This document shows, in pieces, positions 1 to 52,638 of a stretch of DNA of 52,638 bases. This DNA comes from Patescibacteria group bacterium (GTDB lineage Bacteria > Patescibacteriota > Patescibacteriia > SCPX01), in the NCBI GenBank assembly GCA_004298615.1, contig SCPX01000059.1:1-52638 (forward strand), read 5' to 3'. The stretch's first letter is position 1. Each line of letters opens with the position of its first letter. A program made the translations under genes and the position numbers. The notes below the pieces were generated by a model, which worked only from the letters and a program-made list of their open reading frames with translations, searched no databases and had not been told where the DNA came from.

Positions 1-335
1 TCCAATCCGCTTATCAGTTTTTCCTTTTCCGGCGCTTCAAAAAGAGCCAGAAATTCTTCCGTTGCGTCAATCGTATCAAGAATTAAATTTATCATCTCCC
101 GCCCTTTTTTTGTCCGAAGATACGGCGTTTTGTCTCCAAAAACTTGACTTCTAAGCTGGTATAATATAACTCCAAGAAACGGCGTTATGACAAATTCTTT
201 GTCCATGCCGATACCCCGGATAACCTCATTTTTCTCTTCTTTTAACCTTTCCAAAAGGATTCTCGTAAACGATGGTGAAAACCCATTAATTACATCATTC
301 AGTTCCAATTTTAATTCTTGTTTCAATTCTTCCAT
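1..335 (-). CDS. Hypothetical protein, partial (runs off left edge)
   Basis: Minus-strand ORF from ATG at 333-335 (MEELKQELKLELNDVINGF...) preceded by AGGAGGAT Shine-Dalgarno; open to window edge. Confidence 0.7.
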   Translation of the reverse strand, partial: MEELKQELKLELNDVINGFSPSFTRILLERLKEEKNEVIRGIGMDKEFVITPFLGVILYQLRSQVFGDKTPYLRTKKGREMINLILDTIDATEEFLALFEAPEKEKLISGL

Positions 336-346
336 TTTACATCCTC

Positions 347-658
347 CTATACTATCAGTTTAACCGCTCTATACACAATGGCGATAATCGCCAGGACTGC
401 TACTATCACGAATATTCCGATCATCAATGCTTCCGGAACCTTGTTGAATACAATGGATTGTATCCTGGAATCAGGATTTTCCAGCAGATAATCATCAACC
501 AATGAAACGAATGATCCGGCTGCAAAAAATAAAAACCCATAAAAGCCAAAGGCCAAAAATAGTATAACCCCGATTAGCAAAAAACGCTTCCAGGCCGGCG
601 GAGTAAATACCCCAACGGCAAAACTTCCCATAATACCGGCTACATACACCCAAATCAT
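347..658 (-). CDS. Small membrane protein, unknown function
   Basis: 103 aa ORF with several hydrophobic stretches; strong AGGAGGTGATT RBS. Confidence 0.7.
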   Translation of the reverse strand: MIWVYVAGIMGSFAVGVFTPPAWKRFLLIGVILFLAFGFYGFLFFAAGSFVSLVDDYLLENPDSRIQSIVFNKVPEALMIGIFVIVAVLAIIAIVYRAVKLIV

Positions 659-737
659 ACAATCACCTCCTTTGTTATTGGTTTATGAAACGAACTATAA
701 TTACAAATACTTTACTGTAAAAGTCTAATATTGTCAA

Positions 738-764
738 TTAGCACTTGACATAAGAGAGTGCTAA
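738..764 (+). promoter_or_regulatory. CIRCE element (HrcA operator)
   Basis: TTAGCACTT-GACATAAGA-GAGTGCTAA: 9-N9-9 inverted repeat, one mismatch to CIRCE consensus; overlaps a TTGACA-18-TATTAT promoter (745-774) upstream of clpB. Confidence 0.9.
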
Positions 765-807
765 ATGATATTATTTAGATGATTATTTTTTCTAAGCTAT
801 TTTCCTT

Positions 808-3387
808 ATGTTGGATCCGAATAAACTAACTTATAAATCGCAAGAAGCTTTGATGAACGCGCAAAAAATCGCGCAGGAAATCGGCCAAAGCGCCGTGGAT
901 GTTTTGCATTTAACTAAAGCGCTTTTAGAGCAGTCCGATACTATTACCACTCCCCTTCTCCAGAAATTAGGAGCGCCGATTGATTTGATTAAAAATGAAA
1001 TTGACGCGGTTCTTTCAAAACTTCCGAAAATTGAACAGCAGTCAAACAGTGGACAAATTTATCTCACGCCCCAAGTAAAAGAAATATTCAGCCGCGCGGA
1101 AAAAATCACGGACTCTCTTAAAGACCAATATATTTCCGTTGAACATTTATTAATGGCGTTGGCGGAAATAAAATCAGGAGTTAGAGAAATATTTTTTAAA
1201 TACGGCATTACTGAAAATAAGATTAAAGATGTTTTAAAAGAATTGCGCAAAAATCCGATTGACTCTCCCGCTCCGGAGGCGGCTTACAAAGCTCTGGAAA
1301 AGTATTTCGTGAATCTAACCGAACAAGCCAGAAAAGGAAAGCTTGATCCGGTGATCGGCCGGCATGATGAAATCAGGCGAATGATGCAAGTGCTTTCGCG
1401 GCGGACAAAAAATAATCCGGTTTTGGTCGGCGACGCCGGAGTCGGCAAAACGGCTTTGGTGGAAGGACTGGCTCAGCGTATCATATCGGGCGATGTTCCG
1501 GAGACTTTAAAAAATCGAGAAGTTTATTCTCTGGATATGGGAATGCTTGTGGCCGGAGCGAAATTTCGCGGCGAATTTGAAGAACGGCTCAAAGCGGTAT
1601 TAAAAGAAATCGAGCAAGCCGGGAATGTAATAATTTTTATGGATGAAATGCACACGCTCGTTGGCGCGGGAGCGACTAAAGGGTCTTTGGATGCGTCCAA
1701 TATGCTCAAACCGATGTTGGCGAGAGGCCAATTGCACGCGGTTGGTGCGACCACAATTAATGAATACCGAAAATACATTGAAAAAGATCCGGCTCTGGAG
1801 CGCCGCTTTCAGCCGATTTTTGTTTCCGAACCTACTTTGGAAGATACTATCGCGATTTTGCGCGGGCTGAAAGAAAAATACGAATTGCACCACGGCGTGA
1901 AAATAACCGACGAGGCGATAATCGCCGCGACAGAGCTTTCTTCTCGCTATATTTCGGATCGTTTTTTACCGGACAAAGCGGTTGATTTGATTGATGAGGC
2001 CACTTCCGGCTTGAAAATCGAGCTGGAGAGCATGCCGGCGGAATTGGACAGATTAAAAAGAGATATTACTCGTTTGGAAATTGAAAAAACAGCGATTAAA
2101 AAAGATAAGACCGTTCCGAAAGAAAGAATGGATTTAATTGATAAATCGCTCGCCGAGCTTCAAACTAAGGCACAGGCGCTGGCACTTCAATGGCGCAATG
2201 AAAAAGGTTTGATTGAAAAGGCTAATGAATTGAAAGCCAAGCTTGAGAAATTGCGTTTTGAAGAAGAGCAGTCCGTGCGTAATGGCGATCTTGATAAAGC
2301 CGCGCAATTAAAATACGGCGAAATTCCGGCTACTGAAAAACTTTTTTCCGAACAAAACAAGAAATTGGAAAAGCTGCAGAAAACCTCCCGTCTTCTCAAA
2401 CAAGAAGTGGCGGCTGAAGATATAGCGCAGGTTGTATCGCGTTGGACCGGAATTCCCATTTCTAAAATGCTGGAGAGCGAAATCGCTAAACTTGCGCATT
2501 TGGAATCCGAATTAGCCAAGCGCGTGATCGGGCAAAAAGAAGCGCTAGCCGCCGTCGCCAATGCCATCAGGCGTACGCGCGCAGGAATTGCCGAACAAAA
2601 CAGGCCGATCGGAACATTTTTATTTTTAGGGCCGACTGGAGTCGGCAAAACAGAAACCGCCAAAACATTGGCCGAACAGCTTTTCAATGACGAAAAAGCC
2701 ATCATTCGCGTAGATATGTCCGAATATATGGAAGCGCATTCTGTGGCGCGATTGATTGGTTCTCCTCCGGGATATGTGGGATACGAGGAAGGCGGGCAAT
2801 TGACGGAAAATATTAGGCGGCATCCGTATAGCGTTGTTTTGCTTGATGAAATAGAAAAAGCCCATCCGCAGGTTTTGAATTTGTTTTTGCAATTATTTGA
2901 CGAAGGCCGCCTTACTGACGGCAAAGGGCGAACCGTAAATTTTAAAAATACTATTCTGATAATGACCTCAAATATTGGATCGGATATTTTACAAAGCGTA
3001 GAATCCTGGGAAAAACGCAAGACGCAAGTGGCGGATCTTTTGCGTTCAACTCTTCGTCCGGAATTCATCAATCGCATTGACGATATCGTAGTGTTTCATC
3101 TGCTTTCTGAAAAAGAAATTGAAAAAATTGTTGATCTGCAAATCGGCAATCTGGCCATCCGACTTAAAGAAAAGCAAATTGCAATAAACATAACTGCCAA
3201 AGCAAAATTATTTTTGTCTAAAACCGGCTTTGATCCGCTGTACGGCGCAAGGCCTCTAAAACGGCTGATTCAATCGCAAATTCTTGACGAAATCGCCTTA
3301 CAAATCATTGAAGGAAAAATCAAAGACGGATCAACGATAATGATAGACTCGGACGGAAAAAATGTAACTTTTCCATTGCCGGCGTAG
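808..3387 (+). CDS. clpB: ATP-dependent chaperone ClpB (Hsp100 AAA+)
   Basis: 859 aa; Clp N domain, two Walker A motifs ([16 protein letters not shown]), coiled middle domain. Confidence 0.92.
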
Positions 3388-3404
3388 CCTTTTTTTGCTA
3401 TAAT
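3376..3404 (+). promoter_or_regulatory. Putative sigma70 promoter, near-leaderless start for 3413 ORF
   Basis: TTGCCG-17-TATAAT with extended -10 TGC; ATG at 3413 is ~2 nt after the predicted TSS. Confidence 0.55.
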
Positions 3405-3412
3405 GGAAACCT

Positions 3413-4789
3413 ATGAATTTAAAAGCAAAAATCGCCGCATTTTGTTTGTTTTTTTTATTATTTTCGCAATCCGCGTCGGCCGCTTTTGATTTTGGGAATA
3501 TAATTTCGGATCGCGATATGCAGGACAGTCAGTCGATTTCAGTTGCCACGATTGACAGATTCTTAAATTCGCGAAATGGCATTTTAGGAAAATTGGTTTT
3601 CGATGCAGTAAACGGTGTCGGTACGATTTCTAAAAAGGTTTCAGAACTCATTCATGCGGCCGGACAAGCAAATAAAATCAATCCGAAAGTTTTGATCGTC
3701 ACTTTGCAAAAGGAGCAAAGCTTGATTGAAGACCCTAGCCCGTCGCAGGGCCAGCTCGATTGGGCGATGGGATACGCGGTGTGCGATGATTGCTCAAAAA
3801 GCGATCCGGCCATCCAAAAATACAAGGGATTTGTCAATCAAATCAATTCTGCGGCGGCCCGGCTTCGTTATTATTTTGACAACCCAGGGCAATTTCGCCA
3901 TCAGGCCGGCCAGACTCATACGATAGACGGCGTTTCTGTCGTTATGAAAAATAAAGCCACGGCCAATTTGTATAACTACACTCCACACATCCACGGCAAT
4001 CAAAATTTTTCCAAGTTTTGGAATCAATGGTTTGTTAAAAATTATCCGGACGGTACGCTTCTTCAAGTTGACGGGCAGGCCGGTATTTGGCTGATTGAAA
4101 ATGGTAAGCGCAGGCCGTTTTTGAACAAATCGGCGTTTTTATCGAATTATGATTCTGATAAAGTGATCAAGACGACGACCACTGATCTTGAAAAATACAG
4201 TATTGGCGCGCCTATTAAATATTCAAATTACTCGCTTATCAAAATGCCGAGCGGCGGGATTTATTTACTGATTGATAATGTCAAACATCCGATCGCCTCG
4301 CGCGATGTTTTTAGAAATCTTGGATTCAATCCGGAAGAGCTGATTGATGGAGACGAAGACGATGTAAAATGGTACCCGAAAGGCTCCCCCATCACTCTTG
4401 AAAAGGCTTATCCGCAAGGCGCGTTATTGAGAGATCCGGAAACCAAAGGCGTTTGGTATGTGGAAAACGGCATAAAAAGCCCGATTTGGTCAAAAGATAT
4501 AATGATGTCGCGATTTTCCGGCCGGCCTGTTATGCAAAGCTCTATTGAAGAACTCGAGCTTTACGAAAAAGGAGCGCCGGTCAAATTTCGCGATGGAGAA
4601 ATTATTGCCACAAAAGATCCGGAATCGCTCAATCGCAGCGTTTATGTTGTTTCAAACGGCCAAAAAAGGCCGATTGCCAACCGCGAGGCATTTAACGCGC
4701 TTGGCTATAAATGGAAAAACATAATCTGGACAACCGACAAAGTTCTGGATTTGCATGAAACCGGAGAAATGATTGACATCATCCAATAA
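3413..4789 (+). CDS. Secreted protein with N-terminal lytic-transglycosylase-like region and C-terminal repeats
   Basis: 458 aa, signal peptide; repeated 'G.L......GVWYVENGIKSPI' / 'VYVVSNGQKRPIANREAF' units. Confidence 0.65.
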   Translation: MNLKAKIAAFCLFFLLFSQSASAAFDFGNIISDRDMQDSQSISVATIDRFLNSRNGILGKLVFDAVNGVGTISKKVSELIHAAGQANKINPKVLIVTLQKEQSLIEDPSPSQGQLDWAMGYAVCDDCSKSDPAIQKYKGFVNQINSAAARLRYYFDNPGQFRHQAGQTHTIDGVSVVMKNKATANLYNYTPHIHGNQNFSKFWNQWFVKNYPDGTLLQVDGQAGIWLIENGKRRPFLNKSAFLSNYDSDKVIKTTTTDLEKYSIGAPIKYSNYSLIKMPSGGIYLLIDNVKHPIASRDVFRNLGFNPEELIDGDEDDVKWYPKGSPITLEKAYPQGALLRDPETKGVWYVENGIKSPIWSKDIMMSRFSGRPVMQSSIEELELYEKGAPVKFRDGEIIATKDPESLNRSVYVVSNGQKRPIANREAFNALGYKWKNIIWTTDKVLDLHETGEMIDIIQ

Positions 4790-4793
4790 TTTT

Positions 4794-6701
4794 ATGATTG
4801 CCCAAGTAATTCCTTTCATTCGCCTGCCGCGGACAATGGAGGCGTTTGATTATGTAATCCCAAAGAACTTGGAAGTCGGCTTGAGCGCCGGCTCTATTGT
4901 TTCTGTTCCGTTTAGAAAAAGGAATATTCTGGGATTTACCGCCGGGATTAAGAATACGAGCTATGTACCGGCGAATAAATTGCGCGCGATAAATAAAGTT
5001 ATCGTTGAGAAATCTTTGACTGAAGAGCAAATTGATCTTTTTTATTGGATGGCGGAAAATTACGCTACCGCCCGATCAATAATCATTAAAATGTTTTTTC
5101 CCTTCACTTCCAAATCATTTTTTAATCGTTTGGCAAACGAAAATAATAAGATACGGGATGCAAGATACAAGATTCAAGCCGCAAAACATCCTTGGCTCAA
5201 AAATCAATCGCTTTTAATTCAATATGACGATCGGGAAACCGTTTTGAAAGAATACGAAAAAATAGCAGCTGAATTCGCTAAAAGCAAAAAACAGCTGCTT
5301 ATTCTTTTCCCGCGATTGGCGCTTTTGCGCCGATTTTACGATGATTTGCCGGACAAAATCAAAAAATACGCTGAAATATATCAGTCAACCGGAATCAAAC
5401 AAAGCGCTTTGCAAAACGCTTTTTGGCGGATAAAAAACAATGAAGCGAAAATAATTTTGGGGACCAGGCCCGCCCTTTTCGCTCCGTTTGCCAATCTCTC
5501 CGCCATAATCATTGATCATGAGGAATCGCCTGACCACCGGCAAGAAGAGCCTAATCCGCGCTATCATCCGATTGACGCGGCGGAATTTTTGCAAAAGCGA
5601 GATAAGAAAATAAAAATTTTATATATTTCCCCGCTTCCCTCAATTGAGAGATTTTCCGCTACTCTTAACAAAAAAATAAAATTTATAAGCGGCGATAATT
5701 TCAGTCAGCCCGAAGATCGGATAAAAATTCTTGATACTCGGCATCCCGAATCTTGGCGAACGACTTATCCATTTCACTTTGAGATGGAAGCCGCGATAAA
5801 AGACAAGCTGGAAAATGCAAAGTCGGTATTTATTTTAGCCGGCCGCCGCGGAGAATCAGCAATGCTCGTTTGCGCGGATTGCGGCTGGTCGCCTGTCTGC
5901 CCAAATTGCGCCATTCCTTTGAGCATTGTCAATGAGCGAAAAATGGACGAGGCGCTTGTTTGTTTCCGGTGCGGTCTCAAGCAGTCCGGCACGCCATTTT
6001 GTCCGTCTTGCCAAGGCACTCGCCTGAAGTATCGAGGCGCCGGAATAAAAAAAATATACGATGCAGCAATCAAATTATTTCCCGATGCGCAAATTCGGCA
6101 GATAGCAAAGGAACCGCAGACTAATTTAAAAAAGCCCGATAGTCATCCGGAAATCATCATTGGCACGCCGTACGCCATAGATTATGTTGATTATTCCAAT
6201 ATCGGACTGATCGGGTTAGTCTCTACGGATGGCGCGCTTTTTTCCTCGCAATTCCGATCCGCCGAACGATTCGGCCAGCTTTTATGCGATTTGATGTCAT
6301 TAGCTCCCAAAGCTGATTTACTTGTCCAGACTATGGCGCCGGAACATAAAGTTTTTGCCATTTGGCAAAGAAATCGCGAGGATTTTTTACGGCAAGAATT
6401 GGAATCGCGTAAGTCGGCGAATTATCCTCCGTTTAGCGAGGTTTTAAAACTCATAATTCAAAATAAGAAATACGAAGCGGCGGAAAGCGCTGCCAGCGCT
6501 TGGATTGAAAAAAATAATGATTTGGCCGGCGAATCGAATATTGAAATTTTAGGTCCGATTCGTCCGGCCAATCCGCTGATACGCGGCCGTTTCCGGACCA
6601 ACATAGTTTTACGAGCTAATGAAAATGGCGCGTTTACAAAAATTATAAAACTGATTCCCAACGATTGGATCATTGACAAAAACCCTGAAAATCTATTATA
6701 A
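4794..6701 (+). CDS. priA: Primosomal protein N' (PriA), degenerate helicase domain
   Basis: N-terminal 3'BD-like region, CxxC zinc-binding cluster (CADCGWSPVCPNCAIPL...CFRCG...CPSCQG); Walker A not visible; start trimmed to MIAQVIPF. Confidence 0.85.
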   Translation: MIAQVIPFIRLPRTMEAFDYVIPKNLEVGLSAGSIVSVPFRKRNILGFTAGIKNTSYVPANKLRAINKVIVEKSLTEEQIDLFYWMAENYATARSIIIKMFFPFTSKSFFNRLANENNKIRDARYKIQAAKHPWLKNQSLLIQYDDRETVLKEYEKIAAEFAKSKKQLLILFPRLALLRRFYDDLPDKIKKYAEIYQSTGIKQSALQNAFWRIKNNEAKIILGTRPALFAPFANLSAIIIDHEESPDHRQEEPNPRYHPIDAAEFLQKRDKKIKILYISPLPSIERFSATLNKKIKFISGDNFSQPEDRIKILDTRHPESWRTTYPFHFEMEAAIKDKLENAKSVFILAGRRGESAMLVCADCGWSPVCPNCAIPLSIVNERKMDEALVCFRCGLKQSGTPFCPSCQGTRLKYRGAGIKKIYDAAIKLFPDAQIRQIAKEPQTNLKKPDSHPEIIIGTPYAIDYVDYSNIGLIGLVSTDGALFSSQFRSAERFGQLLCDLMSLAPKADLLVQTMAPEHKVFAIWQRNREDFLRQELESRKSANYPPFSEVLKLIIQNKKYEAAESAASAWIEKNNDLAGESNIEILGPIRPANPLIRGRFRTNIVLRANENGAFTKIIKLIPNDWIIDKNPENLL

Positions 6702-6755
6702 TAATCACTTTTAGGCCCAAGGCTTATCCGCCTTTGGCGGAGAATATAAAACATT

Positions 6756-7259
6756 ATGCCAAAAATTGTCATTCAGGAACCGGCGCCGGTATTGCGCCGC
6801 AAATCGGAAAAATTTGAAAAAATCGGGTCACGCGAAGCTAAAAAGCTTGTTTTCAAAATGCTGGAAACAATGAAAGAAAAAAGAGGCGTAGGCATAGCCG
6901 CTCCGCAAATCAATGAAGGAGTGCAAGCGATAATCGTCGATACGGCAGACGGACCGCTGGCTTTGTATAATCCAAAACTTCTTAAAACTTCAAAGAAAAA
7001 AGAATCGGGCGAGGAAGGTTGCCTGTCCGTGGCCGGCGTGTATGGAATAGTGCCGCGTTTTACATCCGTTGAAGTGGAAGCGCAAAATGAAAAAGCGGAG
7101 ATTGTTCGCATCAAGGCCGAAGGATTTTTTGCGCGAGTTCTTCAGCATGAAATAGATCATATTAATGGCGTGCTCTTTATCGATCGCGCGACAAAAATTA
7201 CCGAAGGAAAAAAAATACTGGATGAAATCGAAAATAAAGCCGCAAAACCAATATTATGA
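6756..7259 (+). CDS. def: Peptide deformylase
   Basis: GVGIAAPQI, EEGCLSV, HEIDH motifs. Confidence 0.95.
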   Translation: MPKIVIQEPAPVLRRKSEKFEKIGSREAKKLVFKMLETMKEKRGVGIAAPQINEGVQAIIVDTADGPLALYNPKLLKTSKKKESGEEGCLSVAGVYGIVPRFTSVEVEAQNEKAEIVRIKAEGFFARVLQHEIDHINGVLFIDRATKITEGKKILDEIENKAAKPIL

Positions 7260-8212
7260 ATGACGCCAAAAAAATAGTTTTTTTCGGCACATCGCATTTC
7301 GCCGTGCCGATTTTAAATAAACTCGCCGATTCGCCCTTTAAACCGAGCCTGGTCGTCACCCAGCCGGATGCGATCGTCGGTCGAAAAAAAATCCTGATGT
7401 TTCCGCCGGTCAAAGTCGCCGCCAATGCCGCTTCCATTGAAGTCATTCAGCCGGAAACATTAAAAACCGAAGGAGTTAAAAGTTTATTAATGAACTATGA
7501 TCCGGATTTATTTATTCTAGCGGCGTACGGCAAAATAATCCCCAAGGCCGTTTTAAAAATTCCCAGACTTGGAAATCTCAATATTCATCCGTCACTTCTC
7601 CCGCTATTTCGCGGATCATCCCCTATTCACGCGGCGATTCTGTCAGGCGCATCCGAAACGGCCGCCACGATCATTCAAATGGACGAAGAAATAGATCACG
7701 GGCCGATCGTATCTCAAGAAAAAATCAAACTGTCCGGAACAGAGACTTATGACGGATTACAAAAGATATTATCTGAATATTCCGCCAATCTTCTTTTAAA
7801 AATTCTGCCGGATTATTGCGCCGGGAATATCAAACCTGCGGCGCAAGACCACTCCAAGGCTTCGTTTACAAAATTGATAAGATCGGAAGATGCCCGGATT
7901 GATTGGTCAAAATCGGCTGATGAAATTGACCGGCAGATCCGCGCTTATCATCTGTGGCCGAAAGCGCATACGGCTTGGAAAGAATCGCCGGACACGCGCG
8001 CTTTACGGATCAATATATTGAAAGCCGGCAAGGCTAAATCGCCTCAAACGCATAAACCGGGTACTGTCAGACCATTTGGTTCGGCTTTTGCCATTGCCGC
8101 CGGAAATGATTTGATAGTTCCGGAAATACTGCAATTGGAAGGCCGCAAAGAATCCGATGCCGGTTCATTTTTGCGCGGGCATCAAAATTTCATCGGAACG
8201 ATTTTAATATGA
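7256..8212 (+). CDS. fmt: Methionyl-tRNA formyltransferase
   Basis: NIHPSLLPLFRGSSPIHAAIL motif; overlaps def stop. Confidence 0.95.
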   Translation: MNDAKKIVFFGTSHFAVPILNKLADSPFKPSLVVTQPDAIVGRKKILMFPPVKVAANAASIEVIQPETLKTEGVKSLLMNYDPDLFILAAYGKIIPKAVLKIPRLGNLNIHPSLLPLFRGSSPIHAAILSGASETAATIIQMDEEIDHGPIVSQEKIKLSGTETYDGLQKILSEYSANLLLKILPDYCAGNIKPAAQDHSKASFTKLIRSEDARIDWSKSADEIDRQIRAYHLWPKAHTAWKESPDTRALRINILKAGKAKSPQTHKPGTVRPFGSAFAIAAGNDLIVPEILQLEGRKESDAGSFLRGHQNFIGTILI

Positions 8213-9720
8213 TTGTCCAAGGATTGACCGCGGAGGAAAAAAAACGCTATCGCCGCTTGGAATACATCCCGGGAATTCTTGTATGGACCACATTCGCGGC
8301 CGTGATAATTTTGTCGTTTATCCGTCCGTATTGGGCCATAGTATTTATTATCGCTTTTGATCTTTATTGGATGCTGCGGATATTTTATCTTTTAGTTTAT
8401 CTTTTGACATCGTATAAACGGCTGAAGGAAAATATTAAAATCGACTGGATGAACCGATTGCGCGATTTGCCGGATTGGGAAAGGATTCACCATCTGATTG
8501 TTTTGCCGACATACAAAGAAGAATTTGAAATAATTGACGGCACTTTTGAGGCGTTGATCAAATCAAGATACCCTCTTAAAAAAATAATTGTTGTTTTAGC
8601 GGGCGAAGAGAGAGATGAAGAAAATTTTAAAAAAATTGCCGGCCGAATTTCGGCCAAATACGGCGATTTTTTCTATAAATTGCTGATTACCATCCATCCT
8701 AAAGATATTCCGGGAGAAGCGGCGGCCAAGGGAGCCAATATCCATTGGGCGGGACATCAAGCGCAAAAATTCATTGATCAAACTGAAATCCCTTATCGCA
8801 ACATAATAGTTTCGTGTTTTGACATTGACACGATCGTTCACCGGCAATATTTCGCGGCGTTGGCTTTTCAATATTTGACTCATCCGAATCCTTTGCGCGC
8901 CAGTTTTCAGCCTATCGCCCTTTATAATAACAATATTTGGGATTCGCCGGCGCTAATGCGAGTCGTGGCCAATTCCACTTCTTTTTGGCTACTGACCGAG
9001 CTCGTCCGGCCGGAAAGGCTTTTTACTTTTTCTTCCCACAGCATGAGTTTTCAAGCCTTGGTGGATGTTGGATTTTGGGATAATACTATTGTCACCGAGG
9101 ATTCGCGCATTTTTTTACAATGTTTTTTGCGTTATGACGGAGACTATAAGGTAATCCCGCTGTATATGCCGGTCTCCATGGATACTGTTTTGGGAAAAAC
9201 TTTGCGGCGGAGCCTCGTCAATCAATACAAACAGCAAAGGCGCTGGGCCTGGGGCGTGGAACATCTTCCTTTTATGATTTGGAATTTTCACAAAAATCAC
9301 AAAATCTCCAAATCGTTAAAGATCCGCTATCTATGGATTCTTACCGAGGGTATGTATTCGTGGGCAACGGCGCCGATCCTGATTTTTATTTTAGGCTGGC
9401 TGCCGCTGGCCGTATCCAATGCTTTTTACGGTAATGTTTCAGGCAGCGTCCTGGCGCAAAATGCTCCAAAAGTTTTGGAGACTCTGATGCGCATAGGAAT
9501 GCTCGGACTTTTCGCATCGGCGATCATCTCTACTGTTCTTTTACCGCCCAAGCCATATTCCAAGCGGCTCATCAAATACGCGGAAATGATTTTACAGTGG
9601 ATTCTTTTTCCCATTTGCATGATCGCTTTCGGTTCAATTCCAGCCATTGAGTCGCAAACGCGCTTGATGCTCGGCAAATACCTCGGATTCTGGGTGACGG
9701 AAAAAGCGCGAAAAAATTAA
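8209..9720 (+). CDS. Membrane glycosyltransferase, GT2-like
   Basis: 503 aa, N- and C-terminal TM segments, central GT2-like region with QQRRWAWG motif. Confidence 0.75.
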   Translation: MIVQGLTAEEKKRYRRLEYIPGILVWTTFAAVIILSFIRPYWAIVFIIAFDLYWMLRIFYLLVYLLTSYKRLKENIKIDWMNRLRDLPDWERIHHLIVLPTYKEEFEIIDGTFEALIKSRYPLKKIIVVLAGEERDEENFKKIAGRISAKYGDFFYKLLITIHPKDIPGEAAAKGANIHWAGHQAQKFIDQTEIPYRNIIVSCFDIDTIVHRQYFAALAFQYLTHPNPLRASFQPIALYNNNIWDSPALMRVVANSTSFWLLTELVRPERLFTFSSHSMSFQALVDVGFWDNTIVTEDSRIFLQCFLRYDGDYKVIPLYMPVSMDTVLGKTLRRSLVNQYKQQRRWAWGVEHLPFMIWNFHKNHKISKSLKIRYLWILTEGMYSWATAPILIFILGWLPLAVSNAFYGNVSGSVLAQNAPKVLETLMRIGMLGLFASAIISTVLLPPKPYSKRLIKYAEMILQWILFPICMIAFGSIPAIESQTRLMLGKYLGFWVTEKARKN

Positions 9721-9728
9721 AAATAAAA

Positions 9729-9760
9729 GCCGCGTAAGAAAATCATAGTCTTAGCGCGGC
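9729..9760 (-). terminator. Rho-independent terminator for 9789 gene
   Basis: GCCGCG(C)TAAGA stem (11 bp, 1-nt bulge) followed on minus strand by TTTTATTTTTAATTTTT. Confidence 0.65.
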
Positions 9761-9788
9761 CGCAATGAGATAGTATTTAATTTGCGAT

Positions 9789-10088
9789 CTAGGAGGCATC
9801 GCTTTTTCCGTTACCGTTCAATATTATCTCGCTGATCTCTTTGAGCGATGAGAAAGCTGTCCGTAAACAATCTGGGCATTCAAAAGCCGATTCTATTGAT
9901 TTGGCATCATGTTGCTTCTTTATTTCGGCGCATTGTCTGATGACAGCATGCGTTTCCTTTAAAATTATTTTCAACATCGCAATTTTTTCTTCATTTGTTT
10001 TCGGTTTGTCTATCAATTTTGTGCTGCATTGATAGCAGAATAAATGGTCTTCCTGTCTTCTTGAGTCGCATTTTTGGCAATATTTCAT
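9789..10088 (-). CDS. Zinc-ribbon protein
   Basis: MKYCQKCDSRRQEDHLFCYQCSTKL...; start trimmed to ATG preceded by GGGAGAAAG; CxxC pairs. Confidence 0.7.
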   Translation of the reverse strand: MKYCQKCDSRRQEDHLFCYQCSTKLIDKPKTNEEKIAMLKIILKETHAVIRQCAEIKKQHDAKSIESAFECPDCLRTAFSSLKEISEIILNGNGKSDAS

Positions 10089-10144
10089 TTTCTTTCTCCC
10101 TTTTTTGGTTATTTTGGTTGATTTAAAGAACTGCGTTAATAAGC

Positions 10145-10173
10145 AAAATAACACGGAAAAAAGGCTATGTCAA
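10145..10173 (-). promoter_or_regulatory. Sigma70-type promoter for zinc-ribbon gene
   Basis: TTGACA-17-TATTTT on minus strand. Confidence 0.65.
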
Positions 10174-10194
10174 GCACTTTATCAGCCATAGGGC

Positions 10195-10223
10195 TTGACA
10201 GGGCAAAATATTTATGTTATTAT
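10195..10223 (+). promoter_or_regulatory. Sigma70-type promoter for structured leader / tandem zinc-ribbon gene
   Basis: TTGACA-17-TATTAT. Confidence 0.75.
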
Positions 10224-10227
10224 GTCT

Positions 10228-10369
10228 GTGAAACTTGAAATTACGAAAAAATCGGCTAATTTCACAACGAAACAGCGCAAAAGCGCCTCGATCTTGTAAA
10301 GAGCCAATACAAACGAATTTCAAGTCAAAGGTCGTTATTAAAAAATCTTTGACTATACGATAAAAAACT
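10228..10369 (+). ncRNA. Candidate structured 5' leader (cis-regulatory RNA)
   Basis: Nested stems: ACTTGAAATT(10233-10242)/AATTTCAAGT(10316-10325), GGCT/AGCC, ACAA/TTGT, CGA/TCG, GCGC/GCGC; then GTCAAAG(10324-10330)/CTTTGAC(10347-10353). Confidence 0.45.
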
Positions 10370-10726
10370 ATGGGCTATCAAGATCAAGGCGCCGGGCGCC
10401 AAATGTTTGATGTTTCATCTTTGGGAATCCAATGCGCGAGCTGCGGAACCAAAATCAATGAACTTCCGTTTGAACCCAAAAGCGATCGTCCCGTTTATTG
10501 CCGCGATTGTAATCGATCGCGCAATGCGGACAGACCGCAGCGCAGCAACTTCCGACAAAATCAAAATTTTGGAGGACCCAGGCAAACCTTTGATGTTTCT
10601 TCGTTAGGATTGAAGTGCGCTAATTGCCAGACCGGCATTACCGAACTTCCGTTTGAACCGAAAACCGATCAACCGGTTTACTGTCGCGAATGCAACCGCG
10701 AAAGACGGCAGAATTTCCGCCGCTAA
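10370..10726 (+). CDS. Tandem-duplicated zinc-ribbon protein
   Basis: Two ~40 aa repeats FDVSSLG(I/L)(Q/K)CA(S/N)C...ELPFEPK(S/T)D(R/Q)PVYCR(D/E)CNR; basic C-terminus. Confidence 0.8.
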   Translation: MGYQDQGAGRQMFDVSSLGIQCASCGTKINELPFEPKSDRPVYCRDCNRSRNADRPQRSNFRQNQNFGGPRQTFDVSSLGLKCANCQTGITELPFEPKTDQPVYCRECNRERRQNFRR

Positions 10727-10752
10727 TTTTATTCAATTTTTTTGAGTAAATA

Positions 10753-10785
10753 AAAACACCCCCCGCCAAAGGCGGGGGGTGTTTT
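10753..10785. terminator. Strong bidirectional terminator
   Basis: Perfect 15 bp stem AAAACACCCCCCGCC-AAA-GGCGGGGGGTGTTTT. Confidence 0.9.
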
Positions 10786-11054
10786 GAATTGCGATACGGC
10801 GATATTCCGCTCTCCGCACGGAGCTCTTGTCGACGGATCATAAGACCCCATCAACGAGCGCTCTGCATCACGCAGATCTTCAAGAAAATCATTTCCGTCA
10901 GTCATTCCCAAAAGGCTCGATAGATTTGCGGGATCCTTCGCGAGCCTCGGCCGGCGAAGAGATGTCCCGAACATGCTGACGCGATTGTAAGGAATGCTTT
11001 AAGAAATTTATTTCTTATTCCGAGAGCGGAATACTGCCGCATCGCATTGGCGCT

Positions 11055-11233
11055 TTTCGGTCACGAGTGGCGAACGATTGATGACAGCCGATGCCCGAAT
11101 ACGACTCGATGACTTCTGTCCGAAATAAACTTTGACGGATACAATCTGGGCGAATGAATCAGGCGGCGCTTTTTTTTCGGATGAATTATTTCCGGCGAGA
11201 AAAAAAATAATTTTGCAGGAATGATTCTTGACA
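11055..11233 (-). CDS. Putative small basic protein (57 aa), approximate coordinates
   Basis: MSRIIPAKLFFFSPEIIHPKKKRRLIHSPRLYPSKFISDRSHRVVFGHRLSSIVRHS; GGAGG RBS 6 nt upstream; downstream of consensus promoter. Part of supplied ORF 11061..11288. Confidence 0.4.
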
Positions 11234-11248
11234 TATTGCCTCCATGGA

Positions 11249-11312
11249 GAAATAAAATAACCAACCCTATTTTGCCATCAATTAACAAAATTTTACGGTT
11301 GGTTTTTATTTC
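11249..11312 (-). other. 5'-proximal RNA hairpin
   Basis: GAAATAAAA-ACCAACC ... GGTTGGTT-ATTTTATTTC, 16 bp with 2-nt bulge; inner ATTTTG/CAAAAT. Confidence 0.6.
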
Positions 11313-11322
11313 TTCTGATACA

Positions 11323-11352
11323 ATTATAGATCTTTCAAAATTGATCTGTCAA
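11323..11352 (-). promoter_or_regulatory. Consensus sigma70 promoter
   Basis: TTGACA-18-TATAAT on minus strand, both hexamers perfect. Confidence 0.85.
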
Positions 11353-11425
11353 TACCCCAAAAGTGGATAATGGGTGGATAAATTGAGCATAACTCGTCGT
11401 ATTTCAAAGTTTTTGCCAACTACGG

Positions 11426-13420
11426 CTAAAATGCGTCAAAATGATTTTCCGCCACGACATCAATTGATTCATAAAAATCCTTTGGAATTTCAAGCAGAAA
11501 TTGGGATGGCGATCTCAGATTGGCAAAGCCCGCCATAGCGCTCCCGCCGGATATCGAATATGTGAGATAAAGCTTTGATTTGGCGCGCGTGGCCGCCACA
11601 TAAAAAAGCCGCCTTTCTTCCTCGATTTCGCCTTCCTTTACCGCTCTTGGGTAGGGAAACGCGTCAGCCGCCATATTTATAATAAAGACTACCTCCCATT
11701 CCAGGCCCTTCGCCTGGTGAATCGTGCTTAAAATCAATTTATCGTCGTCATTTTCCTCATCGCCGCGATCAACGGAAAATGATTCTTGTAAAGTAATTTC
11801 AGCCAAAAAAGGCTGTAATTTTTCATAGCGGCCCGCGAATTCAGCCAGAGTTTCCAAATCGGCCAGCCGCTCGGCCGCGTTCGGAAATTCATTTTCTAAA
11901 TATTCGCGATAATCGCCGGTGATCACAGCTTCAATCAGTTCGCGAGGATTATGCTCTTTCGCGATCAATTTTAGCAAGGTTTGTCTCAATTTTTGCCAAC
12001 CATCAAAAGCTCGGCCGCTTTTTTTATCACCCATAATTTGCGCCGATGTGATTTCCGGCAAAGAGGTATATTTTAAAATTTCCATTACGATCTTCTTGGC
12101 GCCAGCCTCGCCGATCCCATCTTGGTGAAGAAGGATGCGATTCCATGAAATTTCGTCTTTGGCATTTTCAATCACTTTGAGATGAGCCAAAACATCTTTG
12201 ATATGCGCGCGTTCAAAAAATCTTACTCCGCCTCTATACTCATAAGCGATTTCCCGCCTGGTCAATTCAAATTCCAGCACTTGCGAGTGGTGCGAGGCGC
12301 GAAAAAGAACGGCCATTTCGGAAAACGGCATACCTTCGGCGCGCAATTCCAAAATCCGTTGGACAATGAATTCCGCTTCTTCATCAGACGAAGACAGAGC
12401 GGCCACCCACGGCAAATCCTGCGATTTCTTGACGCTTTTCAGATTCTTCGGATATTGGCGCGAATTATTGGAAATGATTTTGTTGGCCAGCCCCAAAATT
12501 TCCGGAGACGAACGGTAATTCGTTTCAATTTTAAATGTTTTGGTTTTTGGAAAAAATTTCGGAAATTGCAAAATATTCTGAATCTCAGCGCCGCGAAAAG
12601 AGTAAATGCTTTGCGCGTCGTCCCCTACCACTAATATATTTCCGTGATGGCCGGACAAGCGCGTCACAATATCAGCTTGCAGGCGATTGGTGTCCTGATA
12701 TTCGTCTACCAAAATATACTTAAACATCCGCGAAAGGCTTTCTCTTACCTCCGGCTTTGAATCAAGAAGCAGGCGCAAAAGCTCCAAAAGATCGTCAAAA
12801 TCCACCAAATTGCTCTGCTTTTTCTTTTGCGCGAAAGCCGCGGCGATTCTGGTTATATCTCCCTGAATAGGCAAAAAATTAGGATAATACATTTCCAAGA
12901 GATTATTTACCGGCATTCTCGTATTGCGCGACAAACTGATTATTGAATGAAGCACAGATGCGGACGGGAATCGGCCTTTGGGAGGATTTTGATACAAATC
13001 TTTTAAGACTATTTTTAAAAGCGAAAGAGCGTCTTCTTGGTCAAGAATTGTAAAATTCGGTTCATAACCTATGGCACGCGCGTATTTTCGCAAAAGTATA
13101 TGAGCGATATGATGAAAAGTGCCGCCCCAGACGCCTTTGGGATAAACGCCGAAGACTTGAGTGATTCTGTCCAGCATTTCCCGCGCCGCCTTATTCGTAA
13201 ATGTCACCAGTAATATTTCTTCAGGTCTGACACCCTTTTCCAAAAGATAAGCCACCCGATACACGATGGTGCGGGTTTTTCCCGATCCGGCTCCGGCTAA
13301 GACTAAGCACGGACCGTCGCCGTTTAAGACTACTTCCAGTTGTTCCGGATTCAGTTCTTTTTTATAGTCAATTTTAAAATTAGCCGGCTCGTTTTCGCGG
13401 CGTAAGATATATTGAGACAT
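11426..13420 (-). CDS. UvrD/PcrA-family ATP-dependent DNA helicase
   Basis: LNPEQLEVV, AGAGSGKTRTI, VDEYQDTN, RRLFYVAATRAK motifs. Confidence 0.93.
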   Translation of the reverse strand: MSQYILRRENEPANFKIDYKKELNPEQLEVVLNGDGPCLVLAGAGSGKTRTIVYRVAYLLEKGVRPEEILLVTFTNKAAREMLDRITQVFGVYPKGVWGGTFHHIAHILLRKYARAIGYEPNFTILDQEDALSLLKIVLKDLYQNPPKGRFPSASVLHSIISLSRNTRMPVNNLLEMYYPNFLPIQGDITRIAAAFAQKKKQSNLVDFDDLLELLRLLLDSKPEVRESLSRMFKYILVDEYQDTNRLQADIVTRLSGHHGNILVVGDDAQSIYSFRGAEIQNILQFPKFFPKTKTFKIETNYRSSPEILGLANKIISNNSRQYPKNLKSVKKSQDLPWVAALSSSDEEAEFIVQRILELRAEGMPFSEMAVLFRASHHSQVLEFELTRREIAYEYRGGVRFFERAHIKDVLAHLKVIENAKDEISWNRILLHQDGIGEAGAKKIVMEILKYTSLPEITSAQIMGDKKSGRAFDGWQKLRQTLLKLIAKEHNPRELIEAVITGDYREYLENEFPNAAERLADLETLAEFAGRYEKLQPFLAEITLQESFSVDRGDEENDDDKLILSTIHQAKGLEWEVVFIINMAADAFPYPRAVKEGEIEEERRLFYVAATRAKSKLYLTYSISGGSAMAGFANLRSPSQFLLEIPKDFYESIDVVAENHFDAF

Positions 13421-13429
13421 AAAATTGGT

Positions 13430-13972
13430 TTATTTTGGCCGGCAAGTAAATATGGTATAAAGCGGCCAATTACTAAGAACCAATTCTTCTTTGGCGACTT
13501 TAAAATATTTTTTTAAGAATTTTCCGATGAGCGGATTAAATTGGTAAACCACGAATACGCCATTCGGTTTCAGTATTTTCGCCGTATGCGCCAAAATATA
13601 CTCCTTTTCCTTGGGCGCCAAATAAGTAAAGGGAATTCCGGAAATGGCGCAATCAACTGATTTTTCCATTCTCTTGGCTATAAATTCCTGCACTTTTCCG
13701 TGAAAAATCTCAAGTTTTGAATCATTGATTTTTTTCAAACTTCTGACCAGCTCCGGATTAGTGTCAATGGCGATCAATTTTGAACCATCCGGCATCTTTT
13801 TCAGCATCCCGCGCGTCACCGCGCCTTCTCCGGCTCCGTATTCCACGACCGTTTCCGCATTCTCAAGCGGCATTCTTTTAATAACATCTCTTACGAAATA
13901 TTTTGAGCTGGGGGTAAGCGCCCCAATCTGCGGGTCCTTTAAAAATTCAATAAAAAATTTAACGGCATTCAT
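13430..13972 (-). CDS. SAM-dependent methyltransferase (phospholipid N-methyltransferase-like / KsgA-like fold)
   Basis: VVEYGAGEGAVTRGML motif I; 180 aa. Confidence 0.7.
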   Translation of the reverse strand: MNAVKFFIEFLKDPQIGALTPSSKYFVRDVIKRMPLENAETVVEYGAGEGAVTRGMLKKMPDGSKLIAIDTNPELVRSLKKINDSKLEIFHGKVQEFIAKRMEKSVDCAISGIPFTYLAPKEKEYILAHTAKILKPNGVFVVYQFNPLIGKFLKKYFKVAKEELVLSNWPLYTIFTCRPK

Positions 13973-14021
13973 AAAATGTAATTTAAGATTAATATTTACA
14001 TTGTACCAGAAATTTTTAAAT

Positions 14022-14220
14022 AAAAAAAGCCTGTCGTCAATAAACTGGAGGGGTCCCTCCTCGGGACGATTGATTTCACCCGCGCGAACGCGAATCGTAT
14101 CAATCAGGAAAGTTCAAAAGGCAGACAGAAGATTGCTCCTCCGCTTGCTTTATCCCTTTCTTTGTCCCCCCATTTTACTGAAGGCAGGCTGATTGGAATT
14201 TCTTGAAATGAACAATTTAA
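14022..14220 (-). ncRNA. Candidate stand-alone structured ncRNA
   Basis: Own promoter, closing stem GCCTG/CAGGC plus CAGTAAAATGGGGGG with CCCTCCAGTTTATTG, GNRA-capped hairpin (14125-14144), hairpins 14053-14067 and 14068-14105, 3' U-run (14022-14028). Confidence 0.65.
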
Positions 14221-14226
14221 TGTATT

Positions 14227-14255
14227 AGTATAGCGCAGATTTCCAATCTTGTCAA
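14227..14255 (-). promoter_or_regulatory. Sigma70 promoter for the 14022-14220 RNA
   Basis: TTGACA-17-TATACT on minus strand. Confidence 0.75.
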
Positions 14256-14266
14256 TAGTGCGAACT

Positions 14267-14288
14267 AAAAAATGGCTAAGCTTAGCCA
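14267..14288 (-). terminator. Terminator after murC
   Basis: TGGCTAAGCTTAGCCA 16 bp palindrome followed by T-run on minus strand. Confidence 0.7.
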
Positions 14289-14311
14289 TAAATACGAAAT
14301 TTACGCTATTA

Positions 14312-15745
14312 TTAAATTCGTTTCTTCATTACAATCCTTTCCGGCAGATCGCCTATGTCCCCCGCCCCCATAATCAGCACGCAATCATTTTTTTGTATAT
14401 GTCTTTTTAATAAATATTCAGCTTCTTTCAAGTCTTTGGAAAACAAAATCTCGCGAGACACTCCTTTTTCTCCGTCGCGGTCTTTTATGGCGCTAACCAA
14501 ATCGCTTGAACTTATTTTTTTATCTTTCTCGCTCATCCTTCCCAAGACTTTGTAAATTTCCGGCAAAATCACGACATCGGCCGCGTCAAAGCATTTTACA
14601 AAATTATCAAAAAGCTGCCGCGTGCGATTGTGCTGATGGGGCTGAAATACGGCTACAATGCGCCGCTTTGGAAAAATGGAACGCGCCGCCAAAAGAGTTT
14701 TCTCTACCGCCGTCGGATGATGCGCGTAATCGGAAATTATTATCGCTTCTCTATATTTTCCAACATTTTCAAACCTGCGCCAAATTCCAGCAAAATCATC
14801 AAAAACCTTGGAAACGATTTCGAAAGAAACTCCGTAAACATCCGCGGCCGCCAAAGCCGCCGTCGCATTATACACATTGAATTCACCGGGAATTTGCAGG
14901 CAAAAAGTCATTGCCTTATTTTTCAAAGAAACAGCATCAAAATATGTTTTCTCTTTTTTTACCGTAATGCTTGAAAATCTGACATCGCAATTCGCACCTT
15001 TGCCGAAACGGATTATTTTAATGTCCGGCCGTTTGGCTGAAACTTCATTTAAAACTTCTGCAACATTTCGATCATCGCCATTGGCGATCAAGGCGCCGTT
15101 TTTCTTTAATTTCAAAGTAAACTCTTTGAATGCCGAAATAACATTTTCCAGCGATTTGAAATAATCCAGATGCTCCGCCTCTATATTCGTAATAATGATA
15201 TTTTGCGGATCATATTGAAGAAATGCCCGCTTATATTCGCACACTTCAATCACGGCAATATTTGAATCGCCCTTGCGGAAATTGCCGTTGATTTCTTTGA
15301 TAATGCTACCGACTAAAATCGTCGGATCAACATCGCCTTTAAGGAGCGCCAGACCTGTAAGCGCCGCGGTCGTGCTTTTGCCATTGGTGCCGCAGATCGC
15401 GATTGTTTCCAAAGGATTGGAAAGCATGCCAAGCGCTTCGGGGTAGCTCAATACCGGAATTCCCGCTTTTTTAGCTTCCAGAATTTCCGGATTGTCTTCC
15501 GGCACGGCCGGGGACGCAATGATTATATCCGGCATGAATTCTTTGATATGATTCGGATTATGGCCGAAAACAATCGGTATTGAAGCGTTGCTCAAATCAT
15601 TGGTTATTTTTGATTCGGCCGCGTCGCAGCCGGAAACATTTTTTCCCAAAACCGAAAGCCAGCGGGCCAGGGCGCTCACGCCTATTCCTCCGATTCCGAT
15701 AAGATGCGCGTTACGCGCGGTGTGAAATTGTTTTAAGCTGTGCAT
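14312..15745 (-). CDS. murC: UDP-N-acetylmuramate--L-alanine ligase
   Basis: IGIGGIGVSALARW, ICGTNGKSTTAAL, FQPHQHNRTRQL motifs. Confidence 0.93.
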   Translation of the reverse strand: MHSLKQFHTARNAHLIGIGGIGVSALARWLSVLGKNVSGCDAAESKITNDLSNASIPIVFGHNPNHIKEFMPDIIIASPAVPEDNPEILEAKKAGIPVLSYPEALGMLSNPLETIAICGTNGKSTTAALTGLALLKGDVDPTILVGSIIKEINGNFRKGDSNIAVIEVCEYKRAFLQYDPQNIIITNIEAEHLDYFKSLENVISAFKEFTLKLKKNGALIANGDDRNVAEVLNEVSAKRPDIKIIRFGKGANCDVRFSSITVKKEKTYFDAVSLKNKAMTFCLQIPGEFNVYNATAALAAADVYGVSFEIVSKVFDDFAGIWRRFENVGKYREAIIISDYAHHPTAVEKTLLAARSIFPKRRIVAVFQPHQHNRTRQLFDNFVKCFDAADVVILPEIYKVLGRMSEKDKKISSSDLVSAIKDRDGEKGVSREILFSKDLKEAEYLLKRHIQKNDCVLIMGAGDIGDLPERIVMKKRI

Positions 15746-16880
15746 TGGATCGATGTGAAGCTAAATGCGTAATCTCCCGTGTGATGGCCGCCGCGGCATT
15801 CGGGTGTGCCAAATTTTTGGCGTTTTTTGAAAGATCAGCCAATTTTTCCTTGCTGTTGATCAATTCCTTGATTTGGCGAAGCAATGTTTCGCCGTCAAAT
15901 TTTTCTTCATTAATAATAATAGCTGCGCCGTGCTTCGTGAAAATTTTCGCATTGGCTTCCTGGTGGCCGCCGGCGCCGCTTCCAAGCGGGATGATTATCA
16001 TCGGCTTTCCAAGCACCGCGAATTCCGATAAAGTGTTGGCCCCGGCGCGAGTAATGGCCAAATCGGCAATTGCCAGAGCGCCGGCCATATTGTCCGTAAG
16101 ATTGGGATATGCGCGATAGCCGAATCGCTCCAACCGAATGGCGTGCGGCGCGATTTTTACCCAATCCCGCTCGCCGGTCAGATGAATCACTTGGGCGATT
16201 TCCAAGATTGATTCAATGGCGCCCATCACCACCTGATTGATGCGCGATGCTCCCAAGGATCCGCCGGTCACCAGAATTACCGGTTTGGCGGGCTGAAATT
16301 TAAAAACGGCAAAAGCTTTTTCGCGATTGGCGTTTAGAATTTCGCTTCGGACGGGATTTCCCGAAAAACGGACATTTGATTTTATCGGGAAATATTTTTT
16401 AGCTTCGGTAAATCCGGTCAAGACAACGGTCGCGAAACGGCTGGCAATGCGATTGGCTAATCCAGGTATTACATCTGATTCATGAACGATCGTGGGAATT
16501 CCCAGAAGCTTTCCGGCGATAACCACGGGCAGGCTCACATACCCGCCTTTGGAAAAAATCACATCAGGCATAAAATCGGCGATTCTGAAATACGCCTGGA
16601 TGATGCCGATCGGCACTTTGAACATATCAATTAAATTTTGCCCGATTGATGACGGATCACCGCCAAAATCCAAGCCATTCGGCGTATAACGGCGGAATTT
16701 GCCGGCCGCGATATGTTCAAACGGAATATTGTGCCTTTGGGCAAAGTCTCTTTCCGGTCCGCTTTTAGATCCGATCCAAAGAATTTCAACGCGCGGATTT
16801 TCCTCGCGCAGTTCTTGGATTACGGCGTAAAGCGGCGTGATATGCCCTCCAGTCCCTCCCCCGGATACGATAACGCGCAT
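15711..16880 (-). CDS. murG: UDP-GlcNAc--muramyl-pentapeptide pyrophosphoryl-undecaprenol GlcNAc transferase
   Basis: SGGGTGGHITPLYAV, ITRAGANTLSE motifs. Confidence 0.94.
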   Translation of the reverse strand: MRVIVSGGGTGGHITPLYAVIQELREENPRVEILWIGSKSGPERDFAQRHNIPFEHIAAGKFRRYTPNGLDFGGDPSSIGQNLIDMFKVPIGIIQAYFRIADFMPDVIFSKGGYVSLPVVIAGKLLGIPTIVHESDVIPGLANRIASRFATVVLTGFTEAKKYFPIKSNVRFSGNPVRSEILNANREKAFAVFKFQPAKPVILVTGGSLGASRINQVVMGAIESILEIAQVIHLTGERDWVKIAPHAIRLERFGYRAYPNLTDNMAGALAIADLAITRAGANTLSEFAVLGKPMIIIPLGSGAGGHQEANAKIFTKHGAAIIINEEKFDGETLLRQIKELINSKEKLADLSKNAKNLAHPNAAAAITREITHLASHRSNAQLKTISHRA

Positions 16881-16903
16881 AAATATTTATTAATGCTATT
16901 TTC

Positions 16904-17782
16904 TTAATCGTTTATAATTTTATTCACTATTCCATGCAAATCTTCGGCCGAATAGTATTCAATCGAGATTTTCCCTTTTGATTCCGTGCCACTTAATTCA
17001 ACCTTTGTCCCAAGCGCCGATCGCAATTTGTCCTCATGAATCGCCAAATTCGGATTTTTAGAAATTTTATTGGACGGTCTGTTTTTTCCGGACGGAGAAA
17101 CCGAATCGGATAATTGCCGCACGGTAAGCCTGTCGCGCAAAATCACTTCGGCGTACGCAATCTGTTTGGACGGTTCGGCGATCCCCAATAAAATCTTTCC
17201 GTGCCCCTCGGAGAGCTTTCCGGTACGGATATATTCTTGGATTTTTTCCGGTAATTTCAATAGCCGCAGGCTGTTGGCGACCGATTCGCGCGATTTGCCA
17301 ACTCTTTTGGCAACTTCTTCCTGTCCGTAGCGGAATTCATCAACCAATCTCTGGTAAGATTTGCCTCTTTCAATCGGATTCAAATCCTCGCGCTGGACAT
17401 TTTCAATAATGGCTATTTCCAGCTTATCTCGGCGGCCCAGCTCTTTTAGTACGACCGGCACTTCCGTCAGACCGGCTCGTTTGGCCGCGCGCAAACGCCT
17501 TTCTCCTGAAATCAATTCATAAGATCCGTCACCGTCTTTTGACGCGACTAAAGGCTCAATGATTCCGTGCACGCGGATTGAATCGGCCAGTTCTTCCAAT
17601 TTTTCCGGATTAAATGTTTCGCGCGGCTGATAAGGATTTCGCCTGATTTTATCAATGGGAATTACCAAAGCGCCGTTTCCCAGTACTTCCGGATAAGACG
17701 GCTTTATTATCTGATCAGAATTTGTTTTTACGCCCAAAAGAGATCCCAGTCCCCTTCCAAGCGATTTTTGCACTGTTGACAT
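16904..17782 (-). CDS. parB: ParB/Spo0J chromosome partitioning protein
   Basis: RNPYQPRETF, ELISGERRLRAAKRAG, IENVQREDLNPIE motifs. Confidence 0.93.
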   Translation of the reverse strand: MSTVQKSLGRGLGSLLGVKTNSDQIIKPSYPEVLGNGALVIPIDKIRRNPYQPRETFNPEKLEELADSIRVHGIIEPLVASKDGDGSYELISGERRLRAAKRAGLTEVPVVLKELGRRDKLEIAIIENVQREDLNPIERGKSYQRLVDEFRYGQEEVAKRVGKSRESVANSLRLLKLPEKIQEYIRTGKLSEGHGKILLGIAEPSKQIAYAEVILRDRLTVRQLSDSVSPSGKNRPSNKISKNPNLAIHEDKLRSALGTKVELSGTESKGKISIEYYSAEDLHGIVNKIIND

Positions 17783-17858
17783 ATATCTTTCAATGATTAT
17801 ATTTTACCACAGTCGCAAATGATAGGCAAATGATGCGGCTCTATGCGCATGGTGAGAT

Positions 17859-17887
17859 TTTGCATTTTATGTCTGATTTAGTATAAT
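17859..17887 (+). promoter_or_regulatory. Putative promoter for histidine kinase (near-leaderless)
   Basis: TTTGCA-17-TATAAT; ATG at 17897, 9 nt after the -10. Confidence 0.5.
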
Positions 17888-17896
17888 AATATCAAT

Positions 17897-20887
17897 ATGA
17901 AAAAGGAAACAATCCGAATAACCACCGTCGCTTTTATCTCCTTTATTGTGCCATTTTTGGGGTTTATATTCCTGCGCCAATCGGGAATCGGCGATATTTC
18001 TTTCCACAGTCATGGCGTTCATACCGCGGCTCTGTCTCTTATCGCAATACTCGCGTTTTATTCCTGCCTAACCGCGTACCGCGCTTATGAAAAGCGGAAA
18101 GACGCGAGAATTTTTTTCATTACGCTGGCTTTCTACATTTTCGGTTTCACATTTCTTTTGCACGGAATCTCCATACCTGATTTTTATATTTTCAATGAGG
18201 AGATTTTTGATATCACCGAGCATTACGGATTATTTCTCGGATCATTAACGCTTTTTCTTATTATCATTCCTTGGAATGCCTGGAAATTAAAAATATACAA
18301 CCGCCGGATTTTCATTTTCGGCTGTCTGGCGGCTTTTTTGTGGCTGGGATTCGCAGCTCTCATAATATTTCCCCGGTCGGCGGATTTTTTGTACAGCTTA
18401 ACCAGTCTATTCATAATCCTCACCGGCGTTTTAACGCTCATCACTTTGTTTTTTCTTATTATCAAATACCGGGAGCAAAAAAACACCTTACTGGCGTATT
18501 TGATCATCGCTTTTTCAATTTTTTTAAACTCAGGAATAATCCCCATCTTCTATGAGGAATGGAATATTGTTTGGTGGTATTTTCACGCTATATTTTCCGC
18601 TTCATTCATCGTCATACTCATCGGCTTAAAAGCGGTCCGCAAACAAGAAGGTTTGGCGGCCGCTTTTGGCGAATTGCCTCTTTATGTTAAAATAAGCACA
18701 AAATTAATCGCTTTCATGATTCTTCTTTCAGTGATTCCTTTGATTATTACCGGTTTTTTGGTTTTTTACCAATCAAAAAACGCTTTGGAAAGGCAAATTT
18801 TTACTGATTTGCAAGCGTTGGCCGCTTCAAAGCAAGGACAGATTTTTGCTTATTTGGACGCCGTGGAATCGCGCGCCCAAGATTTTTCTTCAGACGGCTT
18901 TATCCGGGACAGCTTGCGGGAAATTATAGTCTCGCGTTCGCCTGATACGGTTAGCGCTTTAAACCGCCACTTGGTTTATAATAAAAAATCGTTGGACGAA
19001 AACATCATCGGGATTTTTGTCATTGATAAGGACGGCACAATCGTTTCCTCAACCGATGATGCGGAAATCGGAGATAATGAAGCGGATGACGAATATTTCA
19101 AACAAGGATTGCGCCGAATGTACATAACCGAAGTCGATCTGGATGGAAAACATTTTAAAACGGCTAATGAAAGACGGATTTTGGCCGCCACCCATTTGAC
19201 TGATAAAACCAGCGGAGAAACTCTGGGTGTTTTGGTTATATTTTTTCGGATGGAAAAACTTCAAAAAATTCTGTCCGGGGATTTTCAAACAGTTGACGCT
19301 TTTGGAGCAGGTACCTCCAATGAAGATGAAAATATTGAAGTTTATGTGGTGGACGGGCAAAAAAGAATTTTCGTCCATCCCTCAATAATCGGATCGGAAA
19401 ATAATCCGTCCGTTTTTGAAAAAATAATCGTGGACACCGCTCCGGTCAATAATTGTTTAGTAAAAAATGAAAAATACGCCGGTATCTACTCCAATTATCA
19501 AAATAAAAGCGTGATCGGCGCTTCAATGTGCGTCAAGGATCGCGGTTGGATTATACTGGTGGAAAAAGATCAAAATAAAGCCCTTCAGCCGATTTTTGAG
19601 CTTGAGCAGAATTTGAGTCTGATCATCCTTTTCGCCATTCTTCTGGTAATCTTTATCGGATTGTATTTTTCCGGCCGGCTAACCAAGCCGATTGAATCGC
19701 TTACGCAAATCGCGCAAAAAATCAGCCAGGGCGATTTAAATAAACGGGCGGCTATAGTTTCAAACGACGAAGTGGGGGTTTTGGCGCGTTCTTTTAATCA
19801 AATGGCGGACAACTTGGTCCGGGAAAAGGAATTTCCGGAAATGATTATTCGCTCTATGGGCGATTGTTTGATCGCCATTGATCCGGCATTTAAGATGATT
19901 AAGGCCAATCAGGCGGCGCTGGATCTTTTGGAATACCGAACGGACGAACTTTTAAACCAATCGGTTGAAAAAATTTTTGAGCCGGAAGTGCGGCCTTTGG
20001 TTGAAAGCAAAAAATTCTCGGAATTGTTCAAATTCGGATTTTCCAAGGATGTGGAAATAAATTTCATTTCCAAAACGGGAAGAAAAATTCCAGTCTCCAT
20101 TTCCGCCGCGGCCATGCAGAATAAGAAAGGTAAAATAATGGGCATAGTGTTCGTGGCAAAAGATATGCGGATCTACAAAGAGGTGGATCGCGCTAAATCG
20201 GAATTCATCGCCATTGCCGCGCACCAGCTTCGCACCCCCCTGTCAATAGTCAAATGGACTTTCCGCATGCTTTTGGACCGCGATTTCGGGACGCTTAATC
20301 AAGATCAGAATAAAGTGCTGGGCGACGGGAGCAGCGTGGTGGAAAATATGATCAAACTCGTTTCGGATCTGCTGGATGTGGCTAGAATTGAAGAAGGCCG
20401 TTTCAGCCTGAAAATAATACCTGTAAAAATTGATAAAATACTGCAAGAAATAGCTGATGCGTATAAGCCGAAATTGGGCGAAAAAAAGATGGAGCTGAAA
20501 ATAATCACGCGCGGCATTTTGCCGGACATTGAACTTGATGCCAATAAAATCCGCTTGGCCTTGGAAAATATCATTGACAATGCCATAAAATATTCTCCGG
20601 CGGAAAGTATAATTGCGGCGGAGATTGAAGCGTCCAATCGGAATATTGAAATAAGAATCAAAGATTCCGGCATCGGCATTCCGGTGGGCGAACAGAATAA
20701 GATTTTCAGCAAATTTTTCAGAAGCAAGAATGCGGTGCGCAAAGAAACAATGGGATCGGGGCTCGGTCTTTACATCGTAAAAAACATTGTGGAAATGCAC
20801 GGAGGCACCGTAAGATTTTTTTCCGAAGAAGACAAAGGCACGGTATTTTACATCAATTTGCCAATTAAACACTCATCATTAATTTAA
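17897..20887 (+). CDS. Membrane sensor histidine kinase (7TM + Cache + HAMP + PAS + HisKA + HATPase)
   Basis: FIAIAAHQLRTPLSIVKW H-box, N box DNAIKYSP, GSGLGLYIVK; HAMP after TM. Confidence 0.9.
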   Translation: MKKETIRITTVAFISFIVPFLGFIFLRQSGIGDISFHSHGVHTAALSLIAILAFYSCLTAYRAYEKRKDARIFFITLAFYIFGFTFLLHGISIPDFYIFNEEIFDITEHYGLFLGSLTLFLIIIPWNAWKLKIYNRRIFIFGCLAAFLWLGFAALIIFPRSADFLYSLTSLFIILTGVLTLITLFFLIIKYREQKNTLLAYLIIAFSIFLNSGIIPIFYEEWNIVWWYFHAIFSASFIVILIGLKAVRKQEGLAAAFGELPLYVKISTKLIAFMILLSVIPLIITGFLVFYQSKNALERQIFTDLQALAASKQGQIFAYLDAVESRAQDFSSDGFIRDSLREIIVSRSPDTVSALNRHLVYNKKSLDENIIGIFVIDKDGTIVSSTDDAEIGDNEADDEYFKQGLRRMYITEVDLDGKHFKTANERRILAATHLTDKTSGETLGVLVIFFRMEKLQKILSGDFQTVDAFGAGTSNEDENIEVYVVDGQKRIFVHPSIIGSENNPSVFEKIIVDTAPVNNCLVKNEKYAGIYSNYQNKSVIGASMCVKDRGWIILVEKDQNKALQPIFELEQNLSLIILFAILLVIFIGLYFSGRLTKPIESLTQIAQKISQGDLNKRAAIVSNDEVGVLARSFNQMADNLVREKEFPEMIIRSMGDCLIAIDPAFKMIKANQAALDLLEYRTDELLNQSVEKIFEPEVRPLVESKKFSELFKFGFSKDVEINFISKTGRKIPVSISAAAMQNKKGKIMGIVFVAKDMRIYKEVDRAKSEFIAIAAHQLRTPLSIVKWTFRMLLDRDFGTLNQDQNKVLGDGSSVVENMIKLVSDLLDVARIEEGRFSLKIIPVKIDKILQEIADAYKPKLGEKKMELKIITRGILPDIELDANKIRLALENIIDNAIKYSPAESIIAAEIEASNRNIEIRIKDSGIGIPVGEQNKIFSKFFRSKNAVRKETMGSGLGLYIVKNIVEMHGGTVRFFSEEDKGTVFYINLPIKHSSLI

Positions 20888-20900
20888 ATATCGCATATAT

Positions 20901-21278
20901 ATGACTGATCAAAAATCCAATTATATATTAGTGGTGGAAGACGATTATTTTCTCCGCAATCTGCTTTTGCACAAAATTGAACAGGAAAAACTCCCCTTTG
21001 ATACGGCCGTCAATGGAAGCGAAGCGCTGGAAAAAATCAAAGCGAAAATTCCCGCTGTCATCATTCTGGATTTGGTATTGCCGGACACGGACGGATTTGA
21101 GGTATTGGAAAAAATAAAAAAACAGCCGGATACCAAACATATTCCGGTGATTGTAGTGAGCAATCTGGGACAAAAGGACGAAATTGAGCGATGCCTGAAA
21201 CTGGGCGCCAACGATTATCTGATAAAAGCCAATTTCACGCCCAAAGAAATAGTGGACAAGATCAGAGAGTATTTATAA
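20901..21278 (+). CDS. Single-domain response regulator
   Basis: Receiver domain VVEDDYFLRN...VIILDLVLPDTDGFEVL...VVSNLGQKDE; adjacent to kinase. Confidence 0.9.
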   Translation: MTDQKSNYILVVEDDYFLRNLLLHKIEQEKLPFDTAVNGSEALEKIKAKIPAVIILDLVLPDTDGFEVLEKIKKQPDTKHIPVIVVSNLGQKDEIERCLKLGANDYLIKANFTPKEIVDKIREYL

Positions 21279-21281
21279 ACG

Positions 21282-22202
21282 CTATTTAAAAAACATCCGA
21301 TCGCTCAAGCGCAAATCAATGTAAGACAGTTTGTCCAGATCCGTTATTTTTTTCTTAGTTATAGCCTCTTTTAGATTTTTAGCAATCTGATCCCAATCAG
21401 TGTCGCGATTCAAGATAATCCAAAAATTCTTGTCAGTCATGGCGCGGATCTCCTTGGGAGCAAGCGGCGACGGAAAAGAAAAATATTTCACCTCAAACGA
21501 AAATTGTTCTTTGGGAAAACTCTTATTGAATTTTTCAATATCGGACAAGCCGTAATCGGCCAGGACTTGAATTCCGGCCCGGGCTTCTCTGCCTTCCGTA
21601 TCGACAATTAGCGGTAAATTCCGATGTATTTTGTCGGCCAAAAGTTTTGGCTGTTCTAATAGCGGCCAATCGGCCGCTTCCTCTTCTGCTTCTTCAATGA
21701 CCGGCTTTTGCCATTCATGGAGAATTATGCCTCGCTTGTCTATAAAGAAAAGCTTGGACAAATCGGCGATTTGGCCGCTCGCCGCTCTGATTTCTCCCTC
21801 GGATTCCTCAATCGGTTCGTAAGATTGGCCCGAGGTCGCCCAAAAAGCCGCGGGTAATAATTCTCTGACGGTCAGGCGCAAAGTGCCGGGCCAGCGGCGG
21901 TTGAAATCCAATGATTCAATAACAAAACTTTCTTTAACGGCCTCCTCAATCCTTTTTTTCGGCAATATTAAAATATTTGATTTTAATAATCCCTTTGCCG
22001 ATTCTTCCCTGACTATTTCTCTCACAGCTTCCGGATCAATGAATTGGACGCCGATTATTTCAATTGAGTTTATTTTCAATTGAGCGAGTCCATAAACAGC
22101 CGCTCCGAACAATAAAAAGGCGGCAAAAGCGAACGCAATGAAAAAAGGCTTAATGCTTCGCCTTGGCCTCTTATGCGATAAATTGTGCGAATATCGGCGC
22201 AT
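21282..22202 (-). CDS. ftsQ: FtsQ/DivIB-like cell division protein (POTRA)
   Basis: Basic N-term, single TM, POTRA-like INSIEIIGVQFIDPEAVREIV. Confidence 0.7.
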   Translation of the reverse strand: MRRYSHNLSHKRPRRSIKPFFIAFAFAAFLLFGAAVYGLAQLKINSIEIIGVQFIDPEAVREIVREESAKGLLKSNILILPKKRIEEAVKESFVIESLDFNRRWPGTLRLTVRELLPAAFWATSGQSYEPIEESEGEIRAASGQIADLSKLFFIDKRGIILHEWQKPVIEEAEEEAADWPLLEQPKLLADKIHRNLPLIVDTEGREARAGIQVLADYGLSDIEKFNKSFPKEQFSFEVKYFSFPSPLAPKEIRAMTDKNFWIILNRDTDWDQIAKNLKEAITKKKITDLDKLSYIDLRLSDRMFFK

Positions 22203-22214
22203 AATACGCTTTAA

Positions 22215-22979
22215 CTATTTGCAAAATTCCTGCTGAATTTTTTTAAGATCAAGCTTGAGCTCCGAAGACAAAGCGAAAGCCGCCGCCGCGATATAGGCGT
22301 GGTGCAGGCCGAATTCTCTTATTTTTACCTGAAAAATTTCGCCGTTTCGAGCGATGTTGAATTCTTGCCCCGAGTCCGTATCCGTAATTTCCGATAATTT
22401 CCAATCGCTTGGCGGATTTTGCCCGTAGCGCGAAACTTTGTCCGGGAAAAATTGCGCCAATTCTTCCAAATGCGGATCATCGGCATTAGTGATCAAAGCC
22501 GTATCTTTCGGCAATCGCCGCAGGAAATACGAAAAAGTCTTATTATATTGTTCGCTTTTGTCAGTATGTGAAAGAATTGACGGCGCGAGATTGGTGAAAA
22601 TGCAAATATCCGGCGTTGCGATACTCAAAGCTTTTTCCGCGTCCATCGGAGCATGCATGCCGAATTCCAACAAAATTATTTTAGGATATGTTTTCAGGCT
22701 GAATACCTGCTGCAAAGCGCGAAGCGCAATGCTTGACCAGCGCTCTATTTTAGAAGCTCCTTCCGGCACTATCCGCAAAATACTCAAAGGAATTCCGATT
22801 TCAGCGTTGAAATTTTTTGGGCTGGCGGCCGCCTCCATTTGCGGCGATAAAACGCGCGCCATCGCCGCCACGGCGGTCGATTTATTGGTTGATCCGCATA
22901 TCGCGATTATCTTCGGCCTGAATTTTTTAAGAATAATTTTGGCCAAAAATTTCAGATAAATTTGAAATATCAGCTTCAT
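22215..22979 (-). CDS. Truncated Mur ligase-like protein with altered P-loop
   Basis: 254 aa, AICGSTNKSTAVAAMARVL and LEFGMHAPMDAEKALSIATPDICIFTNLAPSIL resemble Mur ligase central domain. Confidence 0.65.
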   Translation of the reverse strand: MKLIFQIYLKFLAKIILKKFRPKIIAICGSTNKSTAVAAMARVLSPQMEAAASPKNFNAEIGIPLSILRIVPEGASKIERWSSIALRALQQVFSLKTYPKIILLEFGMHAPMDAEKALSIATPDICIFTNLAPSILSHTDKSEQYNKTFSYFLRRLPKDTALITNADDPHLEELAQFFPDKVSRYGQNPPSDWKLSEITDTDSGQEFNIARNGEIFQVKIREFGLHHAYIAAAAFALSSELKLDLKKIQQEFCK

Positions 22980-24172
22980 AATGAATTGTGAAAATAATTT
23001 TTTAATCTGGTAAACGCTTCATTAAGATCCTCTTCCGATCGGCCGAAGCAAAAGCGCAAATATCCCTCTCCGGCCGGGCCGAAAGCGATCCCCGGGACAA
23101 TATTGACTTTCGCTTTTTCCAAGATTTCAATCGCCGTTTTTTTTGATCCGGAATTTTTAAAAAGAATTTTGGGAAAGAAGAAATATCCGCTGTCCGGCGC
23201 TGTGCATTCAAAATAATCGCCAAGCTTATTAAAATGCGCCAGAGTGATTTTCCGCCTCTTGCGGTATTGAATCATAATATCATTTATCAATTCATCTTGG
23301 TAGCGCAGGGCGGCCATAGCGGCATATTGGGAAATCACCGGCGCGCAAGTGACCAGAGAATCGTGAACTTTTAAAATTTCTCTTGCCAATTCTTTGCAGG
23401 CCAGAATATACCCCACCCGCCAGCCGGTCATTGAAAAGGCTTTGGAAAAACTACGCAGATAAACAGCATTGCCGCGGTATTTAGAGTCTTTGGCCAGATG
23501 AAAAATCGGCTTGGCCGTATAATTAAAATCTTTGTACACTTCGTCGAAAATTAAAAAATAATTATTATTTTTCGCCCACTCGGCCAATTCCCTGATTGTG
23601 CTTTCCGGATAAATATGGCTCGTAGGATTATTGGGCTGGCAGATTATCACGGCTTTGGTTTTGGCGCTTTTCGCTTTTTCCAAAGCATCTATGGAAAGCG
23701 CCCAATTGTCATTTTTATGCAAATCAATAAAGATTGGTACGCCGTGCGCCACGCGCACCGCTTCGGCATATGCGGCATAAGACGGATTGGGAATTATCAC
23801 TTCGTCGCCTTTTTCCAAAATCGCCAGCAGCGTCGCGGCCAGACCTTCAATTGATCCGGCCGTTACAATTATCTCATTATTATGATCATAAGAAATTCCG
23901 TCTTTTCTCAAAACTTCTTCTACCATTTCCCGCAATTCAAGAAGACCGGGACTCAATGAATATTTGCCGATATTGTGGAGCGAGAGAGATTCAATGACCG
24001 CCTTTTTAATATGTTCGTTAGTTTCAAAAGACGGTATGCCTTGGGCCAAAGAAACAACTCCGGGGATTTTTGATCCCCGAAGTTCCATTTCTTTGATTAG
24101 CGAAAGGCCGATGTTTTGCGTGCGCAGCGGCTGCATAACTATCGCTTGATTATTTCTATTCCATGCATCCAC
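22976..24172 (-). CDS. PLP-dependent aminotransferase class I/II
   Basis: NPTSHIYP, FDEVYKDF, RSFSKAFSMTGWRVGY (PLP Lys). Confidence 0.92.
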   Translation of the reverse strand: MDAWNRNNQAIVMQPLRTQNIGLSLIKEMELRGSKIPGVVSLAQGIPSFETNEHIKKAVIESLSLHNIGKYSLSPGLLELREMVEEVLRKDGISYDHNNEIIVTAGSIEGLAATLLAILEKGDEVIIPNPSYAAYAEAVRVAHGVPIFIDLHKNDNWALSIDALEKAKSAKTKAVIICQPNNPTSHIYPESTIRELAEWAKNNNYFLIFDEVYKDFNYTAKPIFHLAKDSKYRGNAVYLRSFSKAFSMTGWRVGYILACKELAREILKVHDSLVTCAPVISQYAAMAALRYQDELINDIMIQYRKRRKITLAHFNKLGDYFECTAPDSGYFFFPKILFKNSGSKKTAIEILEKAKVNIVPGIAFGPAGEGYLRFCFGRSEEDLNEAFTRLKNYFHNSL

Positions 24173-25458
24173 GGCTTTAGAGCATCCGGAATATTTACAA
24201 AACCTTCGGCCGTCTGATAATTCTCAATAATCGCGATAATTATCCGGCCGATAGCAAAAACCGTACCATTGAGCATGTGAACAAATTTCAATGATGGCGG
24301 AACAGGAATAAACCCTCCACCAATCAACCCTGGCACCCCAGAATCTTTATATTTTACATTCAATCTCCTGGACTGAAAATCCGTGGTATTGGATGTTGAA
24401 CTTACTTCGCGATAAAGTCCTTTTCCCTCGTTTTGTCCGGGAAGCCACGCTTCTATGTCAATCGTCGTGGCGGACGGACGGCTCAAATCGCCAGTACACA
24501 ATTGCGTGACTCTGTAAGGAATTTTCAGCGCTTGCATTAATTTTTCTTCCATCTTTAAAAACAGGGCGTGTTCATCTCGCGAATCGTCCGGCCGGCAAAA
24601 TGAAAACATTTCCATTTTGTCAAATTGATGCACGCGCAAAATGCCTTTGGTGTCCTTGCCGTAAGATCCGGCCTCGCGGCGAAAACAGGATGAAAATGCG
24701 GCGTAACGGACAGGCAGATCCTTTTCGCTTAAAATTTCTCCCGAATGCATTGGGCCGACGGATTGCTCCGAAGTGCCAACCAGATACAATTTGTCTTTTT
24801 CAAAATAATATCTTTCTTCCTCGTCTTCCGGCGTATCCACATAGCCCATCCCTTGCATCATTTCTTTTTTAATCATCACGGGCGGTACTATCGGCTTGAA
24901 ACCTTGCGGCAATAGTACTGAAAACGCCAATTGCGTTAGAGCGAATTCCATAAGCGCCGCTTCATTTTTCAAATAACCGAATCGGCTGCCGGACACGATT
25001 CCGGCCCGTTCCACATCAATAATATCCAAATTTTGCGCAATGGTTAAGTAGTCTTTTGGAATAAAGCCAAACTTTATTTTTTCGCCGACTTTGCGCAAAA
25101 TTACATTGTCTTTTTCGTTTTTTCCTTCCGGCACATCGTCTTGCGGCAAATTGGGAATGAAGCGCATCAGCTCGCTGATTTCTTCTTGGATGCCGGACAA
25201 ACCATCCTCCATTGCCGATAATTTTTCTTTCAGAGCCGACATTTTTTCAATCTCATCTTTCTTTTCCGCACCGGATAATTTGGCGATTTTTTTAGACGCC
25301 TCATTTTGTTCCGCTTTCAAATGCTCGCTTCTTTGAATCAGCTCCCGCCGTTTTTCATCCAAATCAATCAATTTCCCAATATCAATCTTGCACTTTTTCT
25401 TGCGCAAGCCGTCCATCACTGATTCTTTATTTTCACGGATGAATTTAATATCAAGCAT
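24139..25458 (-). CDS. serS: Seryl-tRNA synthetase
   Basis: N-term coiled coil; class II motifs, REVSSTSNTTDFQSRRL, HMLNGTVFAIGR. Confidence 0.94.
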   Translation of the reverse strand: MLDIKFIRENKESVMDGLRKKKCKIDIGKLIDLDEKRRELIQRSEHLKAEQNEASKKIAKLSGAEKKDEIEKMSALKEKLSAMEDGLSGIQEEISELMRFIPNLPQDDVPEGKNEKDNVILRKVGEKIKFGFIPKDYLTIAQNLDIIDVERAGIVSGSRFGYLKNEAALMEFALTQLAFSVLLPQGFKPIVPPVMIKKEMMQGMGYVDTPEDEEERYYFEKDKLYLVGTSEQSVGPMHSGEILSEKDLPVRYAAFSSCFRREAGSYGKDTKGILRVHQFDKMEMFSFCRPDDSRDEHALFLKMEEKLMQALKIPYRVTQLCTGDLSRPSATTIDIEAWLPGQNEGKGLYREVSSTSNTTDFQSRRLNVKYKDSGVPGLIGGGFIPVPPSLKFVHMLNGTVFAIGRIIIAIIENYQTAEGFVNIPDALKPWMHGIEIIKR

Positions 25459-25461
25459 AGT

Positions 25462-26949
25462 CTATTCTTTCGGCCTCATTAATGGAAAAAATATTGTTTC
25501 CCTCATAGGCCGATTCATAATTATTGAAAATAGCCGTTCGGAAAATCCGAAACCTCCGGTCGGCGGCATGCCGTGTTCCAGCGCCCGCACAAAATCTTCG
25601 TCCATTCGCTGGGCTTCCGCGTCTCCAATTTCGCGCAATTTCATTTGCTCTTTAAACCGTCCGCGTTGATCCACCGGATCGTTTAATTCGGAAAATCCCT
25701 TGCCCAGCTCCGTGCCGCAAGCCATCACCTGGAATCGCTCCACGCGATCGGGATCGCCTTCCATTCTTTTTGCCAATGGCTCAATCTCCACCGGCGGATT
25801 GATCAAAAATGCCGGTTGGACAAAATGCGGCCGCACTATTTTTTTGAAAATCAAATCCGTCACTCTTCCCTTTCCCGGATGTTTTTCCGGCTGGAGTCCT
25901 TCTTTTTTCGCCAAAGCGATCAGATCTTTTTCAGAAGCAGTCTTTAAATCCAGTCCGGTCTTTTCTTTGAATATTTCAAAGTATTCAACAATCGGCCAAT
26001 CGCCCGACCAATCAATGATATGATCATTCCAATTGTGTTTTAAATCTCCCAGCGCGTCTTTAATGGCGGTTTGATAAAGCGCTCGCACAAACGGCATTAA
26101 GATTTTATAATCGGCATAAGCCCAATAAAATTCCATTTGCGTGTAGTCTTGCAGGTGTTCGCGGTCAATACCCTCGTTTCTGAAAATCCGCCCGATTTCA
26201 AAAACTTTTTCAAATCCTCCGACAATCAATCTCTTTAAAGGAAGCTCAAGTGAAATGCGCAAGTAAAGATCAATATCCAGCGCATTGTGGTGCGTGGCAA
26301 AAGGCTCGGCATCAGCGCCGCCCGGAATCATTTCCAATACCGGAGTTTCCACTTCCAAAAAACCATTGTCCGAAAGATAGCCGCGCACTGCTTTCCAAAA
26401 CCGCGTTTTTTTGATAAACATCCGCCTCTCTTCCGGATTTGATATAAAATCCAAATAACGATAGCGCAGCCGCTCCTCTATATCTTTCAAGCCATGCCAT
26501 TTCTCCGGCATCGGACGCAATGTCTTGCTCATCAGCCGCCAAGCCGTTGCGTCAATAGATTTTTCGCCCCTTTTGGTGACGAAAAAAGCGCCAACAACTT
26601 CAATGAAATCGCCCGGATCAATAAGTCCGATAAAATCGCCGTATAATTTCTCGCCGATATGATCTTTTTTAAGGACAATTTGGATTAAGCCCGACTCATC
26701 TTCCAGTCCGACAAACGACAAGCCGCCCTGCCCGCGGATGCTTTTGATTCGACCGGCGACCACCACCTCTCTCTGATCTTTCTCCCATGCATCAAAATTT
26801 TCAAGACAATCTTTGATCCTCTGATTTTTTTCGGTTCTGGCCGGATACGGCTCTTTACCATCAGCTAAAATTTGCTCGCGCTTTTTCAGCCGAACTTCAT
26901 ATTCGGTTTGAAAATCCGCCGATTCTATTTTTGACCGATCCTTTGTCAT
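25462..26949 (-). CDS. lysS: Lysyl-tRNA synthetase (class II)
   Basis: OB-fold domain then RYRYLDFISNPEERRMF, class II motifs (FEIGRIFRNEGIDREH, GGFGFSERLF). Confidence 0.92.
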   Translation of the reverse strand: MTKDRSKIESADFQTEYEVRLKKREQILADGKEPYPARTEKNQRIKDCLENFDAWEKDQREVVVAGRIKSIRGQGGLSFVGLEDESGLIQIVLKKDHIGEKLYGDFIGLIDPGDFIEVVGAFFVTKRGEKSIDATAWRLMSKTLRPMPEKWHGLKDIEERLRYRYLDFISNPEERRMFIKKTRFWKAVRGYLSDNGFLEVETPVLEMIPGGADAEPFATHHNALDIDLYLRISLELPLKRLIVGGFEKVFEIGRIFRNEGIDREHLQDYTQMEFYWAYADYKILMPFVRALYQTAIKDALGDLKHNWNDHIIDWSGDWPIVEYFEIFKEKTGLDLKTASEKDLIALAKKEGLQPEKHPGKGRVTDLIFKKIVRPHFVQPAFLINPPVEIEPLAKRMEGDPDRVERFQVMACGTELGKGFSELNDPVDQRGRFKEQMKLREIGDAEAQRMDEDFVRALEHGMPPTGGFGFSERLFSIIMNRPMRETIFFPLMRPKE

Positions 26950-26955
26950 TTAATA

Positions 26956-27417
26956 TTAGGATATATTTTCAATACTGTAATGGATTTTTCCCTTGGGAGT
27001 CATTACCTCAACCGCGTCTCCCACCCGTTTATTCAAAAATCCCAGCCCCAAAGGAGACTGATTGGAAATTCGTCCTTCGGCCGGATTGGCTTCATTGGAG
27101 CCGACAATCGTGTATGATTTTGTTCCGCCATTACCGGAAACGGTAACGGTTGATCCTACCCGCACCGTATCGGACTTTGTTCCCTCTTTAAAAATCGTAA
27201 CATTTTTCAAAATATTTTCAATTTCCAAAATGCGCCCTTCTATAAATGACTGCTCGTTCTTCGCTTCGCTGTATTCGGCGTTTTCCGATAAATCGCCGAA
27301 TTCTTTGGCTTGCTGGACTCTTTCCGCGATCTCTTTGCGCTTCACCGTGCGCAATTCATCCAATTCTTTTTTTAATTTCTCCAATCCCTCTTTGGTAAGA
27401 AAATTTTGATCTGTCAT
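26956..27417 (-). CDS. greA: Transcription elongation factor GreA
   Basis: MTDQNFLTKEGLEKLKKELDEL...GDLSENAEYSEAKNEQ; start trimmed. Confidence 0.95.
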   Translation of the reverse strand: MTDQNFLTKEGLEKLKKELDELRTVKRKEIAERVQQAKEFGDLSENAEYSEAKNEQSFIEGRILEIENILKNVTIFKEGTKSDTVRVGSTVTVSGNGGTKSYTIVGSNEANPAEGRISNQSPLGLGFLNKRVGDAVEVMTPKGKIHYSIENIS

Positions 27418-27610
27418 AAAATTAATGCTAAATAATTTAAAATATCCTTGAAACCAACTTTGGAATTTCAAGGTAAATAATGTTAATTATTGGAAATAAT
27501 TTACCATAACTCGGCCGAAATTGCAAATTACGCACATTGAGCCAATTATAGCACATTTGGAGAAAACCGCTAAATTTGATTTTTTTGCAAAATTTACTAT
27601 ACTTAAGCGG

Positions 27611-28939
27611 ATGTTTAAATGGTTAAACCAATATAATCACCGTTTTTCGCACGGGGCGGCCATATTGTCTGTGACCGCTTTTTTAAGTTATGGACTGGGC
27701 CTGGTGCGCGATCGTTTGTTCGCGCATACTTTTGGCGCGGGATCGGAGCTGGACGCATACAATGCCGCGTTCATAATCCCCGATCTTCTTTTAAATATTT
27801 TGGTGGCCGGCGCTCTGCAAGCCGCTTTTATTCCGATTTTTACGGACATTTGGCATAAAAAAGGGAAAGATGAAGCGGAAAAATTGGCCAATACGGTTAT
27901 GAATGCCGGAATTATCGCGGTGATAATAATCGGGACTTTAGCCGCGATTTTTATGCCGGCGCTCGCAGAAATTATTGCTCCCGGATTTGCGGATCATGAA
28001 AAAATTCTATTGATAAATCTCACCCGCCTGCTCCTAATCTCCCCGATTATTTTTTCAATCAGCAATACATTGGGTGCTATTCTGGTGAGCCAAAAAAGCT
28101 ATTTTGCTTATGGGCTGTCTCCAGTCTTTTATAATTTCGGCATAATCGCCGGAGTGCTGATGCTCAGCCGGACGCACGGAATTTACGGTGTGGTTTTCGG
28201 CACGCTGGCCGGCGCTTTGCTTCATTTGGGAATAAGGCTTTTGGGGATGCGGCCGTTGAAACTAAAATACGCGCCGATTCTCAATTGGCGCGATTATAAT
28301 TTCAAAAGAATCGTCGTTCTGATGATTCCGAAAATGTTCGGTCATCCGGCCGAACAGCTCATTTTTTGGGCGTTTACGGTAATTGCTTCCACTCTGGCCG
28401 CCGGCAGCATCACAATGCTTTCTTTTGCCAGAAATTTTATGAGCGTGCCGGTTTCTCTTTTCGGCATCGCTTTTGCCACCGCTTCATTTCCCATTCTTTC
28501 GCAAGCCGCGTCGCGGGCCGACCACCGTGAATTTATCTCTCATTTTTGGGAAAGTACTAAGAAAACTCTTTTATTCACAATTCCATCCGGGATCATCCTT
28601 TTCTTTTTCAGCGCGATAATCGTTAAAATATTTTTGGGCAGCGGAAAATTCGATGATCACGCCATTTTTACAACCGCTTCAGTATTGAGTATTTTCGCCC
28701 TAAGCGTGCCGACCGAAAGTGTCAGCCATCTTTTGGCCCGTTCATTTTACGCTCTTCAAGACACTTTGGCGCCGGTGATTTTCAGCCTGCTTGGATTTGG
28801 AATAGCCATTGCCGTCGGTTGGACCTATGCGCCCACTCTGGGGCTGCCTGCCTTGGCTTGGGGATTTTTTGCCGGAAGCGTTTTTAAAATCACGAGCTTG
28901 GGTATTCTGCTTTTCAAAAGAACTAAAAAATTGCGCTGA
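27611..28939 (+). CDS. murJ: MurJ/MviN lipid II flippase
   Basis: Multi-TM; LGLVRDRLFAHTFGAGSELDAYNAAFIIPDLL. Confidence 0.92.
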   Translation: MFKWLNQYNHRFSHGAAILSVTAFLSYGLGLVRDRLFAHTFGAGSELDAYNAAFIIPDLLLNILVAGALQAAFIPIFTDIWHKKGKDEAEKLANTVMNAGIIAVIIIGTLAAIFMPALAEIIAPGFADHEKILLINLTRLLLISPIIFSISNTLGAILVSQKSYFAYGLSPVFYNFGIIAGVLMLSRTHGIYGVVFGTLAGALLHLGIRLLGMRPLKLKYAPILNWRDYNFKRIVVLMIPKMFGHPAEQLIFWAFTVIASTLAAGSITMLSFARNFMSVPVSLFGIAFATASFPILSQAASRADHREFISHFWESTKKTLLFTIPSGIILFFFSAIIVKIFLGSGKFDDHAIFTTASVLSIFALSVPTESVSHLLARSFYALQDTLAPVIFSLLGFGIAIAVGWTYAPTLGLPALAWGFFAGSVFKITSLGILLFKRTKKLR

Positions 28940-28940
28940 A

Positions 28941-29801
28941 TCATTTGTTTTTATCAACAACTATTATCACCTTTTTCCCATTATTGACATCTCCGCCGTT
29001 CCAATCGTGAATCGCGTTCATTAACGCTTTTTGATCATAAACATAATTGGCGCCATTGCGCGTGCCAGGATCATTGGTAATGAATTTTCCATCTTTGGTG
29101 TAGCCTTTCACTACCAGCATGTGGTACAAAGGTCCGGGATGCCGAAAATTCGGATTACCCAAAAGGCGTCCAGCGGCCGGTATGATGACTGGCCGTCCGG
29201 TAGCTAATTCTTGCTTGATCGCGTCAATTGATGCCGGTAAAACACGCACTTTTTTATACTTCCAATAATCTTTGATGAATCGCGCGGTCTCATCAGCCGT
29301 GGAATCTTTGTAAAATCCGTATTTTTTTGTTTGAAAATCAACCAATTTTTTAATTTCCATGTCGGCCGATTCTTTGGTGAATGTTTTTTTATTAAAAAAA
29401 TAATGAACCATCAGAGCCGACGCTTCCTCGCACGCTTCCCCGTACGGCAATTCCCAATTGGCGTGCGGCGCCTGGGGAGTAAACGGGACTTTTAAGTTTA
29501 TCTCGGCGGGCAGGGGTTTTTTTTGCGTTGCCGCGCCCAATACTTCTTGTTCGGAGTCTTTTGAAGAGTCATCCGCCGCGATTTCACTACTGATATTTTC
29601 TTCTCGGCTGATTACTTCTTCTAGGTTCTGTGTTTCATCTATAGCCGTTTCTTTTGGCAGGCCGGCTTGTTCCGTTATTTTTTTAAAATCGAGCAAATTG
29701 CGCAATTCTCCGCGAAAAACAAATCCGCCCGTTCCCAAAACAATTACTAAGAACAAAGCGGTTACGATTGATTTTTTGTAAATCCTGACAATTGGCGGCA
29801 T
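28941..29801 (-). CDS. Exported C39-like peptidase
   Basis: TM anchor; VPFTPQAPHANWELPYGEACEEASALM...YHMLVVKGYTKDGKFITNDPG. Confidence 0.85.
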   Translation of the reverse strand: MPPIVRIYKKSIVTALFLVIVLGTGGFVFRGELRNLLDFKKITEQAGLPKETAIDETQNLEEVISREENISSEIAADDSSKDSEQEVLGAATQKKPLPAEINLKVPFTPQAPHANWELPYGEACEEASALMVHYFFNKKTFTKESADMEIKKLVDFQTKKYGFYKDSTADETARFIKDYWKYKKVRVLPASIDAIKQELATGRPVIIPAAGRLLGNPNFRHPGPLYHMLVVKGYTKDGKFITNDPGTRNGANYVYDQKALMNAIHDWNGGDVNNGKKVIIVVDKNK

Positions 29802-29832
29802 AAATTACGCTATCAGTCAGCTAATCAGCGTA

Positions 29833-31389
29833 TCAAATTTTTTGCAATTTGTCAAGACTGGTGAATTCAGATTGTTGCAATTTTTTCTTTAATTCATTGA
29901 GCCTGGATTCGCGGCCGCGCGCCACTTTATTAAGCCGCTCTAATTCATCGCGTTCGGCTGAATATTCTATATTCATTTTCTCAAGCTCGGCAGTCCGCTC
30001 GCGCACCGAATGTTCAAGTTGTTTTGACCATTTTTTTGATTCCTCATAAAGCCGCGCGTTGGAATATGCCGCCGTGAATGACGCTAAAAGCTCTTCTATA
30101 ATTTTTATTGAATTTCGAGCGTATGCTTTGCGTCCTTTGCGATTGCCTAAAGCAATGGCGATAACCGCCTCATTGCGGACTTTGAGCAAGATCAGCAGGC
30201 TAGCTTTTATTTTCAGCATTATTTCTTTGAGCTTCGCGTTCTCCGGCGATCTCGGATTTAAAATATTGTAATCGTCAATCGCGATTATCTTTTTTTCATT
30301 TGAAATATTATTGAAAAAACCGGAATAAGGCAGGGACATGGAATATGCCGATCTGGCGCCGACGCGCACGGCCGTACTCAAACGAGGAGCCGGATCCGCC
30401 GTAATTTGGTAAAAATCAACGCTTTCAACGCCCAGGCAGTCAAAAAATATCTGTTCAATCCGGTCAAAAAGTTCGCTCTGATTACGCAAGGTAATCAATT
30501 CCCGCCGGAATCTTTTGAGCAAATCTTGCTGTTCAAAGACCTGCCGGCGCAAGAATCGGTCTATTTTTCTAAACGATAAAACAAATACAAGCCAAGCCAA
30601 AAAAAATAAAACTGAAAAGGCGAAGCCGGTAGAGCGGAAATCATCGTAAATTATGAGCGGCCGAAAAAGCGCCAAATTAAAATACAGAAAAACGAAGACT
30701 ATCGCCGTAGTCGCGATCCACGCTATTATTTTTTTAATAATATCGTTTACTTCGGATACCCTATTTCTTTTCAATGCGTATAATTGAAAAATTGAAAACA
30801 AAATTATCGCGGAGAAAAAAAGTATTGATTTGCTAACTTCATTGCCGGCCGGCTCGAAAAAATACAGCGCTGATCCGCTCAAGGCAATTAAATAAGCCAA
30901 TAATGCCGCTTTCAATTTTTCCAAAAATATTCCCGACTCCGCCATTGCGATATTGATTATCGTTTCAATAATCGCAACCGCGATAATCCCGGAATATGCA
31001 AACAATCCGCTTCGGTGGTTTAAAAAACCGGAAAAATGAAGTACCAAGGCCGCAAAAGACGCGATATATCCCGATATCAAAATTATTCGCCGATATTTTA
31101 TTTTATCGCCGTAAATAAAACAATAGATTGACGAGAGGAAAATTGCCGGAATGAACGCCGCCGCGATTACCGCCAGATTGACAGCGATATTTTGCAATTC
31201 CCGATCAGTGACCGCGATTGTAAAACTCAAAGACAAGGCAACAATCGCAAAAAGCGATTCCAAAACCGCAAATCTCCAAATCGCGGCGTTTTTATTCTCG
31301 CGCGAAAAAAGCCAAAAACTTAAAATACCGCAAAAAAGCGCGGTCAAGGCATAAGGAATTATAAGCGGGCTGTAAACGGCTTGAAACAT
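29833..31389 (-). CDS. Membrane sensor protein: 7TM + GAF-like + coiled coil, no kinase domain
   Basis: 518 aa resembling N-terminal input of CPR histidine kinases; ends in coiled coil without H-box or HATPase. Confidence 0.65.
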   Translation of the reverse strand: MFQAVYSPLIIPYALTALFCGILSFWLFSRENKNAAIWRFAVLESLFAIVALSLSFTIAVTDRELQNIAVNLAVIAAAFIPAIFLSSIYCFIYGDKIKYRRIILISGYIASFAALVLHFSGFLNHRSGLFAYSGIIAVAIIETIINIAMAESGIFLEKLKAALLAYLIALSGSALYFFEPAGNEVSKSILFFSAIILFSIFQLYALKRNRVSEVNDIIKKIIAWIATTAIVFVFLYFNLALFRPLIIYDDFRSTGFAFSVLFFLAWLVFVLSFRKIDRFLRRQVFEQQDLLKRFRRELITLRNQSELFDRIEQIFFDCLGVESVDFYQITADPAPRLSTAVRVGARSAYSMSLPYSGFFNNISNEKKIIAIDDYNILNPRSPENAKLKEIMLKIKASLLILLKVRNEAVIAIALGNRKGRKAYARNSIKIIEELLASFTAAYSNARLYEESKKWSKQLEHSVRERTAELEKMNIEYSAERDELERLNKVARGRESRLNELKKKLQQSEFTSLDKLQKI

Positions 31390-31404
31390 TTATATTCGCG
31401 TTAA

Positions 31405-33918
31405 CTATAAGCTTGGCCTCTCTTGCATAGTGGCCTCCGGACGGCTGGTTTCGGCCAATTTTGACCGTTCCAGAATTTCCGCGGAAACCTCCGCCCGATC
31501 GCGGCCGTATTTCAATCGGGAAAGCTGTTTTATGACGGAAGCGATCTCCTTGCTTCCTTTGGGCGGCGCGAATGTTGCCATATTGAAAGGCTTGGTCGGA
31601 GCATTGTCAATCAATATGCGGATATAGGCATTGTATTTATCAATATTCAAAAGGTCGTAAGCGGAAATTTCCGGAGCGAATTGTTTTTCCAAAAGCTCGG
31701 TATCGTCAACGCCCACGCGGAAAGCCGCAATCGTACCGACATTGCCGAAGATGGCGTCGCGCACTCTCGTATCATTATTCTGCGATAGCTGGCCGATGTA
31801 TTGATGCGCCATAATCAAATTCAGGCGGTATTTTCTCGCTTCGGCCAAAATTACCGAAATGCTGTCCGTAATGAAATTCTGGAATTCGTCAATGTATAGG
31901 AAAAAATCTTTTCTCTGTTCTTCCGGCATATCGGCTCTCGCCAGCGCCGCCATTTGCAATTTTGAAACAATGATCAATCCCAAAAGATTTGAATTCATTT
32001 CCCCCACTTTGCCTTTTGACAGATTTACCAAAAGAATTTTTTTAGCATCCATTATCTCGCGAAGATTGAAACCGGATTTGGGCTGGCCGATGATATTGCG
32101 CATCATTTCATTTTCCACGAATCGTCCGACTTTTGAAATCAAATACCCGAGCATTTCAGATTTGTGAAAATCCGATGTCTTGGCCATTTCCTTTTCCCAA
32201 AAAGCCCGCACCATCGGATCCGACACTTTCGTCAGCTTGTATTTTTGAAAAGCCGGATCAGTAAAAATGCGCGGCACTTCGGCAATCGTCCCCGGATACT
32301 CTTTATCCGACATAAGCGTGAGCATGGCATTTCGCATATTATGCTCAAACATCGGACCGATCATCGCCGGATCGCTCACCAGCTTGTAGAATATTGAGAT
32401 CATTTCTTGAGACGCGAAATCCATTTCATTGGGAGTATTCGCTTCCAGCATATTGAGCCCCACCGGCCTCTCCAGATCGGACGGATCAAAATAAACCACA
32501 TCCTCGGCTCTCTCTTTGGGGATATTTTCTATAATATCGTCCACCAGACTGCCGTGCGGATCAATTACCGCGACACCATGCCCGTTTCTTATGTCCTGAA
32601 TCGCCATATTGGACAAGAGCACTGATTTCCCGGTACCGGTAGAACCGATGATATACATATGGCGCTGGCGATCCTTTGGTTTGAGGCGAATCACCGAATC
32701 ATCGCCCCGATAGCTGTTTTTTCCGAGCATAATCCCTTCCTGCGGCAAATTGGGCGGCGCCGAAAATTTCTTAGCCAAAAGCCAATTGATATTCGGCGTT
32801 TCAATGGCGTAATGAGGCAGATGAAATATGGATGATAATTCTTCGGTATTCAGAATAAAAGATCGGCGGCGATTGAAAATCCTGTATATAAAATCTCTGA
32901 TCAGCCAATCTTGCCTTCTTTTCTTCTGGCCAAAGCCATTGCCGTATTCGTATTGGGAAAACGGCGCGAAGCTATCCACAATCGTGGCCAGCGCTTCTTT
33001 TGTTTTTTCAATCGTATCGCACGATGCGATGACTCTTATATTGACCTCCATGCCCGCCTTGCTGTTTTTTTCTTCAATCACTTTGACTACTTCCTGTTCC
33101 ATCGGCGTAAGCACATATGTTTTTTCGGCTTGATTTAATTTATCGTCATTTTTCTTGGTCTGTCCGGGAGGAAAGAATATATTTAAAATCTGCACGATGA
33201 AATTTCCGGACGCGAGCCTGAGCGCATCTTGCAATTTTTTCCCCTGATGCATTTGTTGAGCGACGCGCTTGCTCAAATTATGCCAGCCCGGAGGAGCAGT
33301 ACGCACCAAAATTTGAATGGCCGCGCCATTGGGCTCTTCCAATTTGCTAAGGGCTTGGGTGAGGGCGGAGAGCGGATCGCCGTCCAATTTCCGATAAGTC
33401 AGGATCGGAAATATCTGGGGCTTGCTCAAAATCAATTCCGTGCCCAGCACGATTCCGGACGGCGTGAAAATATTATAATCTCCCGCCTCTTCAATGAGAG
33501 CGTGCGGATATTGGGCGTGCAAATGCCTTTCAATGAAATCATTAAGCTTCGGCGGGACCGCCACATAAAAAGATATTTGATTTTTATCCGCCACCAATTC
33601 AAAAGAAATATCGTCTCCCCGGCCGGAAAAAAATGTTTTAATGCCCCGTTCGGGCCAGAGTCCGCCTATTTGCGCGAAAACATTTTCCATTTTCGCAATC
33701 TCGCTTGCCAATTCTTCTTTGGTCATAGCGCCCCTGGTCGATTGATCGGTCGCTGTCCAGCGCGGCAAAGATACGAGAAAAACTTTTTTCTTCAGTCCCT
33801 TGTCGTGCCGAGTGGCCAAATGAAAATAAAAGCGCAAACCGTAAATCAATATTGCGATCAAAATCGGGGTCAAAATTATTGCCGCCGCCATTGGAAAATT
33901 ATCGGAGAATGAAATCAT
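31405..33918 (-). CDS. TraG/VirB4/HerA-type ATPase (type IV secretion/conjugation-like)
   Basis: GSTGTGKSVLLSNMAIQDIRNGHGVAVIDPHGSLVDDI; YIDEFQNFITDSI; N-terminal TM. Confidence 0.88.
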   Translation of the reverse strand: MISFSDNFPMAAAIILTPILIAILIYGLRFYFHLATRHDKGLKKKVFLVSLPRWTATDQSTRGAMTKEELASEIAKMENVFAQIGGLWPERGIKTFFSGRGDDISFELVADKNQISFYVAVPPKLNDFIERHLHAQYPHALIEEAGDYNIFTPSGIVLGTELILSKPQIFPILTYRKLDGDPLSALTQALSKLEEPNGAAIQILVRTAPPGWHNLSKRVAQQMHQGKKLQDALRLASGNFIVQILNIFFPPGQTKKNDDKLNQAEKTYVLTPMEQEVVKVIEEKNSKAGMEVNIRVIASCDTIEKTKEALATIVDSFAPFSQYEYGNGFGQKKRRQDWLIRDFIYRIFNRRRSFILNTEELSSIFHLPHYAIETPNINWLLAKKFSAPPNLPQEGIMLGKNSYRGDDSVIRLKPKDRQRHMYIIGSTGTGKSVLLSNMAIQDIRNGHGVAVIDPHGSLVDDIIENIPKERAEDVVYFDPSDLERPVGLNMLEANTPNEMDFASQEMISIFYKLVSDPAMIGPMFEHNMRNAMLTLMSDKEYPGTIAEVPRIFTDPAFQKYKLTKVSDPMVRAFWEKEMAKTSDFHKSEMLGYLISKVGRFVENEMMRNIIGQPKSGFNLREIMDAKKILLVNLSKGKVGEMNSNLLGLIIVSKLQMAALARADMPEEQRKDFFLYIDEFQNFITDSISVILAEARKYRLNLIMAHQYIGQLSQNNDTRVRDAIFGNVGTIAAFRVGVDDTELLEKQFAPEISAYDLLNIDKYNAYIRILIDNAPTKPFNMATFAPPKGSKEIASVIKQLSRLKYGRDRAEVSAEILERSKLAETSRPEATMQERPSL

Positions 33919-34424
33919 TGTTTTTGGAATTTAGACAATTGAATAGCCATTATTTTATCGGCTTTGATCTTAGCCTCCTGCTCAAGAAAGAATTTATTGA
34001 TTCCGGGAATTATCAATAGCCACTTTTTCAGCAAATCAATCAGTTTTTTTGTCGTGGCCTTGAGCGAATGCATCAGATTATTTATTTCGCCGGCGGTTTT
34101 TTCCCCTTCAGAATTGAATTTAAGCTTTAATTCATCCGGCATATTTTGATAAATTTCGCGTAAATTCTCCTCCATTATGGATTCAATTTCCAGAAGAAGC
34201 GGACTTTTATGAACTGGCGAAACAGCCGGCGCCGCTTGAGGCAAAGCTTCGGTGGCGGAAATTGACGGTGCGGCTTCAGTAGTTTGAGAAATGCTTTCAG
34301 ATTCTCCGGCCTTGCCGATTTCCGCAGTTTCCGTTGATTCTGGAGCATGAAAAATATCTTCCACTTCTGGAAATTTAAGCCGTTCCTTATCGGTTGATTG
34401 AAGCTTTTTAATATCGGATGGCAT
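33915..34424 (-). CDS. Hypothetical protein, coupled to the ATPase gene
   Basis: 169 aa; 4-nt overlap with downstream ATPase ORF. Confidence 0.7.
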   Translation of the reverse strand: MPSDIKKLQSTDKERLKFPEVEDIFHAPESTETAEIGKAGESESISQTTEAAPSISATEALPQAAPAVSPVHKSPLLLEIESIMEENLREIYQNMPDELKLKFNSEGEKTAGEINNLMHSLKATTKKLIDLLKKWLLIIPGINKFFLEQEAKIKADKIMAIQLSKFQKQ

Positions 34425-34517
34425 AGTTATTGAATTTCAAATACATTATAACATATTTGACAGTATTGTAAAAATGTGCTATACTGATATATTAAATTAC
34501 AAAATAAAAACAAAAAT

Positions 34518-34904
34518 ATGAAAAAGAAAATTGAAAAATATATTGAAAAATACGATAAGAAAATCTCGGCCGCCGCAATAATAACGGTCCCGATTTTTTT
34601 CTTGGAAACATACATCGCGCTTCCTAATTATTTATACATCGCCTTTGAAGTGTTTTCGTGGACGGTATGGGTTGTTTTGATAGTTGAATTGGCGCTGAAG
34701 TGGTACGCGATCAACGGCCTTACTACCAAACAATTTTTAAAAGAAAACGCGCTTGACTTAATCATCTTGATAATGCCCTTAATCAGAACACTGGAATTTA
34801 TGAAAGTGCTCAAGCTGTCAAAACTTGTTCAGCATCTGGAAAGCGTCATAACAATGAAAGATGCCAAAAAAATTATCAGTCTGCGGAGATTATTCGGCGC
34901 TTAA
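34518..34904 (+). CDS. Small membrane protein resembling part of an ion-channel voltage-sensor domain
   Basis: LPNYLYIAFEVFSWTVWVVLIVELALKWYA...NALDLIILIMPLIRTLEFMKVLKLSKLV; ends before any pore domain. Confidence 0.5.
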   Translation: MKKKIEKYIEKYDKKISAAAIITVPIFFLETYIALPNYLYIAFEVFSWTVWVVLIVELALKWYAINGLTTKQFLKENALDLIILIMPLIRTLEFMKVLKLSKLVQHLESVITMKDAKKIISLRRLFGA

Positions 34905-34924
34905 TTCGCTAATAATTAAATCCC

Positions 34925-34950
34925 AAATCCCCTCTTTCCGGAGGGGATTT
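34925..34950 (+). terminator. Rho-independent terminator
   Basis: AAATCCCCTC-TTTCCG-GAGGGGATTT followed by T's. Confidence 0.85.
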
Positions 34951-34982
34951 TTTAATTATTATCCAGGGTAAGCTGCAAAATT

Positions 34983-35384
34983 TTAATGCCTGGAGTTATC
35001 CAGATGGAATTTTATCTTTTCAATCAAATCGCTCGGCGTATAGTGAATTTTGACAAAATAATCGGCGGCTCCGAGAGCGAGTCCCTTTTCCACTTCATCT
35101 CGTTGGCCGAGATTTGACAATATAATTATCGGAATATTCTTCGTCCGCTCGTCTTGTTTCAATAGCTTGATCGCATCAAATCCGTCCATTACGGGCATGA
35201 TAAGATCCATCATTATCAAATCGGGCTTTACTTTGATGACCGCGCCAACCGGATCCGAGGTGGGACTTTCATAAACTGCAACTTCATAACCTTCAATCTT
35301 TAGTTTTGTTCCATACAAACCGGAATGAGACGCATCATCTTCAAAGTACATTATTTTATATTTTCTATTTTGCGAATCAGCCAT
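34983..35384 (-). CDS. Single-domain response regulator
   Basis: MYFEDDAS...DLIMMDLIMPVMDGFDAIKLL...ILSNLGQRDEVEKGLALGAADYFVK. Confidence 0.88.
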   Translation of the reverse strand: MADSQNRKYKIMYFEDDASHSGLYGTKLKIEGYEVAVYESPTSDPVGAVIKVKPDLIMMDLIMPVMDGFDAIKLLKQDERTKNIPIIILSNLGQRDEVEKGLALGAADYFVKIHYTPSDLIEKIKFHLDNSRH

Positions 35385-35420
35385 AATTGATATTAATGAA
35401 TAATGTAAACGGAGCGCTTG

Positions 35421-35446
35421 TCCGCCGAAGTTTTAACGAAGGCGGA
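35421..35446. repeat. REP-like palindrome
   Basis: TCCGCC-GAAGTTTTAACGAA-GGCGGA. Confidence 0.5.
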
Positions 35447-35485
35447 AATTAGAGAAATGATAAAACTTTCAAGATAATTGGAATA

Positions 35486-35575
35486 TGCTGTTTTAGAAGC
35501 GATCGTTGGAATGACCACACTTTTTGGATTTCAATTTAAGGTGTCGTTATAGCAACGATCGTTGGAATAACAGCA
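35486..35575. repeat. Flanking palindrome copy A of Cas2/PaaX-like unit
   Basis: 38 bp arms (35486-35523, 35538-35575) around a 14 nt loop; shares CACACTTTTTGG, GTGTCGTTATAGCAACGATCGT and AACAGCACTTTT with copy B. Confidence 0.9.
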
Positions 35576-35600
35576 CTTTTTTCAGATTGCAATAGATGGG

Positions 35601-36194
35601 TTATCGCAAACGAAAATGATGTTTTAAATCCAAATCAATATCCGTCTCTTTTGCGAGAATAAATCTTATATATGGCCGGAGCCCAAAAACCTCCGCAATA
35701 AAATCAATTTCATCTTTGCAGGCATACGGATAAATAAAAACGCTCTTTTGCATAGAGTAAAATCCCAAATGTTTTAATTTTGCCGCAAGAGCGTTGCGTC
35801 CCCGCTTGAGATCCTCCGGTATGTCAAAAATAACCATTCGCCACGCTCTATCCCAATAATTAGGCTTCTTAATCCTCATCGTCTTTAGATTATACTCAAG
35901 CGCCTTGCGTTTCCCATTTTCAGACAGAATCATAATACCGGTCCCATCGCTTTTTTCTTTATAACTAATCATTTTGGATTGATAAAGTTTTCGTATCGCG
36001 CTATGGAGTGAGCGCCTGTTTATTTCTTCCCACTCCTTTGCCATCCCGCGCATGATGCGAAAATGTTTATTCGGATAACTTGTTAGTCCCAGCGCCAATC
36101 CGCCTATTAAAAGTAAGAGAACCTTCTGCATTATTGGTCCGATTTTCGTGCGCGCCGGAAGCGCAGAATGATTATTTTCTTTATTATTCTTCAT
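35601..36194 (-). CDS. HTH + Cas2/PaaX-C-like protein
   Basis: WRMVIFDIPEDLKRGRNALAAKLKHLGFYSMQKSVFIYPYACKDEIDFI: Cas2-type core preceded by winged-helix-like N-terminus; start trimmed because ORF residues 1-25 translate copy B. Confidence 0.8.
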   Translation of the reverse strand: MKNNKENNHSALPARTKIGPIMQKVLLLLIGGLALGLTSYPNKHFRIMRGMAKEWEEINRRSLHSAIRKLYQSKMISYKEKSDGTGIMILSENGKRKALEYNLKTMRIKKPNYWDRAWRMVIFDIPEDLKRGRNALAAKLKHLGFYSMQKSVFIYPYACKDEIDFIAEVFGLRPYIRFILAKETDIDLDLKHHFRLR

Positions 36195-36216
36195 ATATCC
36201 AATCTTACCACATAAC

Positions 36217-36305
36217 TGCTGTTTTAGCAACGATCGTTTGAATACCCACACTTTTTGGTTAAGTGCCAAAGTGTCGTTATAGCAACGATCGTCGGATAAA
36301 CAGCA
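36217..36305. repeat. Flanking palindrome copy B of Cas2/PaaX-like unit
   Basis: 38 bp arms (36217-36254, 36268-36305), 29/38 matching, 13 nt loop; ACGATCGT core in each arm. Confidence 0.9.
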
Positions 36306-36340
36306 CTTTTATACTTTTTTAACTCGCATATTCGCGCGAA

Positions 36341-36811
36341 TTAGAGATTGAATAATGCCTGCTTGATTGCGGACGCAAGTTTTTCCGGCTCGTCGGTGCC
36401 GATGCGATAGATTTTTCCGTTTTTCATAGTGAGTTCAATCGCGTCAAAACCGGAAACATTAAAAATCCACATCTTCGGCCAGAACCACAATCGGATACCC
36501 CAGCCGTAATACCACTGATTTTTTACTTTCTTGACCGCCGCGATTTCGCTTATCGGTAACTTTTTGCGGAAAACGCCCCAACCAAAACGAATTTTCAAAA
36601 ATTGTTTGTCAATAAAGACGGTGAGCGTCGAAAACGACGCAAGAATAAACAGAATAAGTGCCATTATGGCGGTAATGGCAAAATTGGTGCCGGAGTAGTT
36701 CGAAGGAGGTTCAGCCCTGGCCGTAATCTGAATCCACGCAAAAAACACCAGCACGACAAGCGTGATAAGCAGCATCAGGTAACCAATTTGAGTGTGTTTG
36801 TAGTGTTCCAT
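36341..36811 (-). CDS. Membrane protein with PH-like domain
   Basis: Two TM segments followed by IDKQFLKIRFGWGVFRKKLPISEIAAVK... bPH-like pattern. Confidence 0.6.
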   Translation of the reverse strand: MEHYKHTQIGYLMLLITLVVLVFFAWIQITARAEPPSNYSGTNFAITAIMALILFILASFSTLTVFIDKQFLKIRFGWGVFRKKLPISEIAAVKKVKNQWYYGWGIRLWFWPKMWIFNVSGFDAIELTMKNGKIYRIGTDEPEKLASAIKQALFNL

Positions 36812-36844
36812 GTTATTAATTCAACTTTCTATGTTCATATAATT

Positions 36845-36887
36845 TCCCCGCCTACGCCGAGGCTTCAGCGGGCAGGTCGGACGGGGA
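36845..36887. repeat. REP-like GC-rich imperfect palindrome
   Basis: TCCCCGCCTACGCCGAGGCTTCAGCGGGCAGGTCGGACGGGGA. Confidence 0.4.
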
Positions 36888-37041
36888 GATGTCGCCAAGT
36901 ATCTCGTGCGGAAAGCCTGCCCCGTAATCGGCTTTGCCGTACTATCGGGGATTTGATTTTCATAAAAATATTTTACCCGCCCTCGCTTTCCGCCGCCGCC
37001 GAATTTAATATTTTGCTTTGCAAAATACGCCGCCTTTTTTT

Positions 37042-37581
37042 CTATTTATATTTTAATACCACAGACCCAATTCTTTTATTAATAAATATTGCATATTTAT
37101 AACGACTACTATTTTCACATTCTACCGCAATTTTTATAGGAATATTTATATCAAATTCTATCTCAGAAGTATTAACTTCTTTTAAGAAATGTTTGCAAAA
37201 TGAATCCCAATTTAACAAAGGATTGACTGATATATTTTTATCATTAACAAGTCTCCCAATGTCAGCTTTTAATTTTTTGAAATTAAATATATCATCTACA
37301 TATTTTTTAATATTGCTAAGAATTTGTTTGTTCGATTTACCTAAAATTAAATTGGGTGATTATAAAGATGATAAAAATTCAAGTGATGATTTTCTATCTA
37401 ATTTGGGGTGAACTATCCAGTTACAGTATACATACAGCGTTTCGTATTTTGAAGTTAGATTTTCATTGTCAATAATCTTGCGGGCAGTAATCAGAAAATA
37501 TACAACCTCTTGTCCGCTATTAAATAGCGAATTATTTGGTATATTTGTTCTTAAATTATCCAACAATACTTGTTTATCCAT
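37042..37581 (-). pseudogene. 179-codon ORF interrupted by one in-frame TAA (37360-37362); R-M operon partner
   Basis: MDKQVLLDNLRTNIPNN...SSLEFLSSL-*-SPNLILGKSNKQILSNIKKYVDDIF...RIGSVVLKYK*; same frame on both sides. Confidence 0.7.
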
Positions 37582-37590
37582 AAATAGATT

Positions 37591-38700
37591 TTATATCCCC
37601 GATTTGGTTCGATTGTGATCCTTACATAACATTTGGCAATTCTCTGCAACCGTTTTTCCGCCTTCATGCCAAGGTTTAATATGATCGGCTTCCATTTCGG
37701 AAATATCCCATTGTTTTTTGTCTTTTTTCTGCTTTTTACAAAATGGACAAATGCCATTTTGTCGCTCGTACGCTTCGCGCTTCATTTTGTCTGTAAAGGC
37801 GCGAATTGAAAGGTGTCTTTCTTGCCCGGTCAAAACATACGGATAAATACCGGACTTTTTGGTAACATCTTCGTCTTGCATTAACTCTTTAACTTCGGCT
37901 TCCAGTTTTGTGGCATTTAACTTCTCATTTTTGAATTGGTTGCATAACTCACCCCAACTCACGCTCGCCATTTCTTTTCGATAACTGGGAAAGGTTTTTC
38001 GCACCCAAGCGATTACATCTTGGAAATAATTCCACAGCTCATCAGCTTTTTTGTCGTGCTGATGTTTGGCCATATAATCTTCTATCTTGCCGTCGTTGAT
38101 CCACGAAAGCGCGGTCTCTAAATACTCTTGCCTGATTGGCGAACCACTGACTAATTGTCCGCCGTCGTTTGCCAAAAGATATGCCGCGCAATGTGTTTTG
38201 CTAAACTTTAGTTTCGCGTCGCTCAACCACGGCCCAGTATAGACCGCATTACGGATTTCTTGGTCGGTCAATTTTTCTCCGGCAATGTTAATAATTCTAA
38301 ACCAGTCCAGCCGCTCTTTGTCTGTGCCTTCGCAGAAGTAAATCATCAGTTCATAATCCAAAATCTGTTTTTGTTCTTCGTCGGTTAGATTATGAAAAAA
38401 GCGGTCGTTCAACGAAAAATCGCCATTCACATATTGCCCGATGCTAATAGTGCGCTGTTGGCCGTCCAGTACTTCATAGCCGCCATCTTCTCTGATCATC
38501 CAATACATCACATTCAGCGGAAAGCTGTTTTTGATTGTTTCTATCACGGCATTGCGTTGCTTTTCCTTGTACACAAACTCACGCTGATATTTTGGACGAA
38601 TATCAAGTTTGCCGTCGTAAGCCACAACGCCCTCCTCGGCGCCATCTTTATAGCCAACTATTACTTTGCGGATTGTAATTTTATGCAGATCAATTTTCAT
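37591..38700 (-). CDS. DUF262 + HNH endonuclease (GmrSD-like)
   Basis: YEVLDGQQRTISIGQY DUF262 motif; C-terminal CPFCKKQ...EADHIKPWHEGGKT...NCQMLCKDHNRTK HNH. Confidence 0.85.
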   Translation of the reverse strand: MKIDLHKITIRKVIVGYKDGAEEGVVAYDGKLDIRPKYQREFVYKEKQRNAVIETIKNSFPLNVMYWMIREDGGYEVLDGQQRTISIGQYVNGDFSLNDRFFHNLTDEEQKQILDYELMIYFCEGTDKERLDWFRIINIAGEKLTDQEIRNAVYTGPWLSDAKLKFSKTHCAAYLLANDGGQLVSGSPIRQEYLETALSWINDGKIEDYMAKHQHDKKADELWNYFQDVIAWVRKTFPSYRKEMASVSWGELCNQFKNEKLNATKLEAEVKELMQDEDVTKKSGIYPYVLTGQERHLSIRAFTDKMKREAYERQNGICPFCKKQKKDKKQWDISEMEADHIKPWHEGGKTVAENCQMLCKDHNRTKSGI

Positions 38701-38701
38701 A

Positions 38702-39733
38702 TTATTTTTTAACTTTCTTATTTTTTACAATAATTCTAAAATAGGTATATTTGCCATTTATTGATAAATCTTTATTATCATTGCCTTTTCTAAATCTTAC
38801 AATTTTAAACTGTTCAGGATTATATTTATCGATAAAAGTAATTGGTACGCCGATATATCCAGCATAATCATAAGGAATATCTGTGTATTTGTTTACATTA
38901 ATTGCATCATAATTATCATATTTTGGGTACTCTTCGGGTTTATATTTTTTATAAAGAGTAATGTCTTGCTTATGTTTTTCAACTTCAAGATTTGTAAATC
39001 AACACGATGTTGAAACTCGCGCAATTTTTTTGCCACTTTTGTCAATATGATGAAAATGTTCCCAATCATCTGGCACTACAAAAAACATACCAACATTAAA
39101 ATTGGTGTAGCCTGTGCGAAATTTATCTTCTTTAATTAATTTAAAAATCTCTTTATAAGTTAGAGAATTCGTGTTGCCTATAATCAAAAACTTTTTTTCA
39201 TATTCCACAAGCTGAGCGACGTATTCACGAAATAGAGAAAATGGTGGATTGGTCACGACGATATTTGCCTCCTTTAGTAATTCAATACATTCCTTGCTAC
39301 GAAAATCGCCGTTACCGCGCAGGGAGGTTGCGGTGTTTCTGTCGTGCTTTAACAGATACTCTACATCGTCAATGTTAACTGCGCCGTCGCCGTCGGTATC
39401 CGGTACTTCTTTGATTTCTATTTTAAACGGCTCTTTGCCCGATGGTTTTAGCCCCTCTACTTCAAACAACGGAAGCTGTCCACCGACAATCGGCGATTTT
39501 ACATAACTCGTCGTGATGAGTTTCTTCAATCCAAGCGCATTGAAATTAGCGGCAAAGTATTTGAAAAAATTGCTCTCAAATGGATCATCGCAATTACAAT
39601 AGACAACCTTGCCCCGAAATTGGTCCTTGTAATGTTTAAGTTCGTTTTCAATATCAACAAGCTGGGTATAAAACTCGTCTTTCTTCGCTTGGCTTGCCTT
39701 ATGTAAATTTTTATTTAAAGATTTGGTTTTCAT
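38702..39733 (-). pseudogene. EcoRI-type adenine-specific DNA methyltransferase with one in-frame TGA (38999-39001)
   Basis: NPPF motif (VVTNPPFSLFREYV); frame continues after TGA as FTNLEVEKHKQDITLYKKYKPEEYPKYDNYDAINVNKYTDIPYDYAGYIGVPITFIDKYNPEQF... Confidence 0.8.
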
Positions 39734-39830
39734 AAAATTATTTAAATAATTTAGCCACCTCGCAATTATGCCGCATTGGCATAAACGGGGCGAGCCGGTG
39801 AGTTCTAGTATTTTCTTTTATTTACTATAC

Positions 39831-39861
39831 TAAAAATCCACCCGAAATTCAAGCGGATTTG
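39831..39861 (+). repeat. 31 bp direct repeat, copy 1
   Basis: AAAAATCCACCCGAAATTCAAGCGGATTTGA; 27/31 identical to copy 2. Confidence 0.75.
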
Positions 39862-39871
39862 ATAATATAAA

Positions 39872-39896
39872 ACCCGCAAGCGTGAGATGCCTGCGG
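39872..39896 (-). terminator. Terminator for 39924 gene
   Basis: CCCGCA...TGCGGG then TTTTATATT on minus strand. Confidence 0.6.
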
Positions 39897-39923
39897 GCGA
39901 AGCGTTGGGTCTGAAAATCGGCA

Positions 39924-40457
39924 TTAGAGCAAGCCGGCTAATCGATCGTAGAGATCGGGCAGCTTTTCGATTCGGTCCCATTTGTTTTCACGCATAATAT
40001 TGAGAATATTTTCCGCGAGAAAAAAGATAATGAGTCTGGCCGCCTCTTCATAGCTCATAACGCGCTTGATTTTATAATTTACACCGTCCCAATCCAAAAC
40101 GCGGTCAATGCCGAACACAAGTTCGTGCATCAGATTGGATTTGTTAAGCGAGGCAATAAAATCAGTCGCGTCAAGAAGCGGCGGCACTTTTTTCAAAAAC
40201 AAACTGGTATCGCTCACGGTGAAGCAGTCATCAGGCACGCCGTCTATTGCAGTCCCATGGGCCATCATATTGGCGTATAAGATATCGCCTTCATCGTCGT
40301 CGTACTCAAAATCGGCTTCTCTCAATATTCTCTTTGAAGCTTTTTGCGCGAATTCTAAAATGATATTCGCCTTGTGTTTCGATCGTTCTACGGCGCTTGT
40401 GTCTTTTGGTATACTTCGAAGCTCGGATATTAAATAGCTGATTGTCTGACTTATCAT
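39924..40457 (-). CDS. Hypothetical protein
   Basis: 177 aa ORF with promoter (TTGACA-17-TAATAT at ~40566-40588) and terminator. Confidence 0.65.
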   Translation of the reverse strand: MISQTISYLISELRSIPKDTSAVERSKHKANIILEFAQKASKRILREADFEYDDDEGDILYANMMAHGTAIDGVPDDCFTVSDTSLFLKKVPPLLDATDFIASLNKSNLMHELVFGIDRVLDWDGVNYKIKRVMSYEEAARLIIFFLAENILNIMRENKWDRIEKLPDLYDRLAGLL

Positions 40458-40593
40458 GTCTTTCCCCTTTCATGTTTGTCGGTTTATTGTGTGTTTTTCT
40501 ACTCCCCAATTATCAAAAAATGATTGATTTGCAAAATTTAAAGAACTGTCCATTACCTGCATATTAGTATGTTTGTCCGCAGCTGTCAATATG

Positions 40594-40624
40594 AAAAATC
40601 CACTCCGGATTCAAGCGGATTTGA
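40594..40624 (+). repeat. 31 bp direct repeat, copy 2
   Basis: AAAAATCCACTCCGGATTCAAGCGGATTTGA. Confidence 0.75.
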
Positions 40625-40690
40625 GAGTTGACAAAGAGGCGTTTTGTACAGCGCCTCGCTTTTTTTTGAAATCGCGCAATCCTTGCCGCA

Positions 40691-42493
40691 TTACTCGCCC
40701 AAGAATTCTCCGGATTGATGTCCCCATAATTCGGCATAAAGGCCTTTTTGCTTAATTAGATCATCGTGAGCGCCGTCTTGGATGATTTTCCCTTCTTTCA
40801 GGACAATGATTCTGTCCAGATGTTTTATGGTGGAAAGACGGTGCGCGATCACCAATACTGTTTTATTCTTCATTAATTCCAGTAAGCTTTCCTGAATGTA
40901 TTTTTCAGACTCCGAATCCAGAGAGCTCGTCGCTTCGTCCAGCAGCAATATTGAGGATTTTTTAAGCAACGCGCGGGCGATGGCGACGCGTTGCCTTTGC
41001 CCGCCGCTTAATTTAATGCCGCGCTCGCCCACCAGAGTCTGATAGCCGTGCGGCAATTTGGTTATGAATTCATCGGCATGCGCCAATTTGGCGGCTCGGA
41101 CGACATCGGCTTCCGATGCGCCGTCATTTCCATACGAAATATTTTCAAACAATGATCGGTGGAAAAGCAAAGGCTCCTGCGGCACATAAGCGATCGCGTC
41201 TCGCAAAGATGATTGGGTAATCTTGCTGATATCCTGGCCGTCTATGGCGATTTCGCCGGACTGCAAGTCAATAAACCGCAAAAGAAGTTTTACGATTGTC
41301 GTTTTGCCGCCGCCCGAAGACCCGACCAGACCGACTTTTTGCCGGCTTTTGATATCCAGATTGAATTTGTTCAAAAAAAGATTTTTCTCGTCCTGATCGC
41401 CGTCATTGTATTTGAAATTCACTTGATTGAATCGGATATCGGCATCGGTGATTTGTAGATGGCGCGCATCCGGAGCGTTTTGGACAAGAGGCGGACTGAT
41501 CAGCAATTGAGTGAATTCGGACGCTTCGCTGATGGATGATTCAATATTCCTGTAGACTTTATTAATTTCCCAAAATATTCTCGTGATCAGAGAATAATAT
41601 GAGAAGACGACAACGATTACTCCGGCCGGAAGTCCCAACCATTGCGTAAAAAAGACAGCCGCTATCAATCCCGTAACATTGGTTATAACATAAATCGGCG
41701 AAATAATCGTATCAAATTTGAGATTTTGAAAATCCGCCGCCTTTTTATATTTATCGGCATAGTCATTTGCGTAATTGCCGTAAATAGCGGACTCTTGCTT
41801 TTCTTTGGCAAACGATTTGACGGCCAAAATATTAGTCAGAGAATCGGACAATCGGCCGACCATCCGGCTTCCGGCTTCGTGGCGCATCGCGACCAATTTT
41901 GAGCGCCGGCGGACAATCGGAAGAGCAATGGCTATTGTCAGAGCAATCCAAAAAATCAATACGAAAGGAATCCAAGGGGAATATGTCCATAAAATCACAA
42001 CCGCGAATATAATCGGAAAAATATTGGTGGTGATATTGAAAAGCATGGTATCGGAAAATATTTCAAAACTCCGAGAAAACGCCATAGCTTTTTTGCTCAA
42101 TGAGCCCACGAAATTATTGGCGTAGAAATCATAATCGCGCTCCACCAGCCTTCGGAAAGCCGTTTTGCACAAATTATTTATCCCCCGCGCTTCCAGCTTG
42201 ATGAGATAATGGAGTCCGATACGCCAAAGAATTTCTCCAAAAAGCCACGATCCGCCGAGGAGCGCGATATAGACGCCGGCCGTGCTTAGCGAGATTTCAT
42301 TTTGCTCAATGAAAATATTTATAATCTTCGCCACAATCAAAGGCGGCACAAAAAATACGAATATTGAGCCGATGGCCGGAGTAAAAAATGCGGCGATTGC
42401 GATCCGGGGATGAGTCCGGTATTGCCGCCAATAATCGCTCAAGACCTGATTTACGGATTGGCGGGTAATGATTTGTTTGTTCATACTAAGCAT
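40691..42493 (-). CDS. ABC transporter, fused TM-ATPase exporter
   Basis: VGSSGGGKTTIVKLLLRF, LSGGQRQRVAIARALL, ILLLDEATSSLD. Confidence 0.93.
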   Translation of the reverse strand: MLSMNKQIITRQSVNQVLSDYWRQYRTHPRIAIAAFFTPAIGSIFVFFVPPLIVAKIINIFIEQNEISLSTAGVYIALLGGSWLFGEILWRIGLHYLIKLEARGINNLCKTAFRRLVERDYDFYANNFVGSLSKKAMAFSRSFEIFSDTMLFNITTNIFPIIFAVVILWTYSPWIPFVLIFWIALTIAIALPIVRRRSKLVAMRHEAGSRMVGRLSDSLTNILAVKSFAKEKQESAIYGNYANDYADKYKKAADFQNLKFDTIISPIYVITNVTGLIAAVFFTQWLGLPAGVIVVVFSYYSLITRIFWEINKVYRNIESSISEASEFTQLLISPPLVQNAPDARHLQITDADIRFNQVNFKYNDGDQDEKNLFLNKFNLDIKSRQKVGLVGSSGGGKTTIVKLLLRFIDLQSGEIAIDGQDISKITQSSLRDAIAYVPQEPLLFHRSLFENISYGNDGASEADVVRAAKLAHADEFITKLPHGYQTLVGERGIKLSGGQRQRVAIARALLKKSSILLLDEATSSLDSESEKYIQESLLELMKNKTVLVIAHRLSTIKHLDRIIVLKEGKIIQDGAHDDLIKQKGLYAELWGHQSGEFLGE

Positions 42494-42597
42494 GACTTAA
42501 TCGCTGAAAATCAAATATAGCAAAAAATCGCTTTAAATTCAAGCATTGAGATTGATTCTTCGCGGAAATTGGTATATAATTTCCCTATTGTTTTTCT

Positions 42598-43995
42598 ATG
42601 AAATTTTACAATACTCTGACGCGGAAAAAACAAATTTTTAGACCACTGAATAAATCAATGGTTGGATTTTATTCGTGCGGACCGACTATTTACAATCACG
42701 CGCATATCGGAAATTTGCGCGCTATGATTTTTTACGATTTGCTGAAAAGGACGCTTTTGTGCGGCGGATTCAAAGTCAAACACATAATGAATATTACGGA
42801 TGTGGAAGACAAGACAATCCGCGGCGCGCGCGAAATGGGCATTTCCTTGGAAAGTTTTACTGGTGCTTATGACAAATCTTTCAAGCAAAATTTGAAAGAT
42901 CTTAATATTCTCGCGCCCGACCATTATCCTTATGCCACGAATTACATCAATGAAATCATTGATTTGATTAAGAAGCTTTTGGAAAAAGGATTGGCGTATC
43001 AAGGAAAAGATGAATCCATTTATTTTGATATTTCAAAGTTTAAAAAATATGGAAAGCTGTCTCGCTTGAAATCCAGAACAATTAAGGAAGGCGCGCGCGT
43101 AGCGCTGGACGAATACGGCAAAGAGCAAGCGTCCGATTTTGTGCTGTGGAAAGCCTGGAAGCCGGAAGACGGCGATGTTTTCTGGCATTCGCCTTGGGGA
43201 AAGGGACGGCCCGGCTGGCACATTGAATGTTCGGCGATGGCGCTCAAAAATCTCGGACAAAGCTTTGATATTCACGCCGGCGCGGTAGACCTCATATTCC
43301 CCCACCACGAAAACGAGATCGCTCAAAGCGAAGGCGCGACCGGAAAGCCGTTCGTAAAATATTGGCTTCATCTTGAGCATTTGCTTATTAATAAACAAAA
43401 AATGTCAAAGTCGTTCAAAAACGATTTCAAGCTGAACGATATTATTGAGCGCGGATTCAATCCCCTGGCTTTCCGCTATCTTTGCCTTACCGCGCATTAC
43501 CGCGCCAAGCTGAATTTCACTTGGGAGTCGCTCAAAGGAGCCGAGGAATCGCTTAATAATCTTTATGATTTCGTTAACGACGAGAATAGTCAAGGAATTG
43601 ACAAAAAAGATGTTACTAAAGAAGTTAAAAAAATAGCCGCGCTTAAAAACGAATTTAAAAAAGCGCTGGACGATGATCTGGGCACCCCTCGCGCTTTAGC
43701 GGTCGCTTGGAAGTCCGTACATTTGGCTAATAAAAAGGAGATTTCAAAAAAGGCCGCCCGGGATCTGCTTTTTGATTTTGACCGAGTCTTCGGCCTCGGG
43801 CTCGCCGATCAGATAAAAAGCAAAAAAGAAGATATTCCGGAACAAGCGAAAAAATTGGCGGTTGACAGAGAACAAGCGAGAATTGAAAAAAATTTCGCCA
43901 AAGCGGATGAGATCCGGCGGCGACTTTTGAATGAATTTAAATTGCAAATTGAAGACACGCCGTCGGGCGCCAAATTAAAAAAAATAACAAACTAG
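42598..43995 (+). CDS. cysS: Cysteinyl-tRNA synthetase
   Basis: CGPTIYNHAHIGNLR, WHIECSAMA, KMSKS. Confidence 0.95.
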   Translation: MKFYNTLTRKKQIFRPLNKSMVGFYSCGPTIYNHAHIGNLRAMIFYDLLKRTLLCGGFKVKHIMNITDVEDKTIRGAREMGISLESFTGAYDKSFKQNLKDLNILAPDHYPYATNYINEIIDLIKKLLEKGLAYQGKDESIYFDISKFKKYGKLSRLKSRTIKEGARVALDEYGKEQASDFVLWKAWKPEDGDVFWHSPWGKGRPGWHIECSAMALKNLGQSFDIHAGAVDLIFPHHENEIAQSEGATGKPFVKYWLHLEHLLINKQKMSKSFKNDFKLNDIIERGFNPLAFRYLCLTAHYRAKLNFTWESLKGAEESLNNLYDFVNDENSQGIDKKDVTKEVKKIAALKNEFKKALDDDLGTPRALAVAWKSVHLANKKEISKKAARDLLFDFDRVFGLGLADQIKSKKEDIPEQAKKLAVDREQARIEKNFAKADEIRRRLLNEFKLQIEDTPSGAKLKKITN

Positions 43996-44000
43996 CGATT

Positions 44001-44429
44001 ATGATAAAGTTCTTCAATAAAATGCTTCGCAAGTCCTTTGATTATTCTTTATATTTGCTTACCCTGGCGTTTGTAAGCACAATTTTGATAGTGCGAACAT
44101 TGGTTTGGTCCGTTGAATCCCAGCACTTTCCGAATGAAATATATTTATTCATAGGCAATACGCACATCCACCACTATACTTATGGCTTTCTCATTATCAG
44201 TCTGGCGGTGATAATGATCAGCGTTATGCGCGAACTTAACCAAGTGATGCGTAATTTCTTGGCGCTTCTTTTTGGCGTCGGTTTGGCGCTGATTACCGAT
44301 GAATTCGGAATGTGGGTCGCTTTTAATAAAGACTATTGGAATCTGACAAGCAAGTTAGCGATTTTTTTAACTATCGCTATACTCTTGATCGCTTCCTGGA
44401 TACTAAGCATAAAAGAAAAAAGGCGATAG
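44001..44429 (+). CDS. Small integral membrane protein
   Basis: 142 aa, 4 TM-like segments, HIHHYTYG motif. Confidence 0.6.
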   Translation: MIKFFNKMLRKSFDYSLYLLTLAFVSTILIVRTLVWSVESQHFPNEIYLFIGNTHIHHYTYGFLIISLAVIMISVMRELNQVMRNFLALLFGVGLALITDEFGMWVAFNKDYWNLTSKLAIFLTIAILLIASWILSIKEKRR

Positions 44430-44430
44430 T

Positions 44431-46398
44431 TTATTTAGGCGGCGCGGCTTCGTTTTTCAATTTAAAATATTCATCAAAAATATCGCGGGCCACCGGCAAG
44501 GCCGAAACATATCCTTCCCCGCCATTCTCTACCATCACCGCGACCGCGATTTCCGGATCGGAATAAGGCGCAAAAGCGATAAACCAGCCGTGCGGATTGC
44601 CGCTCGGGGCTTCAGCCGTTCCGGTCTTGGCGGCCGCCTCGTACGATTCGCCGCTTAGAGCCCTTCCGCTGCCGGAGAGCACGGTCTGCCGCATTCCTTG
44701 GCGGACCGTATCAAGAGCCGAAGCATTGACAGATATTTTTTCCGGCTCTATTTGCCGGTTCATTTCAATTATTTTGCCGGCGCGCTGATCCAAATATCCT
44801 TTCACCAAATGCGGCTGGTAAATAATGCCGCCATTGGCAATGGCGGCTGTCACTAAAGCCATTTGCAAGGGCGTCACCAATAAGTCGCCCTGTCCGATTG
44901 AGAGATGATAAGTGTCGCCAATGTACCATTTTTCTTTTTTTACGGTTCTTTTCCAGGAAGGATCGGGTACCAGCCCGGCCGCTTCGCCCGGCACATCAAT
45001 TCCGGTTTTCTCTCCCAGGCCGAAAAGCTTCATATACGATCCGAGTTTTTCTACGCCTAATCCTTTGAAATTATCATAACCGCCGCCCACGGTGTAAAAA
45101 AATGTATTCACCGATTCGGCAATGGCTTTTTTGACATCAGTTAATCCGTGACCGCCAGCTTTCCAATCAGGAAAAAATGACGAGCCGATTCTCAATCCAC
45201 CGACGCTTAAGATAGTCGTCTTTGGCGTGATTATTCCCTCATTCAAAGCGGCCGCCGCTACCAACGGCTTGATTGTGGAACCGGACGGATAAATCCCGGA
45301 AATGGCGCGAAAAAGCAAAGGACGATCAGGACTTTGAAATAAATATGCCCGATCCTGTTCGGTTAGTCCCGTAATAAAGCTGTTATTATCGTAAGACGGC
45401 AGATTTGCCAAAGCAATTATCTCGCCGTTTTTGGGATTCAGCGCTACTGCCGATCCGGCTTTGGCGCCGACTTTCTTAATGCTGCCACTTAATGATTCAA
45501 AAGCCTTTTTCTGGACGCGCGCGTCAATCGAGGTGATTAAATCCTTGCCGGCCAGCGCCAGAGTTTCGGAAATTACTTTTTGCTCCCTTCCCATTGAATC
45601 AACTTCAATCCTTTTCCAGCCGTAAAGGCCGCGCAGATCATTTTCATAAACATATTCCAATCCGGATTTTCCAATGGAATCGGATTTCAGGTATCCGGAT
45701 TCCGCGGGCGCGTGCGGCAGTCTGTCCCATTCAGTCTGACTTAATTTTCCGATATAGCCGACAGAATGCGAAATAACTTCTTTTTCCGGATAATTCCGGC
45801 GTGCGGCGGGCAATACTTCCATGCCAGAAAAAGATCCCAAATTTTCCATCAGACTCAAAGCCGCTTGATGGCTCACTTCTTCCAGTAATACCACTGATTG
45901 GTACGACATTCGGATTTCATCTTTTTCAAAAATCTTTTCCAGCCGACCGAGAATTTCTTCTTTCGGCACTGCCAAAATGGATGATAATCTTTCAGCTGTT
46001 TCGGCGAATTTTTCCTTTTCCGGAAAATCTCCCGGAATGACAATCACTTGCTCCGCCGGAATATTTTTTGCCAATGGGATGAGATTGATATCCAGAATTT
46101 CTCCGCGTCTGGCCGGAATCACTATTTCCCTGATGCGGTTTCCTTCGGCAATGGCACGCCATTTATTTCCCTCTATAATTTGAAGTTGGGCCGTGCGAAA
46201 AATTATCGCGCCCAAAGCAATGGCGACGGCCGCAAAAACAATAATAAACCGCGAAAGGCGTACGGTTTTTGAGATGGGCTGGCGCGAATTGTGCTCCCAG
46301 ACCACATCTTCGGCTTGCACCTCGTGCCGCATCAATTTCATTTTCGTGCGTAGAGATTCTCCGATAAAATCTTCAAAAAATTTATTCTTTGATGCCAT
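44431..46398 (-). CDS. mrdA: Penicillin-binding protein 2
   Basis: SGIYPSGSTIKPLVA (SxxK), SVN, KTGTAEAP; adjacent to mreDCB. Confidence 0.92.
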   Translation of the reverse strand: MASKNKFFEDFIGESLRTKMKLMRHEVQAEDVVWEHNSRQPISKTVRLSRFIIVFAAVAIALGAIIFRTAQLQIIEGNKWRAIAEGNRIREIVIPARRGEILDINLIPLAKNIPAEQVIVIPGDFPEKEKFAETAERLSSILAVPKEEILGRLEKIFEKDEIRMSYQSVVLLEEVSHQAALSLMENLGSFSGMEVLPAARRNYPEKEVISHSVGYIGKLSQTEWDRLPHAPAESGYLKSDSIGKSGLEYVYENDLRGLYGWKRIEVDSMGREQKVISETLALAGKDLITSIDARVQKKAFESLSGSIKKVGAKAGSAVALNPKNGEIIALANLPSYDNNSFITGLTEQDRAYLFQSPDRPLLFRAISGIYPSGSTIKPLVAAAALNEGIITPKTTILSVGGLRIGSSFFPDWKAGGHGLTDVKKAIAESVNTFFYTVGGGYDNFKGLGVEKLGSYMKLFGLGEKTGIDVPGEAAGLVPDPSWKRTVKKEKWYIGDTYHLSIGQGDLLVTPLQMALVTAAIANGGIIYQPHLVKGYLDQRAGKIIEMNRQIEPEKISVNASALDTVRQGMRQTVLSGSGRALSGESYEAAAKTGTAEAPSGNPHGWFIAFAPYSDPEIAVAVMVENGGEGYVSALPVARDIFDEYFKLKNEAAPPK

Positions 46399-46407
46399 AA
46401 CCCGAAT

Positions 46408-46941
46408 TTAACGAAAAATAAAAAATCTCTCAAACAACCGCTTTTTGGCCGCGTTATGCGCCCATAAGAATAGCAGCGATAAAATTATGTTGCAAAGAAC
46501 AACGATCGGAAATATCCGGATATCAGAGAGATCGTAGACGGTTTGAGTAAAATCGGAAATCAGATTCCCCGACAATGCCGACAAAATTATCAAAGACAGG
46601 CGGTAAACGGCCGTAGCGCCGGCAATGTTTAAAATAAAAGCGGCCCAGCGATTCAATTTCAAAAGCTGATTTTTCAAAAGGTACGCGGAAAAAAGCGACG
46701 CAAAAAGAGCGGCCATCTGAATGCCCGGATCGATATTTGAGAGCATTTCTAAATATAATCCGGCGACCAAGGTCAGCCCGGCAATAAATGCCGTTTTTTT
46801 ATTGAGAAAAATCAATACGCTGAAAAAAATTACGGCTGCGTCCCACAGGCGCGGCGGTAAAAAAATCGCGGCAACCGCAAAAAGGACGGAAAAAAATACA
46901 AACGCCATTATATTTAAAATAAATTTCCGCATAAATTTCAA
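46408..46941 (-). CDS. mreD: Rod shape-determining protein MreD-like
   Basis: Multi-TM 177 aa between mreC and mrdA. Confidence 0.7.
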   Translation of the reverse strand: MKFMRKFILNIMAFVFFSVLFAVAAIFLPPRLWDAAVIFFSVLIFLNKKTAFIAGLTLVAGLYLEMLSNIDPGIQMAALFASLFSAYLLKNQLLKLNRWAAFILNIAGATAVYRLSLIILSALSGNLISDFTQTVYDLSDIRIFPIVVLCNIILSLLFLWAHNAAKKRLFERFFIFR

Positions 46942-47750
46942 TAAACCATTACCGTATCAAAGTCAAAAAAACGAACCAGCGGATCAACTGATGCTTCTTG
47001 GAAAAGATCGCGCGCCGATGTCTCAATGCGGCGAATCGTGCCGATAGGGAAAATCAATGTCGGATTATCGGCCTTGGGCCTCGTCGCGATGATATCGCCG
47101 GCGGCGATTTTATCGGATTGAGGGATAAATTTCAATTTGAGCGACGTGCCGTGCGAGCCTTCGATTATTCCTTCCGGCCGCATGGCCGTCAAATCATTTG
47201 CTGAAGCGCTTTGGCTGATGGCCGCGATGCGAAAACGGGAATCGGTAATAATCATCACTTTGGCTGACGCTTCCAGGACTTGAGTGACGCGACCGACCAA
47301 AGCGCCGCCGGGCGAAACCACAAAATCATCAACCGCTACATTGTCCCGCCTTCCTTTATTTATGATGAAATCGCTTGAAAAAATCGTGCCGCTTCGGAAA
47401 ATCTTGGCCAGCGACTTGGGAGATTCCTTATCCTTGGCGTATTGCAAAATTTTTCTCAATTCTTCATTTTCCCGCTCCAAAGCGCCAAGCCGGGTATTGT
47501 CGTATGTCATTTTTTCAATCCGCTCCTGAAGCTTTGCCGCCTCTTGGCGGAAACGCGCTCCGGAGAATATTCCATCCGCAAACCTCTGCCCTTCAATAAA
47601 CGCTCGCTGAAAAGGCTCTAGAAAAGAAAAAATATATGACGATTGGACTGATTCTAACAACTTAATTTTAAAAGGATTGAAAATAAAAAAAATCAGGAGC
47701 AATGCTCCCCCGATAAGCCAGATTGAGACTTTTTTAAATCTGCGCGCCAT
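46938..47750 (-). CDS. mreC: Rod shape-determining protein MreC
   Basis: N-term TM, coiled coil, beta domain; synteny. Confidence 0.88.
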   Translation of the reverse strand: MARRFKKVSIWLIGGALLLIFFIFNPFKIKLLESVQSSYIFSFLEPFQRAFIEGQRFADGIFSGARFRQEAAKLQERIEKMTYDNTRLGALERENEELRKILQYAKDKESPKSLAKIFRSGTIFSSDFIINKGRRDNVAVDDFVVSPGGALVGRVTQVLEASAKVMIITDSRFRIAAISQSASANDLTAMRPEGIIEGSHGTSLKLKFIPQSDKIAAGDIIATRPKADNPTLIFPIGTIRRIETSARDLFQEASVDPLVRFFDFDTVMVY

Positions 47751-47762
47751 AATGCGTTTCGT

Positions 47763-48815
47763 TTAGCGCGATGAGCCGGATTTTGTCCCGGGGATCAATA
47801 CTGAAGCGAGGCGATCCAGATCTTCCACCACAATGCCCGTCCCCCGCGCCACCGATGTGAGAGGATCGTCAGCCGCGTAAACCGGAATTTTTATTTCGTC
47901 GCGAATCGCTTCAGGCAAGCCGCGCAGCATGGCCCCGCCGCCGCTCAAAAGCACGCCGCGCTGATATATGTCGGCTACCAATTCAGCCGGAGTTTTTTCA
48001 ATCGTATCCTTGATTGTTTCTATCATCAGTCTTACCGTTCGTTTTAGCGCTTCCCTAACATGCTCATCGGTCAGGATGACTTCCCGCGGCAGTCCGGTTA
48101 TCACATCGCGGCCGCGGACGGCGATTTCCAATTTTTCCGGAAGATTAACAGCCGATCCGATTTTTATTTTGGCTTCTTCGGCGGTTCGTTCGCCCAAGAA
48201 AATATTGAATTCTTCTCTGGCGAAATTGATAATATCGTCGGTCATTTCATTGCCGGCGATTTTTATTGATTTGGCCGTCACCACTCCTCCCAAAGAAATC
48301 ACGGCAATATCAGTCGTGCCGCCGCCGATATCAACCACCATGCTGCCCATAGCGTCCTGAATCGGCAAACGGGCGCCGATAGCTACGGCCACCGGCTCTT
48401 CAATCAAATGCACTTCGCGCGCTCCGGCGTTTAAGACCGCGTCTTCCACCGCTTTTCTTTCCACTTCGGTGACTTCAAGAGGAATTCCTATCACCACGCG
48501 CGGCCGGGGCATCAGGGCGAATGTTTCCCGATGAATCCGGTCAATAAAATACTTGATCATTTTTTCGGCTATTTCAAAATCGGAAATCACCCCGTCGGCC
48601 AAAGGGCGGGCGGCTACGATATGGGCCGGCGTCTTGCCGATCATATGGTTGGCCATCTCCCCGATCGCCAAAATTTCATCGGTCCGCGTATTTATGGCAA
48701 CGACCGACGGTTCATTTATGACAATCCCCTTGTCTTTCACATACACCAAAGTATTGGCCGTGCCAAGGTCAATGCCCATATCTTGGGAAAATCTTCCAAA
48801 AATTCGTGAAAGCAT
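47763..48815 (-). CDS. mreB: Rod shape-determining protein MreB
   Basis: MGIDLGTANTLVYVKDKGIVINEPSVVA, VVDIGGGTTDIAVISLGG. Confidence 0.96.
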   Translation of the reverse strand: MLSRIFGRFSQDMGIDLGTANTLVYVKDKGIVINEPSVVAINTRTDEILAIGEMANHMIGKTPAHIVAARPLADGVISDFEIAEKMIKYFIDRIHRETFALMPRPRVVIGIPLEVTEVERKAVEDAVLNAGAREVHLIEEPVAVAIGARLPIQDAMGSMVVDIGGGTTDIAVISLGGVVTAKSIKIAGNEMTDDIINFAREEFNIFLGERTAEEAKIKIGSAVNLPEKLEIAVRGRDVITGLPREVILTDEHVREALKRTVRLMIETIKDTIEKTPAELVADIYQRGVLLSGGGAMLRGLPEAIRDEIKIPVYAADDPLTSVARGTGIVVEDLDRLASVLIPGTKSGSSR

Positions 48816-48843
48816 ATTTTATGAAAATTTTCAATTCCCGCTA

Positions 48844-48872
48844 ATTTTACTTGGTATTTTCATCTTTGTCAA
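48844..48872 (-). promoter_or_regulatory. Promoter of mreB operon
   Basis: TTGACA-17-TAAAAT on minus strand. Confidence 0.65.
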
Positions 48873-48881
48873 CCGTATAAA

Positions 48882-50051
48882 TCACCACCCAAACGCTTCT
48901 CTAAACACTCTGACTATATCATTTCCCCAGCGAGCGATATCGCGGTATGTGATGAGCACCACTAAAGCCATTAATAAAATAAATCCTACTGTGTGGCTCA
49001 AATTTTCAATTCTGGAGTGAACGGCTTTTCCCCGTATTTTTTCTATAATCAAAAACAGGAAGCGGCCGCCGTCCAGCGCGGGAAACGGTATGAAATTAAG
49101 AATTGCCAGATTAAGCGACAAGACTACGGAAAATTGCAAAACATAAATAAATCCAAGCTTTACGACCATGCCGGTATAGACAGCGATGCCGATCGGTCCG
49201 GAAATATCCGCCGAAACTCCTTTGCCTGTAAAAAGACGGGCAAAAAGATCGTAATATCCGTTGAGAATGGCGCCGATCAGAGAAATAGTGGAACTAAATC
49301 CTTTGACAATTGAAGTGTGGACGGGATATGACACAAAAGCCACTTCAGACAAATTGACTCCCATCACGGCCCGATCTTCGCCTTCAATAATTTTCGGCAC
49401 AAGACTTGACTCTCCTTCAATCTTTCCTCTCAAATAACCTACCTTGATTCCGTCGCGATGCTCATTGACATACTTTTGGACATCATCAATAGTTTTTATT
49501 TTAATGCTGTCCAGCGACACGATCACATCGCCCGGCCGGAAAATTCCGTCAGCCGGATACCCTTTTTCCACTTCCAAAATCTGAACTTGGGGATTTTTAA
49601 TTTTGGCAAAGTCGCTATCCGATAAGTCTCTTACATCTTGCGGCATTCCGATCATCAAGGCGGCCACCAATAAAACAAAAGCGAGCACCACATTCATCGT
49701 CACTCCGGCGGCCAAGACTATCCCTCTTTGCCAAATGGGCCGTACAGCGAAACTGTCCGGATCTTTTAGATTTTCTCCGCTTTCGCCTTTGATTTTCACA
49801 AACCCGCCGAGAGGAAACCAATTCAGCGAATAAATCGTCCCGCCATCCGGATCACCAACCCCTCGCGCGCTTAGAAATTTCCAAATGCCTGTTTTTAATT
49901 TTTGCATGCCGAACACGCGCGGCGGAAAACCAAATCCGAATTCCTCGGCTCGTATGCCGAAAATACGCGCGGCAAAAAAATGCCCGGCTTCATGGACGAG
50001 CACCAAAACGGCTAAAATTACGATAAATACTCCGATCGTGGTCAAAAGCAT
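48882..50051 (-). CDS. rseP: Site-2 protease RseP-like
   Basis: LVHEAGHFFAARIFG (HExxH), PDZ, NFIPFPALDGGRFLF. Confidence 0.92.
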   Translation of the reverse strand: MLLTTIGVFIVILAVLVLVHEAGHFFAARIFGIRAEEFGFGFPPRVFGMQKLKTGIWKFLSARGVGDPDGGTIYSLNWFPLGGFVKIKGESGENLKDPDSFAVRPIWQRGIVLAAGVTMNVVLAFVLLVAALMIGMPQDVRDLSDSDFAKIKNPQVQILEVEKGYPADGIFRPGDVIVSLDSIKIKTIDDVQKYVNEHRDGIKVGYLRGKIEGESSLVPKIIEGEDRAVMGVNLSEVAFVSYPVHTSIVKGFSSTISLIGAILNGYYDLFARLFTGKGVSADISGPIGIAVYTGMVVKLGFIYVLQFSVVLSLNLAILNFIPFPALDGGRFLFLIIEKIRGKAVHSRIENLSHTVGFILLMALVVLITYRDIARWGNDIVRVFREAFGW

Positions 50052-50054
50052 AAA

Positions 50055-50600
50055 CTAGATTGTCATTATTTCTTTTTCTTTCGCCTCCAATAATTCTTTT
50101 ATCCTGGCATTCATCAGGTCCACCGAATTCTGGACTTCTTTTGATTTTTGAAAAAATTGGTCTTCGGTCATATCGCCTTTTGATTTTTCTTCCTTAAACG
50201 CTTTCAATATTTCGTCCCGCACGCGCCTTATTCCCACGCGAGCGGATTCCGTGGTTTCCATCAATTGCTTGATCAAAAGCTTCCTTCTTTCCTCAGTCAT
50301 GGCCGGCAGTACCAGGCGGATTACCGATCCGGAAACATTGGGGGTCAATCCGATATTGGAGGCGATAATGGCTTTTTCAATTTCTTTAGCGATATTTTTA
50401 TCCCACGGCTCAATCTGCAAGACTTTCGGCTCGGGCACGCTAATGGCGGCCAGCTCTCTCAATTTCATTTTCGCGCCATAACTCTCCACTTCTATATTAT
50501 CAACGATCGCCGGATTGGCCCGTCCGGTGCGCACCGTGGAAATAGCATGAATATAATGATCTATGATTTTTTGAAATTCTTCCTGATGTTTGGTTGACAT
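50055..50600 (-). CDS. frr: Ribosome recycling factor
   Basis: IRTGRANPAIVDNIEVESYG-type motif (VRTGRANPAIV), RREILKAFKEE region. Confidence 0.95.
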   Translation of the reverse strand: MSTKHQEEFQKIIDHYIHAISTVRTGRANPAIVDNIEVESYGAKMKLRELAAISVPEPKVLQIEPWDKNIAKEIEKAIIASNIGLTPNVSGSVIRLVLPAMTEERRKLLIKQLMETTESARVGIRRVRDEILKAFKEEKSKGDMTEDQFFQKSKEVQNSVDLMNARIKELLEAKEKEIMTI

Positions 50601-50620
50601 AATAAATTAAATAGGATTAA

Positions 50621-51751
50621 TTAAAAAGGCGATAATGGACTTTTTTTCTTTTGAACCGGCTTGGTCGTGCCCATCCAAATTTTCCCTGCGTCATTCGGAT
50701 TGATTCCCAAGGCGGTCGGCTGGCGCGATGACGGAAGGGAGCGGGTGATCCATTCGCTTCCGTTATTGAAAGTTTTGTAAAAATTGGAAGCCGTGCCGTA
50801 ATATATTTCGTCAAAATCATAAGGATTGGCCGCCAATGAAAGTATTTTTATTTCCCCGGGCTTGGTCAGAAGATTGACTTTCTCCCAAGTTGCTCCGCCG
50901 TCATTGGTGCGCATCAATCCGTAAGCTGAAGCGTATAATATGATTGAAGACATTCTGGCGTGCGGTAGTAATGATCCGGCCGAAAGGCTACCGGGAAATT
51001 TCTTGGCGGTTTCTTTGGAAATCAGTTCCGTCCAAGCAGTGCCGCGATCCGCCGATTTGAATATGCCGCTGTTTGGGGTGACGGCGATCATAAAGCTCGG
51101 ATCATTCGGATGAAAAATGATATCGCGGATTTCCGCCTTGGCGGCCTGGCTCGGCAAGGCTCTCCAACTCGCGCCGCTGTCGTCGCTTTTTAAAATCACG
51201 CCATTTGATACTCCAGCATAAATTTGCCTTGGATTAAAAGGGTCCACAGACACCGCGGTGATTGAATATCCGGAAACGGCCTGCGTGTAGACTACTGTCC
51301 AAGTCGCTCCGGCATCGCTAGATTTCTTGATTTGACTACCCAGCCCGACATAAAGAATTTGCGTTGAAGTCGGATCAAGTCCGATCGCTTGTACGGATCC
51401 CGACGAAGCCAATATCGGCTTCCAGCTTTCTCCTGAATCAAGCGATACTTGCATTCCGGCATTGGATGTCCCCAAGTAAATATTTTTTGAATCAAGCGGA
51501 TGAAATAAAATTTTGCTGATATTGGCATTGCTGATGGTTTGGGTTTTTTTCTTAATGATTCCGGCAAACACTTTTTGCTTCCAAGTCTCGCCTTTGTCAT
51601 CCGAAGAATAGATTCCCCCGTCTTGGACTTTTTTCGCCCCAAAACTAAGCGTGATGCACCCCTGTCCCATAAAAACAAAAGCGGCGAACATTAAAACGAT
51701 TATGGATATTTTTTTTGATTTCATTATCATAAAATTTAATTTAAATTCCAA
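50621..51751 (-). CDS. Lipoprotein with BNR/YCF48-like beta-propeller repeats
   Basis: Lipobox-like FMGQGC; repeated SxDxGxTW motifs. Confidence 0.8.
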   Translation of the reverse strand: MEFKLNFMIMKSKKISIIVLMFAAFVFMGQGCITLSFGAKKVQDGGIYSSDDKGETWKQKVFAGIIKKKTQTISNANISKILFHPLDSKNIYLGTSNAGMQVSLDSGESWKPILASSGSVQAIGLDPTSTQILYVGLGSQIKKSSDAGATWTVVYTQAVSGYSITAVSVDPFNPRQIYAGVSNGVILKSDDSGASWRALPSQAAKAEIRDIIFHPNDPSFMIAVTPNSGIFKSADRGTAWTELISKETAKKFPGSLSAGSLLPHARMSSIILYASAYGLMRTNDGGATWEKVNLLTKPGEIKILSLAANPYDFDEIYYGTASNFYKTFNNGSEWITRSLPSSRQPTALGINPNDAGKIWMGTTKPVQKKKSPLSPF

Positions 51752-52638
51752 ATAAATTGCTCAAAAGCGAGTCTGGGCGCGATATTTCTTTTCATCATTT
51801 GAATCAATTCAAACAATCCTTTACTCATTTTTGCCAAATTAGGCGTTGATTTTATATCAGATTTAAAGGCCGGGGGCGATTCGTTTATTCCCAGCTTCTC
51901 GTACACCGACCATTGAGCCGCGGCCAAAATGCTATTGGCGAATTTTATGCCGCTATTTTGCTGTTCAATAAAACTCATTGACTTGCTAAAAATATCGTAA
52001 AGCATTTTTAATCGCTCGTTTTTCGGGCTTTTCAAAAACAGAAGCGCCTTGGAATAATCTTTTTCAGCCGACTCAAGCAATGTTTTATCGGCGATCAAAC
52101 TCCTGGCTAAATCTATTTTACCGGATGCCAAATGCGCCGCGTTCTTAACTGAGTTCGCGGATACTCCGGGATATTCGCGCTCCAGACACGCGATCATTTC
52201 ACCGATTGAAATATGAGCCAATCTTATGTTCAAAAGCCGAGAACGCAAAGTGGGTAATAGCGAATCCGTAAAATCGGCAATCAAAATAATAATTGCCGAC
52301 TTGGGCGGCTCCTCCAAGACTTTTAAAATGCTGTTTTGCGCGTCAGCCGAAAGGCTGTGAGCGTCGCAAATCACCGCTATATTGCGATCGGAAATAGACG
52401 GCGCCAAATATATTCTCTCTCTCATTTCGCGCATCTTTTCTATGCCGATATTTTTTTCTTCCGGATCTTTTACCACTTTGTAAACATCCGTGTGATTATC
52501 ATTCGCAAACAATACGCAATTGCGGCATTGGCCGCAAGCAATGCCGTCTTTTTTTTCACACAAAAGCGCTTGGACAAAAAAATCAACCAGACGATTTTTT
52601 CCAATTCCCTTTGGTCCGAAAAAACCGTAAGCGTGGGA
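51736..52638 (-). CDS. holB: DNA polymerase III delta' subunit-like, partial at right edge
   Basis: ACGQCRNC zinc module, DAHSLSADAQNSILKVLEEP; frame continues upstream as SHAYGFFGPKGIGKNRLVDFF to window edge. Confidence 0.85.
   Translation of the reverse strand, partial: SHAYGFFGPKGIGKNRLVDFFVQALLCEKKDGIACGQCRNCVLFANDNHTDVYKVVKDPEEKNIGIEKMREMRERIYLAPSISDRNIAVICDAHSLSADAQNSILKVLEEPPKSAIIILIADFTDSLLPTLRSRLLNIRLAHISIGEMIACLEREYPGVSANSVKNAAHLASGKIDLARSLIADKTLLESAEKDYSKALLFLKSPKNERLKMLYDIFSKSMSFIEQQNSGIKFANSILAAAQWSVYEKLGINESPPAFKSDIKSTPNLAKMSKGLFELIQMMKRNIAPRLAFEQFIWNLN

What the first reader, a model, noticed from the sequence alone, without database searches (positions are those of the whole stretch)
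38702..39733. EcoRI-type methyltransferase with a single in-frame TGA at a position where Trp is expected
The supplied ORF stops at 38999, but the same frame continues 99 codons with a coherent C-terminus (FTNLEVEKHKQDITLYKKY...GVPITFIDKYNPEQF...) to TAA at 38702. The junction reads STSC-TGA-FTNLE; EcoRI-family methyltransferases, as I recall, have a WFTNL-type sequence here, consistent with TGG to TGA. Another Trp in this gene uses TGG, and genes here (e.g. fmt, murJ) end in TGA, so a recoded genome is unlikely. Options: recent nonsense mutation, programmed readthrough, or sequencing error.
Basis: partly seen in the sequence, partly recalled or inferred. Interest (0 to 1): 0.65.

Follow-up and report, generated by a model that had tools for sequence, protein, structure and literature searches.

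The report
Broken methylase in a modular restriction system
A DNA-methylating enzyme gene in this small bacterial genome is interrupted by one stop codon at a tryptophan found in nearly all its relatives, probably a recent loss-of-function mutation; comparing the relatives suggests that in this family the methylase, not the DNA-cutting partner, chooses which DNA sequence is attacked, which could explain why losing it does not kill the cell.

Summary
Observation confirmed. Codon 245 of the 343-codon frame 39733..38702 (-) is TGA; both halves match the EcoRI-methylase family, and the site is Trp in all 95 aligned relatives. TGA is a stop here (RF2 gene, one tRNA-Trp with CCA anticodon, no suppressor or Sec tRNA), so recoding is rejected. 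No relative shares the stop and nothing downstream supports readthrough. Best reading: recent nonsense mutation in the methylase (M); assembly error not excluded. An intact DUF262-HNH nuclease gene (R) starts 1 nt after M.

The wider result is more interesting. Across 96 M-R pairs, M carries two independently exchangeable blocks, T1 (about 200-255, containing the lost Trp) and T2 (about 310-end). R identity follows M's constant parts, not T1 or T2: two systems with 95% identical R share 24% of T1. In methylases partnered with R.EcoRI both blocks are kept. So R probably takes its specificity from M, as in Type I or BREX, although PADLOC files the pair as Type II. Loss of M would then be harmless; two other genomes also show broken M with intact R. 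This guidance is inferred, not shown.

The parts
38702..39733 (-). EcoRI-type adenine methyltransferase gene (M), 343 codons, interrupted by one in-frame TGA
   Evidence: PADLOC MTase_II 4.2e-125 over 2-341 when the stop is read through
38999..39001 (-). in-frame TGA (codon 245), at the first residue of the conserved WFTNL motif
38999..39733 (-). truncated ORF, 244 aa: keeps the NPPF motif and most of variable block T1, loses WFTN, the conserved C-terminal part and T2
38969..39136 (-). variable block T1 (codons about 200-255), exchanged as a unit among homologues
38705..38806 (-). variable block T2 (codons 310-343), here of the same class as in EcoRI-partnered methylases (RFRKGNDNKDLSINGK)
37591..38700 (-). 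intact DUF262 (GmrSD_N) - HNH nuclease gene (R), starting 1 nt after the TAA of M
   Evidence: PF03235 1.8e-16, PF01844 7.9e-9; PADLOC REase_II PDLC03418 1.8e-133 over 1-367; spacing

Best explanation
A recent single-base nonsense mutation (TGG to TGA at an invariant Trp) truncates and very probably inactivates the methyltransferase of a two-gene M-R restriction locus. The truncated product lacks the WFTN motif, the conserved C-terminal part and the second variable block, so it should neither recognise nor methylate its site (inferred). The downstream DUF262-HNH nuclease is intact, but its start lies 1 nt after the normal M stop; loss of translational coupling would lower its expression (inferred). 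In addition, this nuclease most likely has no DNA specificity of its own and needs M to find its target (inferred from comparison), so an intact nuclease without M does not kill the cell.
For: Single lesion, frame and profile continuous across it. Trp invariant in relatives, none with the stop. TGA is a stop here: RF2, tRNA-Trp CCA only, no UCA-anticodon tRNA, best tRNA-Sec hit is a tRNA-Ser (against 23). The sequence past the stop still looks constrained: dN 0.105 and 0.12 against dS above 2 relative to L149 and L028. Broken copies recur in this family: G030 and G539 (M and R both broken), G148 and G509 (M broken, R intact). +1, -4 or -11 spacing of M and R recurs widely. R follows M's constant parts, not T1/T2.
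Against: Reads were not available, so an assembly error or within-population variant is not excluded. The absence of any second lesion is also what an error would give. No activity data exist. A divergent second EcoRI-type M-R locus in the same genome (C5:50461-51564, about 52% identity) might protect the genome if it shared specificity, another way to tolerate the loss.
Confidence: 0.62

Rival explanations
1. Assembly or consensus error, or a minority strain variant: the real gene is intact.
For: One base, one lesion, no other decay in M or R; the genome is in 75 contigs, so probably a metagenome bin. The flanking sequence is otherwise conserved.
Against: The other window genes scanned with Pfam show no obvious interruption. 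Broken copies of this gene are not rare in the group (about 5 among roughly 90 examined), so a real lesion is not improbable a priori.
Confidence: 0.3
2. Programmed or leaky TGA readthrough makes the full-length M at low level.
For: Intact, conserved reading frame after the stop; TGA is the leakiest stop in general (own knowledge).
Against: No relative has a stop at this codon. The following base is T, a strong termination context in E. coli (own knowledge). The downstream RNA is hardly more structured than shuffles (z -1.1). No suppressor or Sec tRNA.
Confidence: 0.05
3. The genome reads TGA as Trp (or Gly).
For: Only this one codon.
Against: RF2 present, tRNA-Trp CCA, 10 of 43 window genes end at TGA with short extensions in the other nine, 175 TGG codons in those genes.
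Confidence: 0.01
4. R has its own fixed DNA specificity (ordinary Type II), and the variable blocks of M do not set specificity.
For: PADLOC names the pair Type II MTase and REase; no biochemistry was found for this pair.
Against: In methylases partnered with R.EcoRI, T1 stays 60-93% identical and the T2 motif is kept even at 60% R identity, as expected of specificity blocks; in DUF262-partnered systems the same blocks are swapped freely at 80-97% R identity.
Confidence: 0.25

Closest known systems
EcoRI restriction-modification system (M.EcoRI, PF13651, with R.EcoRI)
   Same: Methylase of the same family; the window's T2 block is of the EcoRI class.
   Different: Partner nuclease is DUF262-HNH, not R.EcoRI; T1 is of another class; T1 and T2 recombine with a constant R, whereas EcoRI-partnered methylases keep both.
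Type I restriction-modification (HsdM/S/R)
   Same: Two independently exchangeable recognition blocks with a constant nuclease; cargo genes of RhuM, Fic, Bro-N, T5orf172 and PrrC/RloC-like AAA_13 type between the genes in some relatives; Type I loci are known to carry some such genes (own knowledge).
   Different: No HsdS subunit and no translocase (HsdR) domain; the recognition blocks sit inside the methylase.
BREX (PglX)
   Same: Recognition domain is part of the methylase, which is needed for both modification and restriction (PMC12707154).
   Different: Two genes only; no BrxC, PglZ or BrxL.
GmrSD / BrxU type IV enzymes (DUF262 + HNH-fold nuclease)
   Same: Nuclease has the DUF262 domain and an HNH domain (PMC4619093, PMC12707154).
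   Different: HNH is PF01844 rather than DUF1524; the gene is tied to its own adenine methylase, and nothing points to modified cytosine as target.

Membership tests
EcoRI-type adenine methyltransferase (PF13651) | Match to the family profile over its length | tested here: met
   profile 1-228 and 232-332 by the two halves; PADLOC MTase_II 2-330/332.
EcoRI-type adenine methyltransferase (PF13651) | NPPF catalytic motif | tested here: met
   Residues 162-165, invariant.
EcoRI-type adenine methyltransferase (PF13651) | Uninterrupted gene making a full-length protein | tested here: not met
   TGA at codon 245: a disrupted member of the family.
Type II restriction-modification | Adjacent M and R genes | tested here: met
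Type II restriction-modification | Nuclease recognises the site independently of the methylase | tested here: inconclusive
   Sequence comparison argues against it; no biochemistry.
Type I restriction-modification | Separate HsdS specificity subunit and translocating HsdR | tested here: not met
   Neither is present beside M and R in the window among the genes scanned.
Programmed stop-codon readthrough | Stop conserved among relatives | tested here: not met
   No relative has it.
Recoded genome (TGA as sense codon) | Loss of RF2 and a UCA-anticodon tRNA | tested here: not met
   RF2 present, tRNA-Trp CCA only.
BREX | PglX with BrxC, PglZ and partners | tested here: not met
   No such genes beside M and R in the window among the genes scanned.

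The most novel reading that the evidence does not exclude
EcoRI-type methylases paired with DUF262-HNH nucleases form a two-gene restriction system in which the methylase carries two interchangeable recognition blocks and also directs the nuclease: a minimal system that works like Type I or BREX but is filed as Type II. New specificities arise by swapping either block without changing the nuclease, and loss of the methylase is not lethal.
Probability: 0.55. Interest if true: 0.7.

Novelty: new variant of a known kind. Interest (0 to 1): 0.45.

Why it matters
The stop codon itself is ordinary gene decay. The family pattern matters more: if the nuclease is guided by the methylase, many systems annotated as Type II belong to a separate, very compact class with combinatorial specificity. 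Their recognition sites could then be predicted block by block, starting from the EcoRI-class T2 block, and changed by swapping short segments.

Tried and rejected
Recoding and Sec insertion: rejected. Downstream reinitiation making a split enzyme: no ATG/GTG/TTG in frame after the stop. RNA structure for readthrough: none notable. Solved structure of a relative: phmmer found none; the fold search of a confident model (pLDDT 85.6) gave no match at E<=0.001, only weak matches, so the role of Trp245 and the placing of T1/T2 on DNA could not be tested by structure. A segment of R that follows T1: none found (partial correlations from -0.15 to 0.09; the first window gave no value). Literature on this M-R pair: nothing found; papers on Trp in M.EcoRI: none useful.

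Full report
OBSERVATION. The sequence is as described. On the minus strand a frame opens at ATG 39733 and meets TGA at 39001-38999 after 244 codons, then continues for 98 sense codons to TAA at 38704-38702. Both parts match the same Pfam family, PF13651, at consecutive profile stretches, 1-228 and 232-332. The longest extension past any other TGA stop among the window's main genes is 16 codons. Across relatives the residue at this place is Trp: 95 of 95 other rows in alignment A2, with one divergent viral sequence aligning Thr.

TGA IS A STOP IN THIS GENOME. An RF2 gene is present. The tRNA set includes one tRNA-Trp with anticodon CCA and no tRNA with a UCA anticodon; the best match to tRNA-Sec is the tRNA-Ser that reads UCA. 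Ten of 43 main window genes end with TGA. Recoding is therefore rejected.

WHAT KIND OF STOP. No relative has the stop. There is no start codon in frame after it, no notable RNA structure after it (z -1.1), and the next base is T, a good termination context in E. coli (own knowledge). Programmed readthrough is unlikely. The part after the stop is still conserved (dN 0.105 and 0.12 at dS above 2 against L149 and L028), so the stop is recent or an error. Reads would decide. Broken copies of this gene occur elsewhere among the relatives: G030 (16-nt tandem duplication in M, a further stop in M, and a frameshift in R), G539 (M and R both broken), G148 (2-nt loss at nearly the same site as in G030; R intact) and G509 (frameshift in a T run; R intact). 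That is about five of some ninety copies examined, counting this one, so a real lesion is credible. G509 is a run-length change, and I give it less weight.

THE LOCUS. One base after the TAA of M begins an intact 369-codon gene with DUF262 (GmrSD_N) and HNH domains, which PADLOC names a Type II restriction enzyme (1.8e-133). The same pair, with spacing +1 or overlaps of 4 or 11 nt, recurs in many relatives. Coupled translation is thus likely, and the premature stop should also lower expression of R (inferred). The genome has a second, divergent M-R pair on contig C5, with a Bro-N gene between M and R.

TWO EXCHANGEABLE BLOCKS IN M. I compared 96 complete M-R pairs (95 relatives plus the window with its stop read as Trp). 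Identity to the window in residues 201-244 is either high (mostly 66-89%) or low (16-41%), while both flanks are conserved. Over all pairs the T1 identity is two-peaked. A second block, T2, from residue 310 to the end, behaves likewise: L088 and L092 have identical T1 but unrelated T2 with R differing at 6 residues, while L088 and L064 differ in both blocks with R 95% identical. T1 and T2 combine freely: of pairs with T2 at least 70% identical, 38 have different T1 classes and 24 the same; of pairs in one T1 class, 374 have T2 below 45% and 33 at least 60%.

R DOES NOT FOLLOW THE BLOCKS. Pairwise R identity correlates with the constant parts of M (rho 0.72 for residues 7-75, 0.80 for 21-50, 0.63 for 246-311) but weakly with T1 (0.21) and with the T2 window 301-330 (0.12). 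Among 213 pairs with R at least 80% identical, T1 windows are below 45% in 71-72% and the T2 window in 92%; eight windows in the constant parts never are. The insert around residues 76-150 varies too, but less sharply (17-23% of these pairs). No stretch of R follows T1 once overall R identity is taken out. On a tree of R the 11 larger T1 classes need 35 changes (minimum 10, shuffled 59). The correlations treat pairs as independent, which they are not, so they are descriptive; the tree count and the near-identical pairs carry the argument.

CONTROL. Methylases of the same family whose partner is R.EcoRI, an enzyme that recognises its own site, keep T1 at 60-93% and a common T2 motif across Enterobacteria, Staphylococcus, Leuconostoc and Rhodococcus, even where R.EcoRI is only 60% identical (in the Rhodococcus row T2 identity over its longer tail is 38-43%, but the motif is kept). 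The control has five systems. So the blocks behave as specificity determinants when the nuclease has its own specificity, and vary freely when the partner is DUF262-HNH. The window's M has the EcoRI-class T2 with a non-EcoRI T1; three relatives have an EcoRI-like T1 with other T2 blocks.

INTERPRETATION. The simplest reading is that the DUF262-HNH nuclease takes its specificity from M, in a complex or through the mark M leaves. Type I systems and BREX are precedents; in BREX the recognition domain is part of the methylase that is needed for both activities (PMC12707154). Cargo genes between M and R in several relatives (RhuM, AAA_13, Fic, T5orf172, Bro-N) resemble those of Type I loci (own knowledge). 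Under this reading an intact R without M is harmless, which fits the window, G148 and G509. It is not proven: no biochemistry was found, and the position of T1 and T2 on DNA could not be checked because the fold search gave no close solved relative.

VERDICT. Finding confirmed; most likely an ordinary recent nonsense mutation, with assembly error as the main rival. The comparison it led to, a two-block methylase with a constant nuclease, is the part worth following.

Noticed in passing
L008 about 2276 and L162 about 2360 (genomes G030, G148): Two methylase copies from different families are frameshifted at nearly the same place (about codon 70) by different lesions: a 16-nt tandem duplication and a 2-nt shortening of an A-rich run. 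Possibly a mutational hot spot or a phase-variable site.
   Followed up: partly
window 39365-39403 (-), M residues 111-123: EF-hand-like loop DTDGDGAVNIDD in an insert of the methylase; D112, G117 and D123 are nearly invariant in the family, Pfam EF-hand match below cut-off. Possible metal site.
   Followed up: no
L150, L031, L033, L097, L155, L098 (between M and R): Cargo genes between methylase and nuclease: RhuM, AAA_13 (PrrC/RloC-like), Fic, T5orf172, Bro-N; several other loci carry unknown proteins there.
   Followed up: partly
L098:6423-9598 (contig C5 of the window's genome): Second, divergent EcoRI-type M-R locus in the same genome, with a Bro-N gene between M and R.
   Followed up: partly
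L010, L015, L178: Methylases with an EcoRI-like T1 block but different T2 blocks, useful for assigning half-sites to blocks.
   Followed up: partly
window 38702-39733 (-): G+C falls from 38% before the TGA to 24% after it. Many relatives also have a lower G+C 3' end, in line with exchange of the C-terminal block.
   Followed up: partly
window 35601-36269 (-): Protein with a PaaX_M / Cas2-like domain near the restriction locus.
   Followed up: no
window 31405-33918 (-): Large TrwB/TraG-like conjugation-type ATPase.
   Followed up: no
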